64,000 bases of DNA from Natronomonas pharaonis DSM 2160 (GTDB lineage Archaea; Halobacteriota; Halobacteria; Halobacteriales; Haloarculaceae): positions 1,674,001 to 1,738,000 of the forward strand of contig NC_007426.1 in the NCBI RefSeq assembly GCF_000026045.1, written 5' to 3'. The notes below the pieces were generated by a model, which saw nothing but the letters and a program-made list of their open reading frames with translations, searched no databases and had not been told where the DNA came from. The position numbers were made by a program, and so were the translations under genes. Position 1 is the stretch's first letter, and every line of letters starts with the position of its first letter. Of the stretch, positions 1-64,000 are shown piece by piece.

Positions 1-1
1 G

Positions 2-163
2 TACCAGGCTTCGGTGCTCGCGCTGTACCAACTTAGTATCGTCTTCGGCATCGCCATGCTTCCGCTCGCGCTCGTGGCGAACCGCGCCGGCATCCAGCTA
101 CCGGTCGACCGGCTGGTCTCGCGGCTCGGCTCGGCCTACGAGCGAAGCTTGCCGGAAGCCTGA
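2..163 (+). CDS. C-terminal end of a membrane protein (partial)
   Basis: An open frame runs in from the left edge and stops with TGA at 161-163, giving 53 visible residues. They contain one hydrophobic stretch (residues 5-25 of the fragment, LALYQLSIVFGIAMLPLALV) followed by a charged tail that ends LPEA, so the protein probably finishes with a membrane helix and a short cytoplasmic tail. The codon usage is GC-rich like the neighbours. The family cannot be identified from this remnant. It is on the same strand as psmB, which has its own TATA-like box just behind this stop. Confidence 0.55.
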   Translation, partial: YQASVLALYQLSIVFGIAMLPLALVANRAGIQLPVDRLVSRLGSAYERSLPEA

Positions 164-172
164 CCGGAAGGA

Positions 173-178
173 TTTATC
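173..178 (+). promoter_or_regulatory. TATA-like box of psmB
   Basis: TTTATC lies 26-31 nt before the psmB ATG, directly after the upstream stop codon. The spacing is that of a haloarchaeal leaderless or very short-leader transcript. Confidence 0.5.
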
Positions 179-203
179 TGCGGTCGGTTTGTAGAAGCGG
201 TCA

Positions 204-923
204 ATGCGTCAACCTGATTCCTCCCTGCCGCGCACCGGACAGGACCACACGCTCTCGCCGTACGAGCCGGAGCTCGGCGAGGTCCCATCGAACGACCTCT
301 CGATGGCCGACCTCGACAACGTCAACAAGACTGGAACGACGACCATCGGTATCTCGACCGCCGAAGGCGTCGTCATCGCGACGGACATGCGCGCCTCGCT
401 GGGCGGCCGCTTCGTCTCGAACAAGAACGTCCAGAAGGTCGAACAGATTCACCCCAGCGCGGCGCTGACGCTTGTTGGGAGCGTCGGCGGCGCACAGTCG
501 TTCATCCGCTCGCTGCGCGCCGAGGTAGACCTCTATGAGGCTCGACGCGGCGAGGACATCTCCATTAACGCCCTGGCGACGCTGGCCGGCAACTTCGCCC
601 GCGGCGGCCCCTTCTTCGCTATCAACCCCATCCTCGGCGGCGTCGACGACGAAGGCCACCACGTCTACTCCATCGACCCCGCCGGCGGCGTCATGAAAGA
701 CGACTACACCGTCACCGGCTCCGGGCTGACTGTCGCCTACGGGACCCTCGAACGGGAGTACGAAGACGACATGACAAACGAGGAGGCAAAGCGCGTCGCC
801 GCCTCGGGCATCAAGGCCGCCGTCGAGCGGGACACCGGCTCCGGTAACGGCGTCTTCCTCGCGACCGTCACCGACGAGGACGTCGAAATCAAGGGCCACA
901 AGGACTTCGACGAAGTCCTATAG
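204..923 (+). CDS. psmB: Proteasome subunit beta
   Basis: This is the catalytic beta subunit of the archaeal 20S proteasome, an N-terminal threonine hydrolase in the inner rings that degrades unfolded or tagged proteins. The 239-residue product carries a 44-residue propeptide. Autocleavage between Gly44 and Thr45 in NKTGTTTIG would expose Thr45 as nucleophile. Asp61 corresponds to Asp17 of the mature enzyme, and Lys78 fits the catalytic lysine (one residue is inserted relative to Thermoplasma). The TGSGLTVAYG and RDTGSGNG segments are typical. ATG 204 is supported by the TATA-like box 26-31 nt upstream. The alpha subunit and PAN ATPases are not in the window, so this gene is expressed apart from its partners. 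Confidence 0.97.
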   Translation: MRQPDSSLPRTGQDHTLSPYEPELGEVPSNDLSMADLDNVNKTGTTTIGISTAEGVVIATDMRASLGGRFVSNKNVQKVEQIHPSAALTLVGSVGGAQSFIRSLRAEVDLYEARRGEDISINALATLAGNFARGGPFFAINPILGGVDDEGHHVYSIDPAGGVMKDDYTVTGSGLTVAYGTLEREYEDDMTNEEAKRVAASGIKAAVERDTGSGNGVFLATVTDEDVEIKGHKDFDEVL

Positions 924-982
924 ACCGGCTCCGCCCCGACGAATCACGCCTTTTAATCGGCGCTTTCTCCTACCGAGTAGTG

Positions 983-2629
983 ATGGAATTCGCCGAGTTC
1001 GCCGCCCGTGCCGCGGAGATAGAGTCCGAACCGGCCGACCTGGAGACGGTCGACCTCGTCGCGACGCTGTGTGCCGACGCCGGCGACGACCTCGGGACGG
1101 TCGCCCGGTTCGTCCAGGGGCGGGTGTTTCCGGCCCACGACAGCACGAAACTCGATATCGGCCCCTCGCTGTGTTACGAGGCACTCGCCAAGGCCGCCGG
1201 CCCGAACGTCGACAGCGACGACATCGAGCGCCGGCTGGCGGAGGTCGGCGAAATCGGGGCCGTCGCCGAATCGCTCGACCTCGGCGGACAGCAGGGACTG
1301 GCCGCGTTCGGGGGTGGCACCGACCGCGAAGCACTGACCGTAAGCGGCGTCGAGGAGACGCTACAGGCACTTGCAGCCGCTGCAGGCGACGGCAGCACTG
1401 ATGCAAAGCGCGACCGGCTGTTTGACCTTTTCAATCGAGCCGAGCCGACCGAGGCGCGGTTCCTTGCCCGGCTGGTGCTCGGCGAGATGCGCGTCGGCGT
1501 TGGCGAGGGAACCGTCAGGGATGCCATCGCGGCCGCATTCGAGGTCCCGGAGCCGGATGTCGAGCGGGCGTTGCAGGTCGCAAACGACTGCGGGCTGGTC
1601 GCCGAGACGGCCCGCGACGACGGTGCCGCCGGGCTCGACGACATCGGGCTGGTCGTCGGCCGGCCGGTCAAGGCGATGTTGGCACAGGCCGGCACCGCCG
1701 TCGAAGCGCTCGATGAATGGGGAACGGCGGCTGTCGAGACGAAGTACGACGGCGCGCGGGTGCAGGTCCACTACGACGGTGACTCGGCGCGACTCTTCTC
1801 CCGAAACCTCGAAGAAGTAACCGAGCCGCTGCCGGAAGTCGTCGAGTTCGTCGAACAGTCGCTGTCGGTGCCGGCCATCCTTGACGGCGAAGTCGTCGCC
1901 GTCGACGACGACGGGACCCCCCGGCCGTTTCAAGAGATACTCCGCCGGTTCCGCCGAAAGCACGACGTTGCTGCCGCCCGGGAAGATGTTTCCGTCGAGC
2001 TGTACGCCTTTGATTGTCTCCACGTAGACGGCGAAGACCTCCTCGATACCCCGCTGTCGGAGCGGCACGACCGACTGGAGTCGCTGCTTGCGGACGGTGT
2101 CTCACCGCTTTCCTACGCCGATGATGCCGACGAGGTTGCCGACATTGAAGCCGATGCGCTCGACGCCGGGCACGAAGGCATCATGCTGAAGAACCCCGAC
2201 TCGACCTATACACCGGGCAGTCGGGGGAAAAACTGGCTCAAGCGGAAGCCGGACGTAGAGACGCTTGATCTGGTTGTCACCGGTGCCGAATGGGGTGAGG
2301 GCCGGCGGGCGAACCTACTCGGCACGTTCGTCGTTTCAGCCCGTGCTGACGACGGCTACGAGCCAGTCGGCAAAGTGGCAACCGGCATTACCGACGAGGA
2401 ACTCGAACGGCTCCACGAGCGGCTCCAACCCCACGTTCGCACCGAGGACGGCACCGATGTCGATATCGAACCGGCTGTCGTCTTCGAGGTCGGCTACGAG
2501 GAGATACAGCAGTCGCCGACCTACGGTTCCGGCTATGCGCTTCGGTTCCCGCGCTTTGTCGGCGTTCGCGAGGACAAATCGCCGTCCGACGCCGACAGCC
2601 TCGAACGCATCGACCGCCTGACATCGTAG
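983..2629 (+). CDS. lig: ATP-dependent DNA ligase
   Basis: This enzyme seals nicks in replication and repair through an enzyme-AMP intermediate. The 548-residue product has the archaeal/eukaryotic type I layout: an N-terminal DNA-binding domain (about 1-220), an adenylation domain with motif I KYDGAR (nucleophile Lys254), LFSRNLEE, LDGEVVAVD and GIMLKNPDSTY, motif V with WLKRKPD, and a C-terminal OB fold ending in FPRFVGVREDKSP. ATG 983 was chosen; a GTG directly before it (980) is in frame and adds one residue. The gene follows psmB by about 60 nt on the same strand. Haloarchaea also commonly have an NAD-dependent ligase, but this one is clearly of the ATP type. Confidence 0.96.
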   Translation: MEFAEFAARAAEIESEPADLETVDLVATLCADAGDDLGTVARFVQGRVFPAHDSTKLDIGPSLCYEALAKAAGPNVDSDDIERRLAEVGEIGAVAESLDLGGQQGLAAFGGGTDREALTVSGVEETLQALAAAAGDGSTDAKRDRLFDLFNRAEPTEARFLARLVLGEMRVGVGEGTVRDAIAAAFEVPEPDVERALQVANDCGLVAETARDDGAAGLDDIGLVVGRPVKAMLAQAGTAVEALDEWGTAAVETKYDGARVQVHYDGDSARLFSRNLEEVTEPLPEVVEFVEQSLSVPAILDGEVVAVDDDGTPRPFQEILRRFRRKHDVAAAREDVSVELYAFDCLHVDGEDLLDTPLSERHDRLESLLADGVSPLSYADDADEVADIEADALDAGHEGIMLKNPDSTYTPGSRGKNWLKRKPDVETLDLVVTGAEWGEGRRANLLGTFVVSARADDGYEPVGKVATGITDEELERLHERLQPHVRTEDGTDVDIEPAVVFEVGYEEIQQSPTYGSGYALRFPRFVGVREDKSPSDADSLERIDRLTS

Positions 2630-2691
2630 CGGCGCGTTGCCGACGCGCCCGACCGCCGGACTTGTTATCGCCGGCCGCCTATCGACGGACA

Positions 2692-3393
2692 ATGGTAGAA
2701 CACGAGGGTGTGACCGTCTCGTGGCTCGGGTACGCAACACTCAGAATCGACGACGGCGAGACCGTTGTGTACGTCGACCCCGGTCGGTACGGCGTTCTTG
2801 ACGGCTACGACGGCGGCGACGGCGATGTCGTCTGTGTCTCCCACGGCCACCACTACGATTCGGCAGCCATCGAGCAGGTTGCGGGCGACGGGGCGACGCT
2901 TGTCTACTTCGAGGGCATCAACACACATCACATCGACCGCGACGTGGCGCGACCGGCGTCGCTTTCGCTTTCGACGCGGACAGTCGACGCCGAGGCGGAC
3001 ATCGCCGTCGGCGATGCCATCATCCGCACGACGGCCGCATACAATGACCCCGACGGCCCACACGTCCGTCCCGCAGGTGAGCCATACCACCCGAAAGGAC
3101 GCGGCTGTGGCTTCCACATCACGCTCGGCGGCGTCTCGGTCTACTGGCCGGGCGATACAGACGTTCTCGAAGGCCACGAGCACCTCGATGTCGACGTGTT
3201 CTGTCCGCCCATCGGCGGCCGGTATACGATGGACCGCCATGAAGCCGCCGACCTCGCCGTCGCGCTTGCCCCCGAAATCGTACTCCCAGTCCATTACGAC
3301 ACGTTCGACGAAATCGAGGCCGATGCGGCCGCGTTCGCCGATGAGCTTGAGAGCCGTGGCGTCGATGTCGTCATCGAGCCGCCGACGTGGTAG
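2692..3393 (+). CDS. Metallo-beta-lactamase-fold hydrolase
   Basis: A 233-residue metal-dependent hydrolase of the UlaG/YtnP-like MBL superfamily; the substrate is unknown. It starts with WLGYATLRIDDGETVVYVDPG, typical of this branch. The metal motif reads SHGHHYD, a variant of HxHxDH, and later ligand candidates lie in YWPGDTD and PVHYDTFDE. ATG 2692 is preferred to an upstream in-frame TTG because the conserved first strand begins directly after it. It follows the ligase by about 60 nt on the same strand and may be cotranscribed. No signal peptide is visible, so it should be cytoplasmic. Confidence 0.85.
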   Translation: MVEHEGVTVSWLGYATLRIDDGETVVYVDPGRYGVLDGYDGGDGDVVCVSHGHHYDSAAIEQVAGDGATLVYFEGINTHHIDRDVARPASLSLSTRTVDAEADIAVGDAIIRTTAAYNDPDGPHVRPAGEPYHPKGRGCGFHITLGGVSVYWPGDTDVLEGHEHLDVDVFCPPIGGRYTMDRHEAADLAVALAPEIVLPVHYDTFDEIEADAAAFADELESRGVDVVIEPPTW

Positions 3394-3440
3394 GTGCTAC
3401 TGAGTTCTGAGAACGTCCAGGTCCGGTAGCCGCCGGTAGT

Positions 3441-4274
3441 TTACAGCACCGACTCGATTGCGGCCTCAAGGTCGGCGACGTGCCACGAGAGCGTGTCTGT
3501 CGGCGGGTCAGCGAGCGTATTATCGTCCGCAAACAGCTCAACGGCGGCCAGCGGTACTGACTCGGCCCACAGTGAGTGACCAACATAAGAGCGGTAATCA
3601 CCGCCGTATGCCGGCGTGTCGTCCGGAAGCCGGGCGTCGGCATCGAGGTCAGGAATCGTTATCGGCTCCGGCTTATCGATAGTATAGGCTGCCGGTGTAT
3701 CCCCACGGGGGACGACCACCCCGTGTGTGCCAGCGGTGCTTGCGACGACGGTTGTCGTATAATCGTCGACGACAGCGAGTGTCGCGGCGTCGGCTGCCGT
3801 TTTCTCGACGAGGTCCTCAAGATGGCCGCGGAAATCCGCCCGCGCGACTTCGAAGTCGGCCGCATCGACGAGTTGGAGCCGGCGTCGTTCGTCCTCAAAG
3901 ACTGGGTAAGGGCGGTGGTACCGTTGTCTGACAGCGGTTCGGGCGGCGTCAACAACTGCCATCGGCGATTGTGTCGCTGGATGAATTTCACAGACTGGCG
4001 GCGAACGACCGTCCGGGACGGCCCACGGGTCCCCGTAGAGGAGACAGGCCGCGTCGGGCCAGGCTTCGCGGACAGCGTGGAGAACGCCAGGGCCGTCACC
4101 GTCAGTAAACGACGGAGCGGCGACAGCGGCGTCGACGCGGCGGTCGGTTTCTGAGAGCGTATCGATTCGCTCCTGAGCGTTCGATTCGGTCGCCGCCGTC
4201 TCCAGTTCGACCGCCGCCGCCGACTGCGGGCGCCTATCCGGCGGCGTTGCCCAGAGGACGCGTGGCCGAGTCAT
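3441..4274 (-). CDS. Receiver-like/GAF-like domain protein, probable signalling
   Basis: A 277-residue acidic protein without membrane segments. Residues 1-110 look like a degenerate response-regulator-type sandwich (VLWATPP start, DAACLLYGDPWAV near 80) with no obvious phosphoacceptor pocket. Residues 130-270 have the pattern of a GAF sensor domain (LVEKTAADAATLAVVDDYTTTVVAS, then SYVGHSLWAESVPLAAVELF). No kinase or output domain is present, so it may be a stand-alone sensor or scaffold. It converges with the MBL gene and lies downstream of top6A on the same strand, about 65 nt away. The function is unknown; the domain calls are by eye. Confidence 0.6.
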   Translation of the reverse strand: MTRPRVLWATPPDRRPQSAAAVELETAATESNAQERIDTLSETDRRVDAAVAAPSFTDGDGPGVLHAVREAWPDAACLLYGDPWAVPDGRSPPVCEIHPATQSPMAVVDAARTAVRQRYHRPYPVFEDERRRLQLVDAADFEVARADFRGHLEDLVEKTAADAATLAVVDDYTTTVVASTAGTHGVVVPRGDTPAAYTIDKPEPITIPDLDADARLPDDTPAYGGDYRSYVGHSLWAESVPLAAVELFADDNTLADPPTDTLSWHVADLEAAIESVL

Positions 4275-4338
4275 TGGTGTAGTGTGGTCGATACCTGTAT
4301 ATCAATCGACGCTACATTTCGGCTACTGAGCCGACAGG

Positions 4339-5445
4339 CTACAGGACGCCCATCTCACCGAGCCGCTCGGGGAGATACGTTTCGGTGACGAAATCCAGCC
4401 CGCGGGAGGCCAGCGCCTGCTGTTCGGCCTTTTTGCCGATGTCGAGTTGGAGCTCAATCTGTTCCCGCCAGTAGTCGTCCTGGAACCGAGGGTCGTCCAG
4501 TTCGCTTTCGAGCGCGTTGATGTCCGAATCGCTCAACGGGTCCGTCGGCAGGTCGTACTCGACGATATCCGCCGGCTGGATGCCGATGTATTCGGCCTCG
4601 GGCGTCGCCAGATATTCTGAGAGATGGGCGGACTTGATGGAACCGTAGGCCACCGAGGCGTAGATGCGGTACGACCACGGGTCGCCGTCACAGAAGACGA
4701 CCACCGGCAGGTCAAGGTCGTCGTGGAGCCGCTTCGTGATGCGCCGGGTCGCCCGTGCTGGCTGGCCCTTGAGGTGGACGATGATGACGTTGTGCTCCTC
4801 GTCGAAGCCGTTCTCGACGAGCCGGTCGCGCATCCCGCCGGTCTCGACACAGAGCACGAAGTCGGCGTCGTTATCGAGGAACTCGATGGTATCGGGGTTG
4901 TTCGGAATCTGGTAGCCCCCCTCACCGACATCTTTCTGGCAGTGAATCTCCCGTTCACCACGGCGGGTTTGTTCGCGAAGGTAGAGCGGCCCCATGATTG
5001 TGGCTCCGGACTCCTCCGGTCGCATGTGGAAGTCCTCGCGCGTGACCTTGCTGACGATTTCGAGGTCCTCGACGAGCTGGTTGGACTCGTCTTGGTCGTT
5101 GAACTGTGCGCGTTCTTCGTCCCACGACTCCGAGAGGTAGTAGAGTTCACGCAGCGTCGACGACCGGCCCTGTTCGAGCTGGTCGGCGAGGAACTCGATG
5201 GTGTATATCGCTTTCAAGAGCTTCTGGGCACCGCGGACACTGTTTGCCGACCGCGTCGATGTCCGGTCGCCGTAGACCCACACGTCCTTGTCCTCGTCGA
5301 AGACGATGTTGCTTTTCGTCCGGGTGGGGATCTCCATCGTCGGGACCTCCCCCTCGGCGAACTGGTCGTAGAAGTCGCTCGCGAGCTCGATGAGCCGCTC
5401 GCGGGCGATTTCGTCCTCCGTGTCTGTGTCTGATTCGCTGCTCAT
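4339..5445 (-). CDS. top6A: DNA topoisomerase VI subunit A (Spo11-like)
   Basis: This is the DNA-cleaving subunit of topoisomerase VI, a type IIB enzyme that relaxes and decatenates DNA in an A2B2 complex with Top6B. The 368-residue product has the winged-helix CAP domain with LRELYYLSE; the second tyrosine (Tyr103) matches the catalytic tyrosine of Methanocaldococcus Top6A and of Spo11. The Toprim domain follows with its acidic metal cluster ([14 protein letters not shown]). The length is usual for the family. Its start lies one nucleotide after the top6B stop, so the two form a tight operon transcribed leftwards as top6B then top6A. Confidence 0.97.
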
Positions 5446-5446
5446 A

Positions 5447-7843
5447 TTAGGCGTCTACCGTGAGTTTCTCCGCTTCGATTCCTTCGACCGAGATGTCGAA
5501 CTCCGCATCACCGTCGACCTCGTATTCGAGCGTCGCCGTCTCGCCGCCGCCGACCGTCGGCGACCACTTCAGGAACCACTCGCCGTCCATCTCGACGACG
5601 GTCGCCGATTCCGCGCCGTCAGGCTCCTGTGAGACGATGTCGGTGACCTCCGGCCCGACGTTCGTGTCCCCGTAGTTGTGGACCGAGAGCTGCACCGTCG
5701 ACTCCTCGACGGTCCGTTCGACGAGGACGTTGTTCATGATGCGGGCCAGCGAGTCCTCGACATCGAGCGGCTCGCGGTCGGTTACTTCCGAGAGCTTCGC
5801 GGCCATGTCCGGGAGGATATCTGCGATGACGTCCTGCTTTCGGCGTCGTTTCTCCAGAGAGCGCTGCTTTTTGAGATGCGACTGGAGGTCACGACCGGCT
5901 TGCTGGAGTGCCAAGCGGAGTTCGTCTTCGATTTCAGGGATGTTCGCGACGGCGTCCTTTGACTCGCTTGTGAAGGGGACACTCGTCGAGGCCACATGCA
6001 CCATGATGACGGCGGGGCCACTCGGCATCCCGCTGCCGCCGGGCTGGTCGAGGCCGTAGTTGCGCCAGTTGACGCCCTTGAGCACGTCGACGGTCGCACA
6101 CGCGCCGCGCTGGTAGACGAGCGGCACGCGATTGGCAAACCGGAGCGTCTCGACGCTGCCGTCGACCGCGATGTCGCCGCCATGAGCGATACCGACCTCA
6201 ACGACAAATGGGTCGCCACCGTGGACTGACGCGTCCCGCGTGACCGAGGTGTAGAACTCGGCGTCGTATTCCTTTTTGAGCCCCGCTTTGACGAGGTCTT
6301 CGGAAATCGGGGCCAGACAATCGGTGGGGGGCGAGAGGATGTCAGTCGACCGCATCGCCTCAAGCAATCGGGCGGCCGCGTCACGGTTGTCGGCGACCTC
6401 CGTGACGGTCGGCGGCTCGTCGGGGACGGTCACGGCCCGCTCCCAGACCGCCTCGACGACGTTCTCCCGAGCCGTTTCGCCGAAGGTCGCATCGTCGTAC
6501 TCCTCGGTCGCATCGGCCGCACGGTCGACGAACTCCCGGAGCGTCGAGCGGCGGAAGCGATTGCGGGCGTCTTCTTGGTCTGTGAACTTCTCGGCGAGCC
6601 GTCGGGATAATCCTTCGACGGCCGCATCGTCCTTTCGGGTCGTCGTTGCTCCGTCGACGAGCGCATAACAGTCCGCACTCACGTCGTCGGTAACGGATTT
6701 CCACGCCGCTTCGACGGCGTTTTCCCGAACGGTTTCGCCGAACGTCTCGTCGTGTTCGGCTTCGATGTCGTCAGCGACCGACGCGACGACAGCCGAAAGC
6801 TCCGCGTGAGAGAGGGCCGCCATATCGGTGACCTCGTCGGCGACAGCCCGAGCGAACGCCGCCGTCGCCTCGGCGCTCTTGTTGGCGACTGCGTCCGAGA
6901 CTGCAGTCTCGATGTCTACGTCCTCGTGGGGCTGTGGCGGCGACCACGCCATCTCGCGACCGAAGTGGCGGTCGCGGAAGCTGTCGATAACTCCGTCTGC
7001 GGTCTTGTTCCCAACGCGGGTGAACTCGGCCTGCAGGAACCCCGAAAGCGAGTAGGAGTCGGTCGCATCGAGCATCTTCAGGAGCGTCCCGAGTTCGACG
7101 CCGTGGGGGTGGGGGCGTATCTCTTCGGTTTCCGGCGGAAGTTCCTCGGTCGCCCGTTCTGATTTAAATGAATCCTCGGGTTCGTGGAACTCGACGCGCG
7201 CGTGCGGGTTGACGACCGCGGTATATTTGATGTAGTCGTGGAGCTGTTTGCGGGCCCGCATGTTCCCCTCCATCTCGAGTTCGATGCGGGTCCCGTGTGG
7301 CCGCTCCCACGTTGCCTCGCGCTCGTGGTCGATTTCGGGCTCGTTGGTGTCGGTATCGATGGTCAACTCGAAATACTGGGCGCTGCTGTGGCTGTCGGTC
7401 TTCGACGTAATCTTGGCCGGCTTGCCGGAGGTAAGCTGTGAGTAAAGCACCGCCGCGGAGATACCGATGCCCTGCTGGCCGCGGGTCTGTTCGCGGGCGT
7501 GGAAGCGCGACCCGTAGAGCAGTTTGCCGAACACCTTCGGAATCTGCTCTTTCGTGATGCCGGGACCGTTGTCTTCGACGGTGAGCCGGTAATAATCCCC
7601 CCGGTCTTCGATTTCGACGTAGATATCGGGCAGGATGCCGGCTTCTTCGGCGGCGTCGAGCGCGTTGTCGACGGCCTCCTTGACGGCCGTCACGAGCGCC
7701 TTCGCGTCGCTGTCGAAGCCGAGCATCTGCTTGTTCTTTTCGAAGAACTCGGCGATGGAGATGGACTGTTGGCTCTCGGCGAGCTCCTCAGCAATGGGCT
7801 CGCCGCCGCCACCGTCCCCGAGTTGCGACTGATACGAGGTCAT
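5447..7843 (-). CDS. top6B: DNA topoisomerase VI subunit B
   Basis: This is the ATPase subunit of topoisomerase VI. The 798-residue protein begins with a GHKL ATP-binding fold: EAVDNALDA (about 56-64), VEDNGPGI (89-96) and the lid [13 protein letters not shown] (121-133). A helix-two-turn-helix region is near 252-280, and the transducer restarts near 500 with [15 protein letters not shown]. Between them is an insertion of about 210 residues containing two related 21-residue segments (364-384 and 450-470). The C-terminal 120 residues resemble the Ig-like domain of some archaeal Top6B proteins. The product is much longer than the roughly 530-residue crenarchaeal form. It is first in the operon with top6A. 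Confidence 0.97.
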
Positions 7844-7963
7844 TCAGGCTGTGCTAAACCCCCCGGGACGTAAAACACCGTCGGGACCGTGGTGAAAGTG
7901 AAGCTTGCAGACCCCACCGCCAAGTGCCGGGCCTTATGTGGCATGCCGCCGAAGGCCGTTCCG

Positions 7964-8926
7964 ATGCCCTCCAGACGCCGACTCCTCCGAAACGCGGCGG
8001 CGCTCACGCTCGGCGGCCTCGTCGCGAGCGCACCCGCGACAGCACAGTCCCCCGACTCACCCTCGGAATATCCGCGGTACGATGCGGGTGCTGTCGCCGA
8101 CACCGAGACGGTCGTGGCGGCGACATGCGACCCTGCCGTCGTCTCCGAGACTCCGTTGCCGGCCGCCGTTCGTAATCGGCTGGCTGCGCTCCGCCGGCGC
8201 CATGATGCGTTCGCACTGTCCGATACCCGGCGATTGACCGGCAGCGTCGCCGTCGACGGCACGGCGGTCGAGGGATGTGTCACCCTCGCTGGAGCCTTCG
8301 ACGCCGACGCGGCCGACGCAGAACTCCGGGCTGACGACACGCTCCGTCGACACCCCGACGAAGGCGGCCTCCATCGGTTCGATGCGCCCGACGTGTCCGT
8401 CTCGTTGGCCTTCGATGACCAACTGCTCCGTGTCGGGTATGCGCCCGACCTCGGCCGAGCAACCGACCATCTCGAAGCGGCCATCAGTGGTAGCGAGTCA
8501 GCTACAAACGATGCACACGGTGCCTTACCGGCACTGCTTGGTGGAGACGCAGCCGTCTACGCCCGACTCGGTGACCGAGAGCGGCAGCGAGCAATCGATG
8601 CGCTCGGCGACAAAGCGCCCGACGAACTCGGAGCGGTTCTGTCCCGTGCCAAAGCGGTCGGGCTGTCCCTGCAAGCAGTTCCCGAGCAGAGTCGCATTCG
8701 GTATGGGGCGGCCGGAGCACGACTCGATACAGACACCGTCCGGCGCCTTGCAGCCGACGCTCAACAACGAGAAGGCGCGCTTTCTGACGTACGACTGCAC
8801 CGACAGGGACGAACAATCATCGCTGATGCGGGCGTCGAGACGGCGGTCGCTTGGAACGCCCACGCCCGCCTCGTCGGACGGGAATCCGATGCGGAAGCGC
8901 GCGGGCTAACGATGTCCGACCAGTAA
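7964..8926 (+). CDS. Hypothetical protein with Tat-type signal peptide
   Basis: A haloarchaeal protein of unknown function, 320 residues from ATG 7964. The N-terminus MPSRRRLLRNAAALTLGGLV has twin arginines before a hydrophobic stretch and an Ala-rich cleavage region (APATAQ), so export by the Tat system is likely. The mature part is acidic and has no metal or catalytic motif that I recognise; VSLAFDDQLLRVGYAPD near the middle suggests a beta-rich core. In-frame upstream starts exist (7943 and further up), but 7964 places the twin arginines at residues 4-6, as in typical Tat signals. It is divergent from top6B. Confidence 0.65.
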   Translation: MPSRRRLLRNAAALTLGGLVASAPATAQSPDSPSEYPRYDAGAVADTETVVAATCDPAVVSETPLPAAVRNRLAALRRRHDAFALSDTRRLTGSVAVDGTAVEGCVTLAGAFDADAADAELRADDTLRRHPDEGGLHRFDAPDVSVSLAFDDQLLRVGYAPDLGRATDHLEAAISGSESATNDAHGALPALLGGDAAVYARLGDRERQRAIDALGDKAPDELGAVLSRAKAVGLSLQAVPEQSRIRYGAAGARLDTDTVRRLAADAQQREGALSDVRLHRQGRTIIADAGVETAVAWNAHARLVGRESDAEARGLTMSDQ

Positions 8927-8973
8927 ATCCCGTCTACAAAAAGTGGGTTATTTTGAAAATTAGACTCGAACAG

Positions 8974-9996
8974 CTACGGCTGAATCGGCTCTACGTCGAC
9001 ATCATCATCAGGGTCACCAGGTGGTGCGGGGCCGGGTTCGGGCTCGTCATCGTCATCGAGGTCCATCGTCACGGGGCCGCCGGTGACGAGGTAGTCGGCG
9101 ACGTTGCCGACGAGCACGTTGTTGTCCGCTCGCTTGGCGTTTTCGGGCGACATGAAGCTCGAATCGCCGACAAGGGCGACATCGCCGCTGGTCGCAGCGA
9201 CCGTGTAGCTGCCGGTCTCGCGGGTCGTCGAAATCTGTGCGCTATCGCTCGTCTCGAAGGTGCCGCTGCCGTCCGAAGCCCCAACGGGGGCGGCACCGCG
9301 GAAGACGGCCCGGTCGACGCCGTCGGTAAGCGGCGAGCCATCGGCCGGCTCAACGAAGACGCTCAGGTAGTTGTGGTCGTTTTCGGCCATGTCATAGACG
9401 TAGCCGAAGTCAGCATACAGGCCGAACGAGGAGCCGACGTCGGTGGCCGGACCCGCGCTGCCGGGGTTGGCGGTAAGGACGACACGGCCGCCGGAGTCGG
9501 CGAACTCCTCGACGGCGTCGGTTTCCTCGCCGGAGAGCATTCCGACACCGGTCGAAATGAAGCCGTCCGCCTCGGCGAGTGTCTCGTCGAGCGGGCCGTC
9601 TTCAAACTCGTCTTGGTAGAAGACGACCTCGTGGCCGTTCTCGGCGAGCGTCGACGCTAGCGGACTGATATCGCGCTCGGCACCGCCGATGCTGCCGACA
9701 GACGCTTCATCAAGGTCGGTGTCGTCTTCGATTGGCATGGCGATGCCACCACCGGCCGGGACGCTCGGCGGCACGTGGACGACAACGGTGTTTTCCGCCT
9801 CGAAGCTATCCATCGCGATTTCGCCACCGGTCTCAGCGCCCTCCGGGGCGACTGCATCGAGGTTCCAGTGGTCCTCTTCGACCTCTGGCTGTTCGCCGAC
9901 CATATCAAGGCCGATGCTACCGACGACTACAGCGCCGACAGTAACTGCGAAGACGAGCACGAAAACCCCGACGAGCGAGCGACTATCGGAGCTCAT
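8974..9996 (-). CDS. Membrane-anchored DUF4350-like protein
   Basis: A 340-residue protein with one N-terminal membrane helix (about 8-30) and a long acidic exported domain. The segment ISPLASTLAENGHEVVFY followed by DGFISTGVGMLSGEETDAV and GGRVVLTANPGS resembles the DUF4350/GldG-like fold, in which a Rossmann-like domain ends in a Gly-Gly-Arg strand. The C-terminus is an Asp/Pro-rich low-complexity tail. Its ATG overlaps the stop of the upstream SppA-like gene by 4 nt (ATGA), so the two are translationally coupled. The biochemical role is unknown; acting with the protease on membrane or exported proteins is only inferred from this coupling. Confidence 0.7.
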   Translation of the reverse strand: MSSDSRSLVGVFVLVFAVTVGAVVVGSIGLDMVGEQPEVEEDHWNLDAVAPEGAETGGEIAMDSFEAENTVVVHVPPSVPAGGGIAMPIEDDTDLDEASVGSIGGAERDISPLASTLAENGHEVVFYQDEFEDGPLDETLAEADGFISTGVGMLSGEETDAVEEFADSGGRVVLTANPGSAGPATDVGSSFGLYADFGYVYDMAENDHNYLSVFVEPADGSPLTDGVDRAVFRGAAPVGASDGSGTFETSDSAQISTTRETGSYTVAATSGDVALVGDSSFMSPENAKRADNNVLVGNVADYLVTGGPVTMDLDDDDEPEPGPAPPGDPDDDVDVEPIQP

Positions 9997-10940
9997 GCAT
10001 CAACACCTCCGTCCGCATCGGCACCAACCTCGGACGGCTCCGGACCGGTGTAACTAACCGGTTCTAGTTCCGTCCCGACGGTTTCTTCCCACACCTCGGG
10101 GGCGACAGCCAAGATGAACGCATCGTTCAGTGTCTCGTCGTTTTCGGTAACGACAATGTCGCCGTCGTCTTCGATAAGCGGCATTCCGACGCCGACTCCG
10201 TCGGCGCGGTGGGTCTCGACGGAGTACGTTCGGAGGCCGGCCTCGTCGGCCGCATCCTCGATAGCATCATCAACGAAGCCAAAGTCGTCAGCATAGCCGT
10301 TGTTGACGGCTTCAGTACCGAGATAACTGTTCGCGTGGGCGATTTCCTCCCGGTCGAGTTCGATTTCGTCGCCACGTTGTTCGATGACGCTCTCAACGAA
10401 GAGGTTTGCCAGTATCTGCTGTTGCTCGCGCTGCTGTTCCGTGCTCGGGCCTCGCTTGTCCGGCCCGGTCGTCCCGGCGTTCGGGCCGGACGGGCTCGGC
10501 GCGGTGCCGGCAACGCCGACGCTACCGACAGCCTGTGCGGAGGGGGCGACGTATATCTCGTCGGCGGGTGCCATCGAGAGGTACGCCCCCGACGCGCCCA
10601 TCGTATCGACAGTCGCGATGACCGGCATCTCCTCGGATGTCCGGTCGACGGCTGCGTATATCCGTTCGCTCTGGGCGGGGAGGCCGCCGCCGCTTTCGAC
10701 TTCGAGAACGACGGCTTCGACGGCGTCGTCCTGTCGTGCGTCACGGAGTTGGTCTTCGACATCTTGGGCCATGTTCGTCTCGATGGGGCCCTGCATCTCG
10801 ATGACGACGACGGTGTCGCCATCGTCGGCAACGAAGCTATACACCTGCGGTGCGGCAAGCACACCGGCGGCGATAGCAAGGAGTACCACGAGGGCAACCT
10901 GCTGTCTGCCGCTGAGTTTGTTTAGGGGACCAATCGGCAT
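9993..10940 (-). CDS. SppA-like serine protease (family S49)
   Basis: A 315-residue membrane-anchored protease related to signal peptide peptidase A, which cuts peptides or proteins in or near the membrane with a Ser-Lys dyad. One N-terminal helix spans about 14-35. The motif TMGASGAYLSMAPADEIY gives the nucleophile Ser117, and Lys162 in GPDKRGPST is where the general-base lysine lies in archaeal SppA. The tail after residue 240 differs from bacterial SppA and may be a lineage-specific domain. ATG 10940 is preceded by a TATA-like TATTAATTA at 10967-10975. It is first gene of a two-gene operon with the DUF4350-like gene. Confidence 0.8.
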   Translation of the reverse strand: MPIGPLNKLSGRQQVALVVLLAIAAGVLAAPQVYSFVADDGDTVVVIEMQGPIETNMAQDVEDQLRDARQDDAVEAVVLEVESGGGLPAQSERIYAAVDRTSEEMPVIATVDTMGASGAYLSMAPADEIYVAPSAQAVGSVGVAGTAPSPSGPNAGTTGPDKRGPSTEQQREQQQILANLFVESVIEQRGDEIELDREEIAHANSYLGTEAVNNGYADDFGFVDDAIEDAADEAGLRTYSVETHRADGVGVGMPLIEDDGDIVVTENDETLNDAFILAVAPEVWEETVGTELEPVSYTGPEPSEVGADADGGVDA

Positions 10941-10966
10941 GCGTTCCGACCCTGTGGTCGATGACG

Positions 10967-10975
10967 TATTAATTA
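10967..10975 (-). promoter_or_regulatory. TATA-like box of the sppA-like operon
   Basis: TATTAATTA (TAATTAATA on the minus strand) lies 27-35 nt before the ATG at 10940, in a short AT-rich patch within GC-rich DNA. The spacing suggests a leaderless transcript. Confidence 0.5.
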
Positions 10976-11012
10976 CGGGGCTTTCGAGCGGACAGAACGC
11001 ACACCACAGGGG

Positions 11013-11576
11013 CTACTGCAACACGACCACGTTGCCCATTCCGCGCCGTTCGCGGTCAAGTAGCCCGCGGGATTCGAGGTTGCTAAGCGTCCGGCTCACC
11101 GTCGCCTTCGAGAGGTCGGTCCGCTCGACGATTTCTCGCTGGGCGATTTCACCGTCGGCCTCCAACGCTGTCTCGTAAACAATCCGTTCCGTGTCCGCCA
11201 GCCGTGCCGCCGTCTCCTCCCAGCGGGTCCGCCGAGCCGTCTCGTCGGCGCTTTCTGACGCTCCGGGGCCATCACTTGTCCCCGCTTCCGGACTGTCGGC
11301 AACCGCCGTTTCGAGGCTACGTTTCTCCTCGCTGTCGGACGGATAGGCATCGAGCGCCAGAAACGCCGCCGACGCGCCAAACACGGCTGCTGAGACGGCG
11401 ACGACGATGGCATCCCTGTAGCGAAAGTAGTAGCCAACCGTCTCAAGAGCGGCATCGTCGCCGCCAGCGACGACGAGTTCGGGTGGATTCAAAAGCTGGA
11501 CTCCGAGAGCGAACGTAGAGACGACGAGCAGAGCGGCAGCAACCAGCCGGCCGTCTCGGAGGGCGTTCGGGAACAT
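11013..11576 (-). CDS. Membrane-anchored winged-helix transcriptional regulator
   Basis: A 187-residue protein with two membrane helices (about 9-30 and 54-74), a charged linker, and a C-terminal winged helix-turn-helix of MarR/IclR-like type (ERIVYETALEADGEIAQREI and LSKATVSRTLSNLESRGLLDR). The frame is open far upstream, but ATG 11576 is chosen because the helix begins right after it and it lies one nucleotide from the stop of the upstream gene. It thus forms a two-gene operon with the exported protein at 11578-12219. A membrane-tethered DNA-binding protein of this sort may respond to envelope signals through its partner. The GAAAC repeats upstream of the operon are candidate operators. Confidence 0.75.
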   Translation of the reverse strand: MFPNALRDGRLVAAALLVVSTFALGVQLLNPPELVVAGGDDAALETVGYYFRYRDAIVVAVSAAVFGASAAFLALDAYPSDSEEKRSLETAVADSPEAGTSDGPGASESADETARRTRWEETAARLADTERIVYETALEADGEIAQREIVERTDLSKATVSRTLSNLESRGLLDRERRGMGNVVVLQ

Positions 11577-11577
11577 C

Positions 11578-12219
11578 TTAGTTGACGACTTCAAGCTGAA
11601 GGATTCGGTCGACAGTCTCTGCATTGAGGTCGACGACGGCACGGTACTCGTCGGGAGCGTCGACGGGTTCAACGACGACGAGTGCGCGACGGTCGTCGTA
11701 CCGCGGCCCGACCCGTTCGAGCGCGATGGAGGACCCCGTGGTATCGACCGAGCGGAACGTCGAATTGACGGCCCCAGCGGGGGGTCCGGCATCGATATCG
11801 GAGCGACGTAGCTGTCTGTCGACCGGTTCGTCGGCGCGCAGGGGCGCGACATCGACGGTCACCCCGTCGGACGTTTCGAGCTGTTCGGCGAGTGTCGCAT
11901 CCGAGACAGCGATTCGAGCGGCAGCCTCACGCTGACTGTCGGTCAACGCTCCGGACTCTTTCGGTCGCGTCGTAACCGCGAGCAGGCCGCCCGTATCGGT
12001 GATTTCAATCCGTCCGGCGGCCGTCGCGTCCGCTACCGGTGTCCGGTCGCCGCCGGCGTCGGCGAACACGACCGCCCCGTCGTCGACCGTAACCTCGCCG
12101 GCTGTCGCTGTCGAGAGGCCACCGGCAAGACCGGCGGCGCTGACGAAGCCAGCGAGGCTGACACCCAGAACGGCAAGCGAAACCACAAGCGCGAGCCGGG
12201 GGAGGGGGACCGGCACCAT
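11578..12219 (-). CDS. Hypothetical exported protein, partner of membrane HTH regulator
   Basis: A 213-residue protein with a hydrophobic N-terminal segment (about 8-36) that may be a signal peptide or an anchor. The rest appears beta-rich and extracellular (EVTVDDGAVVFADAGG, GRIEITDTGGLLAVTT, YRAVVDLNAETVDRI). No known catalytic motif is visible. It is the first gene of a leftward operon and ends one nucleotide before the membrane HTH gene. Such pairing is consistent with a sensor-regulator unit, which is an inference. A TATA-like TTTTCATA on the minus strand is about 30 nt before the start. Confidence 0.6.
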   Translation of the reverse strand: MVPVPLPRLALVVSLAVLGVSLAGFVSAAGLAGGLSTATAGEVTVDDGAVVFADAGGDRTPVADATAAGRIEITDTGGLLAVTTRPKESGALTDSQREAAARIAVSDATLAEQLETSDGVTVDVAPLRADEPVDRQLRRSDIDAGPPAGAVNSTFRSVDTTGSSIALERVGPRYDDRRALVVVEPVDAPDEYRAVVDLNAETVDRILQLEVVN

Positions 12220-12246
12220 CGTTTTCCATACCTTCCAGCACCGGTA

Positions 12247-12350
12247 TGAAAACTCCGATTCACCTCGGGATGAAACACCTGAAACGCGTTCGAAACGCCG
12301 CTGAAACGTGTTTCACACCTCTTTCCAACGGGGATTAATGAGGGGTTTCA
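12247..12350. promoter_or_regulatory. Cluster of GAAAC repeats in a divergent intergenic region
   Basis: The gap between the leftward operon (start 12219) and the rightward gene (start 12429) holds TGAAAC at 12271-12276, 12280-12285 and 12302-12307, CGAAAC at 12291-12296, TGAAAA at 12247-12252, and inverted GTTTCA at 12310-12315 and 12345-12350. The direct copies are spaced 9, 11 and 11 nt, close to one helical turn, and TGAAAC-GT-GTTTCA forms a short inverted repeat. This looks like an operator array for a protein binding one DNA face. The nearby membrane HTH protein is the obvious candidate, which is an inference. Confidence 0.5.
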
Positions 12351-12428
12351 ACCAAGGTCTCGATGCGGTAGTCACTCGGACGGCGACGCGGAACCGCCGG
12401 GGGACTGCCGCCCTGAACTGGTCTACCC

Positions 12429-13355
12429 ATGCAACGAGACTACCGCTACACCGTCTACGTGCTCGCCCTTGCGGCGCTTGTGACCCTCGCTACTGCGGGG
12501 CTCACAGTCGCCGGGAGTGCGAGCACCTCCGACCCCGCTGACGCATCGCTTGCGGAAACCGACTTCGAGATCGTCGACCACGACGACACGCTCACCGACG
12601 AGGAGACGGATGAGATATCCGACCTCGTGCGTGAGACCGAGCCCCTCCAAGAGCACTTCGACGGTGTTGACGCCCTCCAACTCGATATCCACCAGTCGAA
12701 GGCTCTCGATGACGGAGCGTTCGTCCCAATCGAAGGCGAATACACCGTCAAGCTCTCGCCCCCCAGTGACGACCGCCCCCTCCCGAGTGCGTCGCTGTCC
12801 GTAAACGTGGATGAGAGCGCGCTCGTCATCGACAGAACCATCGCCCCGATTGATGACGTGAATGTGACCGTCGAGGATGACGGCCACCTGAGCGACGATG
12901 AAATCGACCAGCTCACGGGAGCACTGCCCGACGACGGCGATGTGGCCTACCAGATTCAAACGTTCCTTGGCGAGCCGGATACCGTCGAGATGGCAGTGAC
13001 TGACCGTGACGGCGACGAGGTTGACGCCGACGTGACGGTCGACGGCGCGTCCGATACCGTCCACGTGACTGTCGATATCGACGAAGAAACGGTTCTCAGT
13101 AACCACGTCGCGATGCAACTCGATAGCGACGAGCTCGACGAAGAGGATGACCTCACCCTCAACGTCGATATGTCGGCTGATACCGATACGGACGGCGCTG
13201 CCGACGAGAGCGACGAGACCGACGCCGAAGCGGAGAACGTTGACACGGACGAACGCGAGGAAATCACGGTCGAAATCGTCGATGATGACGGTCTCGAAGA
13301 TGCCGGCGACGAGTTTACCTTTACTGTTGTGACCGAAGACGACGGCGACGAGTAG
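12429..13355 (+). CDS. Hypothetical exported, very acidic protein
   Basis: A 308-residue protein with a hydrophobic N-terminal segment (about 9-32, YVLALAALVTLATAGLTVAG) that looks like a Sec signal or anchor. The remainder is extremely rich in Asp and Glu, with repeated beta-strand-like stretches (VNVTVEDDG, VHVTVDID, LTLNVDMS, ITVEIVDDDG). An acid-rich linker at about 250-275 separates the last strands. No enzyme motif is seen, so a surface-exposed or wall-associated role is plausible but unproven. It is divergent from the HTH operon across the GAAAC repeat cluster and converges on the gene at 13374. Confidence 0.6.
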   Translation: MQRDYRYTVYVLALAALVTLATAGLTVAGSASTSDPADASLAETDFEIVDHDDTLTDEETDEISDLVRETEPLQEHFDGVDALQLDIHQSKALDDGAFVPIEGEYTVKLSPPSDDRPLPSASLSVNVDESALVIDRTIAPIDDVNVTVEDDGHLSDDEIDQLTGALPDDGDVAYQIQTFLGEPDTVEMAVTDRDGDEVDADVTVDGASDTVHVTVDIDEETVLSNHVAMQLDSDELDEEDDLTLNVDMSADTDTDGAADESDETDAEAENVDTDEREEITVEIVDDDGLEDAGDEFTFTVVTEDDGDE

Positions 13356-13373
13356 CCACAGCAGAGGCGTTCT

Positions 13374-18736
<5,363 letters not shown>

Positions 18737-18812
18737 CCGGCGCTCGCGCCCATCGCTGACCGGCTCCGTTCGTCTCGCAACAGTTTTGTTCGGTAGCCCA
18801 CAGCGTTCAGCC

Positions 18813-19982
18813 ATGAGCGACACCGACGGGATGGGCGACCACGAGTTCGGCGACTTCGGCGGCCGCTACGTGCCGGAGCCGCTACAAGAGCCGCTGGAAC
18901 AGCTCGCGGGGACGTTCGACGACATCGTCGGCGACGATGGCTTTCAGGCGGAGTTCCGCGACCTGCTCGGCGACTTCGCCGGGCGACCGACACCGCTGTA
19001 CCACGCACGAAACCTCAGCGACGCCTACGGGGCGGACATCTACCTCAAGCGGGAGGACCTACTCCACGGTGGCGCACACAAAATCAACAACGCGGTCGGG
19101 CAGGCGCTCTTGGCAAAAAAGGCCGGGAAAGACCGCCTCATCGCCGAAACCGGAGCCGGTCAGCACGGCACCGCAACGGCGATGGCGGGTGCGCTTTTCG
19201 ACCTCGACACGGAGATCTACATGGGGCGGAAGGACGCCCGCCGCCAGCAGATGAACGTGTTCCGGATGCGGCTGATGGGTGCTGAAGTGAATGAGGTCAC
19301 CCGCGGTGAGGAAGGCCTCGCCGAAGCCGTCGATGTTGCCCTCGAGGACTTCGCCGAGAACATCGACACCACCCACTATCTGGTTGGCAGCGTTGTCGGC
19401 CCCGACCCCTTCCCGCGGATGGTACGGGAGTTCCAATCGGTCATCGGCAAAGAGGCACGCGAGCAGGCTATCGACCGGCTTGGCGGGCTGCCGGACGCAT
19501 GTGTCGCCTGCGTCGGCGGCGGGTCAAACGCCATCGGGTTGTTCGACGCCTTCCGCGACGACGACGTCGCCTTTTACGGCGGCGAGGGTGGCGGGCAAGG
19601 CAGTGACTCCGGCAGTCACGCCGCCCCGCTGGCTGCCGGTACCGAGGATGTGCTCCACGGGATGCGAACCCGCGTTCTCGAAGACGACGCCGAGGTTCAC
19701 AGCGTCTCTGCAGGACTCGACTACCCGGGTGTCGGCCCCGAGCACGCGATGTTCCGTGCGGTCGGTCGCTGTGAGTACCGCGCTATCGAAGACGACGAAG
19801 CGCTGACCGCCTTCCGGGACCTCTCGGAGCTTGAGGGTATCATTCCGGCACTGGAGTCGGCACACGCGGTTGCGCTGGCCGGACAGGTCGCCGACGAGAC
19901 CGACCACGAAACCATCGTCGTCAACCTCTCGGGACGCGGCGACAAGGACATGCAGCAGGTCGCGGAGCTGCTGGACCTCTAA
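18813..19982 (+). CDS. trpB: Tryptophan synthase beta chain
   Basis: This is a PLP-dependent enzyme that condenses indole with L-serine to tryptophan. The 389-residue product begins FGDFGGRYVPEPL, typical of TrpB1. The PLP lysine is Lys90 in GGAHKINN, and the catalytic glutamate lies in AETGAGQHGTA. The phosphate loop VGGGSNAIGLF and the HSVSAGLDYPGVGPEHA segment are intact. ATG 18813 is chosen over a longer frame reaching back into gyrA. No trpA or other tryptophan gene is next to it, unlike the usual trpCBA arrangement. It follows gyrA by 76 nt and may have its own promoter. Confidence 0.94.
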   Translation: MSDTDGMGDHEFGDFGGRYVPEPLQEPLEQLAGTFDDIVGDDGFQAEFRDLLGDFAGRPTPLYHARNLSDAYGADIYLKREDLLHGGAHKINNAVGQALLAKKAGKDRLIAETGAGQHGTATAMAGALFDLDTEIYMGRKDARRQQMNVFRMRLMGAEVNEVTRGEEGLAEAVDVALEDFAENIDTTHYLVGSVVGPDPFPRMVREFQSVIGKEAREQAIDRLGGLPDACVACVGGGSNAIGLFDAFRDDDVAFYGGEGGGQGSDSGSHAAPLAAGTEDVLHGMRTRVLEDDAEVHSVSAGLDYPGVGPEHAMFRAVGRCEYRAIEDDEALTAFRDLSELEGIIPALESAHAVALAGQVADETDHETIVVNLSGRGDKDMQQVAELLDL

Positions 19983-19990
19983 CGTGTCGC

Positions 19991-20908
19991 TTAGCGGTAC
20001 TGTTCGCAGACTCGCTTGACGCCCTCATCGAAGCCGACGGTCGGCTCCCAGTTCGTTTCCGACCGGAGTTTTGAACAGTCGGCACAGGTGTCGGTGACGT
20101 AGACGTCTTCCGGAATCGGGTTCTCGACGTATTTCGGCCGGATGTCGGCCCCGACCGTCTCGTTTATTTTATCGACGAGGTCGTTCAACGAGTATCGGTC
20201 GCCCGTCCCGACGTTGTAGACGCCATCAAGTGCAGCTTCAGCGGCCGAGCAGAGTGCTGCGACGACATCCTCAACGTGGATGAAATCCCGGGTTTGCGTT
20301 CCGTCGCCGTAGATGGCCGGCCGCTCGCCGGTCGCGATGTCGTCGACGAACTGTGCGACGAGGTTGGCGTACTCGCCCTTGTGCCCTTCCGCAGCGCCGT
20401 AGCCCTGATAGACGGAGAACAGCCGCATCCCGGCCAGCGACAGTCCGTAATGGTGGCTGAAATACTCCGCGTAGCGCTCGCGGGCGAGCTTCGAGGCCTC
20501 ATAGCCCGAGTTCGCCGCGACGGGTGCGGCCTCAGTAGTCGGTTCCGAGCGGCTCCCGTAGACGGACGAGGATGAGGCGTAGACGACAGTGTCACAGCCA
20601 TCAGCGCGAGCCTGCTCGACAACGTTGACGAACCCCTCGACATTGACGCGAGCGCCGCGTGTCGGGTCCGACTCGTGCATTGGATACGACGAAAGCGCCG
20701 CACAATGAAAGACAACATCGACATCCGTTGGAAGGTCGTCGTCAAGGACGCTTCGCTCGTTGAATGTGACGGCCGACTCGAGGTTTTCTGGTGTCCCGAG
20801 ATAGCAGTCGTCGACGACAACGACATCGTTTGTAACCGACAGCCGGTTCGCGAGCGTGGACCCAATAAAACCCGCTCCGCCAGTAACGAGCACGCGCTGG
20901 CCGTCCAT
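19991..20908 (-). CDS. NAD-dependent sugar-nucleotide epimerase/dehydratase
   Basis: A 305-residue extended SDR of the GalE/RfbB type, acting on a nucleotide sugar for surface glycans or protein glycosylation. It shows the NAD motif TGGAGFIGSTLANRL near residue 10, the ASSSSVYG strand with catalytic serines, and the active-site YEASK. The GTQTRDFIHVEDVV and YNVGTGDRYSLNDLV blocks are typical of UDP-glucose/UDP-GlcNAc 4-epimerases and dTDP-glucose dehydratases; the exact sugar cannot be told. ATG 20908 is chosen because a TATA-like box lies 21-28 nt upstream and the Rossmann strand begins right after. It converges with trpB. Confidence 0.88.
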   Translation of the reverse strand: MDGQRVLVTGGAGFIGSTLANRLSVTNDVVVVDDCYLGTPENLESAVTFNERSVLDDDLPTDVDVVFHCAALSSYPMHESDPTRGARVNVEGFVNVVEQARADGCDTVVYASSSSVYGSRSEPTTEAAPVAANSGYEASKLARERYAEYFSHHYGLSLAGMRLFSVYQGYGAAEGHKGEYANLVAQFVDDIATGERPAIYGDGTQTRDFIHVEDVVAALCSAAEAALDGVYNVGTGDRYSLNDLVDKINETVGADIRPKYVENPIPEDVYVTDTCADCSKLRSETNWEPTVGFDEGVKRVCEQYR

Positions 20909-20928
20909 ACCGAGGCCGGCGAGCGGCC

Positions 20929-20936
20929 GATAAAAA
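20929..20936 (-). promoter_or_regulatory. TATA-like box of the epimerase gene
   Basis: TTTTTATC on the minus strand lies 21-28 nt before ATG 20908. It supports this start over the longer open frame. Confidence 0.5.
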
Positions 20937-21045
20937 TGCGTACCGGAACGCGCTACGGGGCTAACGTGCTCTGATACCGCTGTGTGCGGGTCTGAGGCTG
21001 CCGACAGCGGTTCCAGCCGAATCGTCTCCGTCACCCACCGTCGCA

Positions 21046-21051
21046 TTTAAG
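21046..21051 (+). promoter_or_regulatory. TATA-like box of the HTH regulator gene
   Basis: TTTAAG lies 25-30 nt before ATG 21076 within an AT-rich patch, as expected for a leaderless transcript. Confidence 0.5.
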
Positions 21052-21075
21052 ATTAGAACTACCAAAGGATAGGTT

Positions 21076-21615
21076 ATGTCATCTATTGAGCTCACCCCGA
21101 GCCAGAAGACGATTCTTCAGGAGCTAATCAATCTCTACCGAGAGTCGGAAAGCGCCGTCAAAGGCGAGGACATCGCCGAGAAGGTCGACCGGAATCCGGG
21201 GACAATCCGCAACCAGATGCAGAGTCTGAAAGCGCTACAGCTCGTAGAAGGGGTACCAGGGCCGAAAGGAGGATACAAGCCGACAGCGACGGCCTACGAC
21301 GCGCTGAAGATACAGGAGATGGAGCAGGCCGCCGACGTGCCGTTCAATCACGAAGGCGACCTCGTCGAAGAGGCGAACGTACAGGAAATCGACCTCACAA
21401 GCGTCCATCACCCCGAGCTGTGCCGCGCCGAAATCAAGCTACAGGGCTCGATGGCGGACTTCGAGGAAGGCGACAAGATCAGCGTCGGTCCGACGCCGCT
21501 TTCGAAGCTGCTCATCGAGGGTGAGCTCGAAGGAAAGGACGACACGAACAACAGCCTCATTCTCACTATCGACAACATGGCGGCCCCGGCCGGCGACGAG
21601 GACCCGCTCCACTGA
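21076..21615 (+). CDS. HTH-type transcriptional regulator
   Basis: A 179-residue protein with an N-terminal winged HTH (residues 8-75): a first helix LTPSQKTILQELINLYRES, then VKGEDIAEKVDRNPGTIRNQ as helix-turn-helix and GPKGGYKPT as the wing, similar to Rrf2/TrmB-like domains. The C-terminal half (about 95-170) is a separate domain with ELCRAEIKLQGS and FEEGDKISVGPTPLSKLLIEGEL, probably a ligand or dimerisation module of haloarchaeal type. The target is unknown. It is not linked to a clear operon; the next gene, the NADH dehydrogenase-like flavoprotein, has its own promoter 180 nt on. Confidence 0.75.
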   Translation: MSSIELTPSQKTILQELINLYRESESAVKGEDIAEKVDRNPGTIRNQMQSLKALQLVEGVPGPKGGYKPTATAYDALKIQEMEQAADVPFNHEGDLVEEANVQEIDLTSVHHPELCRAEIKLQGSMADFEEGDKISVGPTPLSKLLIEGELEGKDDTNNSLILTIDNMAAPAGDEDPLH

Positions 21616-21765
21616 TACTGGCAGGTATTTCTCGTCAGCGACACCCGCCATTCAGGCAGCGGTGTCGTGCTCTCTCCATCGCTTCGAGCACACAGTTCGG
21701 GTAGCGACCGATGCGAGCGAGCGACGGTCCGGGCAAAATTTTTCTCGGAGGCCGGTTCCAACAGG

Positions 21766-21772
21766 TTTGTAT
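21766..21772 (+). promoter_or_regulatory. TATA-like box of the NDH-2-like gene
   Basis: TTTGTAT lies 24-30 nt before ATG 21796. The remainder of the 180-nt gap before it shows no gene. Confidence 0.45.
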
Positions 21773-21795
21773 CGGTGGACAACGCACACCAATCT

Positions 21796-22962
21796 ATGAC
21801 GGACGATGTCGTCGTGCTCGGGTCCGGTTATGCCGGCACCGGCGCAATCAACTCGCTCGAATCGGAACTCGACGGCGAAGCGGACATTACCTGGATCTCC
21901 GACGTCGACCACCACCTCGTGCTCCACGAGTCCCACCGCTGCATCCGGGACCCGGACATTCAGGAGAAGATCACCTTCGACGTTACCGAAATCAAGTCCC
22001 CTTCGACTCGGTTCGTGCAGGGCCGCGTCGAGGACATCGACACCGACGAACGCGTCATCACACTCGATGACGACTCCACGGTCGAGTACGATTACCTGCT
22101 CGTCGGTATCGGCTCCCAGACCGCCTTCTTCGGCATCGACGGCCTCGAAGAGCACTCGCTGACGCTCAAGACGCTCGACGACGCCCTCGAAATCCACGAG
22201 GCTGTCTCCGAAGCCGCACGGGAGGCGTCCCGTAACGACCCGGCACAGGTCATCGTCGGGGGAGCCGGTCTCTCCGGCATTCAGTCGGCCGGCGAAATCG
22301 CCGAGTACCGCGACAGCAACCGCGCACCGCTTGAAATCCACCTTGTGGAGGGACTGGACAACGTCTTCCCGAACAACGACCCGGTCGTCCAGGCCAAGCT
22401 CCGCAAGCTGCTCGAGGACAAGGATGTCCAGATTCACACCGGCGAGTTCATCGGCGAGGTCGACGACGACACCGTCTACGTCGGCGACGAGAAGGAACTC
22501 GACTACGACGTGCTGCTGTGGACCGGCGGTATCACCGGCCAAGACGCCGCCGAGACCGCCAACGTCGACAAGGACGACCGAAGCAACCGCATCGAGGCCG
22601 CCTCGAACTTCCAGACCTCCGACGAGCGGGTCTTTGCCATCGGCGATGCGGCGCTTATCGACCAGCCCGACCAAGACAACCCCGCGCCGCCGACAGCACA
22701 GGCCGCCTGGCAGGCTGCCGAGGTTGCCGGCGAAAACATCGCCCGCGAGATCCGCGGCCAGCCGCTAACCGAGTGGGAATACGAGGACAAGGGGACGCTC
22801 ATCTCCGTCGGCGGCAAGGCTGTCGCTCACAACGTCAAGGGCCTGCCGGTTGATACCTTCGGCGGCCCGGCCGCAAAGGCGCTGAAAAAGACCGTCGCCG
22901 CACGCTGGATTGCGAAGGTCACCGGCTTCTCGGACGCCGCGAAAGCCTTCCCCGACATGTAA
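21796..22962 (+). CDS. Type II NADH dehydrogenase-like FAD oxidoreductase
   Basis: A 388-residue two-dinucleotide-binding flavoprotein of the NDH-2/sulfide:quinone reductase superfamily. NDH-2 enzymes pass electrons from NADH to quinone on the inner membrane face without pumping protons. It has the FAD motif GSGYAGTGAIN at residue 9, the NAD motif VGGAGLSGIQSAGE near 153 and the FAD-contacting VFAIGDAALID near 280. The C-terminus (FGGPAAKALKKTVAARWIAKVTGF, shortened here) looks amphipathic and could attach to the membrane. The cysteine pair needed for sulfide oxidation is not evident. ATG 21796 fits the TATA-like box; longer in-frame starts are less likely. Confidence 0.85.
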   Translation: MTDDVVVLGSGYAGTGAINSLESELDGEADITWISDVDHHLVLHESHRCIRDPDIQEKITFDVTEIKSPSTRFVQGRVEDIDTDERVITLDDDSTVEYDYLLVGIGSQTAFFGIDGLEEHSLTLKTLDDALEIHEAVSEAAREASRNDPAQVIVGGAGLSGIQSAGEIAEYRDSNRAPLEIHLVEGLDNVFPNNDPVVQAKLRKLLEDKDVQIHTGEFIGEVDDDTVYVGDEKELDYDVLLWTGGITGQDAAETANVDKDDRSNRIEAASNFQTSDERVFAIGDAALIDQPDQDNPAPPTAQAAWQAAEVAGENIAREIRGQPLTEWEYEDKGTLISVGGKAVAHNVKGLPVDTFGGPAAKALKKTVAARWIAKVTGFSDAAKAFPDM

Positions 22963-22986
22963 GCGACGCCCGGCGCAGCCGGGCAC

Positions 22987-23790
22987 TCAGTGGTCGTCGA
23001 GGGATAGGCCTGCATGCCAGCGGTCGACGCCGGCCGCGTTTTTGAGTCGGTCCATCTTCGACAGCAGCGCCGCCGCCAGCGAGGCAGTCTCGGCGGCCTT
23101 CTGTTGGCCGTCGGTGCGAAACTCCCCTGTTGTTCGGTCGGCGTAGACGGTACAGACCGCGCCGGCACGGAGCCCATAGAGCCCAGCGAGCGTTAACACC
23201 GTGCTTGCTTCCATCTCGAAGTTCAGGACCCCAGCTTCCCGAAGCGCTTCGAGTTCCGCTTCAGCCCCGGCGGCACGGAACCCACCAACCCCATCCCGCG
23301 CCTGTCCGGCGTAAAACGAGTCCGTCGAGCAGGTGACGCCAAGGTGATACTCGTGGCCCAGCCGTTCAGCCGCAGTTACCAGTGCAGTTACCACTTCGTC
23401 GTGGGCGCTCGCAGGGTAGTCCGCTCGGATGTACTCATCGCTCGTGCCTTCCTTTCTGACCGCCGCAGTCGTGATGACCAGGTCGCCAACCTCGACCTCC
23501 GGCTGAATCGTGCCACAGGAGCCGACGCGGATGAACGTCTCAGCGCCGACGCGCGCGAGCTCCTCGACGGCGATGGCGGCCGACGGCGACCCGATGCCGG
23601 TCGAGGTCGCCGCCAGCGGCTCGCCGTCGTATTCGCCAGCGGCGGTCCGGTACTCCCGGTGGTCCGCCAACGGTTCCGCGTTGTCCCAGCAGTCGGCGAT
23701 GATATCGATCCGGTCGGGGTCGCCCGGTAACAGCACGGGACCGTCAACATCGCCGTCGGAGAGTTCGATGTGGTACTGGTCGTCGCTCAT
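22987..23790 (-). CDS. udp: Uridine/nucleoside phosphorylase
   Basis: A 267-residue member of the PNP/UDP family (NP-I), which splits nucleosides with phosphate to base and ribose-1-phosphate. The N-terminal PVLLPGDPDRIDIIA provides the phosphate-binding glycine loop, TSTGIGSPSAAIAVEEL and IRVGSCGTIQPEV are family signatures, and NFEMEASTVLTLAGL carries the ribose-binding glutamate. It is the last gene of a leftward operon; its ATG overlaps the stop of cdd by 4 nt. With cdd it would convert cytidine to uridine and then to uracil plus ribose-1-phosphate. Substrate preference for uridine is inferred from this context. Confidence 0.92.
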   Translation of the reverse strand: MSDDQYHIELSDGDVDGPVLLPGDPDRIDIIADCWDNAEPLADHREYRTAAGEYDGEPLAATSTGIGSPSAAIAVEELARVGAETFIRVGSCGTIQPEVEVGDLVITTAAVRKEGTSDEYIRADYPASAHDEVVTALVTAAERLGHEYHLGVTCSTDSFYAGQARDGVGGFRAAGAEAELEALREAGVLNFEMEASTVLTLAGLYGLRAGAVCTVYADRTTGEFRTDGQQKAAETASLAAALLSKMDRLKNAAGVDRWHAGLSLDDH

Positions 23791-24179
23791 TGGAGGTGGG
23801 AAGCGGTGATGGTCTCGGGAAGCAGTTCGCCGAGGGTGTATTCGACGCGACCGTCGGGGCCGTCACAGATGATTCGGAGGTCGTCGCCGCAAAACTCCGC
23901 CAGCGACTGCCGACACATCCCACAGGGGGTGACGCCGTCCCGGCGTGCGGAGCTGACCGCGATGCGGTCGAACGACCTGTGGCCGGCCTCGACCGCCTTC
24001 GACAGCGCCAGCTCCTCGGCGTGGACGCTGTTGGAGTAGTTCGCGTTCTCGATGTTACAGCCCGAAAAGACCGCTCCGTCGGCGGTCGCTATCGCAGCCC
24101 CGACGTAGTACTCCGAATACGGCGCGTACGATTGTTCTACTGCTTTTCTGGCCGCATCGATGAGGTCGGCATCGTCCAT
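23787..24179 (-). CDS. cdd: Cytidine deaminase
   Basis: A 130-residue zinc enzyme that deaminates cytidine (and deoxycytidine) to uridine. The small size fits the homotetrameric CDA family. The active site is SVHAEE (zinc ligand His53, proton shuttle Glu55) with PCGMC (Cys86 and Cys89). A histidine at the first ligand position is unusual for the short CDAs, which mostly have Cys, and recalls the long E. coli enzyme. ATG 24179 is chosen from the family-typical start; a longer open frame upstream overlaps the next gene. It overlaps udp by ATGA. Confidence 0.92.
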   Translation of the reverse strand: MDDADLIDAARKAVEQSYAPYSEYYVGAAIATADGAVFSGCNIENANYSNSVHAEELALSKAVEAGHRSFDRIAVSSARRDGVTPCGMCRQSLAEFCGDDLRIICDGPDGRVEYTLGELLPETITASHLQ

Positions 24180-24216
24180 GCCGGACCCACTCGCCCGGCA
24201 GGCAAATAGCTCCGGG

Positions 24217-25563
24217 CTAGTCCGCCTCGGCGACCGCAGAGCGGACGACAGCGGCGACGTCGTCGACCAGTGCATCGACGGATTCGCTTTCCGCGTAGAG
24301 CCGGAGATACGGCTCGGTGCCGCTCGGACGGACAAGCACCCACGAGCCGTCATCGAAAGCGAGGCGGACGCCGTGGTCGGTCGTCGCTGTTGCCTCGGGG
24401 AACTGTTCGGGAAGCCGGGATTCGAGCAGCGACATCGCCCCCGACTTGTCTTCGTCCGGGCAGTCGACGTTGTGCTTCCGGTAGGGTCGTTCGGTAATCG
24501 GCTCGCGGAGCGGCTCGATACCGCGGTCAGCGACGAGTGCCCCCAAGACGGCTGCGCTTGCAACACCGTCTATCCACGGTCCGAACCGGGTATGGGTGTG
24601 CTTCCATGGCTCGGCGGCGAAGACGACGGTCCCCTCGCCGGCGCTTGCGTCGGCGATGCCCTCGTGGAGCGCGCCGAGCCGGACGCGCTCGACGCTGCCG
24701 CCGGCGGCTTCGACAGCCTCGTCGATGCGGCCGGAGGCGTTCGGCGTCGTCACGACGACCGGCGATGGCTCGGATGCCTGTGCTGTATACCGCTTTGCCA
24801 GAATTGCTAACACCGTATCTTCATGGACGACATCTCCGCTGCTGTCGATAACTACGATGCGGTCGGCGTCACCGTCGTGGCCGATACCGAGGTCGAACTC
24901 GCCGTCAGCGACGAACGTCCGGAGTGCTTCGAGGCTTTCTGCGGTGGGTTTGGACTCCCGGCCAGGGAAATGGCCGTCGACGTTGGCGTTGAGAGCCACG
25001 ATTTCGGCACCCAACTCGCGAAGCACCTGTGGTGTCGCGTGGCTCGCCATCCCGTTGCCGCAGTCGACGGCCACGCGAAGCCCCTCACAGTCGCCGAAGG
25101 ATGTCTTGACGTATTCGACGACTGCGGTTCGGTACGCTTCGAGCACGTCCATGCGGTAGCTGTCTCCCCACTCGTCCCATTCGACCGGCGACGGGTCAGA
25201 GAGGACGCGCGACTCGACGCGGCGTTCGGCGTCGCGGTCGTACTCGGTGCCGTCAACGAAGAACTTCAGCCCGTTGTCGGCCGGCGGATTGTGGCTCGCA
25301 GTCACCATGATGCCGCGGCGGCCGCGAGAGGCGTAGGCGAGCGTCGGCGTCGGGACAGCGCCGAGCCGGTAGACATCGGCCCCACCGCTTTCGAGCCCCG
25401 CCTCAACGGCGGCGGCGAGTGCGGGACCGGTCTCTCTCCCGTCCCGTCCGACGACGAACGTCGCCCCGTCTTCGGCGGCCGCTCGTCCGGCAGCGAGCGC
25501 GAGCGACGGCGTCACGTCGGTTTGTGCGGCGCCACGGATACCGGCCGTTCCGAACAGGTCCAT
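24217..25563 (-). CDS. Phosphohexomutase-family enzyme (GlmM-like; possible phosphopentomutase)
   Basis: A 448-residue alpha-D-phosphohexomutase family protein. All four domains are visible: MDLFGTAGIRG at the start, the phosphoserine loop TASHNP with catalytic Ser90, the magnesium loop GHDGDADR, and the phosphate-binding RPSGTEPYLRLY near the C-terminus. The sugar-recognition loop reads FAAEPWKH instead of the GEQSGH/GEMSGH of glucosamine and mannose mutases. It begins a leftward cluster with cdd and udp (37-nt gap), where ribose-1-phosphate is made. A role as archaeal phosphopentomutase, converting ribose-1- to ribose-5-phosphate, is therefore possible; glmM is the default homology call. 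Confidence 0.85.
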   Translation of the reverse strand: MDLFGTAGIRGAAQTDVTPSLALAAGRAAAEDGATFVVGRDGRETGPALAAAVEAGLESGGADVYRLGAVPTPTLAYASRGRRGIMVTASHNPPADNGLKFFVDGTEYDRDAERRVESRVLSDPSPVEWDEWGDSYRMDVLEAYRTAVVEYVKTSFGDCEGLRVAVDCGNGMASHATPQVLRELGAEIVALNANVDGHFPGRESKPTAESLEALRTFVADGEFDLGIGHDGDADRIVVIDSSGDVVHEDTVLAILAKRYTAQASEPSPVVVTTPNASGRIDEAVEAAGGSVERVRLGALHEGIADASAGEGTVVFAAEPWKHTHTRFGPWIDGVASAAVLGALVADRGIEPLREPITERPYRKHNVDCPDEDKSGAMSLLESRLPEQFPEATATTDHGVRLAFDDGSWVLVRPSGTEPYLRLYAESESVDALVDDVAAVVRSAVAEAD

Positions 25564-25645
25564 ACCGGTGTCTACGAGCCGGGGAACTTGAAAGGCTACT
25601 GTCGGCACACGGAGCGCGGGGAGGTGGCCGCTTCTGTCGTACAGG

Positions 25646-26272
25646 TCAGGCGATGTCGCGGCTGGTGTCGATGTCAACCTCGGCGGCGAGGTCGAGTTTG
25701 AGGACATCCGAGAGCGCCCGCCCGCCGCGGAACTTGGGGACGGCGAGGCGATTCTCGACGCGGTCCCCGGCGATAGTCGTCTCCAACTCGAAGACGACAT
25801 CCGCCATGTGCGCTGTCGTGTCGCGCAGCCGTGGCACGTCGCGGCCGTCGAGGCAGTGGAGTACGGCGAGCCCTTGGGTGTTCGTGACGTGATTTTTAAG
25901 CTCGTTGAGGAACTTCCGGTACCGGGCTGCCTCGTTCCGTTCGAGGGGGTCAACGGGGTCGACGATGAGATTCGCGCCCTCGGGGAGCGCCGAAACGAGC
26001 TTTGCAGCGTTGTCAAGCGGCGCTTCGCCGGCGACATCACGGACGGTCGGCGACCCGGTTTCCGTCGGCGCGTTGTCGATACTCGTTGCAACCGCATCGC
26101 GGGTTCGGTCGATGGAGAGATAGAGCGTCTCGCGGGTCGCCGTCAGCTCATAGAGCAGTAGCTCCGCCTGACTGGCTGGTGCAGCCGCGAGCGCAACGAC
26201 GCTGCCTGGCGGAAGGCCCCCTTCGAGCTGCCTATCGAGGGCATCGACGCCGGTTCGGAGACGCTCTGGCAT
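25646..26272 (-). CDS. RecA/KaiC-like domain protein with degenerate Walker A
   Basis: A 208-residue protein of the RAD55/KaiC-like RecA superfamily. It opens like the family (LRTGVDALDRQLEGGLPPGSV), but where GPPGTGKT is expected it has AAAPASQAELLL, so no P-loop lysine exists. A Walker B-like strand GANLIVDPVDPLER (about 98-111) and the later LAVLHCLDGRDVPRL strand remain. It probably does not hydrolyse ATP and may have a structural or regulatory role. It is divergent from pyrB and about 80 nt upstream of the mutase gene on the same strand. ATG 26272 is used; a GTG at 26275 adds one residue. Confidence 0.7.
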   Translation of the reverse strand: MPERLRTGVDALDRQLEGGLPPGSVVALAAAPASQAELLLYELTATRETLYLSIDRTRDAVATSIDNAPTETGSPTVRDVAGEAPLDNAAKLVSALPEGANLIVDPVDPLERNEAARYRKFLNELKNHVTNTQGLAVLHCLDGRDVPRLRDTTAHMADVVFELETTIAGDRVENRLAVPKFRGGRALSDVLKLDLAAEVDIDTSRDIA

Positions 26273-26464
26273 CACCGTACTGTTTTCGGCAGAGCCGATT
26301 AAGCGTTCCGGCGGTTGGACCCGTTTTCCCGCCGTCCCGCCCGTATCAGTCGGCTATCCGACTGGCGTCTGCTGTCTCCGCGTGGCTGGTTCGACCACGG
26401 CAGGAGTGGACACACGGCCGTCCGGGTCGGGGGATTCAAGAGTGTTCGCGCCGGCATTCCGGTA

Positions 26465-27367
26465 ATGCGCCACGACCATCTGCTCAGTGCGAAACAGCTC
26501 TCGCGTGGCGACATCGAAGGGGTGCTCGACCGCGCGGCCGAGATCGCGGCCGACCCGGACGCGGTCGCGGAAAAGCACAGCGACAAGCTGCTCGGCCTGC
26601 TGTTCTTCGAGCCGAGCACCCGAACGAAGATGTCGTTCGACACCGCGATGAAGCGGCTCGGCGGCGACACGGTCGATATGGGGAGCGTCGACTCCTCGTC
26701 AGTCAAGAAAGGGGAAAGCCTCGCCGACACCGTCCGTGTCATCGAGGGCTACACCGATGCCATTGTCCTCCGGCATCCCTCCGAGGGGTCGCCAAAGCTC
26801 GCAAGCGAGTTCGTTGACGTCCCGGTTATCAACGCCGGCGACGGGGCTGGCCAGCACCCGACACAGACCCTGCTCGACATGTACACCATCCGCGAGAACG
26901 CGGGGCTCGACGACCTGACAATCGGTATCATGGGCGACCTGAAATACGGCCGGACCGTCCACTCGCTGGCCCACGCGTTGACAAACTTCGATGTCAGCCA
27001 GCACTTCATTAGCCCTGAAAGCCTCCAACTCCCGCGGAGCGTCCGGTATGACCTCCACGAATCGGGCGCGCAGGTACGAGAGCATACGGATATCGAGAGC
27101 GTTCTCGAAACGCTCGATGTGCTCTACGTGACCCGCATCCAGCGGGAGCGGTTCCCGGACGAAAACGAGTATCGACAGGTCGCCGGCGAATATCGCATTG
27201 ACGCAGACCTGCTCGAATCAGCGAAAGACGACCTGACGGTGATGCATCCGCTGCCGCGGGTCAGCGAAATCGCAGCCGATGTCGACGAGACCGAGCACGC
27301 AACCTACTTCAAACAGGCACACAACGGCGTCCCGGTACGGATGGCCCTACTCGATGAAATGCTATGA
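26465..27367 (+). CDS. pyrB: Aspartate carbamoyltransferase catalytic subunit
   Basis: This enzyme joins carbamoyl phosphate and aspartate in the committed step of pyrimidine synthesis. The 300-residue product has the carbamoyl-phosphate motif [12 protein letters not shown] (Ser51-Thr54), the flexible loop [16 protein letters not shown], the [13 protein letters not shown] segment, and the aspartate-binding [10 protein letters not shown] near 260. The frame is open upstream, but ATG 26465 gives the standard N-terminus [16 protein letters not shown]. Its TGA overlaps the pyrI start by ATGA, so the catalytic and regulatory chains are translationally coupled as in other archaea. Confidence 0.97.
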
Positions 27368-27825
27368 CAGACACTGAACTCCGCGTCTCGAAAATCCAGA
27401 AGGGTACCGTCATCGACCACATCGCCGGCGGTCAAGCGCTGAACGTCCTCGCCATTCTCGGCATCGACGGCACCTCCGGCGACGAGATTAGCGTCGGAAT
27501 GAACGTCCCCTCCGACCGACTCGGCCGGAAAGACATTGTGAAGGTCGAAGGGCGAGAGCTGAGCCAAAACGAGGTCGATGTCCTGTCGCTCATTGCGCCT
27601 GCAGCGACCATCAACATCGTCCGCGATTTCGAGGTTATCGAGAAACACCGAGTTACACGTCCGGAGACGGTCGAAGGCGTTCTTTCCTGTCCGAACGCCA
27701 ACTGCATCACGACTGAAAACGAACCGGTCGATTCCCGCTTCGAGGTGCTCGAAGCCGGCGTCAGGTGTTCCTACTGCGGGACGATAATCCGGGAGTCGCT
27801 CGCGGCCCATATCAGCGTCGCCTGA
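27364..27825 (+). CDS. pyrI: Aspartate carbamoyltransferase regulatory subunit
   Basis: This regulatory chain binds nucleotides and gives feedback control of PyrB. The 153-residue product has an N-terminal nucleotide-binding domain ([20 protein letters not shown], with [19 protein letters not shown]) and a C-terminal zinc domain with Cys109, Cys114, Cys135 and Cys138 (CPNANC and CSYC), which contacts the catalytic trimers. The length is typical. It overlaps pyrB by 4 nt and forms a two-gene operon. Confidence 0.97.
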
Positions 27826-27858
27826 CCGCAGTCGGGGACGCGCTCTGCGGGGGAAAGA

Positions 27859-27864
27859 TTATAT
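27859..27864 (+). promoter_or_regulatory. TATA box before a 22-residue ORF
   Basis: TTATAT is placed 26-31 nt before the ATG at 27890, the classic leaderless spacing. Confidence 0.5.
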
Positions 27865-27889
27865 CGGCGGCAGCCGAATCGGACAGCGT

Positions 27890-27958
27890 ATGTCGAAGAA
27901 AGCACTTGTAGTTGCACTCGTCGCGGCGGCCGTTCTGCTGTACGCTATCAAGCGATAA
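27890..27958 (+). CDS. Putative single-helix membrane microprotein (22 aa)
   Basis: A very short ORF: MSKKALVVALVAAAVLLYAIKR, split here as MSKKALVVAL followed by VAAAVLLYAIKR. It has a lysine pair, an uninterrupted hydrophobic run of about 16 residues, and a basic end, the layout of a one-helix membrane microprotein. A TATA-like TTATAT sits 26-31 nt upstream, and the ORF stands alone in the 208-nt gap between pyrI and the next gene. I do not recognise a family. Conservation across related genomes would decide whether it is real. Confidence 0.5.
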   Translation: MSKKALVVALVAAAVLLYAIKR

Positions 27959-28033
27959 CCCCGAACGGCTGCTCGTATCGCCCTCCGACAGTTTTTTCGA
28001 ACGACTTACCCGCCGGTAGTCCTTATCAGAGGT

Positions 28034-28900
28034 ATGTACGGCGTCGTCACGCGAAACGAAGAGGAAACCCGGTGGGACGACTTCGACCGCGCTTTCTACG
28101 AGGTGAAAGACGTCTCCGGCCGGTCTTCGGAGCCGGCCGCAGAGACCGTAAGCATGGTGTCGTGCTTCGGCGACAACGCCGCTGCCGAGGAGAACCCGGA
28201 ACTCGTTCCGGTCACGCCGGATGGAGAACGGGCGACCCGCGAGCAGACGTATTTCGACTGGGCGTACATCTGCCCGACACACGACGACTACCGAGCCGGG
28301 CTGTTGGAGATTATTGCGGACTGTGCGGATGTCACGCCCGACGTCCGACTCGACGACGTCGGCTTTCCCCGCCCCGAGTACTGCTACTGTGACCGGTGCA
28401 ACGAGCACTTCGAGAGCTGGGTCCGCAACCGCCACGAGGCCGGCGAGGGGCCGCCGCCGGAGGAAACGGGTGTCGAGGACCGCTACGAGTGGCGGAGCGA
28501 GGTCATCACCTCGTTTGTCGCCGAGGCCGCAGACCGGATTCCCGGCCGGACGTATCTGACGCTGTATCCCGACCCCTATGAGGGACATCTCTACGAGCGG
28601 GCTGGTCTCGATATCGGGGCACTCGAATCCTATGTCGACGAGTTCATCGTTCCGCTGTACGACACCAGCTATGGGACGACCTACTGGCTAGAGGCGATAG
28701 CGAAGGGGTTCGAAAGCAGGCTCGACACGCCGTTTAGTATCGAACTCTATGCTGTCGATGTCGACATCGACAACCTGATTCACGCGACCGAGGTCGCAGA
28801 ACAGTACGGCGAATCGGTGCTTTTCGGATACGACGCCGCGAACGGACGCGCGGCGCTTCGTCGCCGACGTGCCGACGCCCGCGAGGGTGTCGAGTGGTAG
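28034..28900 (+). CDS. Conserved haloarchaeal protein, possible glycoside-hydrolase-like barrel
   Basis: A 288-residue cytoplasmic protein. The core ADVTPDVRLDDVGFPRPEYC with YCDRCNEHFESW resembles TIM-barrel glycosyl-hydrolase-like families, in which an acidic residue ends a strand (RLDDVGF) and a Cys-rich knuckle (CYCDRC) follows. Later strands also end in conserved-looking acids or Tyr (RTYLTLYPDPYEGH, FIVPLYDTSYG, FSIELYAVDVDI). No signal peptide is present, so it would act inside the cell. The enzymatic assignment is an inference from these strand endings. It converges with the Nudix gene, leaving 6 nt between them. Confidence 0.55.
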   Translation: MYGVVTRNEEETRWDDFDRAFYEVKDVSGRSSEPAAETVSMVSCFGDNAAAEENPELVPVTPDGERATREQTYFDWAYICPTHDDYRAGLLEIIADCADVTPDVRLDDVGFPRPEYCYCDRCNEHFESWVRNRHEAGEGPPPEETGVEDRYEWRSEVITSFVAEAADRIPGRTYLTLYPDPYEGHLYERAGLDIGALESYVDEFIVPLYDTSYGTTYWLEAIAKGFESRLDTPFSIELYAVDVDIDNLIHATEVAEQYGESVLFGYDAANGRAALRRRRADAREGVEW

Positions 28901-28906
28901 GCAGTG

Positions 28907-29473
28907 CTACGAAACCGCCCGCGCGGCGGCCACGAGGTCGTCGCGGTCGCGCGTGTCCTCGGGGAACTGCTCCGGCGCGAACCACCGGGCGGCGCTGATT
29001 TCTCCGTCGGGGTCGGCAACCGACAGGTCGACGGTCGACGCCTTCGCACCGAAGACCGGTAGCACGCCCCACGTTTGGCGACCCTGACAGCGTACTTCAA
29101 CGCGGTTCAGCATCGCCAGCCCGTCGTAGTCGGCCGTGATACCGGCCTCTTCGTGGAGTTCCCGTTCGGCAGCTTCGGAGAACGTCTCCGACGGGCCGAC
29201 GCCGCCACCGGGCAGTACCCACAGGTCAACCCCTTCGTGACGCACCAGCAGGACGCGGCCGTCGGCTCTCGTAACGAGCGTGTGTGCGCCGTAAGGGGTC
29301 CCGGTACGCTGAATGCGGCGCGCGAGTGTTCGGAACCGGCCCCGAGAGACGTGTCGCTCGTAGGTTCGCTGGAGCGTCCCCTCACCGTGGGCTTCTGTAA
29401 GCGTATGATATGCCCGCTCGGCGTGCTGGCTCGCCTCGTCGGCGAGATACCACAGCCCATCGACGGTCGTCAT
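28907..29473 (-). CDS. Nudix hydrolase
   Basis: A 188-residue protein with a perfect Nudix box: GGVGPSETFSEAAERELHEE continuing into AGI, matching Gx5Ex7REUxEExGU. Nudix enzymes cleave nucleoside diphosphates linked to another group; the substrate is unknown. Residues 1-50 form an extra N-terminal helical region (WYLADEASQHAERAYHTL) typical of haloarchaeal Nudix proteins. ATG 29473 is chosen since the longer frame upstream encodes Arg-rich, non-haloarchaeal sequence. It is divergent from the small gene at 29641. Confidence 0.9.
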   Translation of the reverse strand: MTTVDGLWYLADEASQHAERAYHTLTEAHGEGTLQRTYERHVSRGRFRTLARRIQRTGTPYGAHTLVTRADGRVLLVRHEGVDLWVLPGGGVGPSETFSEAAERELHEEAGITADYDGLAMLNRVEVRCQGRQTWGVLPVFGAKASTVDLSVADPDGEISAARWFAPEQFPEDTRDRDDLVAAARAVS

Positions 29474-29640
29474 TGTCGCCACCAACGCAGGCCAGCGGCT
29501 GTCGGCGGGCGACTCGGAGCGGGAGGCATGGAGGGTGACATAGACACACGTACGGTTGCGGTTCGCAAAAACCGTTCGAAGGTCGCAGGTCCGGCCGCCG
29601 AAACGACGGGCTTTTTCCGTGTCGGCGAAAAGCGCCAGAT

Positions 29641-29829
29641 ATGGCATTCGAGAAGGGTGACCGCGTGGTCTTCCACGACAAGCACAGCGACTACGACGGT
29701 GAGACGGGCGAAGTCGCCCAAGTCTCCGAGACGATGTTCGGCGACAAGACCTACGTCGTCGACTTCGAGGAAGGACAGGAGGGCGGCATCGCCGAAGACG
29801 CCCTCGAAGCCGCAGAGGACGACGAGTAA
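29641..29829 (+). CDS. Small conserved protein, SH3-like barrel suspected
   Basis: A 62-residue acidic protein. The sequence FEKGDRVVFHDKHSDYDGET followed by GEVAQVSETMFGDKTYVVDFEEG alternates short strands and turns as in KOW/SH3-like or DUF1918-like barrels. It has no membrane segment or Cys. It lies 6 nt before the RNA-binding protein gene and is likely cotranscribed with it, so a role in RNA or ribosome biology is possible. Confidence 0.7.
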   Translation: MAFEKGDRVVFHDKHSDYDGETGEVAQVSETMFGDKTYVVDFEEGQEGGIAEDALEAAEDDE

Positions 29830-29835
29830 CCACCG

Positions 29836-30273
29836 ATGAGCGCCGTCCCGTTCCACTACGTCGACCTCCGGGCGTTCTGTTATGCAACGGAGGACGAAAA
29901 GCGGGTCGAGGCGGCGCTTGAGACGTTTTTACCCGAGGAAACTGAGCTCGAACGGGAGGTAAACGAGGGGCATCACGGCGACAGAATCCTCGTGTACTCG
30001 GTGCGTCTCGAACGCGCCGACGACGTCCGGCACGTGCTTTCTCGGGTCGCCGAACTCGATGACTTCGAGCGGCTGCTCTCCGAGCTAGAACAGCGCATCG
30101 ACGACAACTGCGCCTTCTACCTCCAGTTCGACAAGCAGGCGGCCTATCAGAACCGCGTCGAGTTCGGCGACGGCATCATGCTCCGTGGCAAGGTCGAGGC
30201 CTACCCCGCAAAGCGAGAGCGGGCAATCGAGACCGCCGAAGACGCCTTCCACAACCTCGCCAGCGACGACTGA
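29836..30273 (+). CDS. Exosome-associated RNA-binding protein (COG1325 type)
   Basis: A 145-residue protein of the archaeal family predicted as an exosome subunit or RNA-binding protein. It shows the usual start VPFHYVDLRAFCYATEDEKR, the central GHHGDRILVYSVRLERADDV, and the end FYLQFDKQAAYQNRVEFGDG. The fold is thought to bind RNA and resembles ribosomal-protein-like alpha/beta domains. It sits 6 nt after the small SH3-like gene in a two-gene operon. Function is inferred from family naming, not from motifs with known catalysis. Confidence 0.85.
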   Translation: MSAVPFHYVDLRAFCYATEDEKRVEAALETFLPEETELEREVNEGHHGDRILVYSVRLERADDVRHVLSRVAELDDFERLLSELEQRIDDNCAFYLQFDKQAAYQNRVEFGDGIMLRGKVEAYPAKRERAIETAEDAFHNLASDD

Positions 30274-30331
30274 CCCCGCCCCGAGCCGACGGGTCCAAAA
30301 GAACGAAGCGGTGACGGCGAGATATTCAGGT

Positions 30332-30733
30332 ATGCAGCATCCGTGGACGCTCGATGACGACGAGATGCCGACGGACCCTCGGGCGAAAAAGCGGACCCGT
30401 CGGCTCCGGATTGTCGGACTCGGGCTTTGGGGGCTCTTGCTCGGTGGCGGGAGCGTCATCGTCGCCACTGGCACCGTTGACCTGACCGCCGGCGAGGCAG
30501 CACTGCTTGGTGGCATCGGCGTGGTTGCTTCGCTCGTCGCTATCGTCGTCGGCGCACTCGCAATCGTCCTGCTCCGCCGGTTCGGTATCCTCGGCAAGCT
30601 GATTGTCTGGCTGTTGCTGTTTTTCGCGCTGCTCAGCCTGCTCCCGGAGCTTGTCGGTTGGCTCACCGAGAACGTCTCGCTCTTTGAGTCGCTGCCCGTC
30701 GACGACGACCAGCTGTTTGACCTGCTCTTCTAG
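30332..30733 (+). CDS. Hypothetical membrane protein with three helices
   Basis: A 133-residue protein with a charged N-terminal 25 residues (DDDEMPTDPRAKKRTRRLR) and three hydrophobic segments at about 27-49, 56-83 and 88-112. The acidic C-terminus (DDDQLFDLLF) is probably outside or cytoplasmic depending on topology. The basic stretch before helix 1 suggests the N-terminus is inside. ATG 30332 is selected because the longer frame reads through the previous gene's antisense-like composition. No family is recognised. Confidence 0.6.
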   Translation: MQHPWTLDDDEMPTDPRAKKRTRRLRIVGLGLWGLLLGGGSVIVATGTVDLTAGEAALLGGIGVVASLVAIVVGALAIVLLRRFGILGKLIVWLLLFFALLSLLPELVGWLTENVSLFESLPVDDDQLFDLLF

Positions 30734-30766
30734 CCGGATGCGATTGAGCGGGGCGAATCGGAGCGC

Positions 30767-30774
30767 TATATAAA
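30767..30774 (+). promoter_or_regulatory. Strong TATA box before the cadD-like gene
   Basis: TATATAAA is an unusually good archaeal TATA element, 38-45 nt before the GTG at 30812. Transcription would begin about 12-15 nt before the start codon. Confidence 0.55.
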
Positions 30775-30811
30775 CGCCTATACAGGTGTGACGCGACAGC
30801 ATCGGTAGCTC

Positions 30812-31390
30812 GTGGAGACGGTTCTGCTCGTCGGCGTGTGGTTGTTCGCCGTAACGCATCTCGATACGCTGGTCGTCATCAGCGCGTTCTGTGCGGACAA
30901 CGACTACCAACTCTGGGAGGTACTCGTCGGGCATTACATCGGGTTCTGTGCCGGGCTGGTCGCTGCGGTCGCGGGGGCGGCGCTCGCTGCGGAGCTCTTT
31001 CAGGAGTGGACGTTTCTACTCGGTTCCGTTCCCCTCGGCATCGGGCTGTGGGGGTTGTTCCACCAACCACCGGAAACGACGGTTGAGAAGTCGCGTGCCG
31101 TGCCGAACACCCTCGGCCGTATCGGCGTTGTGAGCGTCGCCGGTATCGGCCTCAGCGGCGAAAACATCGCTGTATTCGTCCCGTTCTTTGCCGGCCTCTC
31201 GCTCGCCGAGTTACTGGTCGTTATCGGCGTCTATCTGGTCGGCGCAGGAATCGTGTTCCTCGCCGCGTACATAATCGTCTCCCGCGTTGCCGCCGACGGA
31301 ATCCCCGGCTGGCTCGACCGGTGGCTCGTCCCGACAGTGCTGGTACTTGTCGGTGGGTACGTGCTGGCAACTGGATTGGTTCTCATATAA
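30812..31390 (+). CDS. CadD-like cadmium/metal efflux membrane protein
   Basis: A 192-residue protein of the CadD/LysE superfamily with five or six membrane helices. The start WLFAVTHLDTLVVISAFCA is the CadD signature, in which a T-x-L-D motif opens the first helix. Further helices lie at about 38-62, 66-82, 103-125, 128-150 and 168-190. Such proteins are linked to cadmium resistance and possibly export of other cations. Translation probably starts at GTG 30812 (METVLLVGV). The good TATA box suggests independent expression. A TnpB 3' relic begins right at its stop codon. Confidence 0.8.
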   Translation: METVLLVGVWLFAVTHLDTLVVISAFCADNDYQLWEVLVGHYIGFCAGLVAAVAGAALAAELFQEWTFLLGSVPLGIGLWGLFHQPPETTVEKSRAVPNTLGRIGVVSVAGIGLSGENIAVFVPFFAGLSLAELLVVIGVYLVGAGIVFLAAYIIVSRVAADGIPGWLDRWLVPTVLVLVGGYVLATGLVLI

Positions 31391-31500
31391 ATTACTCCAC
31401 CCTACTTCGCTCACTCCTTGAGGTCGGAGGCTCCACCTTGTATAATGCTGAAGGCAATGGCTGTGACACCAACCGTCGGTATTTCATTGGACAAGACGTA
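31389..31500 (-). mobile_element. Relic of an IS1341-type (TnpB) right end
   Basis: On the minus strand this segment reads as a degraded TnpB C-terminus (ALYKVEPPTSRSERSRVE then stop at 31392-31394) and carries GGAGCCTCCGACCTCAAGG with GAGCGAAGTAGGGTGGAG, which is like the terminal segment of haloarchaeal IS200/IS605-group elements. No TnpB catalytic part remains. It fills the gap between the cadD-like gene and the cupin gene. The identification rests on remembered end sequences and shared style with the complete element at 62013-63357. Confidence 0.55.
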
Positions 31501-31511
31501 TAGAGTCGCGT

Positions 31512-31826
31512 ATGACACACGTCCCACGAGCGGAACTGCTGCAGCAACTCGACGGAGCCGATAGCGACTCCGCCCGCGTCGTCGACACTGAGTCGATGAC
31601 GGTCGGGCTCAAGCGATACCGGGAGGGACCGGCCAACGAGAAGGGGCTTCGAGAGCACACCGACGACGAACTCTACTACATCCTCGATGGGTCGGGAACA
31701 ATCGCGGTCGGCGATGCTGTCCACTCGGTCGCCCCCGGCGACGTACTCTACGTCGAGAAAGGAACGTCTCATGATGTTCAGGAGGTCGACGAAGCGCTTA
31801 CTGTGCTCAAGGTGTTGGCTGAGTAA
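31512..31826 (+). CDS. Cupin-domain protein
   Basis: A 104-residue single-domain cupin. Residues 39-97 form the barrel: KGLREHTDDELYYILDGSGT gives part of metal-binding motif 1, and VAPGDVLYVEKGTSHDV gives motif 2 with a conserved His. Motif 1 normally has two His; here one (His48) plus acids are visible, so metal binding may be weak. The substrate is unknown. The start MTHV and general layout match the cupin at 51313-51654, so they are paralogues. ATG 31512 is clear. Confidence 0.85.
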   Translation: MTHVPRAELLQQLDGADSDSARVVDTESMTVGLKRYREGPANEKGLREHTDDELYYILDGSGTIAVGDAVHSVAPGDVLYVEKGTSHDVQEVDEALTVLKVLAE

Positions 31827-31892
31827 CAATTACGTCGGCATCGATGCCGCGACGGGTGACTTTTTGAGTAACGGGGGCGTACCCTTGGTAAT

Positions 31893-33950
31893 ATGCCAGC
31901 GGCGCTTTCCGACCCTATCGGGGTCGCATATGTTACCGTATTTCTTGGAAGCGGGCTGATTTGTCTCCTTTTGATTCCGCGAGTGCGGACGTTCGACGAC
32001 CCCGAGATACGCGCAGGACTGGTCTGGCTGCTGGCGACCGCAGGTGCGTGGGGACTCCTGAAAACAGCGTACTTCCTCGTTCCCGGCCCGTTGCGCGAGC
32101 CGAGCTACCTCCTCGGACTCGTTGCGGGGTTCGCGACAGTCTGGGCGTGGCTGTACTTCTGTTCCGCATACACCGGTCGGAACCTCCACCGGAACAAGAC
32201 ACTCCGCCGCGTCAGCGCCGCAGTATTCGCACTCGTCGTCTCGGTAAAGCTCACTAATCCCCTGCACGGGCTGTACTTTACTACCAGCGAAGCGACAGCG
32301 CCGTTTCGGCATCTGGCGGTCAATCACGGCATCATCCACTGGAGTTCGACAGGGCTGTCTTACATCCTCTCGGCTGTCGGGCTGTTCATGCTGCTTGAGC
32401 TCTATATGCGCTCCGAGTACGACACCCGTCCGCTCGCCGGGCTGACGGTGCTTCTCGGTCTTCCTGTCGTCTTTGACATCATCGCGCTGTCGACACCGAG
32501 GCTCATCAACTTCATTTATGCGCCTATCGGCGTGGCGCTCTTTGCTGTCGGTGTGCTATTTGTTTTCCAAGAGCAATTGGTGGCCGTCAGCACCGCACTA
32601 CGTGGCGGTGCTGCCTCGGTGTACCTCGACGGCGAGCGACAGATTCGAGACGCGACCGGCGCGGCGACAGCGCTTTTTCCTGCGCTCGAAGGGGCGACTG
32701 GTGACCCGCTTGCGGACGTACTCCCGGACGTTGCGGCGTGTCTAGACGGCGGCGACCCGATCTTTGAGCTGGGCGGCGGCGAGGAATCGCAGTATTACCT
32801 CGTCGAAGCCGAGCCTGTCGGGGTGGCGGGCTCTGAAGCACAGGTTCTCACGTTTACTGACGTGACAACGCTCGAACAACAGCGACGACAGCTGCACCGC
32901 CGAGAGCGCGAACTTGACGAGCAGAATGAACTGTACCGTGCTGTACTCGCCGCGAGCTTTGCTTTCGTCTACCGGGCGACCCCGGAGGGGCGTCTGACGT
33001 TCGTCTCTCGGTCTGTTGAGGATGCGCTCGGATACGCACCGGATGCGCTCGTCGGCAAGCCCATCGATGCGCTGGCTCCGACCGAAGAGGTCACCGAAGA
33101 AGTCCGGAGTTACTTAGACGAAGTTGTCAGTGGGGAATCACTCCAGATTCAGGACCTTCCACTAAAACATCGCGATGGACGACGGGTGTACACCGACGTT
33201 CGGGTCGTCCCCATCTACGAGGCAGGCGTCCCGGAGTCCGAGCGAACGGCAGCGGATATCGTCGGTGTGCAGGGGATGGTCCGAGAGACGACCGACCGAC
33301 ACCGTCGCGAGGGACTCATCAGTGTCATCAACCGTGTGCTCCGACACAACGTCCGTAACGAACTCACAGTCATCAACGGCTACGCCGAAATGCTGGCAGA
33401 TGACCTCGAAGGCGAGTCAGCGGCGAGCGCCGAACAGATCCTTGAGACGACCGATAGACTCCTCGACCTGACCGAATCGGCACGGAAGATAGAAGAGGCT
33501 CGGGAGGCGTCACCGGAACTGGGGTCATACGACATCATCCCGATACTCGAGGAGGTGGTCGGACAAGTCGAAACACAGTATCCGAACGTATCAGTTTCCG
33601 TCGACGCGCCGGAGTCAGCCGTGGCGCTGACACTTCCCCGGATAGAGACCGCGCTCTTCGAGTTGCTGGACAACGCCGCAAAGCACAGCGTCGAATCGCC
33701 GTCGGTCGAAATCGACGTAGACGTTGGGTCCGAAGGAGTCACGGTCACGATAACGGACAACGGACCCGGCCTTCCCGAAAACGAGCGCAAGGTGCTGGCG
33801 ACCGGAGTGGAGGACCCACTCGCACACGGGCGCGGACTCGGGCTGTGGCTGGCCTACTGGATTGTCACGACGCTCGACGGCGACATTGTCGTCCCGAACA
33901 CGGACCACGGGACGACAGTCGAGCTCCGCCTTCCGAAGCCGGAGCCCTGA
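31893..33950 (+). CDS. Sensor histidine kinase with 7TM sensor and PAS domains
   Basis: A 685-residue membrane sensor kinase. Residues 1-235 hold seven membrane helices of the histidine-kinase 7TM sensor type. A PAS-like domain follows near 250-330 and a clear PAS at about 345-465 (FAFVYRATPEGRLTFVSRSV and ALGYAPDALVGKPID). The H-box is NRVLRHNVRNELTVINGYAE with phospho-acceptor His485, typical of haloarchaeal HisKA. The HATPase has ALFELLDNAAKHS, ITDNGPGLPE and HGRGLGLWLAYWI. No response regulator is adjacent. The ligand is unknown. Confidence 0.92.
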   Translation: MPAALSDPIGVAYVTVFLGSGLICLLLIPRVRTFDDPEIRAGLVWLLATAGAWGLLKTAYFLVPGPLREPSYLLGLVAGFATVWAWLYFCSAYTGRNLHRNKTLRRVSAAVFALVVSVKLTNPLHGLYFTTSEATAPFRHLAVNHGIIHWSSTGLSYILSAVGLFMLLELYMRSEYDTRPLAGLTVLLGLPVVFDIIALSTPRLINFIYAPIGVALFAVGVLFVFQEQLVAVSTALRGGAASVYLDGERQIRDATGAATALFPALEGATGDPLADVLPDVAACLDGGDPIFELGGGEESQYYLVEAEPVGVAGSEAQVLTFTDVTTLEQQRRQLHRRERELDEQNELYRAVLAASFAFVYRATPEGRLTFVSRSVEDALGYAPDALVGKPIDALAPTEEVTEEVRSYLDEVVSGESLQIQDLPLKHRDGRRVYTDVRVVPIYEAGVPESERTAADIVGVQGMVRETTDRHRREGLISVINRVLRHNVRNELTVINGYAEMLADDLEGESAASAEQILETTDRLLDLTESARKIEEAREASPELGSYDIIPILEEVVGQVETQYPNVSVSVDAPESAVALTLPRIETALFELLDNAAKHSVESPSVEIDVDVGSEGVTVTITDNGPGLPENERKVLATGVEDPLAHGRGLGLWLAYWIVTTLDGDIVVPNTDHGTTVELRLPKPEP

Positions 33951-34360
33951 CGACGGCCGGTAGCCACACCACTTGGACAGCTCGTTGCCGACAGGGGAGT
34001 CAGCCCTATCGTAGCCGGTGGGTTGTCGCACGGAGCGTACGCGCTTCCTCCCACCCGTGAACGGGGGGGTTTCCGCGCTGTATCCGCTATGACTAGCCCG
34101 GGTGTGGAGGGTCCCGTTCTCTCGTCCGGCCGCGCTATACGCAACAGGCTGGCAAAGCCATCACCGGTGTTCGGAAGTGGGGTGGAGACCACCACGCTGT
34201 TCTTCCGTGGGCGAACAGACGCATCCTCCGCTGAATCGGGGACTCTCCACCGATATTGGGAGCTGAAACCCACATACGAACGCCGGTGCGGCGTAAAAAC
34301 CGCCCGAAGAAAGGAACCCATATCAAACCGGCAGGGCAAGAGGCGACGGTTTCATACGAA
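33951..34360. other. 410-nt gap with a possible transposon-end hairpin
   Basis: No convincing gene is seen here; short frames on both strands have Arg/Ser-rich content unlike the neighbours. Around 34036-34062 the sequence CCCACCCGT-GA-ACGGGGGGG forms an imperfect hairpin next to TTCC/GGAA-type flanks, similar in style to the hairpins of the IS1341-type element. A degraded insertion is possible but unproven. The last 60 nt before 34361 carry the MFS promoter region without an obvious TATA box. Confidence 0.35.
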
Positions 34361-35566
34361 ATGAGCATTCGGTCGATACTCAGACAAGAGGCGACGGCAC
34401 TGTGGGGCGACGGAAAGGGGTTCGCCCTCGTTGCGGTCGCCGTCGGCTGGGGACTTCTCAACGGAGCACGGATGGTCTATCCAGTCATCATCCCGTACCT
34501 GCAAGAGACCTACGGGCTCAGTTTAGCCGTCGCCGGGCTGTTGATAACCGTATTGTGGTTTTTCGCAGCCATCGGGCAGCTTCCGGGCGGCATCCTCGCT
34601 GACCGGGTTGACGAACGGGTCCTCATGCTCGCCGGAACGGTCGTTGTCGCCGGAGCACTCACACTCGTCGTGACATCGTCGTCGGCAGCCGTGTTGTTCT
34701 TTGCAACCGCCGTCTGGGGGCTCGGCCATTCGGTGTATCCGATTGCCAGAATCACGTTCCTCTCAAATCTCTACAGGGAACGGGTCGGGAGCGCACTCGG
34801 TGTCACGATGGCTACCGGCGACATCGGCCAGACTATCCTCCCGCCGGTGGCGACGGTGCTTGCAGCGGGGGTGGCATGGCAAGCCGGCCTCGGGTTCATT
34901 GTTCCGCCGCTGCTTGTGGCCGGGCTTTTCGTTGTCGTGACTTCGTCGAGCAGACAGCCCAAGCCGACCCGCTCGGAGTCAGAGCCACAACGGGGGATGC
35001 TTGCGGCCCTCAAAACGCTCCGCACGCCGGCTATCGGACTCATGACCGGAATCCTGTTTCTCTACATGTTCATCTGGCAGTCGTTCACGGCGTTCTATCC
35101 GACGTACCTGACGACCGTCAAGGGATTTGCGCCGGCGACGGCGAGTCTACTGTTTGGGTTCTTTTTCGCCGTCGGCGTGGTCGTAAAGCCGGTCGCCGGG
35201 ACAGCCTACGACCGCCTCGGGGTTCGAACGTCGCTCGTCGGCGTGTTGTTGCCGGCGACTGCCGGCTTTCTGTTGCTCCCGCTGACCGATAACGTCCTGT
35301 TCATCGTGGGCATCACGGCGCTCATCAGCGCGATGCTCGGAACGGGCGCGATTACGCAGTCGTTCCTCGCCGAGGTGTTCGCCGACGACATGAAGGGTGC
35401 TGGACTCGGGGTCGTCCGGACGCTTACTGCGGCGCTCGCCGCCGGCGGACCGGTCGTGTTCGGTGTCATCGGCGAGTACGGCTACTTCGATTGGGGATAT
35501 ATCGCGCTTGGCGTCATTATGGCCGTCGTCGTCGTCCTCACGCTGTGGATGCCCAAGGCGAGATAG
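34361..35566 (+). CDS. MFS transporter
   Basis: A 401-residue major facilitator with twelve predicted membrane helices. The loop between helices 2 and 3 reads GGILADRVDERVLMLAGT, the MFS G-x-x-x-D-R motif A. The second half repeats it as AGTAYDRLGVRTSLVGVLL. The substrate is unknown; the loop between helices 6 and 7 is short and charged. ATG 34361 starts MSIRSILRQEATALWGDGKG, while the longer frame upstream encodes basic sequence. It is a single gene, and the next gene is on the other strand. Confidence 0.85.
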   Translation: MSIRSILRQEATALWGDGKGFALVAVAVGWGLLNGARMVYPVIIPYLQETYGLSLAVAGLLITVLWFFAAIGQLPGGILADRVDERVLMLAGTVVVAGALTLVVTSSSAAVLFFATAVWGLGHSVYPIARITFLSNLYRERVGSALGVTMATGDIGQTILPPVATVLAAGVAWQAGLGFIVPPLLVAGLFVVVTSSSRQPKPTRSESEPQRGMLAALKTLRTPAIGLMTGILFLYMFIWQSFTAFYPTYLTTVKGFAPATASLLFGFFFAVGVVVKPVAGTAYDRLGVRTSLVGVLLPATAGFLLLPLTDNVLFIVGITALISAMLGTGAITQSFLAEVFADDMKGAGLGVVRTLTAALAAGGPVVFGVIGEYGYFDWGYIALGVIMAVVVVLTLWMPKAR

Positions 35567-35611
35567 GCGCTCCGTGCATCGCCTTCGACCTGTGCTTCCG
35601 CTACGTGGAAC

Positions 35612-36379
35612 CTACACCGGGTTGGTCGGCCGCGAGCACCGAAGACAGAGCGTCGAGTTGCCGACCCAGTTGACATCGGTCGAATCACAGTGTGGACATC
35701 GGTGATGGTCGGTAGCGTACTCGGTCGTTCCACGCGGAGCCGCAAGATATCTCTCGGAGAGCAGCCGCTCAACGAGCCCCGGGAACCGGCGGCGCTTGTA
35801 TTCCGCTCTGACTGCCAGAAACCGGCCGGGGTCCGAGGGGTCCGGCCCGTGAAGGTCATCCCACTCGACGGCGATTTCGCCGTTAGCGAGACTTCGTGCA
35901 GCTTGTTTTATCGGAGCCGCGGCCGCTTGGAACAGCGGCGTCGTGCTCATCCGGGATGGGTCGTCGACCGTCTCGCCGGCCGCTTCGTAGGCATCAACGG
36001 CGTCGTTGTACGCCTCTGAAGCCTCCGAGAGGCCGCCAGCGACGCGGCAATCGGCTCGAAGCTCCGCAAAACAGGCCGATTGTGCTGGGCTGTCTGCCCG
36101 CCGTGCGAAGTCCCCGGCGACAGCGGTGGCTTCAACAGCTCTAAACCGCGCCGTTTGTGGCTCATCGGCGACTCGATAGCAGAGCGCAGCTATCAGCAGG
36201 TACTGGACGCCGGCCCCAACCCAGCCGTGGTCGCCGAGCTCAAAGGGGCCACCATCGGGCCGTGGGTCGGCGAGGACGCGCCGTCCGGCGCGGGTGTACT
36301 CGTCGCCGGCGTCGACGTACGCCCGCTCGGCGAGGGCAGCGATAGCTGCGTCACGGTGTCCGCCATCCTGCGTGGACAT
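35612..36379 (-). CDS. Conserved hypothetical with helical repeats and zinc ribbon
   Basis: A 255-residue soluble protein. The N-terminal 160 residues are Ala-rich amphipathic helices in TPR-like pairs (AIAALAERAYVDAGDEYTRAG, shortened, and AYNDAVDAYEAAGETV). The C-terminus carries CPHCDSTDVNWVGNSTLCLRC in two CxxC knuckles, a zinc ribbon. This helical-plus-ribbon layout suggests a scaffold or nucleic-acid-binding adaptor, but no function is known. It lies 73 nt downstream of the feoB-like gene stop on the same strand. Confidence 0.6.
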   Translation of the reverse strand: MSTQDGGHRDAAIAALAERAYVDAGDEYTRAGRRVLADPRPDGGPFELGDHGWVGAGVQYLLIAALCYRVADEPQTARFRAVEATAVAGDFARRADSPAQSACFAELRADCRVAGGLSEASEAYNDAVDAYEAAGETVDDPSRMSTTPLFQAAAAPIKQAARSLANGEIAVEWDDLHGPDPSDPGRFLAVRAEYKRRRFPGLVERLLSERYLAAPRGTTEYATDHHRCPHCDSTDVNWVGNSTLCLRCSRPTNPV

Positions 36380-36452
36380 GCATGTATTACGCCCCGGAGG
36401 CGTACAGTCGTTCGGCTTCCGGAGGCATCCACGACAGTGGTGTGCCCGCAGT

Positions 36453-38162
36453 TCATCCGAGCAGAACTCGGCCGCCCCAAGCGATGATAAGCGCGAACAC
36501 CACCGCTGCCGCGGCTTGGCGTGCTACCATCTTCGCCGCCCATGCGGCCGACACCTCGCGGGCAACGGTAAAGACGGTCACCAAGCAGGGCAACAGAACA
36601 CCGGCGAGATACACCGCCACGAGCACCTCCAGCGGAGAGAGGGTGGCTGCGGTACCGCCCTCCGTCAGTAGCGCAATTCCGTCTTTTCGCACCGATGCCA
36701 AGACGACAGTGAGCGCTGCTTCCGCAGGCAGGTTGAACGCACTCATTACGGGACCGAGAACGCCACCGAGGGCGTCAATCCCTCCGCTTTCATCGAGCAA
36801 CGCTGCCGCGAACGTAATCACGACGAACACTGGCAACGCTTTGAAAAAGAACTCCCGGAGCGCGCTCCAGGCTTCGCGGGCCACGGCGCGCGCGTCGGGG
36901 CGGCTCAGAAAGGTACGTCGGTCAATGACCGTCTGGGACTGTCTGGCTTCGGGCGGCGCAACCGCGGCCACGTAGATGAGCGTCGTAGCGGCAAGGGCCA
37001 GCAGATAGGGACCGACGAGCCACCACATGCCGACCGCTGCGAACACCGCAAGCGTCGCAGGAAACTGATAGGAGCACGCGGAGCCGAACGAAATCGCGGA
37101 AATCGTCGTACACCGGGTACAGTCCGAACACGACCGCGTGTTGATGACTGCGGGGACGTTACAGCCGAAGCCCATCACAACGCGGACCAAGTCCCGACCG
37201 GTCAGCCCGACCCGTCGCATCGTCGGGTGTAGCGACACGGTCATTCGGGTTACGAGGCCCGTGTTCTTGTAGACGCCGAGGACGACCGCGAAGATGAGCA
37301 TGGTCGGCCCCGCCCAGACAAACAGGAACGGTCCCATCGAAAGGAAGCCGTACTGGGTGGCCAGCATCGTCGCGAGCGGTTCGGGCAGTGTTCCGGCCCA
37401 CATGACTAACGGCTCGAAAGCCGCCCCGACGAGTGGGTCAAGCTCGCCGGCGAGCGTGTTCGCAAACCAGACAGCAAGTGCTGCGGGCAAAAGCAGCAAG
37501 GCGATGCTGACCGCTGGGCCGACATACGGCCATTCGAAGACCGTCTTCGGCGGCTCGATACGCCGTCCGATATCGCGAGTCGTTTCCTCCGGAAAAATAC
37601 CCGGCTGGTCGATCGCTCGCATGATGCGAGCGAACTCGTCTGGCTGCCCGTGTTCGGGAAGGGTCTCGGATTCGACGCCGCCGTCTGCCATCGGGCGCGA
37701 AACGTTTCTGGCATCGACCGGGACGATTGGGACGCCGATATCGGCGCTCAGCGTCTCGAGCGCTCGTCGGGTGTCGTCTGCTTCCTCGACCTTATCCCAG
37801 AATGTGACGACGATAGCGCCCAGATGGCCGTCGACAAGCGGCAGCAAATCTTCGAGGTCACTGTCAATATCGGTCGCGGGTACAACGAGCAGTACGGTTT
37901 CGTCGTCGCTGACGCAGGAAAGCGCATCACGGGTCGCCTCAGTGTCAGTATCGAGGACGATACCCGGTGTATCGACGAACTCGTAGTCATCGGTCGTGTA
38001 CCGCTCGCTTCTGACTGTCGTCCCCCGAAAGTTCCCGCTTGTCGGACGGTCGCCGGTCAAAGAGGCGACCAGTTCGGACTTCCCAACGCTTTCTTTGCCC
38101 GCCACGACAACGGTCTCTCGTTCGGTTCGGCGCTCCGACGTGGGGTCTCGTGTCTCGCTCAT
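36453..38162 (-). CDS. feoB: FeoB-like ferrous iron transport GTPase-permease
   Basis: A 569-residue FeoB-family protein with a G domain fused to a membrane permease, importing Fe(II) or a related metal. The P-loop is GKESVGKSE (Lys28, Ser29) and G3 is DTPG (64-67). The G4 motif is atypical, with TFWDK in place of NxxD. The membrane part has two Gate-type halves. GFGCNVPAVINT gives the usual metal-path cysteine, and then SCSDCTRC adds cysteines absent from bacterial FeoB. Haloarchaeal FeoB are short like this one. It is last in an operon with a flavoprotein and a small membrane protein; no feoA is seen. Confidence 0.85.
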   Translation of the reverse strand: MSETRDPTSERRTERETVVVAGKESVGKSELVASLTGDRPTSGNFRGTTVRSERYTTDDYEFVDTPGIVLDTDTEATRDALSCVSDDETVLLVVPATDIDSDLEDLLPLVDGHLGAIVVTFWDKVEEADDTRRALETLSADIGVPIVPVDARNVSRPMADGGVESETLPEHGQPDEFARIMRAIDQPGIFPEETTRDIGRRIEPPKTVFEWPYVGPAVSIALLLLPAALAVWFANTLAGELDPLVGAAFEPLVMWAGTLPEPLATMLATQYGFLSMGPFLFVWAGPTMLIFAVVLGVYKNTGLVTRMTVSLHPTMRRVGLTGRDLVRVVMGFGCNVPAVINTRSCSDCTRCTTISAISFGSACSYQFPATLAVFAAVGMWWLVGPYLLALAATTLIYVAAVAPPEARQSQTVIDRRTFLSRPDARAVAREAWSALREFFFKALPVFVVITFAAALLDESGGIDALGGVLGPVMSAFNLPAEAALTVVLASVRKDGIALLTEGGTAATLSPLEVLVAVYLAGVLLPCLVTVFTVAREVSAAWAAKMVARQAAAAVVFALIIAWGGRVLLG

Positions 38163-38171
38163 TACGTCTGT

Positions 38172-39437
38172 TTAGCAGTTGCAGTCGACCGGCTCACAGC
38201 AGTCAAGGTCGTCAAGGAACATCCCTGCCTCCCGGTACTGGTCTAGCGGCTCGGTAGCAACCCCAAGGCGCTCACCGATTTCCTCGGCGACAACGGGGAG
38301 TCGTGCCCGGAACTTGTAGATAAAGCAGAACTTCTGTCCGTTATGTTCGACCTCGGGGCCGGTCAGAAACAGGCCGGGCGTCGTCGGTGACTCGTCGCGC
38401 TCAGTCAACCGGACGCTGCCGCGCTCGCGGGGGAACAACTCCTCTACAGGCCCGAAATCGGAGTCGAAGCCGGTGGCCAGAACCGGACGGGTGGGGACAA
38501 CGAACGTTCCGTCGCTGTGGTCTTCCCAGCCAGCGTTTGCTGTTGGTGGGGCCCCGGAGACGGGGTCGCTACCAACTGGGCGGGCATGGACCGCGAACTG
38601 GCCGTCATCAGTGCGGTGTACCTCCTGCACCTCGGCCCCGCCGACCAGCGTCAGCTTCTCACTGTCTCGAACCTCGTCGAGTCGCTGGAGCGTGTACGGC
38701 GAGAGCGTCTGACTGGGGTCCGGATGCCGGGTGGCCCAAGGGTGACCGCGGTCGAGGACAGTCACTGAACAGCCGAGTTCAACCAGATTGACGGCTGCGT
38801 CGATGCCGCTTTCGAACCCGCCGACAACGAGGAACTCATCGGTCGAGTTCGCCGCTGCGTGGTCAGCCCAAGAGTCCACCGCGGCGTTGTGGACACACAG
38901 GGCAGCCCCTGAGAAAACATCCGTTCGCGGGGTTCCGAACTGGCCGCCGGCCCACACGACACACTGCGCGTGGACGGACCCTCCGGATGTCTCCAGACGG
39001 AACCCTTCGGTGTCACCGCCATCGACGGCTACGCCGCGTGGCTCAGATACCGCTGGCCCGCCAGACTCGGGTGCAGCGTCTGACAGCGGCGTAACGGTGG
39101 TTACCTCAATCCCGGTTTCGACGGGGAGTTCGTAGTGGTCGACGGCCCGCTGGAGATATTCGGCGTATTCGTCGCCGGACGGTTGTTGCGTGTCGAGGAT
39201 AGCCCCCGGTGAGGTGGCCGGGACGACCGCGTTCAGGTCTGGGTGGCCGAATCCGTTGCTGGGGAACGATGGGGTGATGAACCGCATCTCTGCGGGCCAG
39301 TTACGAAAGCTGGCACCGACAGCATCGCGCTCGAGAATGACTGTTTCGACATCAAGAAACGAAAGCGCCGTGCCGATACCAACACCTGCGGGACCCGCCC
39401 CGACGACAGCAACATCAACGGAGTCCGGCAGCGTCAT
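38172..39437 (-). CDS. FAD/NAD(P)-binding oxidoreductase with Cys-rich tail
   Basis: A 421-residue flavoprotein of the monooxygenase/YpdA-like class. The FAD motif VGAGPAGVGIGTAL starts near residue 12 and an NAD(P)-type motif VVGGFESGIDAAVNL is near 200. The segment ASFRNWPAEMRFITPSFPSN is like YpdA and bacillithiol-disulfide reductases. The C-terminus LDCCEPVDCNC has five cysteines in 11 residues, unusual for this family and possibly a metal or redox site. It sits between the small membrane protein (ATGA overlap) and feoB (9 nt gap), so a reductive role in iron uptake is inferred. Confidence 0.8.
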   Translation of the reverse strand: MTLPDSVDVAVVGAGPAGVGIGTALSFLDVETVILERDAVGASFRNWPAEMRFITPSFPSNGFGHPDLNAVVPATSPGAILDTQQPSGDEYAEYLQRAVDHYELPVETGIEVTTVTPLSDAAPESGGPAVSEPRGVAVDGGDTEGFRLETSGGSVHAQCVVWAGGQFGTPRTDVFSGAALCVHNAAVDSWADHAAANSTDEFLVVGGFESGIDAAVNLVELGCSVTVLDRGHPWATRHPDPSQTLSPYTLQRLDEVRDSEKLTLVGGAEVQEVHRTDDGQFAVHARPVGSDPVSGAPPTANAGWEDHSDGTFVVPTRPVLATGFDSDFGPVEELFPRERGSVRLTERDESPTTPGLFLTGPEVEHNGQKFCFIYKFRARLPVVAEEIGERLGVATEPLDQYREAGMFLDDLDCCEPVDCNC

Positions 39438-39760
39438 CGTCCCTCCATGGGGGCTGAACTGCGGTCGGACATGCTATCGCCCTCGGTGTGTCTGTCACCC
39501 GTTGCGGCCGGGAGCCGAACGTGATAGCGGCTGGAGCCGCCGGTAACCGCCGCGGTTCCACGGCGCAGTAGCCAGTACAGTCCACTGCCGACGAACACCG
39601 CAACGAACATAGCCAGCGTTAGTTGTTGGATACTCCCGCCACCAGCGGCGGCTGCAGCGCTACCGCCGACAAGGAGCCCGGCGATACCTGTCGTTACCGC
39701 GTGTTGTCGCCGTTTGAGGTCGTACACGACCGTGCCGGTCGTGGACTGTTTCTCATCCAT
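39434..39760 (-). CDS. Small two-helix membrane protein, first in feoB operon
   Basis: A 108-residue protein with two hydrophobic segments (about 24-40 and 46-66) and a polar C-terminal tail with basic and Ser/Thr residues. No family is recognised. ATG 39760 is chosen because it lies about 24 nt behind an AT-rich promoter region; an open frame continues upstream without support. Its stop overlaps the flavoprotein ATG by 4 nt, so the three genes form one leftward operon. A role as scaffold or regulator of metal transport is conceivable but not shown. Confidence 0.65.
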   Translation of the reverse strand: MDEKQSTTGTVVYDLKRRQHAVTTGIAGLLVGGSAAAAAGGGSIQQLTLAMFVAVFVGSGLYWLLRRGTAAVTGGSSRYHVRLPAATGDRHTEGDSMSDRSSAPMEGR

Positions 39761-39782
39761 GGTATCAAAATAGTACAAGATA

Positions 39783-39806
39783 TTATTAACTCTTGCTAAT
39801 AAGAGA
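39783..39806 (-). promoter_or_regulatory. Promoter region with inverted repeat for feoB operon
   Basis: On the minus strand the sequence TTATTAG-CAAGAGTTAATAATA carries an AT-rich TATA-like stretch about 25-30 nt before ATG 39760. CTCTT and AAGAG form an inverted repeat at 39790-39805. CAAGAGTTAATAA (13 nt) recurs at 53034-53046 before another flavoprotein gene, suggesting a shared regulator. Confidence 0.45.
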
Positions 39807-39965
39807 CCTATTTGTAGTAACTCCGGCGGCGGATGTGCTTGCCAACCACTGTAGCAAAAGCTCCGGCGACAGTCCGGACGTGGAACACCGGCGGTCCAGC
39901 CCCGCCCCGCGACACCAGCAGTTCGGAGCAACAGCTACAAACCGCGATTCGCCCCAGTGTGAGAC

Positions 39966-40937
39966 ATGCCCGGCAAGGTACACCCGGACGACCTGCTTTC
40001 GCATGTTTTCGGCCGGACCGGCGAGGACGACCCGGCGGTCGTCAAAGGGCCCGCCGACGGCGAGGACGCCGCCGCAATCGACCCACCTGCGGGGACGCTC
40101 GTCGTGAGCTCCGACCCCATCTCGCTGGCGGCCTCACGGGTCGGAACGCTCGGCGTCCATGTGGCCTGCAACGACATCGCCGTCTCCGGAGCTGACCCTC
40201 GGTGGCTCTCAGTCGTTCTCATGCTCCCGAGCGAGCGTGCCCTCGAACCGATAACCCGCGATATCCACGCCGCCGCCAGCGACCTCGGAGCGACAATCGT
40301 CGGCGGCCACAGCGAGTATGTCGACGCGCTCGAACGCCCAATCGTTTCTCTCACTGCGATGGGTATGACAGAGGCGTTCGTCCCGACCGGCGGAGCCGAG
40401 CCCGGCGACCGCGTTGTCCTCACCGGAGCGGCCGGTATCGAGGGGACGGCGATTCTCGCGGCCGACTTCGGCGGCGAGCTTGATGTTCCGACCGATGTCG
40501 TCGAACGGGGGGCATCGTTCTTCGAGGACGTAAGCGTCGCGGCGGACGCCCAAATTCTGCGCGAGTACGCGACATCGATGCACGACCCGACGGAGGGCGG
40601 TGTCGCTGCAGGGCTCCACGAAATCGCCCGCGCATCCGACGTCCGGCTCGACGTCGAACGCGAGGCGGTCCCCATCCGCGAAGCGACGCGGGCACTATGT
40701 GATGCCGCAGGCGTCGACCCGTTGCGTATTTTCGGCTCCGGGGCCGTTGCGGGAACCGTTCCCGAAAGCGAGGTTGACGACGCGCTGGCGGCGCTTTCGG
40801 ACGCCGATATTCCGGCTGCCGAAGTCGGCGTTGTCAGCGAGGGCAGCCCGGAGCTCCGGATGGATGGCGAATCGACTGTCGACCCCATCGAAGATGACCT
40901 CTACCCGCTCTGGGCGGCGGCGGACTCCGAAAAATGA
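39966..40937 (+). CDS. HypE-like AIR synthase-related protein
   Basis: A 323-residue ATP-binding protein of the PurM/AIR synthase superfamily in the HypE branch. It has the N-terminal GPADGEDAAAIDPPAGTLVV substrate strand, then ACNDIAVSGADPRW and GGHSEYVDALERPIVS, and DPTEGGVAAGLHEIA as the C-terminal signature. HypE normally dehydrates a carbamoyl on its C-terminal cysteine to cyanide for hydrogenase maturation, but this protein ends AAADSEK without that Cys. It therefore is probably a thiamine-phosphate-kinase-like or other AIR-synthase enzyme. Its TGA overlaps the next gene by ATGA. Confidence 0.82.
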   Translation: MPGKVHPDDLLSHVFGRTGEDDPAVVKGPADGEDAAAIDPPAGTLVVSSDPISLAASRVGTLGVHVACNDIAVSGADPRWLSVVLMLPSERALEPITRDIHAAASDLGATIVGGHSEYVDALERPIVSLTAMGMTEAFVPTGGAEPGDRVVLTGAAGIEGTAILAADFGGELDVPTDVVERGASFFEDVSVAADAQILREYATSMHDPTEGGVAAGLHEIARASDVRLDVEREAVPIREATRALCDAAGVDPLRIFGSGAVAGTVPESEVDDALAALSDADIPAAEVGVVSEGSPELRMDGESTVDPIEDDLYPLWAAADSEK

Positions 40938-41287
40938 GTGAGCCGGACGGAGCGAGGCGACTGCGCGGCGGCGGCGTCGGGTCGGTTCTTGGCGGCCTCG
41001 CAGTCGGAGCGTTCGCGCTCGTGGCGTCGTATCCGACAGCCGCCGGCGCGGTGCTCGGCATCGGCATCGCCGGATTCGTCGCCGAGCGGGGCCGGAGCCT
41101 CGATAGCCGCATCTCGCTGGGGTTCGTTGCGGTCGGCGGTATCGGGCTACTGGAGGCGACCGGAACGACCGCCGTCGGTATCGACCCGTTTTTGCTCGCC
41201 AGCTTCGGTGTCACGTTCGGTCTCATTGATATCGGCCTCAGCTCGGTGCTGGGACGAGCGAAAAACCGGTCGAACGGCGAGCGATAG
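40934..41287 (+). CDS. Small hydrophobic membrane protein
   Basis: A 117-residue protein with three or four hydrophobic segments (about 14-34, 36-54, 60-78 and 84-103) rich in Gly and Ala. The N-terminus is basic (RRLRGG). No family is recognised. It is translationally coupled to the HypE-like gene through an ATGA overlap and is followed 41 nt later by the SDR gene, so the three may be one transcription unit. Confidence 0.6.
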   Translation: MSEPDGARRLRGGGVGSVLGGLAVGAFALVASYPTAAGAVLGIGIAGFVAERGRSLDSRISLGFVAVGGIGLLEATGTTAVGIDPFLLASFGVTFGLIDIGLSSVLGRAKNRSNGER

Positions 41288-41328
41288 CCCGTCATATCGG
41301 TTAAATGGGCTCGTCCCCGAATGTGGGT

Positions 41329-42078
41329 GTGACCGAATCGAGCGACACGAACCCCGTCGCACTGATTACAGGTGCCAGCTCCGGCATCGGCGCTGCCACG
41401 GCACGTCACTTCGCCCACAGCGGGACAAACGTCGTTCTCGCAGCCAGAAACGAGACATCGCTGACAGCCGTTGCAGACGACTGTGAGGCAGCGGGGAGCA
41501 ACGCGCTCGCCGTCCCCACTGACGTGACCGAATACGATGCCGTCGCGGCGCTCGTCGATGCGACAATCGACCGGTTCGGCCGACTCGATACCGTTGTGGT
41601 CAACGCCGGCATCGGGGAGAAGCGAGATGTACCGATGTCCGAACTACCGCTTGAACAGTTCGAGCGGGTGACCGAGACAAACGTCCACGGTGCCTACTAC
41701 ACCACGAAAGCGGCGCTCCCGGCGCTATCGGATGCCAACGGGTCGCTCGTTTTCGTCGGAAGCTACAAAGGAAAACACCCGAGCACGTCGACGCCCGTGT
41801 ATGCGGCCTCAAAGTGGTGGCTCAGAGGGTTTGCGCTCAGTGTCGCCGGCCGCGTGGGACCGGACGGCGTCGGTGTCACCCTGGTCAATCCCTCCGGCGT
41901 GACGACCGGCTTCGGCTCCGAGTTCCGCGAGCGGACAAACGATGCGGCGCTGGACGACGCGTCCACGCTTGACCCGTCGGATGTCGCCGCGGCGATTGCG
42001 TACGCCGTCGGCCAAGAGGCACCAGCGACAGTGACCGAACTTGACCTGAACCGACGTGACATCTACGAACGGTTTTGA
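41329..42078 (+). CDS. Short-chain dehydrogenase/reductase
   Basis: A classical SDR of 249 residues from GTG 41329. It has the NAD(P) motif TGASSGIGAATARHF, the NAGIG strand, catalytic Ser in VFVGSYKGKH and YAASKWWL with Tyr and Lys. The loop NPSGVTTGFGSEFRERT is typical of YgaJ/FabG-like enzymes. The substrate is unknown. An ATG at 41305 is in frame and adds eight residues, but TTAAAT at 41301-41306 is a TATA-like box 23-28 nt before the GTG, so GTG is preferred. Confidence 0.85.
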   Translation: MTESSDTNPVALITGASSGIGAATARHFAHSGTNVVLAARNETSLTAVADDCEAAGSNALAVPTDVTEYDAVAALVDATIDRFGRLDTVVVNAGIGEKRDVPMSELPLEQFERVTETNVHGAYYTTKAALPALSDANGSLVFVGSYKGKHPSTSTPVYAASKWWLRGFALSVAGRVGPDGVGVTLVNPSGVTTGFGSEFRERTNDAALDDASTLDPSDVAAAIAYAVGQEAPATVTELDLNRRDIYERF

Positions 42079-42186
42079 GTCGATGTAGAGAGTGGCTTCC
42101 ACGCCTACGGAAGCGGCAGAAAGCCGGCGGGAGGTATGCCTTTAGGGTCACGGACGCTGTTTCGGGTAACCACCGAGACACGGCAT

Positions 42187-43428
42187 ATGGATTCGACCTC
42201 TCCGGCCGGAAGGACGCCCACCAAGGCGGCTGTCGCGTTCGCTGTCTATGTGTCTGTTCTGACAGCGGCATACTACTACAACCTCACGTTCATCCAGCTC
42301 GGGCTGACCGACCTCGGGTTAGAGCGGCTAGGGCTCTCTCCCGAACGAGTTGCAGTCGGAATGGGCGTGTTGGCGCTTGTGACACTGTGTACTACACTCG
42401 TGAGCGGGTATCTGATGGACCGACTCGGAGTGGGGGCAAACCCGCTATCGAAATTTCGCGTGCTGTTCGGCATCGTCGTCCTACAGGTTGCGACGACGTA
42501 CGCTGTCACCGCAGTTACATCGTTCGAGCAGTTTTTGACGTGGATAGCCCTTTGTTCGCTTCTGTTGGGGACGGCAATCCCGTTCGCGTTTAGCCTGCTT
42601 TTGGACCTCGTACGTCCGGGGATACGCGGATACGCTGCCGGGGCTGTCGCGGGCTGTGCGTTCTTTCTCGCTGCGCTGTTTCCATTTGAGTGGACCATCG
42701 AGTCGTTCGTGCCGTCGGCGGTTGCCGTGCTGGCACCCGTCGCACTCTTGCTCGGTGTGCTCTCGGTTCCGAGCATCGGCGACTGGGTGTCCGGCAGTCG
42801 AACAGACGACAGCCCCGGGCGACAGCCCGTGGGGGTCACACAGTCCGGTATGCTGACAGCGGCGTTCGTCGGTGGCGTCGTGCTGCTTTTCGGTGCCTTC
42901 TTCGTCGATAGTCTCGGCTTTGTTCGTATCATCGAATCCGAGTACGTCGAAGCGTCGTGGCAGTCATCGGAACTCGGCACGCGGCTGCTGATTGCGATGA
43001 CGCACGTAATCGGAGGGCTTGCGGCCGGCGTCGCGTATGCGAAACTGCGGTATCACTGGCTTTTCGTCGCGACATTCGTGTTGTTTGCCGCCGCACAGTT
43101 CCTGTACGTGTACGACGCCGCTGTGGGCGGGCCGGCGGCACTGGCCGCGGTGCGGCCGCTCCTTTATGTGCTGGCAGTCAGCTGCTATACGACGGTTGCG
43201 TTCGCCCTGTGGCCGGACCTCGCGACGCCGGACCGGGTCGGGACATACACGGCGGTTGGCATCGGCATCGGTGGGTGGCTCGCAACGTTTACCAGTACGG
43301 CCGCCGCGCTTGTCTCCGAACGGGCCGAAATAGCGCTTGAGGTCCACCTTTTTATTGTCGGCAGCGTTTCAGTTGCGTTCCTCCTCATAACTGGCGTCCT
43401 GATGTACAGGGCTGTTCAAACAGCGTGA
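42187..43428 (+). CDS. MFS-type membrane transporter
   Basis: A 413-residue membrane protein with about twelve helices. A motif-A-like loop VSGYLMDRLGVGANPLSKFR lies near residue 80. The N-terminal domain starts with AVYVSVLTAAYYYNLTFIQ. The central linker GDWVSGSRTDDSPGRQPVG separates the two six-helix halves. The substrate is unknown. ATG 42187 is used; the frame also has an ATG at 42136 but its leader is basic and lacks promoter support. It converges with the prenyltransferase gene. Confidence 0.78.
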   Translation: MDSTSPAGRTPTKAAVAFAVYVSVLTAAYYYNLTFIQLGLTDLGLERLGLSPERVAVGMGVLALVTLCTTLVSGYLMDRLGVGANPLSKFRVLFGIVVLQVATTYAVTAVTSFEQFLTWIALCSLLLGTAIPFAFSLLLDLVRPGIRGYAAGAVAGCAFFLAALFPFEWTIESFVPSAVAVLAPVALLLGVLSVPSIGDWVSGSRTDDSPGRQPVGVTQSGMLTAAFVGGVVLLFGAFFVDSLGFVRIIESEYVEASWQSSELGTRLLIAMTHVIGGLAAGVAYAKLRYHWLFVATFVLFAAAQFLYVYDAAVGGPAALAAVRPLLYVLAVSCYTTVAFALWPDLATPDRVGTYTAVGIGIGGWLATFTSTAAALVSERAEIALEVHLFIVGSVSVAFLLITGVLMYRAVQTA

Positions 43429-43503
43429 GACGCACAGCGGGGGAAACACGGCGGCGGGGGGCTCGCGCGTTCAGTCATAGCGTGACTGGACGCCGTGGCA
43501 CCT

Positions 43504-44418
43504 TTACAGAACCGCCGCAGCCGCCATCCCGACAGCGAGCGCGACGATTGTGGTTTGCGTCCAGAGGATGTGGTTGCCGAGCTCGTCGTCGGTCAGGTCT
43601 CCGTTCCCCTCCAGCACTACCGTCCGGAAAATCGGCGCCAAAAGTGCGATTGGCAGGATGGCGACTGCGACCGTTGCCGGCAGGGCACCGGTGGCAATCG
43701 GATATAGCAGGCTGGCAACCAGCACACCGACGAGTCCGAAATAGATGTAGCCAGCCGTCTGGCGGCCGAGGACAACGGGAATGTTTACTCGTCCGTTCGT
43801 GCGGTCTGCCTCAACGTCGGGAAACTCGTTCAAGAGGAGCAAATTAAAGCCCACCAGAAACATCGGCACGGAGAGATACAGCACAGATTCCGGGAACGTG
43901 CCGGCTTGAATGTATCCCACCGCGACTGTCGGCAGGAACGTCAGTCCGGCCCCACACGCGAACTCCCCCAAACCGATGCGGGCGAACACGTCAGTGTAGC
44001 CAACGACGAGGACCGTCCCCACCCCGTAGAACAGCAGGACAATGCCGCCGAACTGGGAGACAAGTGGGACGACAAACAGCGCGCTGGCCAGAATCGCTAT
44101 CACGCCAGCGGCGAGTGCGCGCCGGTAGCTCAGCGTGCCGCTGACGAGCACGTCGTTGCCGCCGCTGTACGGTGTCTCATCGGTTGCCTCGTCGATTCCG
44201 GTCCGGTAATCGCTGGCGAGATTGAGGATATTGACGGCGACGTGTGCGGCAAGGACACTGCCGAAGGCCAACAGCGTGTTCGTGACGTTGAGTATTCCCG
44301 CCTCTGCCGCGGCAGCCGCCGGCAGCAGAATGACGATGGCGGTGAACACGAGAAACGGGGCTCGAACGAGCGCGAAGTACGGCTGGAGCGTCCGTTTAGT
44401 GTGGTGAATGGTACTCAT
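43504..44418 (-). CDS. UbiA-family prenyltransferase, MenA-like
   Basis: A 304-residue integral-membrane prenyltransferase. The first aspartate motif is NLASDYRTGIDEATDE and the second NEFPDVEADRTNGR, each binding Mg-diphosphate. The first resembles MenA (dihydroxynaphthoate polyprenyltransferase) with NDYxDYxxGxD, and the loop SGGNDVLVSGTLS continues this likeness. About nine helices are present. It probably attaches an isoprenoid chain to a quinone head group or to a related lipid; which one cannot be decided. ATG 44418 and 44424 are both possible. An inverted repeat CGTAC-ATACA-GTACG at 44433-44447 coincides with the promoter position. Confidence 0.82.
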   Translation of the reverse strand: MSTIHHTKRTLQPYFALVRAPFLVFTAIVILLPAAAAAEAGILNVTNTLLAFGSVLAAHVAVNILNLASDYRTGIDEATDETPYSGGNDVLVSGTLSYRRALAAGVIAILASALFVVPLVSQFGGIVLLFYGVGTVLVVGYTDVFARIGLGEFACGAGLTFLPTVAVGYIQAGTFPESVLYLSVPMFLVGFNLLLLNEFPDVEADRTNGRVNIPVVLGRQTAGYIYFGLVGVLVASLLYPIATGALPATVAVAILPIALLAPIFRTVVLEGNGDLTDDELGNHILWTQTTIVALAVGMAAAAVL

Positions 44419-44462
44419 CAGCATAACGTGGCGTACATACAGTACGTGGAGACAGCGTATCA

Positions 44463-44606
44463 TTGTATGGGTCGCCAACGGTCGGCGTCGCTGTCTCCGC
44501 AATCGTCCTCATCGTGCAGCCCCTCCCGTTGCTCCCGGCGATTTTCGCACTCGGAGGGCTTTTCGTCCGCCCGTATGTGCCGTTTGTCGCTCAGACCCAC
44601 CCCTGA
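44463..44606 (+). pseudogene. Orphan membrane-protein tail cut by a transposon-end hairpin
   Basis: The plus-strand frame 44463-44606 encodes a hydrophobic peptide containing VGVAVSAIVLIVQPLPLLP, then AIFALGGLFVRPYVPFVAQ, ending THP at a TGA inside the hairpin described next. It looks like the C-terminal helices of a membrane protein, with no start codon or promoter and no upstream homologous part. I interpret it as a gene remnant trimmed by an insertion. The parent family is not recognised. It may alternatively be a chance hydrophobic frame. Confidence 0.3.
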
Positions 44607-44640
44607 AGGGGTGGGCTTCCGCTCGCTACGTGTCAGCGTC
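44596..44640 (-). mobile_element. Solo IS1341/IS200-group right-end hairpin
   Basis: CCCACCCC-TGAA-GGGGTGGG (44596-44615) is a perfect 8-bp stem with a 4-nt loop. On the minus strand it is preceded by GAGCGGAAG, so the whole reads GGAAGCCCACCCCTTCAGG, closely like the right ends of haloarchaeal TnpB-only elements. The adjoining minus-strand frame ends TRSERKPTPSGVG, in the style of TnpB C-termini. No transposase is left. It lies between the prenyltransferase and MFS genes. Confidence 0.5.
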
Positions 44641-44652
44641 CGGCGCTTGGAG

Positions 44653-45978
44653 TTACTCGCTGTCAGCGGCACGTGCTGAGTGCATTGGCTCGTCTCCGCG
44701 GCGAAGAAACAGCCAAAGCGAACACAAAAAGGCAACAGCGACAGCCCCCGACAGCAACGCGAACGCGACCCGATAGCCGAACTCGGTGTAGACGGCCGTC
44801 CCACCGACGAACGCTCCAGTGCGGTAGGTGTCAAGCGCGACACCCAGCAGTGCTGGCAGGACAGTGCCGCCGAGGAAGCCGGCAGTGACGACGGCCGCCG
44901 TCGCCACACCGCTGGCTCCGGCAGGGTATTGCTCTTTGATGACCGAAAGCGTGAGCACTGCTGCCCCGATAAAGAAGCCGGTAAAAAAGTAGCTCCCAGC
45001 GATAACGGCTTTCGGCGGACGGCCCAAAAGCGGAATCGGGACGAGCACGAGCACAAACAACCCGAAGCCGACTACCATCGGGAGATACCGTCTGCCGAGC
45101 CGGTCCGATACTCGACCGACCGCCGGACCGCCGATGAGCATTCCAATCGCACCGAGCAGTGTGTAATAAGACGCTGTGGTCACATCAAGCCCGTAGACAG
45201 TAACCAGATACGGAACGCCCCAAAGCCCCAGCAGCGTCAGAATCGACCCCATTGTCGCGAAGAAGCACAGCGAGAGCAGCCACTGTTCGGGGTCACGGGC
45301 CAGCGCTCGCAGGTGTTGGCCCGTTTCGCTAACCGTCACAGACGGCTGGGACGGAACGCTACGGATTGTATCGAACCCGAGTTCGGCCGGAGAGCGGCGC
45401 ACGAGCACGTACACTGCGGCCGCGACCAGAAGGCCAAAAACGGCGAACCAGAGAAACGTCGACCGCCACCCGGCCAGTCCGATGACGACCGCCAGCGGTG
45501 TCGTCGCGAGAATCGAACCGAATCCGGCCATGCCGGCAGTCAGGCCGGTTACCGACGCGAACTCGTTGACCCGAAACCAGTTTGATGCGAATCTGAGCGT
45601 TGAAACAAAGATGACGCCGCCACCGACCCCGATGACTGCGCGAGCAAGGAGCGCGGTCGGGTACGTGCTGCTGAAAACGAACCCGATTGCACCGACGCTG
45701 ACTGCGGCAGCACCAGCAGTGCCGACGTGTCGAGGGCCAACAGCGTCAACGAGCACACCGGCGGGAATCTGGACAAGGGCATATCCGATGAAGAACGAAG
45801 CATGCAGCGTTCCCAGTTGTGCTGCGGTCAGCCCGAACTCGGCAGTCAGCGCCTCCGAAAGAACGGCCGTCGAGAGGCGATGGACGCTGGCGAGCAGAAA
45901 CGCCAGCGCCAGCATCCCCCAGGCTATCCAGCGGTACCTCGTCGGACGTTCAAGCACGGATACGGTATCTGCTATCAT
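44653..45978 (-). CDS. MFS transporter
   Basis: A 441-residue major facilitator with twelve helices. Loop 2-3 reads PAGVLVDAVGPRHVGTAGA (motif A variant) and loop 8-9 repeats it as GRVSDRLGRRYLPMVVGF. The start MIADTVSVLERPTRYRW at ATG 45978 is chosen because the longer frame adds a Cys-rich, unlikely leader. The substrate is unknown. The gene is similar in style to the MFS at 34361 (NarK/oxalate-formate-like). The solo transposon end lies just past its stop. Confidence 0.85.
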   Translation of the reverse strand: MIADTVSVLERPTRYRWIAWGMLALAFLLASVHRLSTAVLSEALTAEFGLTAAQLGTLHASFFIGYALVQIPAGVLVDAVGPRHVGTAGAAAVSVGAIGFVFSSTYPTALLARAVIGVGGGVIFVSTLRFASNWFRVNEFASVTGLTAGMAGFGSILATTPLAVVIGLAGWRSTFLWFAVFGLLVAAAVYVLVRRSPAELGFDTIRSVPSQPSVTVSETGQHLRALARDPEQWLLSLCFFATMGSILTLLGLWGVPYLVTVYGLDVTTASYYTLLGAIGMLIGGPAVGRVSDRLGRRYLPMVVGFGLFVLVLVPIPLLGRPPKAVIAGSYFFTGFFIGAAVLTLSVIKEQYPAGASGVATAAVVTAGFLGGTVLPALLGVALDTYRTGAFVGGTAVYTEFGYRVAFALLSGAVAVAFLCSLWLFLRRGDEPMHSARAADSE

Positions 45979-46129
45979 ACCTATCTCCGATAAGCATACC
46001 GGGAGACAAGCAAAGCGCATACAATAGGTTGAAAAGCAGCTGAACGAGTCTGCCTGCGGTGGGACGGGCAGCTAATTGAATCCGCCCATGGCCGTGTTCG
46101 GTTCCCGTCACCGATAGTTATCAGGCAGG

Positions 46130-48583
46130 CTACAGCCGGTCGACGACATCGCCGATAATCTGCCGTCCCACGACGCGGTCAAGCGGGTCGTTTTGGTTGC
46201 CACAGTGCTCGGACATGATGCAGAGCGGACAGCCCCGTCGCCGCTGACAGTCGCAGGTATCGAGGTGTTCGTAGGTCCGTTCAGCAATAGTCTCGAAATT
46301 GTCGTAAATCGCACGCGAAAAGCCGATACCGCCGTCGATACCGTCGTGAACGAACCAGACTGGGCCGGGGATTCGCTCGTCGTGGTGGGCTGGCGTCGAG
46401 AGCCCACCGATATCGCTGTTGTCGATGAGCAGCTCTAAGGGAGCCAATTGGATGATGCCGTGTTCGGCTGCGTGGATACCACCCGCGTATGTGTACCGGT
46501 CGGGTTCTGTGATGCCAACGTCCTGTTTGGCGTGTTCGGTCGGCTCAAGCAGCGGGACATCGAGTCCTGCAATCGTGTCTTCGAGGTGCGTCTCCGGAAG
46601 CGACACCCACATGAGCTCGGTATCAAGAGACAGCGGCGGTGAACCGGTCGGGTGAGGGCCGCTTTCGAGTTCGCCGGTCGAGATGTTGTGGACGACATAC
46701 TGGTCGTAGCTGATATCAACGTCGCCCCGCCCGAACCAGAGCGTGTAGCCGTCGCCCAACTCGCGGCTGGTCTCCGGCCGAAGGTTTGAGATGTGTTTCT
46801 GTGAGAGCGTCCGGGTGTAGCGCCCGGTGTTTCGCTCTTCGACAGTAATGCGCGGTGCCGGGGCGTCGTGAGTGACCTCGACAACCTCGTACTGCTGGCC
46901 GTCGTGCAGAAAGAGCGCTCCCTCGTGATAATCACGAGCGGCGCGTTCCTTCGCGACGGGGTCGTGGTCGATGTCGCCGTCACGGCAGTCGACGATATAC
47001 TGGCGGCCGCTGGTGTCGTACATCGAGATCCGGGATTCGGGGCGGCTGTCGCCCGTGTAATGGACGCCGCTGTCGAGTCCGACGCCCTGTTCGAGCACGC
47101 CGGCGTCCTGCCACATAGCGACCATCTCTTGCAGCCGCCTTTCGTCGCCCAAGAGACCGGCATCGTCGTCAGTAAGTGGGCGTTCTCTGGCGGCGACACA
47201 GAGGTGGTCGGCGTAGACCTGCTCGTTGTCGATGGAGACGACGGCGTTCTCGACATCGTCCTCGAACAGATATTTGGGGTTGTCGAGAATGTAAGAGTCC
47301 ATCGCGTCTGCGCCGCCGACCAGCACGGAGAGGGCATCCGATGTTCCGCGTCCGGCGCGGCCGACCTGCTGCCAGAAGGACTGTCGCGTCCCCGGGTAGC
47401 CGCTGGTGACGGTCGCGTCGATGCCGCCGACATCGATGCCGAGTTCGAGAGCGTTGGTGGAGGCGACCGCATCGACGCTCCCGTCTTTGAGTTGAGTCTC
47501 GATGCTTCGGCGGGTCCGCTTTCCAAGCCCACCGTGATAGGCGCGTGTTTTGATGTAGCTGTCTCGTGGGTGGTCCCTTGCAGCGGCACTGATTTTTCGG
47601 GCGGCGATTTCGGTCCCCTGCCGGGCGGTACAAAACTGGAGCGTCTGCCGTTCGTTGACAGCGAGATGTGCGGTAACCTTGGCGGCCTCACCGCCGGTTG
47701 AGGCGCGGAACTCCTCCATGTCCGCCTCGGTCGGGTCGATATCCGCGTCATGGGCTTTTTTGACGGCGTCTTCGTCGATGGGCGGCTTCCAGAGGACGAT
47801 ATCCCGCTCGCCGCGCGGGGAGCCGTCCTCGTCGATGACGGTGAATGCCTCGCCGGTGAGTCTGGCGGCGTGTTGGGCGGGGTTGCCGATGGTTGCGGTC
47901 GTAAGAACGAACTGCGGGTCGGCACCGTAGTAGAACAACAGCCGCCGGAGTCGGCGGAGAATCCAGGCGACATGCGTTCCCATGATGCCGGAATACTGGT
48001 GTGCCTCGTCGACGACGACGAGTTCGAGATTACTGTAGAACCGGGACCAGCCGGAGTCGGTCCCGTGTCGTGGGAGATAGACGTTCAGCCCGGCAGGATT
48101 CGTCAGTATCGTGTCGGCCCCGGTCCGAATGCTCGGTTTCCGCTCCGGCTTCGTATCCCCATCGTAGACCTCAACACGGGTGTCCACATCCCACCCGCTG
48201 AAGCGGTCGTTGAGCGTCTGCTCTTGGTCGCGCGTGAGCGCCTTCATCGGATAGAGACAAAGCGCCGTGGCATCCGGGGACGCCAGTTGATTGCGCGCCA
48301 TCTGGAGGGCGTATATCCGTGTCTTGCCGGAGGACGTAGCGGTCGTGGCGACGACGTTTTCGCCGTCGGCGAGCGCGTTGAGGCCCGCCGCCTGATGGCG
48401 GTAGAGGTCGTTGTCGAGGCGGCTGGCGAGTTCCGGCCGGAGAACGCGCTCTGCGGGGACGGTATCGGCCTTCCGGGCGGAGCGGTGCTCGCTCGCGGTG
48501 ACCTGTCCGGTGTAGTCGGGAAACGAGTCCGTCAGTGCGTCTTCGGAGAGTACGTCGTGGCGCCGTGGTTCGTTGCTGCTCAT
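46130..48583 (-). CDS. DEAH-box repair helicase, MrfA/YprA-like
   Basis: An 817-residue superfamily 2 helicase. The Walker A is TTATSSGKTRIY (Lys87), Walker B VVVDEAHQYSGIM, and motif VI SFWQQVGRAGRGTSDAL. The C-terminal DUF1998 domain has four cysteines in CDCQRRRGCPLCIMSEHCGN, as in Hrq1 and MrfA, where they bind zinc. MrfA of Bacillus (formerly YprA) is a 3'-5' helicase needed with the nuclease MrfB for repair of mitomycin C damage. Here the nuclease-like gene lies directly upstream, 5 nt away, as in Bacillus mrfAB. The archaeal function is inferred from that pairing. Confidence 0.88.
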   Translation of the reverse strand: MSSNEPRRHDVLSEDALTDSFPDYTGQVTASEHRSARKADTVPAERVLRPELASRLDNDLYRHQAAGLNALADGENVVATTATSSGKTRIYALQMARNQLASPDATALCLYPMKALTRDQEQTLNDRFSGWDVDTRVEVYDGDTKPERKPSIRTGADTILTNPAGLNVYLPRHGTDSGWSRFYSNLELVVVDEAHQYSGIMGTHVAWILRRLRRLLFYYGADPQFVLTTATIGNPAQHAARLTGEAFTVIDEDGSPRGERDIVLWKPPIDEDAVKKAHDADIDPTEADMEEFRASTGGEAAKVTAHLAVNERQTLQFCTARQGTEIAARKISAAARDHPRDSYIKTRAYHGGLGKRTRRSIETQLKDGSVDAVASTNALELGIDVGGIDATVTSGYPGTRQSFWQQVGRAGRGTSDALSVLVGGADAMDSYILDNPKYLFEDDVENAVVSIDNEQVYADHLCVAARERPLTDDDAGLLGDERRLQEMVAMWQDAGVLEQGVGLDSGVHYTGDSRPESRISMYDTSGRQYIVDCRDGDIDHDPVAKERAARDYHEGALFLHDGQQYEVVEVTHDAPAPRITVEERNTGRYTRTLSQKHISNLRPETSRELGDGYTLWFGRGDVDISYDQYVVHNISTGELESGPHPTGSPPLSLDTELMWVSLPETHLEDTIAGLDVPLLEPTEHAKQDVGITEPDRYTYAGGIHAAEHGIIQLAPLELLIDNSDIGGLSTPAHHDERIPGPVWFVHDGIDGGIGFSRAIYDNFETIAERTYEHLDTCDCQRRRGCPLCIMSEHCGNQNDPLDRVVGRQIIGDVVDRL

Positions 48584-48588
48584 GGTGC

Positions 48589-50133
48589 TTATGAGAAATC
48601 CGAAAGCGACCCCTGCGTGGTTCGGGACTGCGGTGGCTCGCCGCCGGTGTCCGGAGCGTACCGGCTGGCATCTTGGAGCGCCTCGTAGACAGTCGCCAGC
48701 GCCCGAACGTCGTCCTCACAGTAGGCTTCGAGCCGCTCCCAATCGGGCTGGTACCCGTCTTGGCTGTCGGCCGTCCGCCGCCACGCGTTGTACGCTGCGG
48801 CGACTGCTGCGCCGTCGATACCCGTCGTGGTGGGCTCCCAGCCGAGTGCGGTCGCAACCGGTTCGAGACGGTTGCTTCGTGCCGGGAGGGCGGCGTTGTT
48901 CTTGCTGCTGGCATAGTAGAGCGGGTCGAACTGGTACCGACGCTGCCACTCGTCGGTCCATTCAGGGGCATGCTGCTCAAGTTGGCGGGCGATAATCGGG
49001 AAATCGAAACGGCGGCCGTTCCACGCGACAACGGGCCGCCCCTGTGCGGGGCCGGCGAGCCACGAGATGAACGACTCGATATGCTCCGCTGGGGCGTTGT
49101 GGTCCCGTTGCCGGAACGGAAGATACCGGCCGTCCTCGCTGCCGCCGTCGAGGACGCCGATGAGCCATACAGTATCCCCGTTGAGACCGTCGGTCTCGAT
49201 GTCGACAAAGACCGGGTCGCCGCGGGGAAGCACACCGCCATCACGCGGGACGACTTCGCCGGCCGTGATGGCAGTCGCGGAGGCGTGGACGGTACGGGCG
49301 GTTCGTTCACCGACGCCACGGAGGTCAGCGAGCGCGTGTGGCCCCGCATCAGCGATGGCGGTTCGTGAATCAAAGCCGTGCTCTCTGAGTAGTCCTGCCC
49401 GCTTCCGGCCGATGTCGTCGAGGCCACGGATGCCGAAATTTGAGGGGTCGTGTGTCGTCGCATCGACAGCGCCGTTGGCGTACAGCGACAGCTCGATGAA
49501 CGGTCGTTCGCTCTCGTCGATACCGGCGCCGACGGTGCTGGCCGGCGGGCCAGCACCGTAGACCGGATAGGCGCTGCCGCCACGCTCGTGGGTGGTCCGG
49601 TATTCGGCACGGAGCCCGGTTGAGAGATGCGTGACGGGCGCCCCAGCGTGCCAGCCGTCGGGCAGCGCGTCGAGGTACGCATCGATTCCATCGAGCCGTG
49701 TCATCCGGCGGTGTGGGTCGATTGTCAGGGCAAGCTGGTTCGTGAGTAGGCACACGTGTTCGGCTCCGCTTCCGGAATCGGAGCCGATACCGTCACGTTG
49801 GATATCCCCCGGCGTAGGCGGAAGCTCCTCCGGTGAGGGAGTCGCGACGATGGCAATGCCGGCATCCGGTACGAAGTAGCGGCTGGTCAACCGGGTTGGG
49901 TCGACAACGGGGACATCGGCGAGCCCTGTCACCGACGGTCCCGCAACGTACGCCTGATTAGGCGGGGCAGCGACGATGAGGTCAGGGCCGATGGCGTCGA
50001 TGGCATCGGCAACGACATCCCGGACGGTGTATCGCTCGACAACAGCGCCCGGAATGGAGAGAATCGTCGCCGGCGTGCCGTCCGCTGGCGGGAGGGGCAT
50101 CATAGGGGCGGTACCGCTTCCGGCGGAACCCAT
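48589..50133 (-). CDS. RNase H-like exonuclease, MrfB/YprB-like
   Basis: A 514-residue protein with a C-terminal DnaQ-like exonuclease (RNase_H_2) domain. The ExoI motif is VFVDIETDGLNGDTVWLIG (Asp311, Glu313). ExoII is around VVAWNGRRFDFPIIA, and ExoIII is LEAYCEDDVRAL near 468. A helix-hairpin-helix region (ALADLRGVGERTARTV) precedes it at about 265-285. The N-terminal 230 residues are haloarchaeal-specific. It lies 5 nt before the MrfA-like helicase and is its likely partner in removing damaged DNA. Starts at 50103 or 50100 are also possible. Confidence 0.85.
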   Translation of the reverse strand: MGSAGSGTAPMMPLPPADGTPATILSIPGAVVERYTVRDVVADAIDAIGPDLIVAAPPNQAYVAGPSVTGLADVPVVDPTRLTSRYFVPDAGIAIVATPSPEELPPTPGDIQRDGIGSDSGSGAEHVCLLTNQLALTIDPHRRMTRLDGIDAYLDALPDGWHAGAPVTHLSTGLRAEYRTTHERGGSAYPVYGAGPPASTVGAGIDESERPFIELSLYANGAVDATTHDPSNFGIRGLDDIGRKRAGLLREHGFDSRTAIADAGPHALADLRGVGERTARTVHASATAITAGEVVPRDGGVLPRGDPVFVDIETDGLNGDTVWLIGVLDGGSEDGRYLPFRQRDHNAPAEHIESFISWLAGPAQGRPVVAWNGRRFDFPIIARQLEQHAPEWTDEWQRRYQFDPLYYASSKNNAALPARSNRLEPVATALGWEPTTTGIDGAAVAAAYNAWRRTADSQDGYQPDWERLEAYCEDDVRALATVYEALQDASRYAPDTGGEPPQSRTTQGSLSDFS

Positions 50134-50164
50134 CAGTACTCTGCTGTCGGGTAGCGACGCACAA

Positions 50165-50178
50165 GTATGTGCTGCAAC
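50165..50178 (-). promoter_or_regulatory. Inverted repeat upstream of the nuclease-helicase operon
   Basis: GCACA-AGTA-TGTGC is an inverted repeat 32-45 nt before ATG 50133 that overlaps the expected TATA position (CATACTTG on the minus strand). It may be an operator for a repressor, for instance a DNA-damage response. The evidence is only the symmetry. Confidence 0.3.
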
Positions 50179-50251
50179 CCGAGGGACTCCGCAACGGGCG
50201 GCCGGTATTCAACCAAAGCCAGAGGGCCGTGTCTGCCACATCCCGAGGCAG

Positions 50252-50260
50252 TTTAGGTAT
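50252..50260 (+). promoter_or_regulatory. TATA-like box of an SDR gene
   Basis: TTTAGGTAT lies 20-28 nt before ATG 50280, supporting the shorter start of the SDR protein. Confidence 0.45.
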
Positions 50261-50279
50261 CGAAACCCTACGCCTGTTA

Positions 50280-51221
50280 ATGGCATCCACGTGGACCGCT
50301 GACCGAATGCCCGACTGCACCGGCACGACCGTGCTCATCACGGGCGCAAACAGCGGCCTCGGCTTCGAGGCGACGAAGGCGCTTGCGGCCAACGGCGCGA
50401 CCGTAATCATGGCCTGCCGGAGCACGGACCGCGGCGAGCAGGCCGCCGCCGAGATTCAGGACGCCACCGCTGTCGGCGAAGCAGCGCTGGATGTCCGACA
50501 ATGCGACCTCGCGTCGCTTGCTTCGGTCGAGGCCGTCGCCGAGGATATCGCCGAGAATTACGACGCCCTCGATGTGCTCTGCAACAACGCCGGCGTGATG
50601 GCGCTTCCGCGGCAGGAAACCGACGATGGCTTCGAGAAACAGCTCGGCGTGAACCATCTGGGCCACTTCGCGCTGACCGGACGGCTGCTTGATTTGCTCG
50701 TCGAAAGCGACGGCGAAAGCCGGGTTGTCACCCACTCAAGCGGCGCCCACGAGTTCGGCGAACTCGATTTCGATGACCTGCAGCGCGAGCAGTCCTACGG
50801 GCGGTGGGACGCCTACGGACAAAGCAAGCTGGCAAACCTCCTCTTTGCCTACGAGTTACAGCGCCGGCTCACGGCGGCCGATATCACCGACACGATTAGC
50901 GTCGCCTGCCACCCTGGGTATGCGGCGACAAACCTCCAGTACCGCGGCCCGAAAGAGGATGGCTCGACGCTCCGCATGGCGATGATGAAAGTCGCTAATG
51001 CGGTCGTCGGCCAATCGGCACAACGGGGCGCGCTGCCGCTGTTGTACGCGTCGGTCGCTGCCGGTGTAGGAGGCGGTGAGTACTACGGTCCGGGCGGGCT
51101 GTTGAACATGCGCGGTGCGCCGGAACGGCAGTCATCGAACGAGGCATCGTACGACAAGCGGGATGCGAGGCGGCTCTGGGAGGAAAGCGAGTCGCTGACA
51201 GGCGTAACCTACAGCTTCTGA
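50280..51221 (+). CDS. SDR oxidoreductase, retinol-dehydrogenase-like
   Basis: A 313-residue SDR of the classical large-loop type. The cofactor loop is TGANSGLGFEATKAL, the arginine after the second strand (MACRSTDRGEQA) favours NADPH, NNAGVMALPRQETDDGFEKQ is the retinol/protochlorophyllide-type segment, and catalytic Ser in THSSGAHEF with YGQSK completes the site. The product is unknown. ATG 50280 fits the TATA-like box; a longer frame reads back to 50169 in weakly coding DNA. It is divergent from the nuclease gene and converges with the cupin. Confidence 0.85.
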   Translation: MASTWTADRMPDCTGTTVLITGANSGLGFEATKALAANGATVIMACRSTDRGEQAAAEIQDATAVGEAALDVRQCDLASLASVEAVAEDIAENYDALDVLCNNAGVMALPRQETDDGFEKQLGVNHLGHFALTGRLLDLLVESDGESRVVTHSSGAHEFGELDFDDLQREQSYGRWDAYGQSKLANLLFAYELQRRLTAADITDTISVACHPGYAATNLQYRGPKEDGSTLRMAMMKVANAVVGQSAQRGALPLLYASVAAGVGGGEYYGPGGLLNMRGAPERQSSNEASYDKRDARRLWEESESLTGVTYSF

Positions 51222-51284
51222 ACACGGTGGGCGGCTGCGAGCGCTCCGGATTGGGAGAAACCAACCGGGGTTCCTGGAAAGGTG

Positions 51285-51302
51285 GCCCCCACGAATGGGG
51301 GC
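51285..51302. terminator. Hairpin between convergent genes
   Basis: GCCCCCA-CGAA-TGGGGGC is a 7-bp stem with a 4-nt loop between the convergent SDR and cupin genes. It could act as a bidirectional terminator or processing site. No T-run follows. An origin as a transposon-end relic was considered; no TnpB-like reading accompanies it. Confidence 0.35.
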
Positions 51303-51312
51303 TCCATCTGCC

Positions 51313-51654
51313 TTACTCCCGCATGGAGTACGATGTCGGGTTCGACGAGTCGGCAAAGACGATGAGCGTCACCAAATCTTCCCCAATGTCGAAGAAATCG
51401 TGTTCGAGGCCCTGCTCGACGAACACCGTATCGCCCGACTCGACCGAATGGACATCATCGCCGACTCGTATCTTTCCGGACCCCGAAACCACGTAATAGA
51501 GTTCGTCCTCCGTGTGTGGGTTCTTCGGGGTCGCCTCACCGGCCGTGTGGCGGGCGATCTCGACGGTCAGTGAGTCTTCATCCAGTACCTCAACCGCGTT
51601 GCCCTGTTTGTCATCGAGTTCGTCAAGCAGGTCAGTCGCTGATACGTGGGTCAT
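51313..51654 (-). CDS. Cupin-domain protein
   Basis: A 113-residue single cupin. The barrel motif 1 is NPHTEDELYYVVSGSGKIRVG and motif 2 SGDTVFVEQGLEHDFFDI, each with one His in place of the usual full set. MTHVS at the start and the DELYY...GSG...V core resemble the cupin at 31512. ATG 51654 is used; ATG 51657 and 51675 are possible. The gene converges with the SDR gene and is divergent from nothing close, with about 110 nt to the flavoprotein gene behind it. Confidence 0.85.
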   Translation of the reverse strand: MTHVSATDLLDELDDKQGNAVEVLDEDSLTVEIARHTAGEATPKNPHTEDELYYVVSGSGKIRVGDDVHSVESGDTVFVEQGLEHDFFDIGEDLVTLIVFADSSNPTSYSMRE

Positions 51655-51764
51655 CATCCCGACATTAGATACCAATCACCATACAAGCTTTGTTCGGCAG
51701 TCGTACGACGCCGAAAAACACTCCAGCCGGCACATCGATGGTCCGTCGGGAGCGGTCCGGGCGG

Positions 51765-53012
51765 CTAACCACGGATTGTTGGCGGCGCTGCTGGCTCTGT
51801 TTCGATGACATCTGCGAGGATATTACCCGCCTGACGAGCGCCGACGATGTTGCGGGCGAACGGTCCAAGAACCTGCTGTGCGGCCGCTCCCGAGACAGCG
51901 ACGCGCGAGCGAGTCCCGTCCGCTCGTCGCCACCGGAGACTGTCGTCGTCAAGTGCCGGCGCACCCAGATATCCGGTCGCAAGCGATGTTTCGTTCCTGA
52001 GCCGGGACAAAAGCGTTCCCTCGTAGGGGGTGCCGAACCCGGTCGCACAGATGAGCCGGTCGAACCAGTCGGCGCGTCCGTCCCGGCAGGTGACGACAAC
52101 GGTGCCGCCGGCTGCAGTCGCATCGACGACCTCGGTCGCTTCGACGGTTATCCAGCCGCGGTCGACCGCCCGCCGGAAGCGAGCCATCGCATACGGCGGG
52201 ACGCTCCCGTCGTACCGTGCGTCTGCGACGACTCGCTCGCGTCCCCTAGAAGCCGGGGGATAGGAGTGCAGCGCTTCGAGCGCATCGGAAAAGTGCATCC
52301 AATCGGTGCCGGCCTCGCGACGTTGGGTCCGGAACGGGCTGCGGGCAAAGACCACGACATCTCGCTCCGGACACGCGAGCGAAGCGGCCAGCTGAACACC
52401 TGTCACGCCGCTGCCGATAATACCCAGTCGTTCGCTGTCCCCGACCGCGCTGGGTTCGAAGCATCCGTCCCAAACGTGCGCAACCGGGGCTGACGACGGG
52501 AGCCCATCGGCCCACGCCGGCATGCTGTACGAACCGCCGTATCCGACCGCAAGGACACACCAGGCGCTGGAGAACGACCCGGCGGTCGTCTCAACCCGAA
52601 CGTGTGCCCCATGGTCTGAGAGGCCGGTCACCGCCGCGTCGACGCGGAGGGATTCGAGGCCGTGCTGTTCGCATAGCCGGTCAGCGTGGTCGAAGAAGAG
52701 TTCTGTCGTCGGTCTATCGGCTCCATCTTCACTCGCGACGAGTTCGTCTTCCCGTCCGTGTTTTTGAGCAAAATCCCGAAGCGAGAACGGGTCGGCGTCC
52801 AACTGATGAACAAACGGCGACCGGAGCGACGCCATCCCACAGGCCCGCGACTTGCGCCGGAACGACGCGAGAAGCCCCGACGGGTCGACGAGACACAGCC
52901 GGTCGCGAGAAACCACATCGTCTGACAACAGCCGGATAGCGAGGTGGACACCATGGACACCGCTGCCGACAATCGTCACTGCCTGCTCATCCGGCATGGA
53001 TGTATCCGTCAT
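51765..53012 (-). CDS. FAD-dependent oxidoreductase, SidA/FMO-like
   Basis: A 415-residue flavoprotein of the flavin monooxygenase/lysine N-hydroxylase-like class. It has the FAD motif VGSGVHGVHLAIRLL near residue 10, SLRSPFVHQLDADPFSL as in SidA/YdhS-like FAD proteins, the NAD(P) motif IIGSGVTGVQLAASL near 190, and CATGFGTPYEGTLL near 330. Its natural substrate is unknown. It is divergent from the SUI1-like gene with a 77-nt promoter gap that carries the CAAGAGTTAATAA motif also found before the feoB operon. Confidence 0.75.
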   Translation of the reverse strand: MTDTSMPDEQAVTIVGSGVHGVHLAIRLLSDDVVSRDRLCLVDPSGLLASFRRKSRACGMASLRSPFVHQLDADPFSLRDFAQKHGREDELVASEDGADRPTTELFFDHADRLCEQHGLESLRVDAAVTGLSDHGAHVRVETTAGSFSSAWCVLAVGYGGSYSMPAWADGLPSSAPVAHVWDGCFEPSAVGDSERLGIIGSGVTGVQLAASLACPERDVVVFARSPFRTQRREAGTDWMHFSDALEALHSYPPASRGRERVVADARYDGSVPPYAMARFRRAVDRGWITVEATEVVDATAAGGTVVVTCRDGRADWFDRLICATGFGTPYEGTLLSRLRNETSLATGYLGAPALDDDSLRWRRADGTRSRVAVSGAAAQQVLGPFARNIVGARQAGNILADVIETEPAAPPTIRG

Positions 53013-53033
53013 CTAGTAGTGCGCAGTACTCCC

Positions 53034-53069
53034 CAAGAGTTAATAAATACTACCACAGAATTATTATAG
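53034..53069. promoter_or_regulatory. Divergent promoter with motif shared with the feoB operon
   Basis: TTATTATAG (53061-53069) lies 21-29 nt before GTG 53090 as TATA box of the rightward gene. TATTTATTA on the minus strand at 53043-53051 lies 31-39 nt before ATG 53012. CAAGAGTTAATAA (53034-53046) matches 13 nt of the promoter at 39784-39796. Confidence 0.45.
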
Positions 53070-53089
53070 TGCAGTCCGAACCGACACCC

Positions 53090-53386
53090 GTGACAGACGA
53101 CGACTCAATGGAAGACCTCCTTGCGGAACTCGACAGCCACAGCGACCTCTCGAAAGCAGGACAAGCGCTCCGCATCCGGACCGAAAAGCGACAGTACGGC
53201 AAGGCGGTCACTATCATCGAGGGGTTCGACACCACTGCTACTGATGTCCAGTCGCTGGCCTCCGACCTCAAATCGGAACTCGCGACCGGCGGCACTTCGG
53301 CGTCTGACAGCATCGAACTGCAGGGCGACCACACTGGCCGGCTCCCGTCGCTTCTCGAAGAGCGTGGCTTCGAAATTGTCGACTAG
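53090..53386 (+). CDS. SUI1/eIF1-like translation factor
   Basis: A 98-residue SUI1-domain protein from GTG 53090. The sequence RIRTEKRQYGKAVTIIEGFD followed by KSELATGGTSASDSIELQGD, then GRLPSLLEERGFEIVD, follows eIF1/YciH, in which the fold binds the small ribosomal subunit and helps start-site choice. Two or more SUI1-type proteins are common in archaea, so this is probably a paralogue of the main aIF1. Starting at ATG 53108 would remove six residues. Its stop overlaps that of the convergent DUF2892 gene by 3 nt. Confidence 0.85.
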   Translation: MTDDDSMEDLLAELDSHSDLSKAGQALRIRTEKRQYGKAVTIIEGFDTTATDVQSLASDLKSELATGGTSASDSIELQGDHTGRLPSLLEERGFEIVD

Positions 53387-53592
53387 TCTGCTGTGTCGAT
53401 TCCCAACAGCTCGTTGAGCCCACAAAAGCAGGCCACAGCGTTGAATCCGAAGCCGACCGCGCCGACGACGGCAACGGAGGCCGTCTTCCGCTTTCCGGCG
53501 GTGAACAGCCGCAATGCAACGACTGAAAGGACGACTGCAAGTGCAGCTCTGAAGAGTCGGTCCCGACCACCGACGTTTGTTTCGGTCGACAT
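53383..53592 (-). CDS. DUF2892 family small membrane protein
   Basis: A 69-residue protein with two hydrophobic segments (about 12-30 and 38-55). The start NVGGRDRLFRAALAVVLSVV and the end CFCGLNELLGI fit DUF2892, best known as the membrane part of the YgaP rhodanese proteins. The cysteines (Cys55 and Cys57) are near the membrane face. The role is unknown; a rhodanese is not present here. It converges with the SUI1-like gene. Confidence 0.82.
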   Translation of the reverse strand: MSTETNVGGRDRLFRAALAVVLSVVALRLFTAGKRKTASVAVVGAVGFGFNAVACFCGLNELLGIDTAD

Positions 53593-54079
53593 GGCAGTTA
53601 TTTACCCGGGCCAAGTAGCTTGTGTGCTCTTCCCGGTCGGCTGGCAGCGCCGACTCGGACACAGCCGGTGTGTCCGAACGCTCTCTTCATGCAGAAGCCA
53701 GCCCGGAATTAATAATTAATAAGTAGTGAATAATAAACAGCTCCGATTCAATCCCGGAGTAACCGATGTGGATGGAAATTAAACCGAAACACGACTCCCA
53801 CAGTCCGCTTCGGCCGGAAATAATCCCGCCGCCAGATAGCTATGAGATCGCCGGGCTGGAGACCGATCCCGGAAGCTTTACAACTGAATATTCAGAAAAA
53901 CAACTCAGGTTTAATATCATGATGGTCCCCAAGCGAACGAAGCGGCAAGCCGATTTGCGCCAGCGTATATCAGAAGCACCAGTGGGTACTTCGGGGTATG
54001 ATATTCCGCCGAAAGACAGCGGTCAGCCCATCACAGCAGTTAACGCGTGGGGAGTATCGACCCACGGGGGCGGTAAGCT
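53593..54079 (+). other. AT-rich gap with a doubtful ORF before the ABC operon
   Basis: The first 170 nt are AT-rich (for example AATTAATAATTAATAAGTAG near 53709-53728) and look like promoter DNA. A frame at 53766-54083 would encode 105 residues and overlaps the following ATG by ATGA, but the peptide is basic (many Lys/Arg) with mixed third positions, unlike the acidic neighbours. It could be a long leader, a foreign gene or chance. No other gene is visible. Confidence 0.4.
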
Positions 54080-55600
54080 ATGAAACTAACCCGACGTCAG
54101 GCGCTCACGGCGTTCGGAAGCGCTGGTGTCGTTGGTATGGCAGGGTGCCTCGGAGGTGGTAACGACGACACCGAGCTATCGAAGACCGTTGCGCTCGACA
54201 GTAGGCCTGCGGATGGCGATTGGTCGATGTATGGCGGGCTCACACCGTACTACACGCCGACCCACGAGACGCTAACCGCGTCGTCACACGATTTCTACGA
54301 CATCGAACCGTGGCTTGCGACGGAGTGGGAGGCCGTCGACGACCTGATCTGGGAGTTTACGCTGCGGACGGATGCGACATTCCACGATGGAACTGCTCTC
54401 ACTGCCGACCTCGTTGCACAGTCGTTTTCGGCCCTACTTGCGGAGCGGCCGCTGGGCTGGGCAAAGGTAACCGAAGACAGCTTCGAAGCGGTCGATGACC
54501 ACACACTACGGGTCGAAACCGTCGAACGCTTCGGCGCGCTGGCGGGAACGATGAGTCATCCCCTGTTCGGTATCCAACATCCCGGGGACAGAGACGACCC
54601 TATCGGAACTGGCCCCTACGAAGTGGCCGAACTCGACCCCGACGGTGCCGTACGGATGGTCGCCGCTGACGACTACTGGGGCGATGAACCGTCGCTCGAA
54701 GCGCTCACGTTCGAGGGCATCGTCGATCCGATGACCCGCTCGTCGAACTTGCAGGCGGGCGATGTCGATGCTGCATTCGAACTCCCCAGAGAGCACTACG
54801 AGATGCTCAGCAGGGACGATAGCATCGAGATTCGTACACAGGAAGAACCCCGAACCGGTCTGGGAATGATGAACCTCTACCAGTCGCCGACTGATGATGC
54901 GGACCTTCGGCGAGCACTCAATTACGCGGTCGACCAACAATTGATCGTCGAAAACATTCTCCACGGCATCGGCACGCCGGCGAAAGGGCCGTACGCGCCG
55001 TCGATTCCGTGGTCGGCTCATAATGAACTCCCTGAGTACGGACCCGACCTCGACCGTGCGCGTACACTCGTCGACGAGTCAGGCTACGACGGCGACGAAC
55101 TCGAAATCCATCTGGGAAGCGACAACCCACATGAGCGGCTGATCGCTTCACACATGCAGGAGCGGTTCGAGGAAATCGGCGTCTCGACATCTATCAGACA
55201 GTTCGAGAGTGGATCGTTCTACGAGGTCGAACAGAAACGCGATTCCAACATCACACTCATCGAACTCGGGTCGATAAACGGGGCTGCAGACTACCTTGTC
55301 TATCTTCAGTTCCACTCGGAGGGCGGAGACAACCGTGAGCTCTACGAGACGGAGGGGACCGGGCTTTACAATCTCGGTGGTGAGGTCGATTCCCTGATCG
55401 AGAACGGCGACCGTGCGCTCGATGCGGACCGAAAGCACGAAGCCTACCGTGAGGTACAGCGGCGCGTCATGGACGCCGCAGTCCTTATTCCGGTCTACTA
55501 CAAGGAGTACGTTTTCGGGCAGCGGGCCGAAACCGCCGGGCCCGAAACACACGCTGTTCCACATATGACTCGCTGGACGGAGTTTCGGCCCGACGAGTGA
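54080..55600 (+). CDS. Peptide/nickel-type ABC transporter substrate-binding lipoprotein
   Basis: A 506-residue extracellular binding protein (SBP family 5). MKLTRRQALTAFGSAGVVGM with AGCLGG shows twin arginines (5-6) and a lipobox Cys23, so it is probably exported by Tat and lipid-anchored. PIGTGPYEVAELDPDG, DYWGDEPSLEALTFEGIVDP and RRALNYAVDQQLI are typical. Length and layout fit DppA, OppA and NikA. The ligand is unknown: the conserved APSIPW segment and NikA-like run favour small peptides or a nickel complex. It opens a four-gene uptake operon. Confidence 0.92.
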   Translation: MKLTRRQALTAFGSAGVVGMAGCLGGGNDDTELSKTVALDSRPADGDWSMYGGLTPYYTPTHETLTASSHDFYDIEPWLATEWEAVDDLIWEFTLRTDATFHDGTALTADLVAQSFSALLAERPLGWAKVTEDSFEAVDDHTLRVETVERFGALAGTMSHPLFGIQHPGDRDDPIGTGPYEVAELDPDGAVRMVAADDYWGDEPSLEALTFEGIVDPMTRSSNLQAGDVDAAFELPREHYEMLSRDDSIEIRTQEEPRTGLGMMNLYQSPTDDADLRRALNYAVDQQLIVENILHGIGTPAKGPYAPSIPWSAHNELPEYGPDLDRARTLVDESGYDGDELEIHLGSDNPHERLIASHMQERFEEIGVSTSIRQFESGSFYEVEQKRDSNITLIELGSINGAADYLVYLQFHSEGGDNRELYETEGTGLYNLGGEVDSLIENGDRALDADRKHEAYREVQRRVMDAAVLIPVYYKEYVFGQRAETAGPETHAVPHMTRWTEFRPDE

Positions 55601-55654
55601 GCGGTGAGCAAGCGATAGGGGAGAAACGATGAGAAAGAACGCCAATAAAATACG

Positions 55655-56602
55655 ATGACAGGACGGTATGCAGCACGACGACTGGGCACCGCATTGGTGA
55701 CGTTGTTCTTCATCTCAGTGCTCACATACGCGCTCATTTTTATTGCACCGGGGGACCCAGCAGAGGCCTCGCTACGAGCGCAGCTGGGAGAACAGCCGAC
55801 CCAAGAGCAAATCGAGATTTTCCGGGTCGAACACGGCCTCGATGAGCCGTTTCACGTTCAATACGCCTCTTGGGTAGCGGATCTGCTTCAGGGAGACCTC
55901 GGTGAGTCGTATTACCATGAACGCTCCGTTGCGGAGCTAATCGGCGACCGATTGCCCACGACGCTTGCGCTCGCCGCGGGCGGGATGGGTGTCGCGCTTC
56001 TCGTTTCGGTCCCAACCGGTGTCGCAAGCGCGGTGCGTCCAAACGGGTACATCGACCACGCGAGCCAACTGTTTGCGCTGGTCGGGGTCGCAATGCCGAA
56101 CTTCTGGCTCGGCTATCTCCTTATTTTCCTGTTTGCGATTACGCTCGGACTCGTCCCCGTCTCGGGCACCGGCGGGCTTCGTTCGCTTATGTTACCGTCC
56201 ATTACGCTTGGAACCGGGCTTGCAGCGGTACAGACGCGACTCCTCCGAAGCGCCTTGCTGGACGTTTTAGACCATGAGTTCGTCGATGCAAGCCGTGCGA
56301 GGGGGCTTGGCGAACGGGTTGTCGTCTACAAGCACGCGCTGCGAAACGCTCTGGTGCCTGTCATCACCGTCGTCGGCCTCCAGTTGGGGATGGCAATAAA
56401 CGGGGCTGTCATCGTTGAGGTCGTCTTCCAGCGACCGGGGCTCGGAGCACTGCTTGTTGAGGCGGTTTTTGACCGTGACTATCCGGTCGTCCAAGGCGTG
56501 ACACTACTGGCCGGTGCCACGTTTATCGTCGTCAACGTCGCAACCGACGTTGTTTACCGACGGCTTGACCCGCGTATTTCAATCGGAGGTGCCGGTGTAT
56601 GA
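55655..56602 (+). CDS. ABC transporter permease, DppB/NikB type
   Basis: A 315-residue inner-membrane permease with six helices. The start YAARRLGTALVTLFFISVLTY, the loop GDLGESYYHERSVAELIGDRL, and the cytoplasmic EAA loop FVDASRARGLGERVVVYKHAL (contact for the ATPase) are diagnostic of the DppB family. ATG 55655 follows the binding protein by 54 nt. Its stop overlaps the next gene by ATGA. Confidence 0.95.
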   Translation: MTGRYAARRLGTALVTLFFISVLTYALIFIAPGDPAEASLRAQLGEQPTQEQIEIFRVEHGLDEPFHVQYASWVADLLQGDLGESYYHERSVAELIGDRLPTTLALAAGGMGVALLVSVPTGVASAVRPNGYIDHASQLFALVGVAMPNFWLGYLLIFLFAITLGLVPVSGTGGLRSLMLPSITLGTGLAAVQTRLLRSALLDVLDHEFVDASRARGLGERVVVYKHALRNALVPVITVVGLQLGMAINGAVIVEVVFQRPGLGALLVEAVFDRDYPVVQGVTLLAGATFIVVNVATDVVYRRLDPRISIGGAGV

Positions 56603-57501
56603 GTTCGGCCACCACGGGCGACCACAACGGGACAGTAGGTGCCGGAGCGCCGCTGTCGCGGCGGCTTCGGCTGGCGCTTCGGGACACCCAGACGGCCGTT
56701 GGGGCCACTATCGTTGGCATCCTCGCCATCGTCGCGATTGTTGGCCCGTTTGTCGTTCCACATGACCCGGTCGCACAGGACCTCACACGGCCGCTACAGG
56801 GACCGTCGCTTGCACACCCGTTCGGCACCGACCCGTTGGGCCGGGACATGCTGGCCCGTATCGTCTACGGTGCGCGACTCTCGCTTGCTATCGCGTTCGC
56901 TGTGACGCTCGTTCGACTCGTTGTTGGCATACTGGTCGGCGTTGTCGCTGGCTATGTCGGCGGCTGGGTCGACGAGTCACTGATGCGGCTTGTTGACCTG
57001 CTGTTTGCCTTTCCCGGTATTGTTCTGGCGCTGGTCATCGCCGGTATCGCTGGCCCAAGCCTTCGTAATGTGATGCTCGCGCTCGCAGTCGTCGGCTGGG
57101 GAACATACGCCCGCGTCGTCCGATCGAGCGTGTTGTCAGCCCGCGAACGCGAATACGTCGCAGCGTCGCGGCTCGCCGGGACCGGCCACGGACGGGTCGT
57201 AGCGGACCACGTGCTGCCAAACGTTTTAGGGCCAGTAATCGTTCTCGCAACGCTCGATACCGGAAAAGTCGTTCTCGCCACTGCGGGGCTTTCCTTCCTT
57301 GGATTGGGCGCACAGCCGCCGACACCGGAATGGGGGACGATGATCGCTACTGGGCGGGACTACCTCCAGACCGCCTCATGGCTCGTCAATATTCCTGGGC
57401 TCGCCATCGCGGCTACCGTATTCGGGTTCACGCTGCTTGGCGACGGCCTCCGGGACGCCCTCGACCCGACCGGCGCGACTGAGCAGGGGTGTGACGGATG
57501 A
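56599..57501 (+). CDS. ABC transporter permease, DppC/NikC type
   Basis: A 300-residue permease. The N-terminal part LRLALRDTQTAVGATIVGI begins helix 1, AHPFGTDPLGRDMLARIVYG is the conserved DppC signature, and EYVAASRLAGTGHGRVVADH is the EAA loop. WGTMIATGRDYLQTASW near the C-terminus is typical. It is coupled to the upstream permease by a 4-nt overlap. Confidence 0.95.
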   Translation: MSSATTGDHNGTVGAGAPLSRRLRLALRDTQTAVGATIVGILAIVAIVGPFVVPHDPVAQDLTRPLQGPSLAHPFGTDPLGRDMLARIVYGARLSLAIAFAVTLVRLVVGILVGVVAGYVGGWVDESLMRLVDLLFAFPGIVLALVIAGIAGPSLRNVMLALAVVGWGTYARVVRSSVLSAREREYVAASRLAGTGHGRVVADHVLPNVLGPVIVLATLDTGKVVLATAGLSFLGLGAQPPTPEWGTMIATGRDYLQTASWLVNIPGLAIAATVFGFTLLGDGLRDALDPTGATEQGCDG

Positions 57502-57561
57502 TGACCGGACGTGTATCGCAGCCGAGCGGTACGGAAAGCGACCTATTTACGTGTACAACAG

Positions 57562-59412
57562 ATGATGCTCCTCAACGTTACCGACCTTCGAATCACGTAC
57601 GAATCAGCCACGAAGCGTGCTGCGAGCGACCCTGATGACGACCGCACTCCGGCCGTCGACGGCGCTTCCCTCACGGTCGACCGCGGCGAAGTCGTCGCGC
57701 TGGTCGGAGAAAGCGGCTCCGGCAAATCAACGCTTGCCCGCTCGATTGTCGGCCTCCACCGGCCCGGCGAGATTACCGACGGCGAAATCAGGCTCGATGG
57801 CACCGAGCTAGCGGCGGCCGGTGAAGCGACGCTACGGACCATCCGTGGCCGACAGGTCGGTGTCGCATTTCAGGACCCGACCGCTGCGTTCGACCCCGTC
57901 TATCCTGTCGGCGAACAGATCACAGAGGCAATCGCAGCCGCAGAAGGCCACCAAGGGCTGTTCGAGTCGCTTGGCGTCCCACCGTTTGCCGACCGGGATG
58001 TACGCAAGCAACGACGTGAGCAGGCGGCAGCGCTTCTTGATGATGTCGGGGTTGACGACCCAAGCGCGCGCCTCGACGCCTACCCGGGCGAACTCAGCGG
58101 CGGCCAGTGCCAGCGAGCGATGCTCGCGACGGCGCTCGCCGGCAATCCCGACCTGCTTATCGCCGACGAGCCGACTGCCGGCCTCGATGCGACAACACGG
58201 GCCTGTATCCTCGAACTGCTCGAAAGCCTCGCCGAGGAACGTGATCTCGGTGTTCTCGTTATTACCCACGACCTCGCGGTCGTCGCCCAGCACTGTGACC
58301 GCGTCGCCGTGCTGAGCGACGGCCGGGTCGTCGAGACAGGAGCGACTACGGCTGTCGTTGCTGACCCCGAGCATCCGGAAACGCGGTCGCTTGTCGATGC
58401 TGGCGACGCTATCGCGCTCGGCAAAGAGACGCGACAGCAGCGGACTGCCGTTGACGGCGGCGGGATGCATGCCAACAGCGACCGCCCGCTCAAGCGGCCA
58501 ACAAATAATACATCCGACGACGACAGCTCCGATTCGACTGCAGTCGTGGAGCTGGCCGAGGTCACAAAAACCTATGCCGCCGATACATCGCTTTTCGACC
58601 GGCTTCGCCCCGGCTCTCCCCCGGATTCTCGAACCGCCCTCGATGCGGTCTCGCTGTCGATTCAGCGAGGGGAAACACTCGGACTGGTTGGCGAAAGCGG
58701 CGGGGGAAAATCGACGGTTGTTGAACTGATTGCTGGGTTGACAGCGCCGACCGAGGGAACGGTCCGTATCGACGGCCGTCGGGCCGGCACCGTCGACGAA
58801 CGGGGCCGAGAGCTTCGCTCCGATGTCGGCGTTGTCTTCCAGCACCCGGAGGCAAGCTTTGACCCTCGCTGGCCAGTCGGTCGGTCGATTGCGGAGCCGC
58901 TGCGGCGGCTGGGATGGCCGAAGCGACGTCGTACCGAGCGTGTTGAGGAATTGCTTACCCTCGTTGGTTTACCGTCATCCGTGGTCGACGCCCGTCCGCA
59001 GCAGCTCTCCGGTGGACAGATACAGCGAGCGGCAATTGCCCGGGCAACCGCGACGGATCCCCGCGTGCTGTTGCTCGATGAGCCAGTCTCCGCGCTGGAC
59101 GCCACGACGCGTGCTCACGTGCTTGATCTCTTCGTTGAGATGCAGCGGCAGCGAAGCGGGACGGCGGTGTTCGTCTCCCATGATCTGGGGGCAGTGGGCC
59201 GTGTGGCCGACCGAATCGGTGTGCTCGAACGCGGCCGCCTCGTCGAAATCGGTGACGCCGGTCGCATTCTCTCGAACCCGTCGCATCCACACACACAGAC
59301 GTTGTTGGAATCGGTGCCGGAGCGGCCGACTGAAATCGACGTGGCCGCTACCGACCGGTCACGACGGGCCGTCACCGACCACGACGACACGCAAGCAACA
59401 GAGACAGACTGA
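57562..59412 (+). CDS. Fused double ABC ATPase (DppD-DppF/NikD-NikE type)
   Basis: A 616-residue ATPase with two complete ABC domains in one chain. Domain 1 (1-300) has Walker A GESGSGKST, signature LSGGQCQRAML and Walker B LLIADEPTAGLD. Domain 2 (330-616) has GESGGGKST, LSGGQIQRAAI and LLLDEPVSALD. Each ends with the oligopeptide C-terminal motif (NPSHPHTQTLLESVP in domain 2). In bacteria these are usually two proteins. ATG 57562 is chosen as the start of the first strand; an in-frame GTG at 57511 is less likely. It energises the two permeases. Confidence 0.93.
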   Translation: MMLLNVTDLRITYESATKRAASDPDDDRTPAVDGASLTVDRGEVVALVGESGSGKSTLARSIVGLHRPGEITDGEIRLDGTELAAAGEATLRTIRGRQVGVAFQDPTAAFDPVYPVGEQITEAIAAAEGHQGLFESLGVPPFADRDVRKQRREQAAALLDDVGVDDPSARLDAYPGELSGGQCQRAMLATALAGNPDLLIADEPTAGLDATTRACILELLESLAEERDLGVLVITHDLAVVAQHCDRVAVLSDGRVVETGATTAVVADPEHPETRSLVDAGDAIALGKETRQQRTAVDGGGMHANSDRPLKRPTNNTSDDDSSDSTAVVELAEVTKTYAADTSLFDRLRPGSPPDSRTALDAVSLSIQRGETLGLVGESGGGKSTVVELIAGLTAPTEGTVRIDGRRAGTVDERGRELRSDVGVVFQHPEASFDPRWPVGRSIAEPLRRLGWPKRRRTERVEELLTLVGLPSSVVDARPQQLSGGQIQRAAIARATATDPRVLLLDEPVSALDATTRAHVLDLFVEMQRQRSGTAVFVSHDLGAVGRVADRIGVLERGRLVEIGDAGRILSNPSHPHTQTLLESVPERPTEIDVAATDRSRRAVTDHDDTQATETD

Positions 59413-59435
59413 CAAACTCCGAAACGATACGACAC

Positions 59436-60278
59436 ATGACTGACCAAACCCACCACTGCACAGCGAATGACGGACAAAATGAATCACCGGACAACGGAAG
59501 CATGGCCGACACCTCGTTCGACTACGATGTCGTCATCGTCGGCGGCGGCCCTGCTGGCTTATCAGCCGGCGTGTTTACCGCCCGTGCCGACTTCAGGACG
59601 CTGGTTGTCGAACACAACCGCTCGTTGCTTCGCAAGTCAGCCCATCTAGAAAATTATCTGGGCTTTCCCGCGGGCGTTCGCCCGACTACCTTTCTCGAAA
59701 TAGCTCAAGACCACGCGACGAACGCGGGCTGTGTGTATGTGTCGGGCGAAGTCGTCGATATCAAACACGCACACAGCGAAGACCACAGCGGTGACGCCCC
59801 TGAGACCGGAGCCGTGGACAGCGGCTTTATTGTCTCGACGGCTGACCAGCAGTTCGAGACACGATATGTTATCGTCGCCTCGTGGTCCGATTGCTCGTTT
59901 CTCGATACTCTCGGCGTCGAGCGGGGAACCGAGGATGGCGGCCACGTTCCGATTATCGAAGTCGATGCCGACGGACGAACGAGCGTTGACGGGGTGTATG
60001 CGGCCGGGCGCATCACCGACCAGCATCACCAAGCAATCGTCAACGCCGGACACGGCGCACACGTCGCGATTGCGTTGATAGAGGAAGTCAACCCAGCGTT
60101 CTGGAACGATTGGGTCGCTATCGAGGGATACTACGATTCATACGACAAGGAGGTCCCGGTCGGCGTCGAGGAGATTAGCCACGAAGAACGCGAACGCCGA
60201 ATCAGGGATTCACGGGCGACAATGCGCCGGTACTTCGGGGAACACAGCGTGAACGAACCGGAAGACGCCATGCGGTAG
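59436..60278 (+). CDS. Thioredoxin-reductase-like flavoprotein lacking the NADPH domain
   Basis: A 280-residue FAD protein similar to thioredoxin reductase. FAD motif VIVGGGPAGLSAGVFTARAD begins near residue 33, and the C-terminal FAD part TSVDGVYAAGRITDQHHQ is normal. The central NADPH domain, which in TrxB carries the CxxC redox pair, is missing, and strand VIVASWSDCSFLDTLGVERG joins the two FAD halves directly. It may act with another donor or bind FAD only. It is 23 nt after the ABC ATPase gene, so it is likely in the same transcript. A start at 59502 (MADTSFDYDVV) is also possible. Confidence 0.75.
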   Translation: MTDQTHHCTANDGQNESPDNGSMADTSFDYDVVIVGGGPAGLSAGVFTARADFRTLVVEHNRSLLRKSAHLENYLGFPAGVRPTTFLEIAQDHATNAGCVYVSGEVVDIKHAHSEDHSGDAPETGAVDSGFIVSTADQQFETRYVIVASWSDCSFLDTLGVERGTEDGGHVPIIEVDADGRTSVDGVYAAGRITDQHHQAIVNAGHGAHVAIALIEEVNPAFWNDWVAIEGYYDSYDKEVPVGVEEISHEERERRIRDSRATMRRYFGEHSVNEPEDAMR

Positions 60279-60316
60279 CCGGGACAGGCCGAGACCGCTG
60301 ACCGACCGCGTGGGTT

Positions 60317-61900
60317 TCAGTCGTCCGAGACGCTGGCTCCCGAAGCACCCTGTGTCGAGGGCTCCGGGGTATCAGCCCAAAGCCAGTAGACGAACCCGGC
60401 GAGTGCGACCAGACAGACGACCGCAAACGGAGCGCCTGTGACGATGACCGACGACCGCAACGCGGTCGCACCCCCGACGACGACGAGCACGGAGGCGATG
60501 ACTCCCTGAAGCACCCCCCAGAACGCTCGGTTCGCCTTCGATGGCGCTCGCTCTCCGCCGGTCGTCAACATTCCGAGGGCGAGCGTCGACGAGTCGGCGG
60601 ACGTGACAAAGAACGTCGTGACGAGAACGAAAAACAACAGTTGCCAGACCGCGCCGCCGGTAAACGACCCGAACAGCACGAACCCAGCGATTCCATTGCC
60701 GAACTCTCCAACCGGACCGAGGAGGTCGACAACGCCGAGATGATGCAGCCAAACGGAACTTCCGCCCACCACCGTAAACCAGATGGCTGACGTGACCGTC
60801 ATCGTAACGAAGGCTGTGCCGACCACTGTTCTAATCGTCCGTCCACGGGAGATACGCGCCAAAAAGAGCCCGACGAAAGGTGCCCACGCGATCCACCACG
60901 ACCAGTAGAACACCGTCCAAGCGGCCGCCCACTCAGCGCCGCCATCCGCACCGAGAAAGAGGCTCATCTGGAAGAAGTTCGCCCCGTAGGACCCAAGCGC
61001 CGCAACGCCCGTATTCAGCAGCGCCAAGGTCGGCCCCGCAACGAGCGCGACCAAGAGCAGTAGCACCATCAGCCCGATGTTGAACTGCGAAACACGGCGG
61101 ATGCCACGCGAAACACCGGCGATCAACGAGAGCGTAAAGAAGACAGTAATGCCAGTAATGGCGAGGATAGTCTCAGCGTCGCTGAACTGCCGCCCGGTCT
61201 CGAAGGTGATGCCGGTCAACAGCTGGGTCGCGATGAATCCGAGGCCGGTCGCAATACCGCCGATTGTCGCGACGACAGCGAGTGTGTCAACCGCCCGGGC
61301 GACGACGCCGTCAAGCCGCTCCGTGCCGAGTACCGGATACAGAGCCGTCGAAACCCGAAACGGTGCGTCGTACTTGTACGCGAAGTACGCCACGGGCAGC
61401 CCGATGGCGAGATAGCCGCCCCAAGCACTCAGCCCGTAGTGGAAAATCGTGTATGCGACTGCCGGAACGATAGCGCCCTCCGATGCCGGCCCAACCGACC
61501 CCTCGAACAGCGGCGGCGGGGTCTGGTAGTGGCCCAGCGCCTCTGCGGGGCCGAAAAAGACGATACCGGCCGAGAGCCCGGCAGAAAAGAACATCGCCAC
61601 GTACGCGGGGTAGCTGTACTCCGGCGGCCCCGTCCCGAGCGTCACGCTGCCGTACGAACTGACCATGAGATAGGCCGCAAGCACGATTAGTGCGAGCATA
61701 CCAGCCAAATACAACCATGCGAGCCGCTCACCGAGTGTGCCGAACGCCCAGTCGATGCCCGCCTGCACCGCGGCGACATCGTAGGCAGTGTAGATGACGA
61801 AGCCGACCGAGATGACCGCGCCGACCAAGAACGGAACCGGGTCGAGTTCGTTGATAAACGAGCGTAACGACTCACTGACCGAGGATGGTCGCTGACTCAT
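60317..61900 (-). CDS. BCCT family osmolyte transporter
   Basis: A 527-residue sodium- or proton-coupled transporter for betaine, carnitine or choline (BCCT family), with twelve helices. The family signature is AWTVFYWSWWIAWAPFVGLF followed by ARISRGRTIR near residue 340. Upstream, FFGPAEALGHYQTPPP and AYTIFHYGLSAWG are typical. In a halophile it would take up compatible solutes against salt stress. It converges with the TrxB-like gene; about 110 nt separate its start from the transposon end. Confidence 0.93.
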   Translation of the reverse strand: MSQRPSSVSESLRSFINELDPVPFLVGAVISVGFVIYTAYDVAAVQAGIDWAFGTLGERLAWLYLAGMLALIVLAAYLMVSSYGSVTLGTGPPEYSYPAYVAMFFSAGLSAGIVFFGPAEALGHYQTPPPLFEGSVGPASEGAIVPAVAYTIFHYGLSAWGGYLAIGLPVAYFAYKYDAPFRVSTALYPVLGTERLDGVVARAVDTLAVVATIGGIATGLGFIATQLLTGITFETGRQFSDAETILAITGITVFFTLSLIAGVSRGIRRVSQFNIGLMVLLLLVALVAGPTLALLNTGVAALGSYGANFFQMSLFLGADGGAEWAAAWTVFYWSWWIAWAPFVGLFLARISRGRTIRTVVGTAFVTMTVTSAIWFTVVGGSSVWLHHLGVVDLLGPVGEFGNGIAGFVLFGSFTGGAVWQLLFFVLVTTFFVTSADSSTLALGMLTTGGERAPSKANRAFWGVLQGVIASVLVVVGGATALRSSVIVTGAPFAVVCLVALAGFVYWLWADTPEPSTQGASGASVSDD

Positions 61901-62019
61901 CCGAAGATGCGTGTTTCAGGGGAGGCCTACCAAAAAACGTTCGTTCGGCGGCGACCGCTGTTCTGACAAGAAGAGGGGGAATCGCGTGCCACAGGAGACC
62001 CCCCATCCTGAAGTGAATC

Positions 62020-62042
62020 GCCTCGGGGTCAAGCCCCGAGGC
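62020..62042 (-). repeat. Right-end hairpin of the IS1341-type element
   Basis: The 9-bp stem GCCTCGGGG/CCCCGAGGC with loop TCAAG lies at the tnpB 3' end. The stop codon of tnpB falls within it. In related elements this region also forms the 3' end of the guide (omega) RNA. Confidence 0.7.
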
Positions 62043-63270
62043 TTCCCGTTTCCACGACGTGACTTGCAGACACACACTGAAATTCAGGTGTGTCCGTAGC
62101 GGTCACAGTCTCCACGGGCGTGTCTTCGGGCCATCCCAGCCCTAGTTCAGAAAAGCCTCTCTGCAACACGTTCATCGCCGCATTCGCGTCTCTGTCCGTT
62201 TCGAACCCACACGACGGGCAGGAGTGTTTTCTGACCCAGATGGGTTTCGCCGTCTCCACACCACACGACGCACACTCTTTCGTCGTGCCTCTGGCTTCGA
62301 CTTGAACGACGTGGCACCCGTACAGGTCGGCCTTGTATTCGAGGAGGGTGATGAACTGTCGCCACGCCGCGTCCTGCTTGTTGCGGGCGTTGTGCGACTG
62401 TTCAAGCATCCCCTTCACGTTCAACTCCTCGACGAATACGGCGGCGTACTCTTTGACGAGCCACGTCGTGATTTTGTGCTGGTAGTCCAGCACCTTCCGC
62501 TTGATGTGACGCTTGACCTTGGCGACCTTCAGACGTTGCTTCTCGTAGTTACTCGACCCCCTCTCTTTCCGCGACAACTTGCGCTGTTCACGGCGAAGAC
62601 GCTCGTACTCGTCTTCGAGGTCGAGCCAGTCCACGGTCTTGCCATCGCTGGTGTGGATGTAGTTGAGAATGCCAAGGTCGATTCCAACGCTGTTGCTCGC
62701 GTCGAGCGAGTCCACCGGGGGTTTCTCGGGCAGGTCAGCGTCGTCAGTTTCGAGTCCGAAGGAGACGAACCACTCCCCAGTCGTCTCCTTCTTGAACGTG
62801 ACTTCTTTGATGGTGGCGTGGTCTGGAATCGGTCGGTGGTAACGGATTTTCACCCAACCGATTTTGCTGAAGCGAACGTGAGCATACCTGTCGTGGCCCC
62901 TCTTTTCATCGAGGTCGAAACCGGACTGGTTGTACGTCACGCTCCGGTAGTCGGTGGGTGCTTGCCGTTTGAGCCGACCAACGTTGTACCCTTTCTCTTT
63001 CTTTTTGCGAAGGTTCGAGAGGTTCCGGTGGAAGCGTGCAACGGTGGCTTGGGCGGCCTTCGAGTGCAGTTCGCTGAAGACGGGCCACTTGCGTTTCCAC
63101 CCGGGGAGTTTGTTGTTTTGGTCGTACTCACTCGGTTTGTCGTCTTCGGGGGCTTGTTCGTAGTCCCACCGGATGTGGTTGTAGAGCTGGCGATGAACGT
63201 CGAGATGGCGTTCCAGCCGCTCCGCTACCTCTTGTGTCGGGTAGGCGTGGTAGCGGTGACTGTGTTCCAT
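62029..63270 (-). CDS. tnpB: RNA-guided nuclease TnpB (IS1341-type OrfB)
   Basis: A 413-residue TnpB, related to Cas12. It is expected to cut DNA next to a short motif with a guide RNA made from the element's right end, helping the element persist. The RuvC catalytic acids are intact: Asp198 (VGIDLGIL), Glu281 (FVEELNVKG), and Asp361 (DRDANAAMN). The zinc finger has Cys333, Cys336, Cys351, Cys354. The N-terminal part (1-180) is the guide/target-binding region with basic stretches. Since no TnpA is present, movement needs a transposase in trans. All active-site residues are present, so it should be functional. Confidence 0.93.
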   Translation of the reverse strand: MEHSHRYHAYPTQEVAERLERHLDVHRQLYNHIRWDYEQAPEDDKPSEYDQNNKLPGWKRKWPVFSELHSKAAQATVARFHRNLSNLRKKKEKGYNVGRLKRQAPTDYRSVTYNQSGFDLDEKRGHDRYAHVRFSKIGWVKIRYHRPIPDHATIKEVTFKKETTGEWFVSFGLETDDADLPEKPPVDSLDASNSVGIDLGILNYIHTSDGKTVDWLDLEDEYERLRREQRKLSRKERGSSNYEKQRLKVAKVKRHIKRKVLDYQHKITTWLVKEYAAVFVEELNVKGMLEQSHNARNKQDAAWRQFITLLEYKADLYGCHVVQVEARGTTKECASCGVETAKPIWVRKHSCPSCGFETDRDANAAMNVLQRGFSELGLGWPEDTPVETVTATDTPEFQCVSASHVVETGSLGA

Positions 63271-63332
63271 CGCTATCTCTTGATTATGGATGTGTTAACT
63301 TAATGGTTTGTATCACGAGTTGTCGGCTTCAT

Positions 63333-63353
63333 CCCCGAGGTCAAGCCTCGGGG
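63333..63353 (-). repeat. Left-end hairpin of the IS1341-type element
   Basis: The 8-bp stem CCCCGAGG/CCTCGGGG with loop TCAAG stands 63 nt before the tnpB start. It mirrors the right-end hairpin and marks the other end of the element. Confidence 0.7.
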
Positions 63354-63361
63354 TATTCGCC

Positions 63362-64000
63362 TTGTCCGCTGATAAAGCGACAAACGTACGGGAACGGCTG
63401 GTCCGAGAGGAACAGCCCGTCGTTACTGACCCAGTCTGCAAAATGCGAATGAACAGGGAAAACGCCATCACCACCGACTACAAGCAAGAGACCGTTCACT
63501 TTTGCTCCGAACAGTGTCGGTCGCTCTTTGAGCAGAATCCGGACGCACACACAACCTCGTGGAAAGAAAAGATCACGTCGTGGAACGGCTGGGTGGAAGC
63601 GGCAAACCAGACACGGCGCGATGCCAAAATGCTCGGCAAGCCGCTTCTCGCCGGGTTCGTTATCGCCGGCTTCGCCGCCGCAGTAATTCCGGACTGGGCG
63701 TGGGAGGTTTTCTTCGGGGCCGGCGGCGAAGGCTTTACCGCGGTACTGTACAGCAGCGCAGTCGGGCCGCTCGTGTCGCTTGTGGCGTTCGTCGGGTCGA
63801 TGGGGAACATCCCGCTGGCGGCGGTCCTGTGGGGCTCGGGGTTCCTGTTTGCGGGCGTTATCGCGTACATCTACGCGGACCTCATCGTTCCCCAACTCAT
63901 TCTCCTCTACCGCCAGATCTTCGGGACGACGATCGGGAACCGGCTGACGATTATTCTCTATCTTTCGATGGCAACAGCCGGATTCATCGTCTACTACCTG
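63362..64000 (+). CDS. Permease C-terminal half with YHS domain (5'-truncated, runs off window)
   Basis: An open frame reading through the transposon end gives VVTDPVCKMRMNRENAITTD, then ETVHFCSEQCRSLFEQNPDA: a YHS metal-binding domain with C-x-M and CSEQC. It is followed by helices of a COG0701-type permease (GKPLLAGFVIAGFAAAVIP, LVSLVAFVGSMGNIPLAAVL). In related haloarchaeal permeases the YHS domain lies between two permease halves, so the N-terminal half is missing here. There is no ATG until 63443, inside the YHS domain; only TTG codons precede it. It is probably a remnant whose 5' part was lost where the element inserted. Confidence 0.6.
   Translation, partial: MSADKATNVRERLVREEQPVVTDPVCKMRMNRENAITTDYKQETVHFCSEQCRSLFEQNPDAHTTSWKEKITSWNGWVEAANQTRRDAKMLGKPLLAGFVIAGFAAAVIPDWAWEVFFGAGGEGFTAVLYSSAVGPLVSLVAFVGSMGNIPLAAVLWGSGFLFAGVIAYIYADLIVPQLILLYRQIFGTTIGNRLTIILYLSMATAGFIVYYL

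Follow-up and report, generated by a model that had tools for sequence, protein, structure and literature searches.

Two adjacent genes of Natronomonas pharaonis, encoding a DEDDy exonuclease and a YprA/MrfA-family helicase, probably constitute a PCNA-tethered helicase/3'-5' exonuclease repair module that is patchily carried and often located on plasmids. The locus was analyzed within a window of 64,000 nucleotides (Table 1), and the open reading frame list confirmed that the nuclease gene lies 5 nt upstream of the gene for the DEAH helicase, as described in a sequence-only reading of this DNA. The pair is chromosomal in N. pharaonis, and a composition scan detected no compositional island across the locus.

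Table 1. Features of the nuclease-helicase locus, in window coordinates.
Feature	Position	Strand	Details
YprA/MrfA-family SF2 DEAH helicase	46130..48583	-	817 aa; ORF, Pfam, TIGR03817, MrfA 6znp, tree
MZB (MrfA Zn-binding, DUF1998) domain	46217..46468	-	helicase residues 706-789
Gap separating nuclease and helicase genes	48584..48588	-	5 nt; operon-like arrangement
DEDDy 3'-5' exonuclease (MrfB-like)	48589..50133	-	514 aa; ORF, Pfam, family alignment, AlphaFold2
PIP box QGSLSDF (predicted PCNA binding)	48595..48615	-	nuclease residues 507-513
DEDDy exonuclease domain	48661..49224	-	nuclease residues 304-491; D311, E313, D377, Y471, D475
Helix-hairpin-helix DNA-binding motif	49285..49422	-	nuclease residues 238-283; HHH_5
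Calcineurin-like metallophosphoesterase fold (predicted), metal ligands not conserved	49438..50076	-	nuclease residues 20-232
Inverted repeat GCACA-AGTA-TGTGC	50159..50172		present in sequence; judged chance

The helicase belongs to the YprA/MrfA family of SF2 enzymes and carries an MZB zinc domain. A Pfam profile search identified PF00270 and PF00271, with the DEAH motif at residues 192-195, while the MZB domain scores 64.6 bits against a cutoff of 24.2. Its four cysteines, already recognized as a DUF1998 end in the earlier reading, form a C-x-C-x6-C-x2-C motif at residues 777-788 that aligns with the four cysteines of Bacillus subtilis MrfA (6znp). The latter is the best solved relative of the helicase over nearly the whole length (E 8e-92; 311.8 bits vs 71 bits for the next structure match), which bears out the proposed membership in the MrfA family, and TIGR03817 is matched with 522 bits. 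Lhr, Hrq1 and defence helicase families gave partial matches at far lower scores. An unrooted comparison resolved three groups of helicases. The paired enzymes form a haloarchaeal clade of their own, apart from Bacillus MrfA as well as from the unpaired haloarchaeal helicases. When the tree is rooted with DruE, a single long-branch outgroup, Bacillus MrfA groups with the unpaired haloarchaeal helicases (95). These unpaired YprA-like enzymes are near-universal in haloarchaea and share family and domains with the paired one (722 bits against TIGR03817 for one member), to which they are 36-41% identical. Unlike the paired helicase, they have no nuclease neighbour, and no recurrent neighbours were found within the flanking stretches examined.

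In the nuclease, PF13482 matches residues 308-486 with 111.6 bits, and the five active-site residues D311, E313, D377, Y471 and D475 are conserved in all 81 sequences of the family alignment. In the AlphaFold2 model (pLDDT 87.8), the exonuclease domain resembles the proofreading domains of family B DNA polymerases (e.g. 5mdn; Z 16.5 over 173 aa), with which it has both the fold and the DEDDy active site in common. Unlike in these polymerases, there is no polymerase domain, and the exonuclease has its own gene, which is paired with that of the helicase. The helix-hairpin-helix motif (HhH) that had been noted alongside D311 and E313 is likewise present (HHH_5, 32.5 bits vs a cutoff of 27) and matches the HhH of RadA/Rad51, eL32 and NusA.

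Preceding these elements, the N-terminal extension of about 230 residues proposed earlier proved to be real; it is confidently folded in the model and extra relative to MrfB. For this region the prediction is a calcineurin-like phosphoesterase fold that lacks the metal ligands, a feature that the sequence-only reading had missed. The best 50 aligned chains all belong to the calcineurin-like metallophosphoesterase superfamily, with the best VIA match for residues 14-234 reaching Z 9.8 (175 aligned, 3.9 Å). The predicted fold is thus shared with calcineurin-like metallophosphoesterases, especially inactive scaffolds such as Vps29 and polymerase B-subunits, but sequence similarity to them is undetectable, and the conserved Asp/His/Asn ligands of an active metallophosphoesterase are missing: across residues 1-236 of the family alignment, all D/H/N/E/C columns stay at or below about 86% and none is invariant. 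No Pfam domain was consistently found in this region over 70 family members, and the matches listed in a search with the N-terminal domain coincide with nuclease genes of the same family. Kinship with the small subunit of the genome's own PolD was considered and rejected, as no sequence signal was obtained (hhalign probability 0.1). The predicted combination of pseudo-phosphoesterase, HhH, DEDDy exonuclease and PIP box is represented by no full-length family in Pfam, NCBIfam or PADLOC.

The C-terminus of the nuclease, which had also escaped the earlier reading, carries an invariant tail that, judged by its motif, is a PIP box and hence a putative docking site for PCNA. A terminal Q-x-x-L-x-[D/E]-[F/W] occurs in 44/44 and 80/80 family members, compared with a PIP-like ending in six of 494 neighbouring ORFs, which were scored on a pattern looser than the family motif. 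The tail also fits the general pattern Q-x-x-[LIM]-x-x-[FWY], which PCNA clients carry in an exposed stretch, most often at a terminus; residues 497-514 are disordered in the AlphaFold2 model. Distant unpaired relatives have no PIP box. FEN1, a known PCNA client, ends with QTGLDRWT in the same genome. In Haloferax volcanii, the PIP consensus is QxxLxxFx (PMC7776575), and for NreA, which bears a C-terminal PIP box, PCNA binding is indispensable in mitomycin C repair (PMC7776575, PMC4929162). The nuclease-helicase pair is a candidate for similarly PCNA-linked damage repair, although NreA is unrelated to the nuclease, works with UvrABC and is near-universal in archaea.

Gene pairing is conserved across Halobacteria, in line with the sequence-only reading of the two genes as a unit. 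The helicase gene follows the nuclease gene on the same strand in all 44 loci examined, mostly with a gap of -4 to 23 nt, and 76 of 80 further loci passed a strict spacing filter. Between the closest relatives only these two genes match, while the flanks do not, and hence the nuclease and helicase travel together. The nuclease gene is present in 58 of the 145 haloarchaeal genomes; the pair is often plasmid-borne, as in Halobacterium salinarum R1, where plasmid PHS3 carries it as OE_RS12870/OE_RS12865. Its absence from more than half of the haloarchaeal genomes and its frequent plasmid location are unlike a core repair system.

The inverted repeat upstream of the pair, which had been suggested to hint at damage-linked control, does exist in the sequence. 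Its role as a damage operator was ruled out: inverted repeats with 5-bp arms and a loop of 3-8 nt occur in 52-65% of comparable 150-nt stretches, and the repeat was not found upstream of the pair's closest relatives, so that it is best regarded as a chance occurrence.

The obvious point of reference is B. subtilis MrfAB (YprA-YprB), a helicase and exonuclease for mitomycin C repair, which likewise combines an adjacent YprA-family MZB helicase and RNase H-fold 3'-5' exonuclease. By hhalign, the exonuclease domain could be aligned to MrfB with E 4e-5 and a probability of 69%, using an MrfB query identical in sequence to 8un9 over residues 33-279; D311/E313 and D377 correspond to MrfB D107/E109 and D172, and the last catalytic Asp is aligned as well. 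MrfB was not among the fold matches listed for the full nuclease model, which excludes nothing. The same two adjacent activities, this alignable core and MrfA as the closest solved helicase would fit a haloarchaeal MrfAB proper, i.e. an orthologue of the Bacillus pair for UvrABC-independent mitomycin C repair. Yet such orthology is unlikely. The helicases of the pairs group by themselves, and the DruE root separates them from Bacillus MrfA; the nuclease gene comes first, the reverse of the order in Bacillus mrfAB. The C-terminal TPR domain of MrfB is absent from the nuclease, which gave no TPR match and continues past the exonuclease domain for only some 20 disordered residues; the phosphoesterase-like domain, HhH and PIP box are additions. 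Moreover, Tyr471 (DEDDy, 81/81) takes the place of the catalytic His258 (DEDDh) of MrfB, located four residues before the last Asp (PMC11194089). Of the earlier proposal of a haloarchaeal MrfAB, the helicase family, the kinship of the exonuclease with MrfB and the conserved pairing are supported; equivalence in active site, nuclease architecture and helicase clade is not supported, and the pair is found in a minority of genomes and often on plasmids.

A replication-fork maintenance module that trims 3' ends at stalled forks or primer termini, as a clamp-bound, proofreading-like accessory rather than for damage excision, would account for the resemblance to family B proofreading domains, the invariant PIP box and a phosphoesterase-like fold common to polymerase B-subunits (Pol delta and Pol zeta are among the fold matches). 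This also seems improbable, given that the distribution implies a dispensable pair and that the N-terminal domain shows no sequence similarity to the PolD subunit mentioned above. Quite doubtful is a mobile-element or defence module attacking invading or competing replicons, recruited via the PCNA clamp. The patchy occurrence, many plasmid locations and unconserved flanks would suit it, the other main branch of the YprA family is defensive (PMC12458937), and in one plasmid subclade the genes next to the pair encode a PLD-type enzyme, a JAB-ThiF protein and another helicase, an arrangement more reminiscent of a defence or mobile-element operon. Against this, the nuclease has no PADLOC match and the helicase matches there are partial and low-scoring, arguing against a known defence system, whereas the match to MrfA is full length; recurrent defence genes are absent from most neighbourhoods; and the N. 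pharaonis pair is chromosomal. No phage record contains the pair, and a phage or viral origin was rejected; the three weak matches in viral contigs extend over no more than some 80 residues near the first exonuclease motif. Similarly doubtful is a mobile two-gene system of haloarchaea whose YprA helicase and PCNA-tethered exonuclease, the latter bearing a pseudo-phosphoesterase scaffold, would work as a clamp-guided machine for DNA degradation that arose separately from bacterial MrfAB and serves replicon competition or antiviral defence besides repair. The preferred repair module has counterarguments of its own: UvrA is present in the same genome, similarity to MrfB is limited to the exonuclease core, and there is the plasmid neighbourhood suggestive of a defence or mobile-element operon.

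Taken together, the two genes would encode a two-subunit DNA-processing module for repair. The helicase, presumably a 3'-5' translocase like its YprA/MrfA family, may unwind DNA and expose a 3' end, and the DEDDy exonuclease of the family B proofreading type could then digest the exposed strand 3' to 5', with the HhH as an additional DNA contact. The PIP box would tether the exonuclease to PCNA and thereby direct the reaction to places of clamp loading, i.e. stalled forks or sites of repair synthesis. The N-terminal domain has lost its metal ligands and most likely serves as a scaffold for protein interactions, with the helicase as a possible partner. Most likely, the pair would act as an accessory to repair or clear away blocked or damaged 3' strands, in a role comparable to that of MrfAB. 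If this holds true, a YprA/MrfA-type helicase-exonuclease pair would be tied to the sliding clamp, a connection for which the literature searched contains no description in the case of the Bacillus pair. As mitomycin C repair in H. volcanii is PCNA-dependent via NreA, the pair would provide a second such route, optional and likewise linked to PCNA.

Both ORFs of the nuclease-helicase pair recognized in the sequence-only reading are present, 5 nt apart, in the window (1674001-1738000 of a 2,595,221-bp contig; haloarchaeal genome of 2.75 Mb). This confirms the observation; its interpretation is supported in part. The anticipated conservation of the pairing over Halobacteria was borne out: the helicase follows the nuclease on the same strand in all 44 loci with a nuclease of >29% identity, mostly at a spacing of ≤25 nt or with an overlap (overlaps of hundreds of bases being taken as over-extended ORF starts), apart from one 120-nt and one 1350-nt gap. 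A strict spacing filter was passed by 76 of the 80 genome-collection loci, and the four failing ones look like a contig end or ORF-start artefacts. The nuclease is present at E <1e-10 in 58 of 145 haloarchaeal genomes (28/58 genera), helicases of the wider family occur in 128 of the 145, and in a phylum-wide draw of 197 genomes strong nuclease matches were confined to the haloarchaeal order. Matches were also found in 46 plasmid records, including Halobacterium salinarum R1 plasmid PHS3, and the alignment of the window with its closest relatives is limited to the two genes, with flanks that do not align. Taken together, the following helicase, the incomplete distribution, the plasmid records and the unaligned flanks argue from sequence that the pair is a conserved yet optional, mobile two-gene unit. 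The inverted repeat at its promoter (GCACA-AGTA-TGTGC), previously read as a hint of damage-linked control, is present but chance-like, as 52-65% of comparable stretches contain a similar repeat by chance, and relatives lack it.

Features of the nuclease-helicase pair
Feature	Position	Strand	Remark
Nuclease ORF	48589-50133	minus	514 aa
Helicase ORF	46130-48583	minus	817 aa; downstream of nuclease ORF
HhH motif of nuclease	residues 238-283		profile match
RNase_H_2 domain of nuclease	residues 308-486		profile match
PIP box of nuclease (predicted)	residues 507-513		QGSLSDF

The exonuclease domain resembles the proofreading domains of family B polymerases (best Z 16.5 over 173 residues, 3.0 A), a similarity likewise reported for MrfB (PMC11194089). 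Profile comparison aligns it with that of MrfB (E 4.3e-5, probability 69%), pairing D107/E109 and D172 of MrfB with D311/E313 and D377, whereas MrfB His258 is replaced by Tyr471. Since this tyrosine is invariant together with the four acids D311, E313, D377 and D475 (81/81 nuclease sequences), the nuclease is, by its sequence, a DEDDy enzyme. Tyr also occupies this site in more distant haloarchaeal relatives that are unpaired. A distant unpaired RNase_H_2 protein of ~480 aa and 26% identity recurs in several haloarchaea (L055, L056, L057, L058); neither a PIP box nor a helicase neighbour was detected for it. A close relative of the nuclease in a genome of the same genus (L064:10995-12344) is interrupted by an in-frame TGA, and its N-terminus is shortened, starting near residue 68; this copy may be decaying or mis-called.

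The N-terminal extension of the nuclease, modelled on its own (residues 14-234; alignment of 70 sequences; pLDDT 90.4), gave calcineurin-like phosphoesterases as all of the best 50 aligned PDB entries, among them Rv0805 (Z 9.8, 175 residues, 3.9 A), purple acid phosphatases, SMPDL3 and Mre11. Foldseek placed Vps29, GpdQ and Mre11 at the top, with Pol delta and Pol zeta complexes further down. As the Z score is only moderate, this fold is assigned to the model as very probable rather than certain. A functional metal site is unlikely, because the domain has no invariant Asp, His, Asn, Glu or Cys (best 31/36 and 56/70 in two alignments). A Pfam search of the domain returned no family with consistent matches, and its sequence showed no similarity to the PolD small subunit encoded in the same genome. 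Among the matches listed from 97 haloarchaeal genomes, 39 in 35 genomes, the domain falls in the same nuclease genes wherever coordinates are comparable.

Behind the exonuclease domain follows a variable tail, predicted to be disordered (residues 497-514, pLDDT <50), with a highly conserved end, in which Q507 and L510 never vary and D512 and F513 hardly do. The terminal pattern Q-x-x-L-x-[DE]-[FWY] occurs in 44/44 loci and 80/80 further loci, against a looser PIP-like pattern in 6 of 494 neighbouring ORFs, and is missing from the distant unpaired relatives. FEN1 of the same genome ends in SVIQTGLDRWT, and the Haloferax volcanii PIP consensus is QxxLxxFx (PMC7776575). Hence, the C-terminus is a predicted PCNA-binding PIP box.

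The helicase contains DEAD, Helicase_C and MZB (MrfA Zn-binding, DUF1998) domains, each over its curated cutoff, and matches TIGR03817 with 522 bits, under that family's strict cutoff. Bacillus subtilis YprA/MrfA (6znp) is by far its best solved relative (E 8.4e-92, residues 36-794; second-best match 71 bits), and all four zinc cysteines coincide in the alignment. A tree built from 50 helicases places the 32 paired members in a single clade (support 99) and the 11 unpaired members, from the near-universal haloarchaeal YprA-like helicases, in a separate clade (support 100). B. subtilis MrfA groups with the unpaired side (support 95) when rooted on a DruE-like helicase of the same genome; as this root is one long branch, and the tree without it yields three separate groups only, the window helicase is not called an orthologue of MrfA proper. 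A 1767-aa DruE-like YprA-family helicase is encoded outside the window in the same genome (L102:5459-10762; about 1875460-1880762) and has DruE3 as its best PADLOC match (429 bits).

In mitomycin C repair, MrfA acts as 3'-5' helicase and MrfB as 3'-5' exonuclease (PMC12458937, PMC11194089); that of H. volcanii involves NreA, whose contact with PCNA is essential (PMC7776575). The pair would work from 3' ends where PCNA marks the DNA, unwinding and degrading it, and the N-terminal domain would serve as a scaffold. A role in defence or replicon competition is possible, chiefly for a plasmid subclade with adjoining PLD and JAB-ThiF genes; defence-helicase matches to the window helicase are partial and weak. 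On a Haloprofundus halobius plasmid (L199:785-12476), a PLD-type/tyrosyl-DNA phosphodiesterase, two small genes, a JAB-ThiF protein and a second YprA-type helicase precede the pair. This full cluster recurs in L208 and L209, the ThiF part is missing from one variant (L210), and at least the second helicase is present in L052, L053 and L081. Some of these loci have ATP-dependent helicase and PD-(D/E)XK genes on the upstream side, and the cluster is a candidate defence or replicon-maintenance operon. On PHS3, a third gene after the pair (L198:12936-13580) encodes an RNase H-like protein of 214 aa that weakly resembles the PolB exonuclease. As a nuclease-helicase unit acting at PCNA-marked DNA, the pair would differ from its known kin by a PCNA link that is open to direct test.
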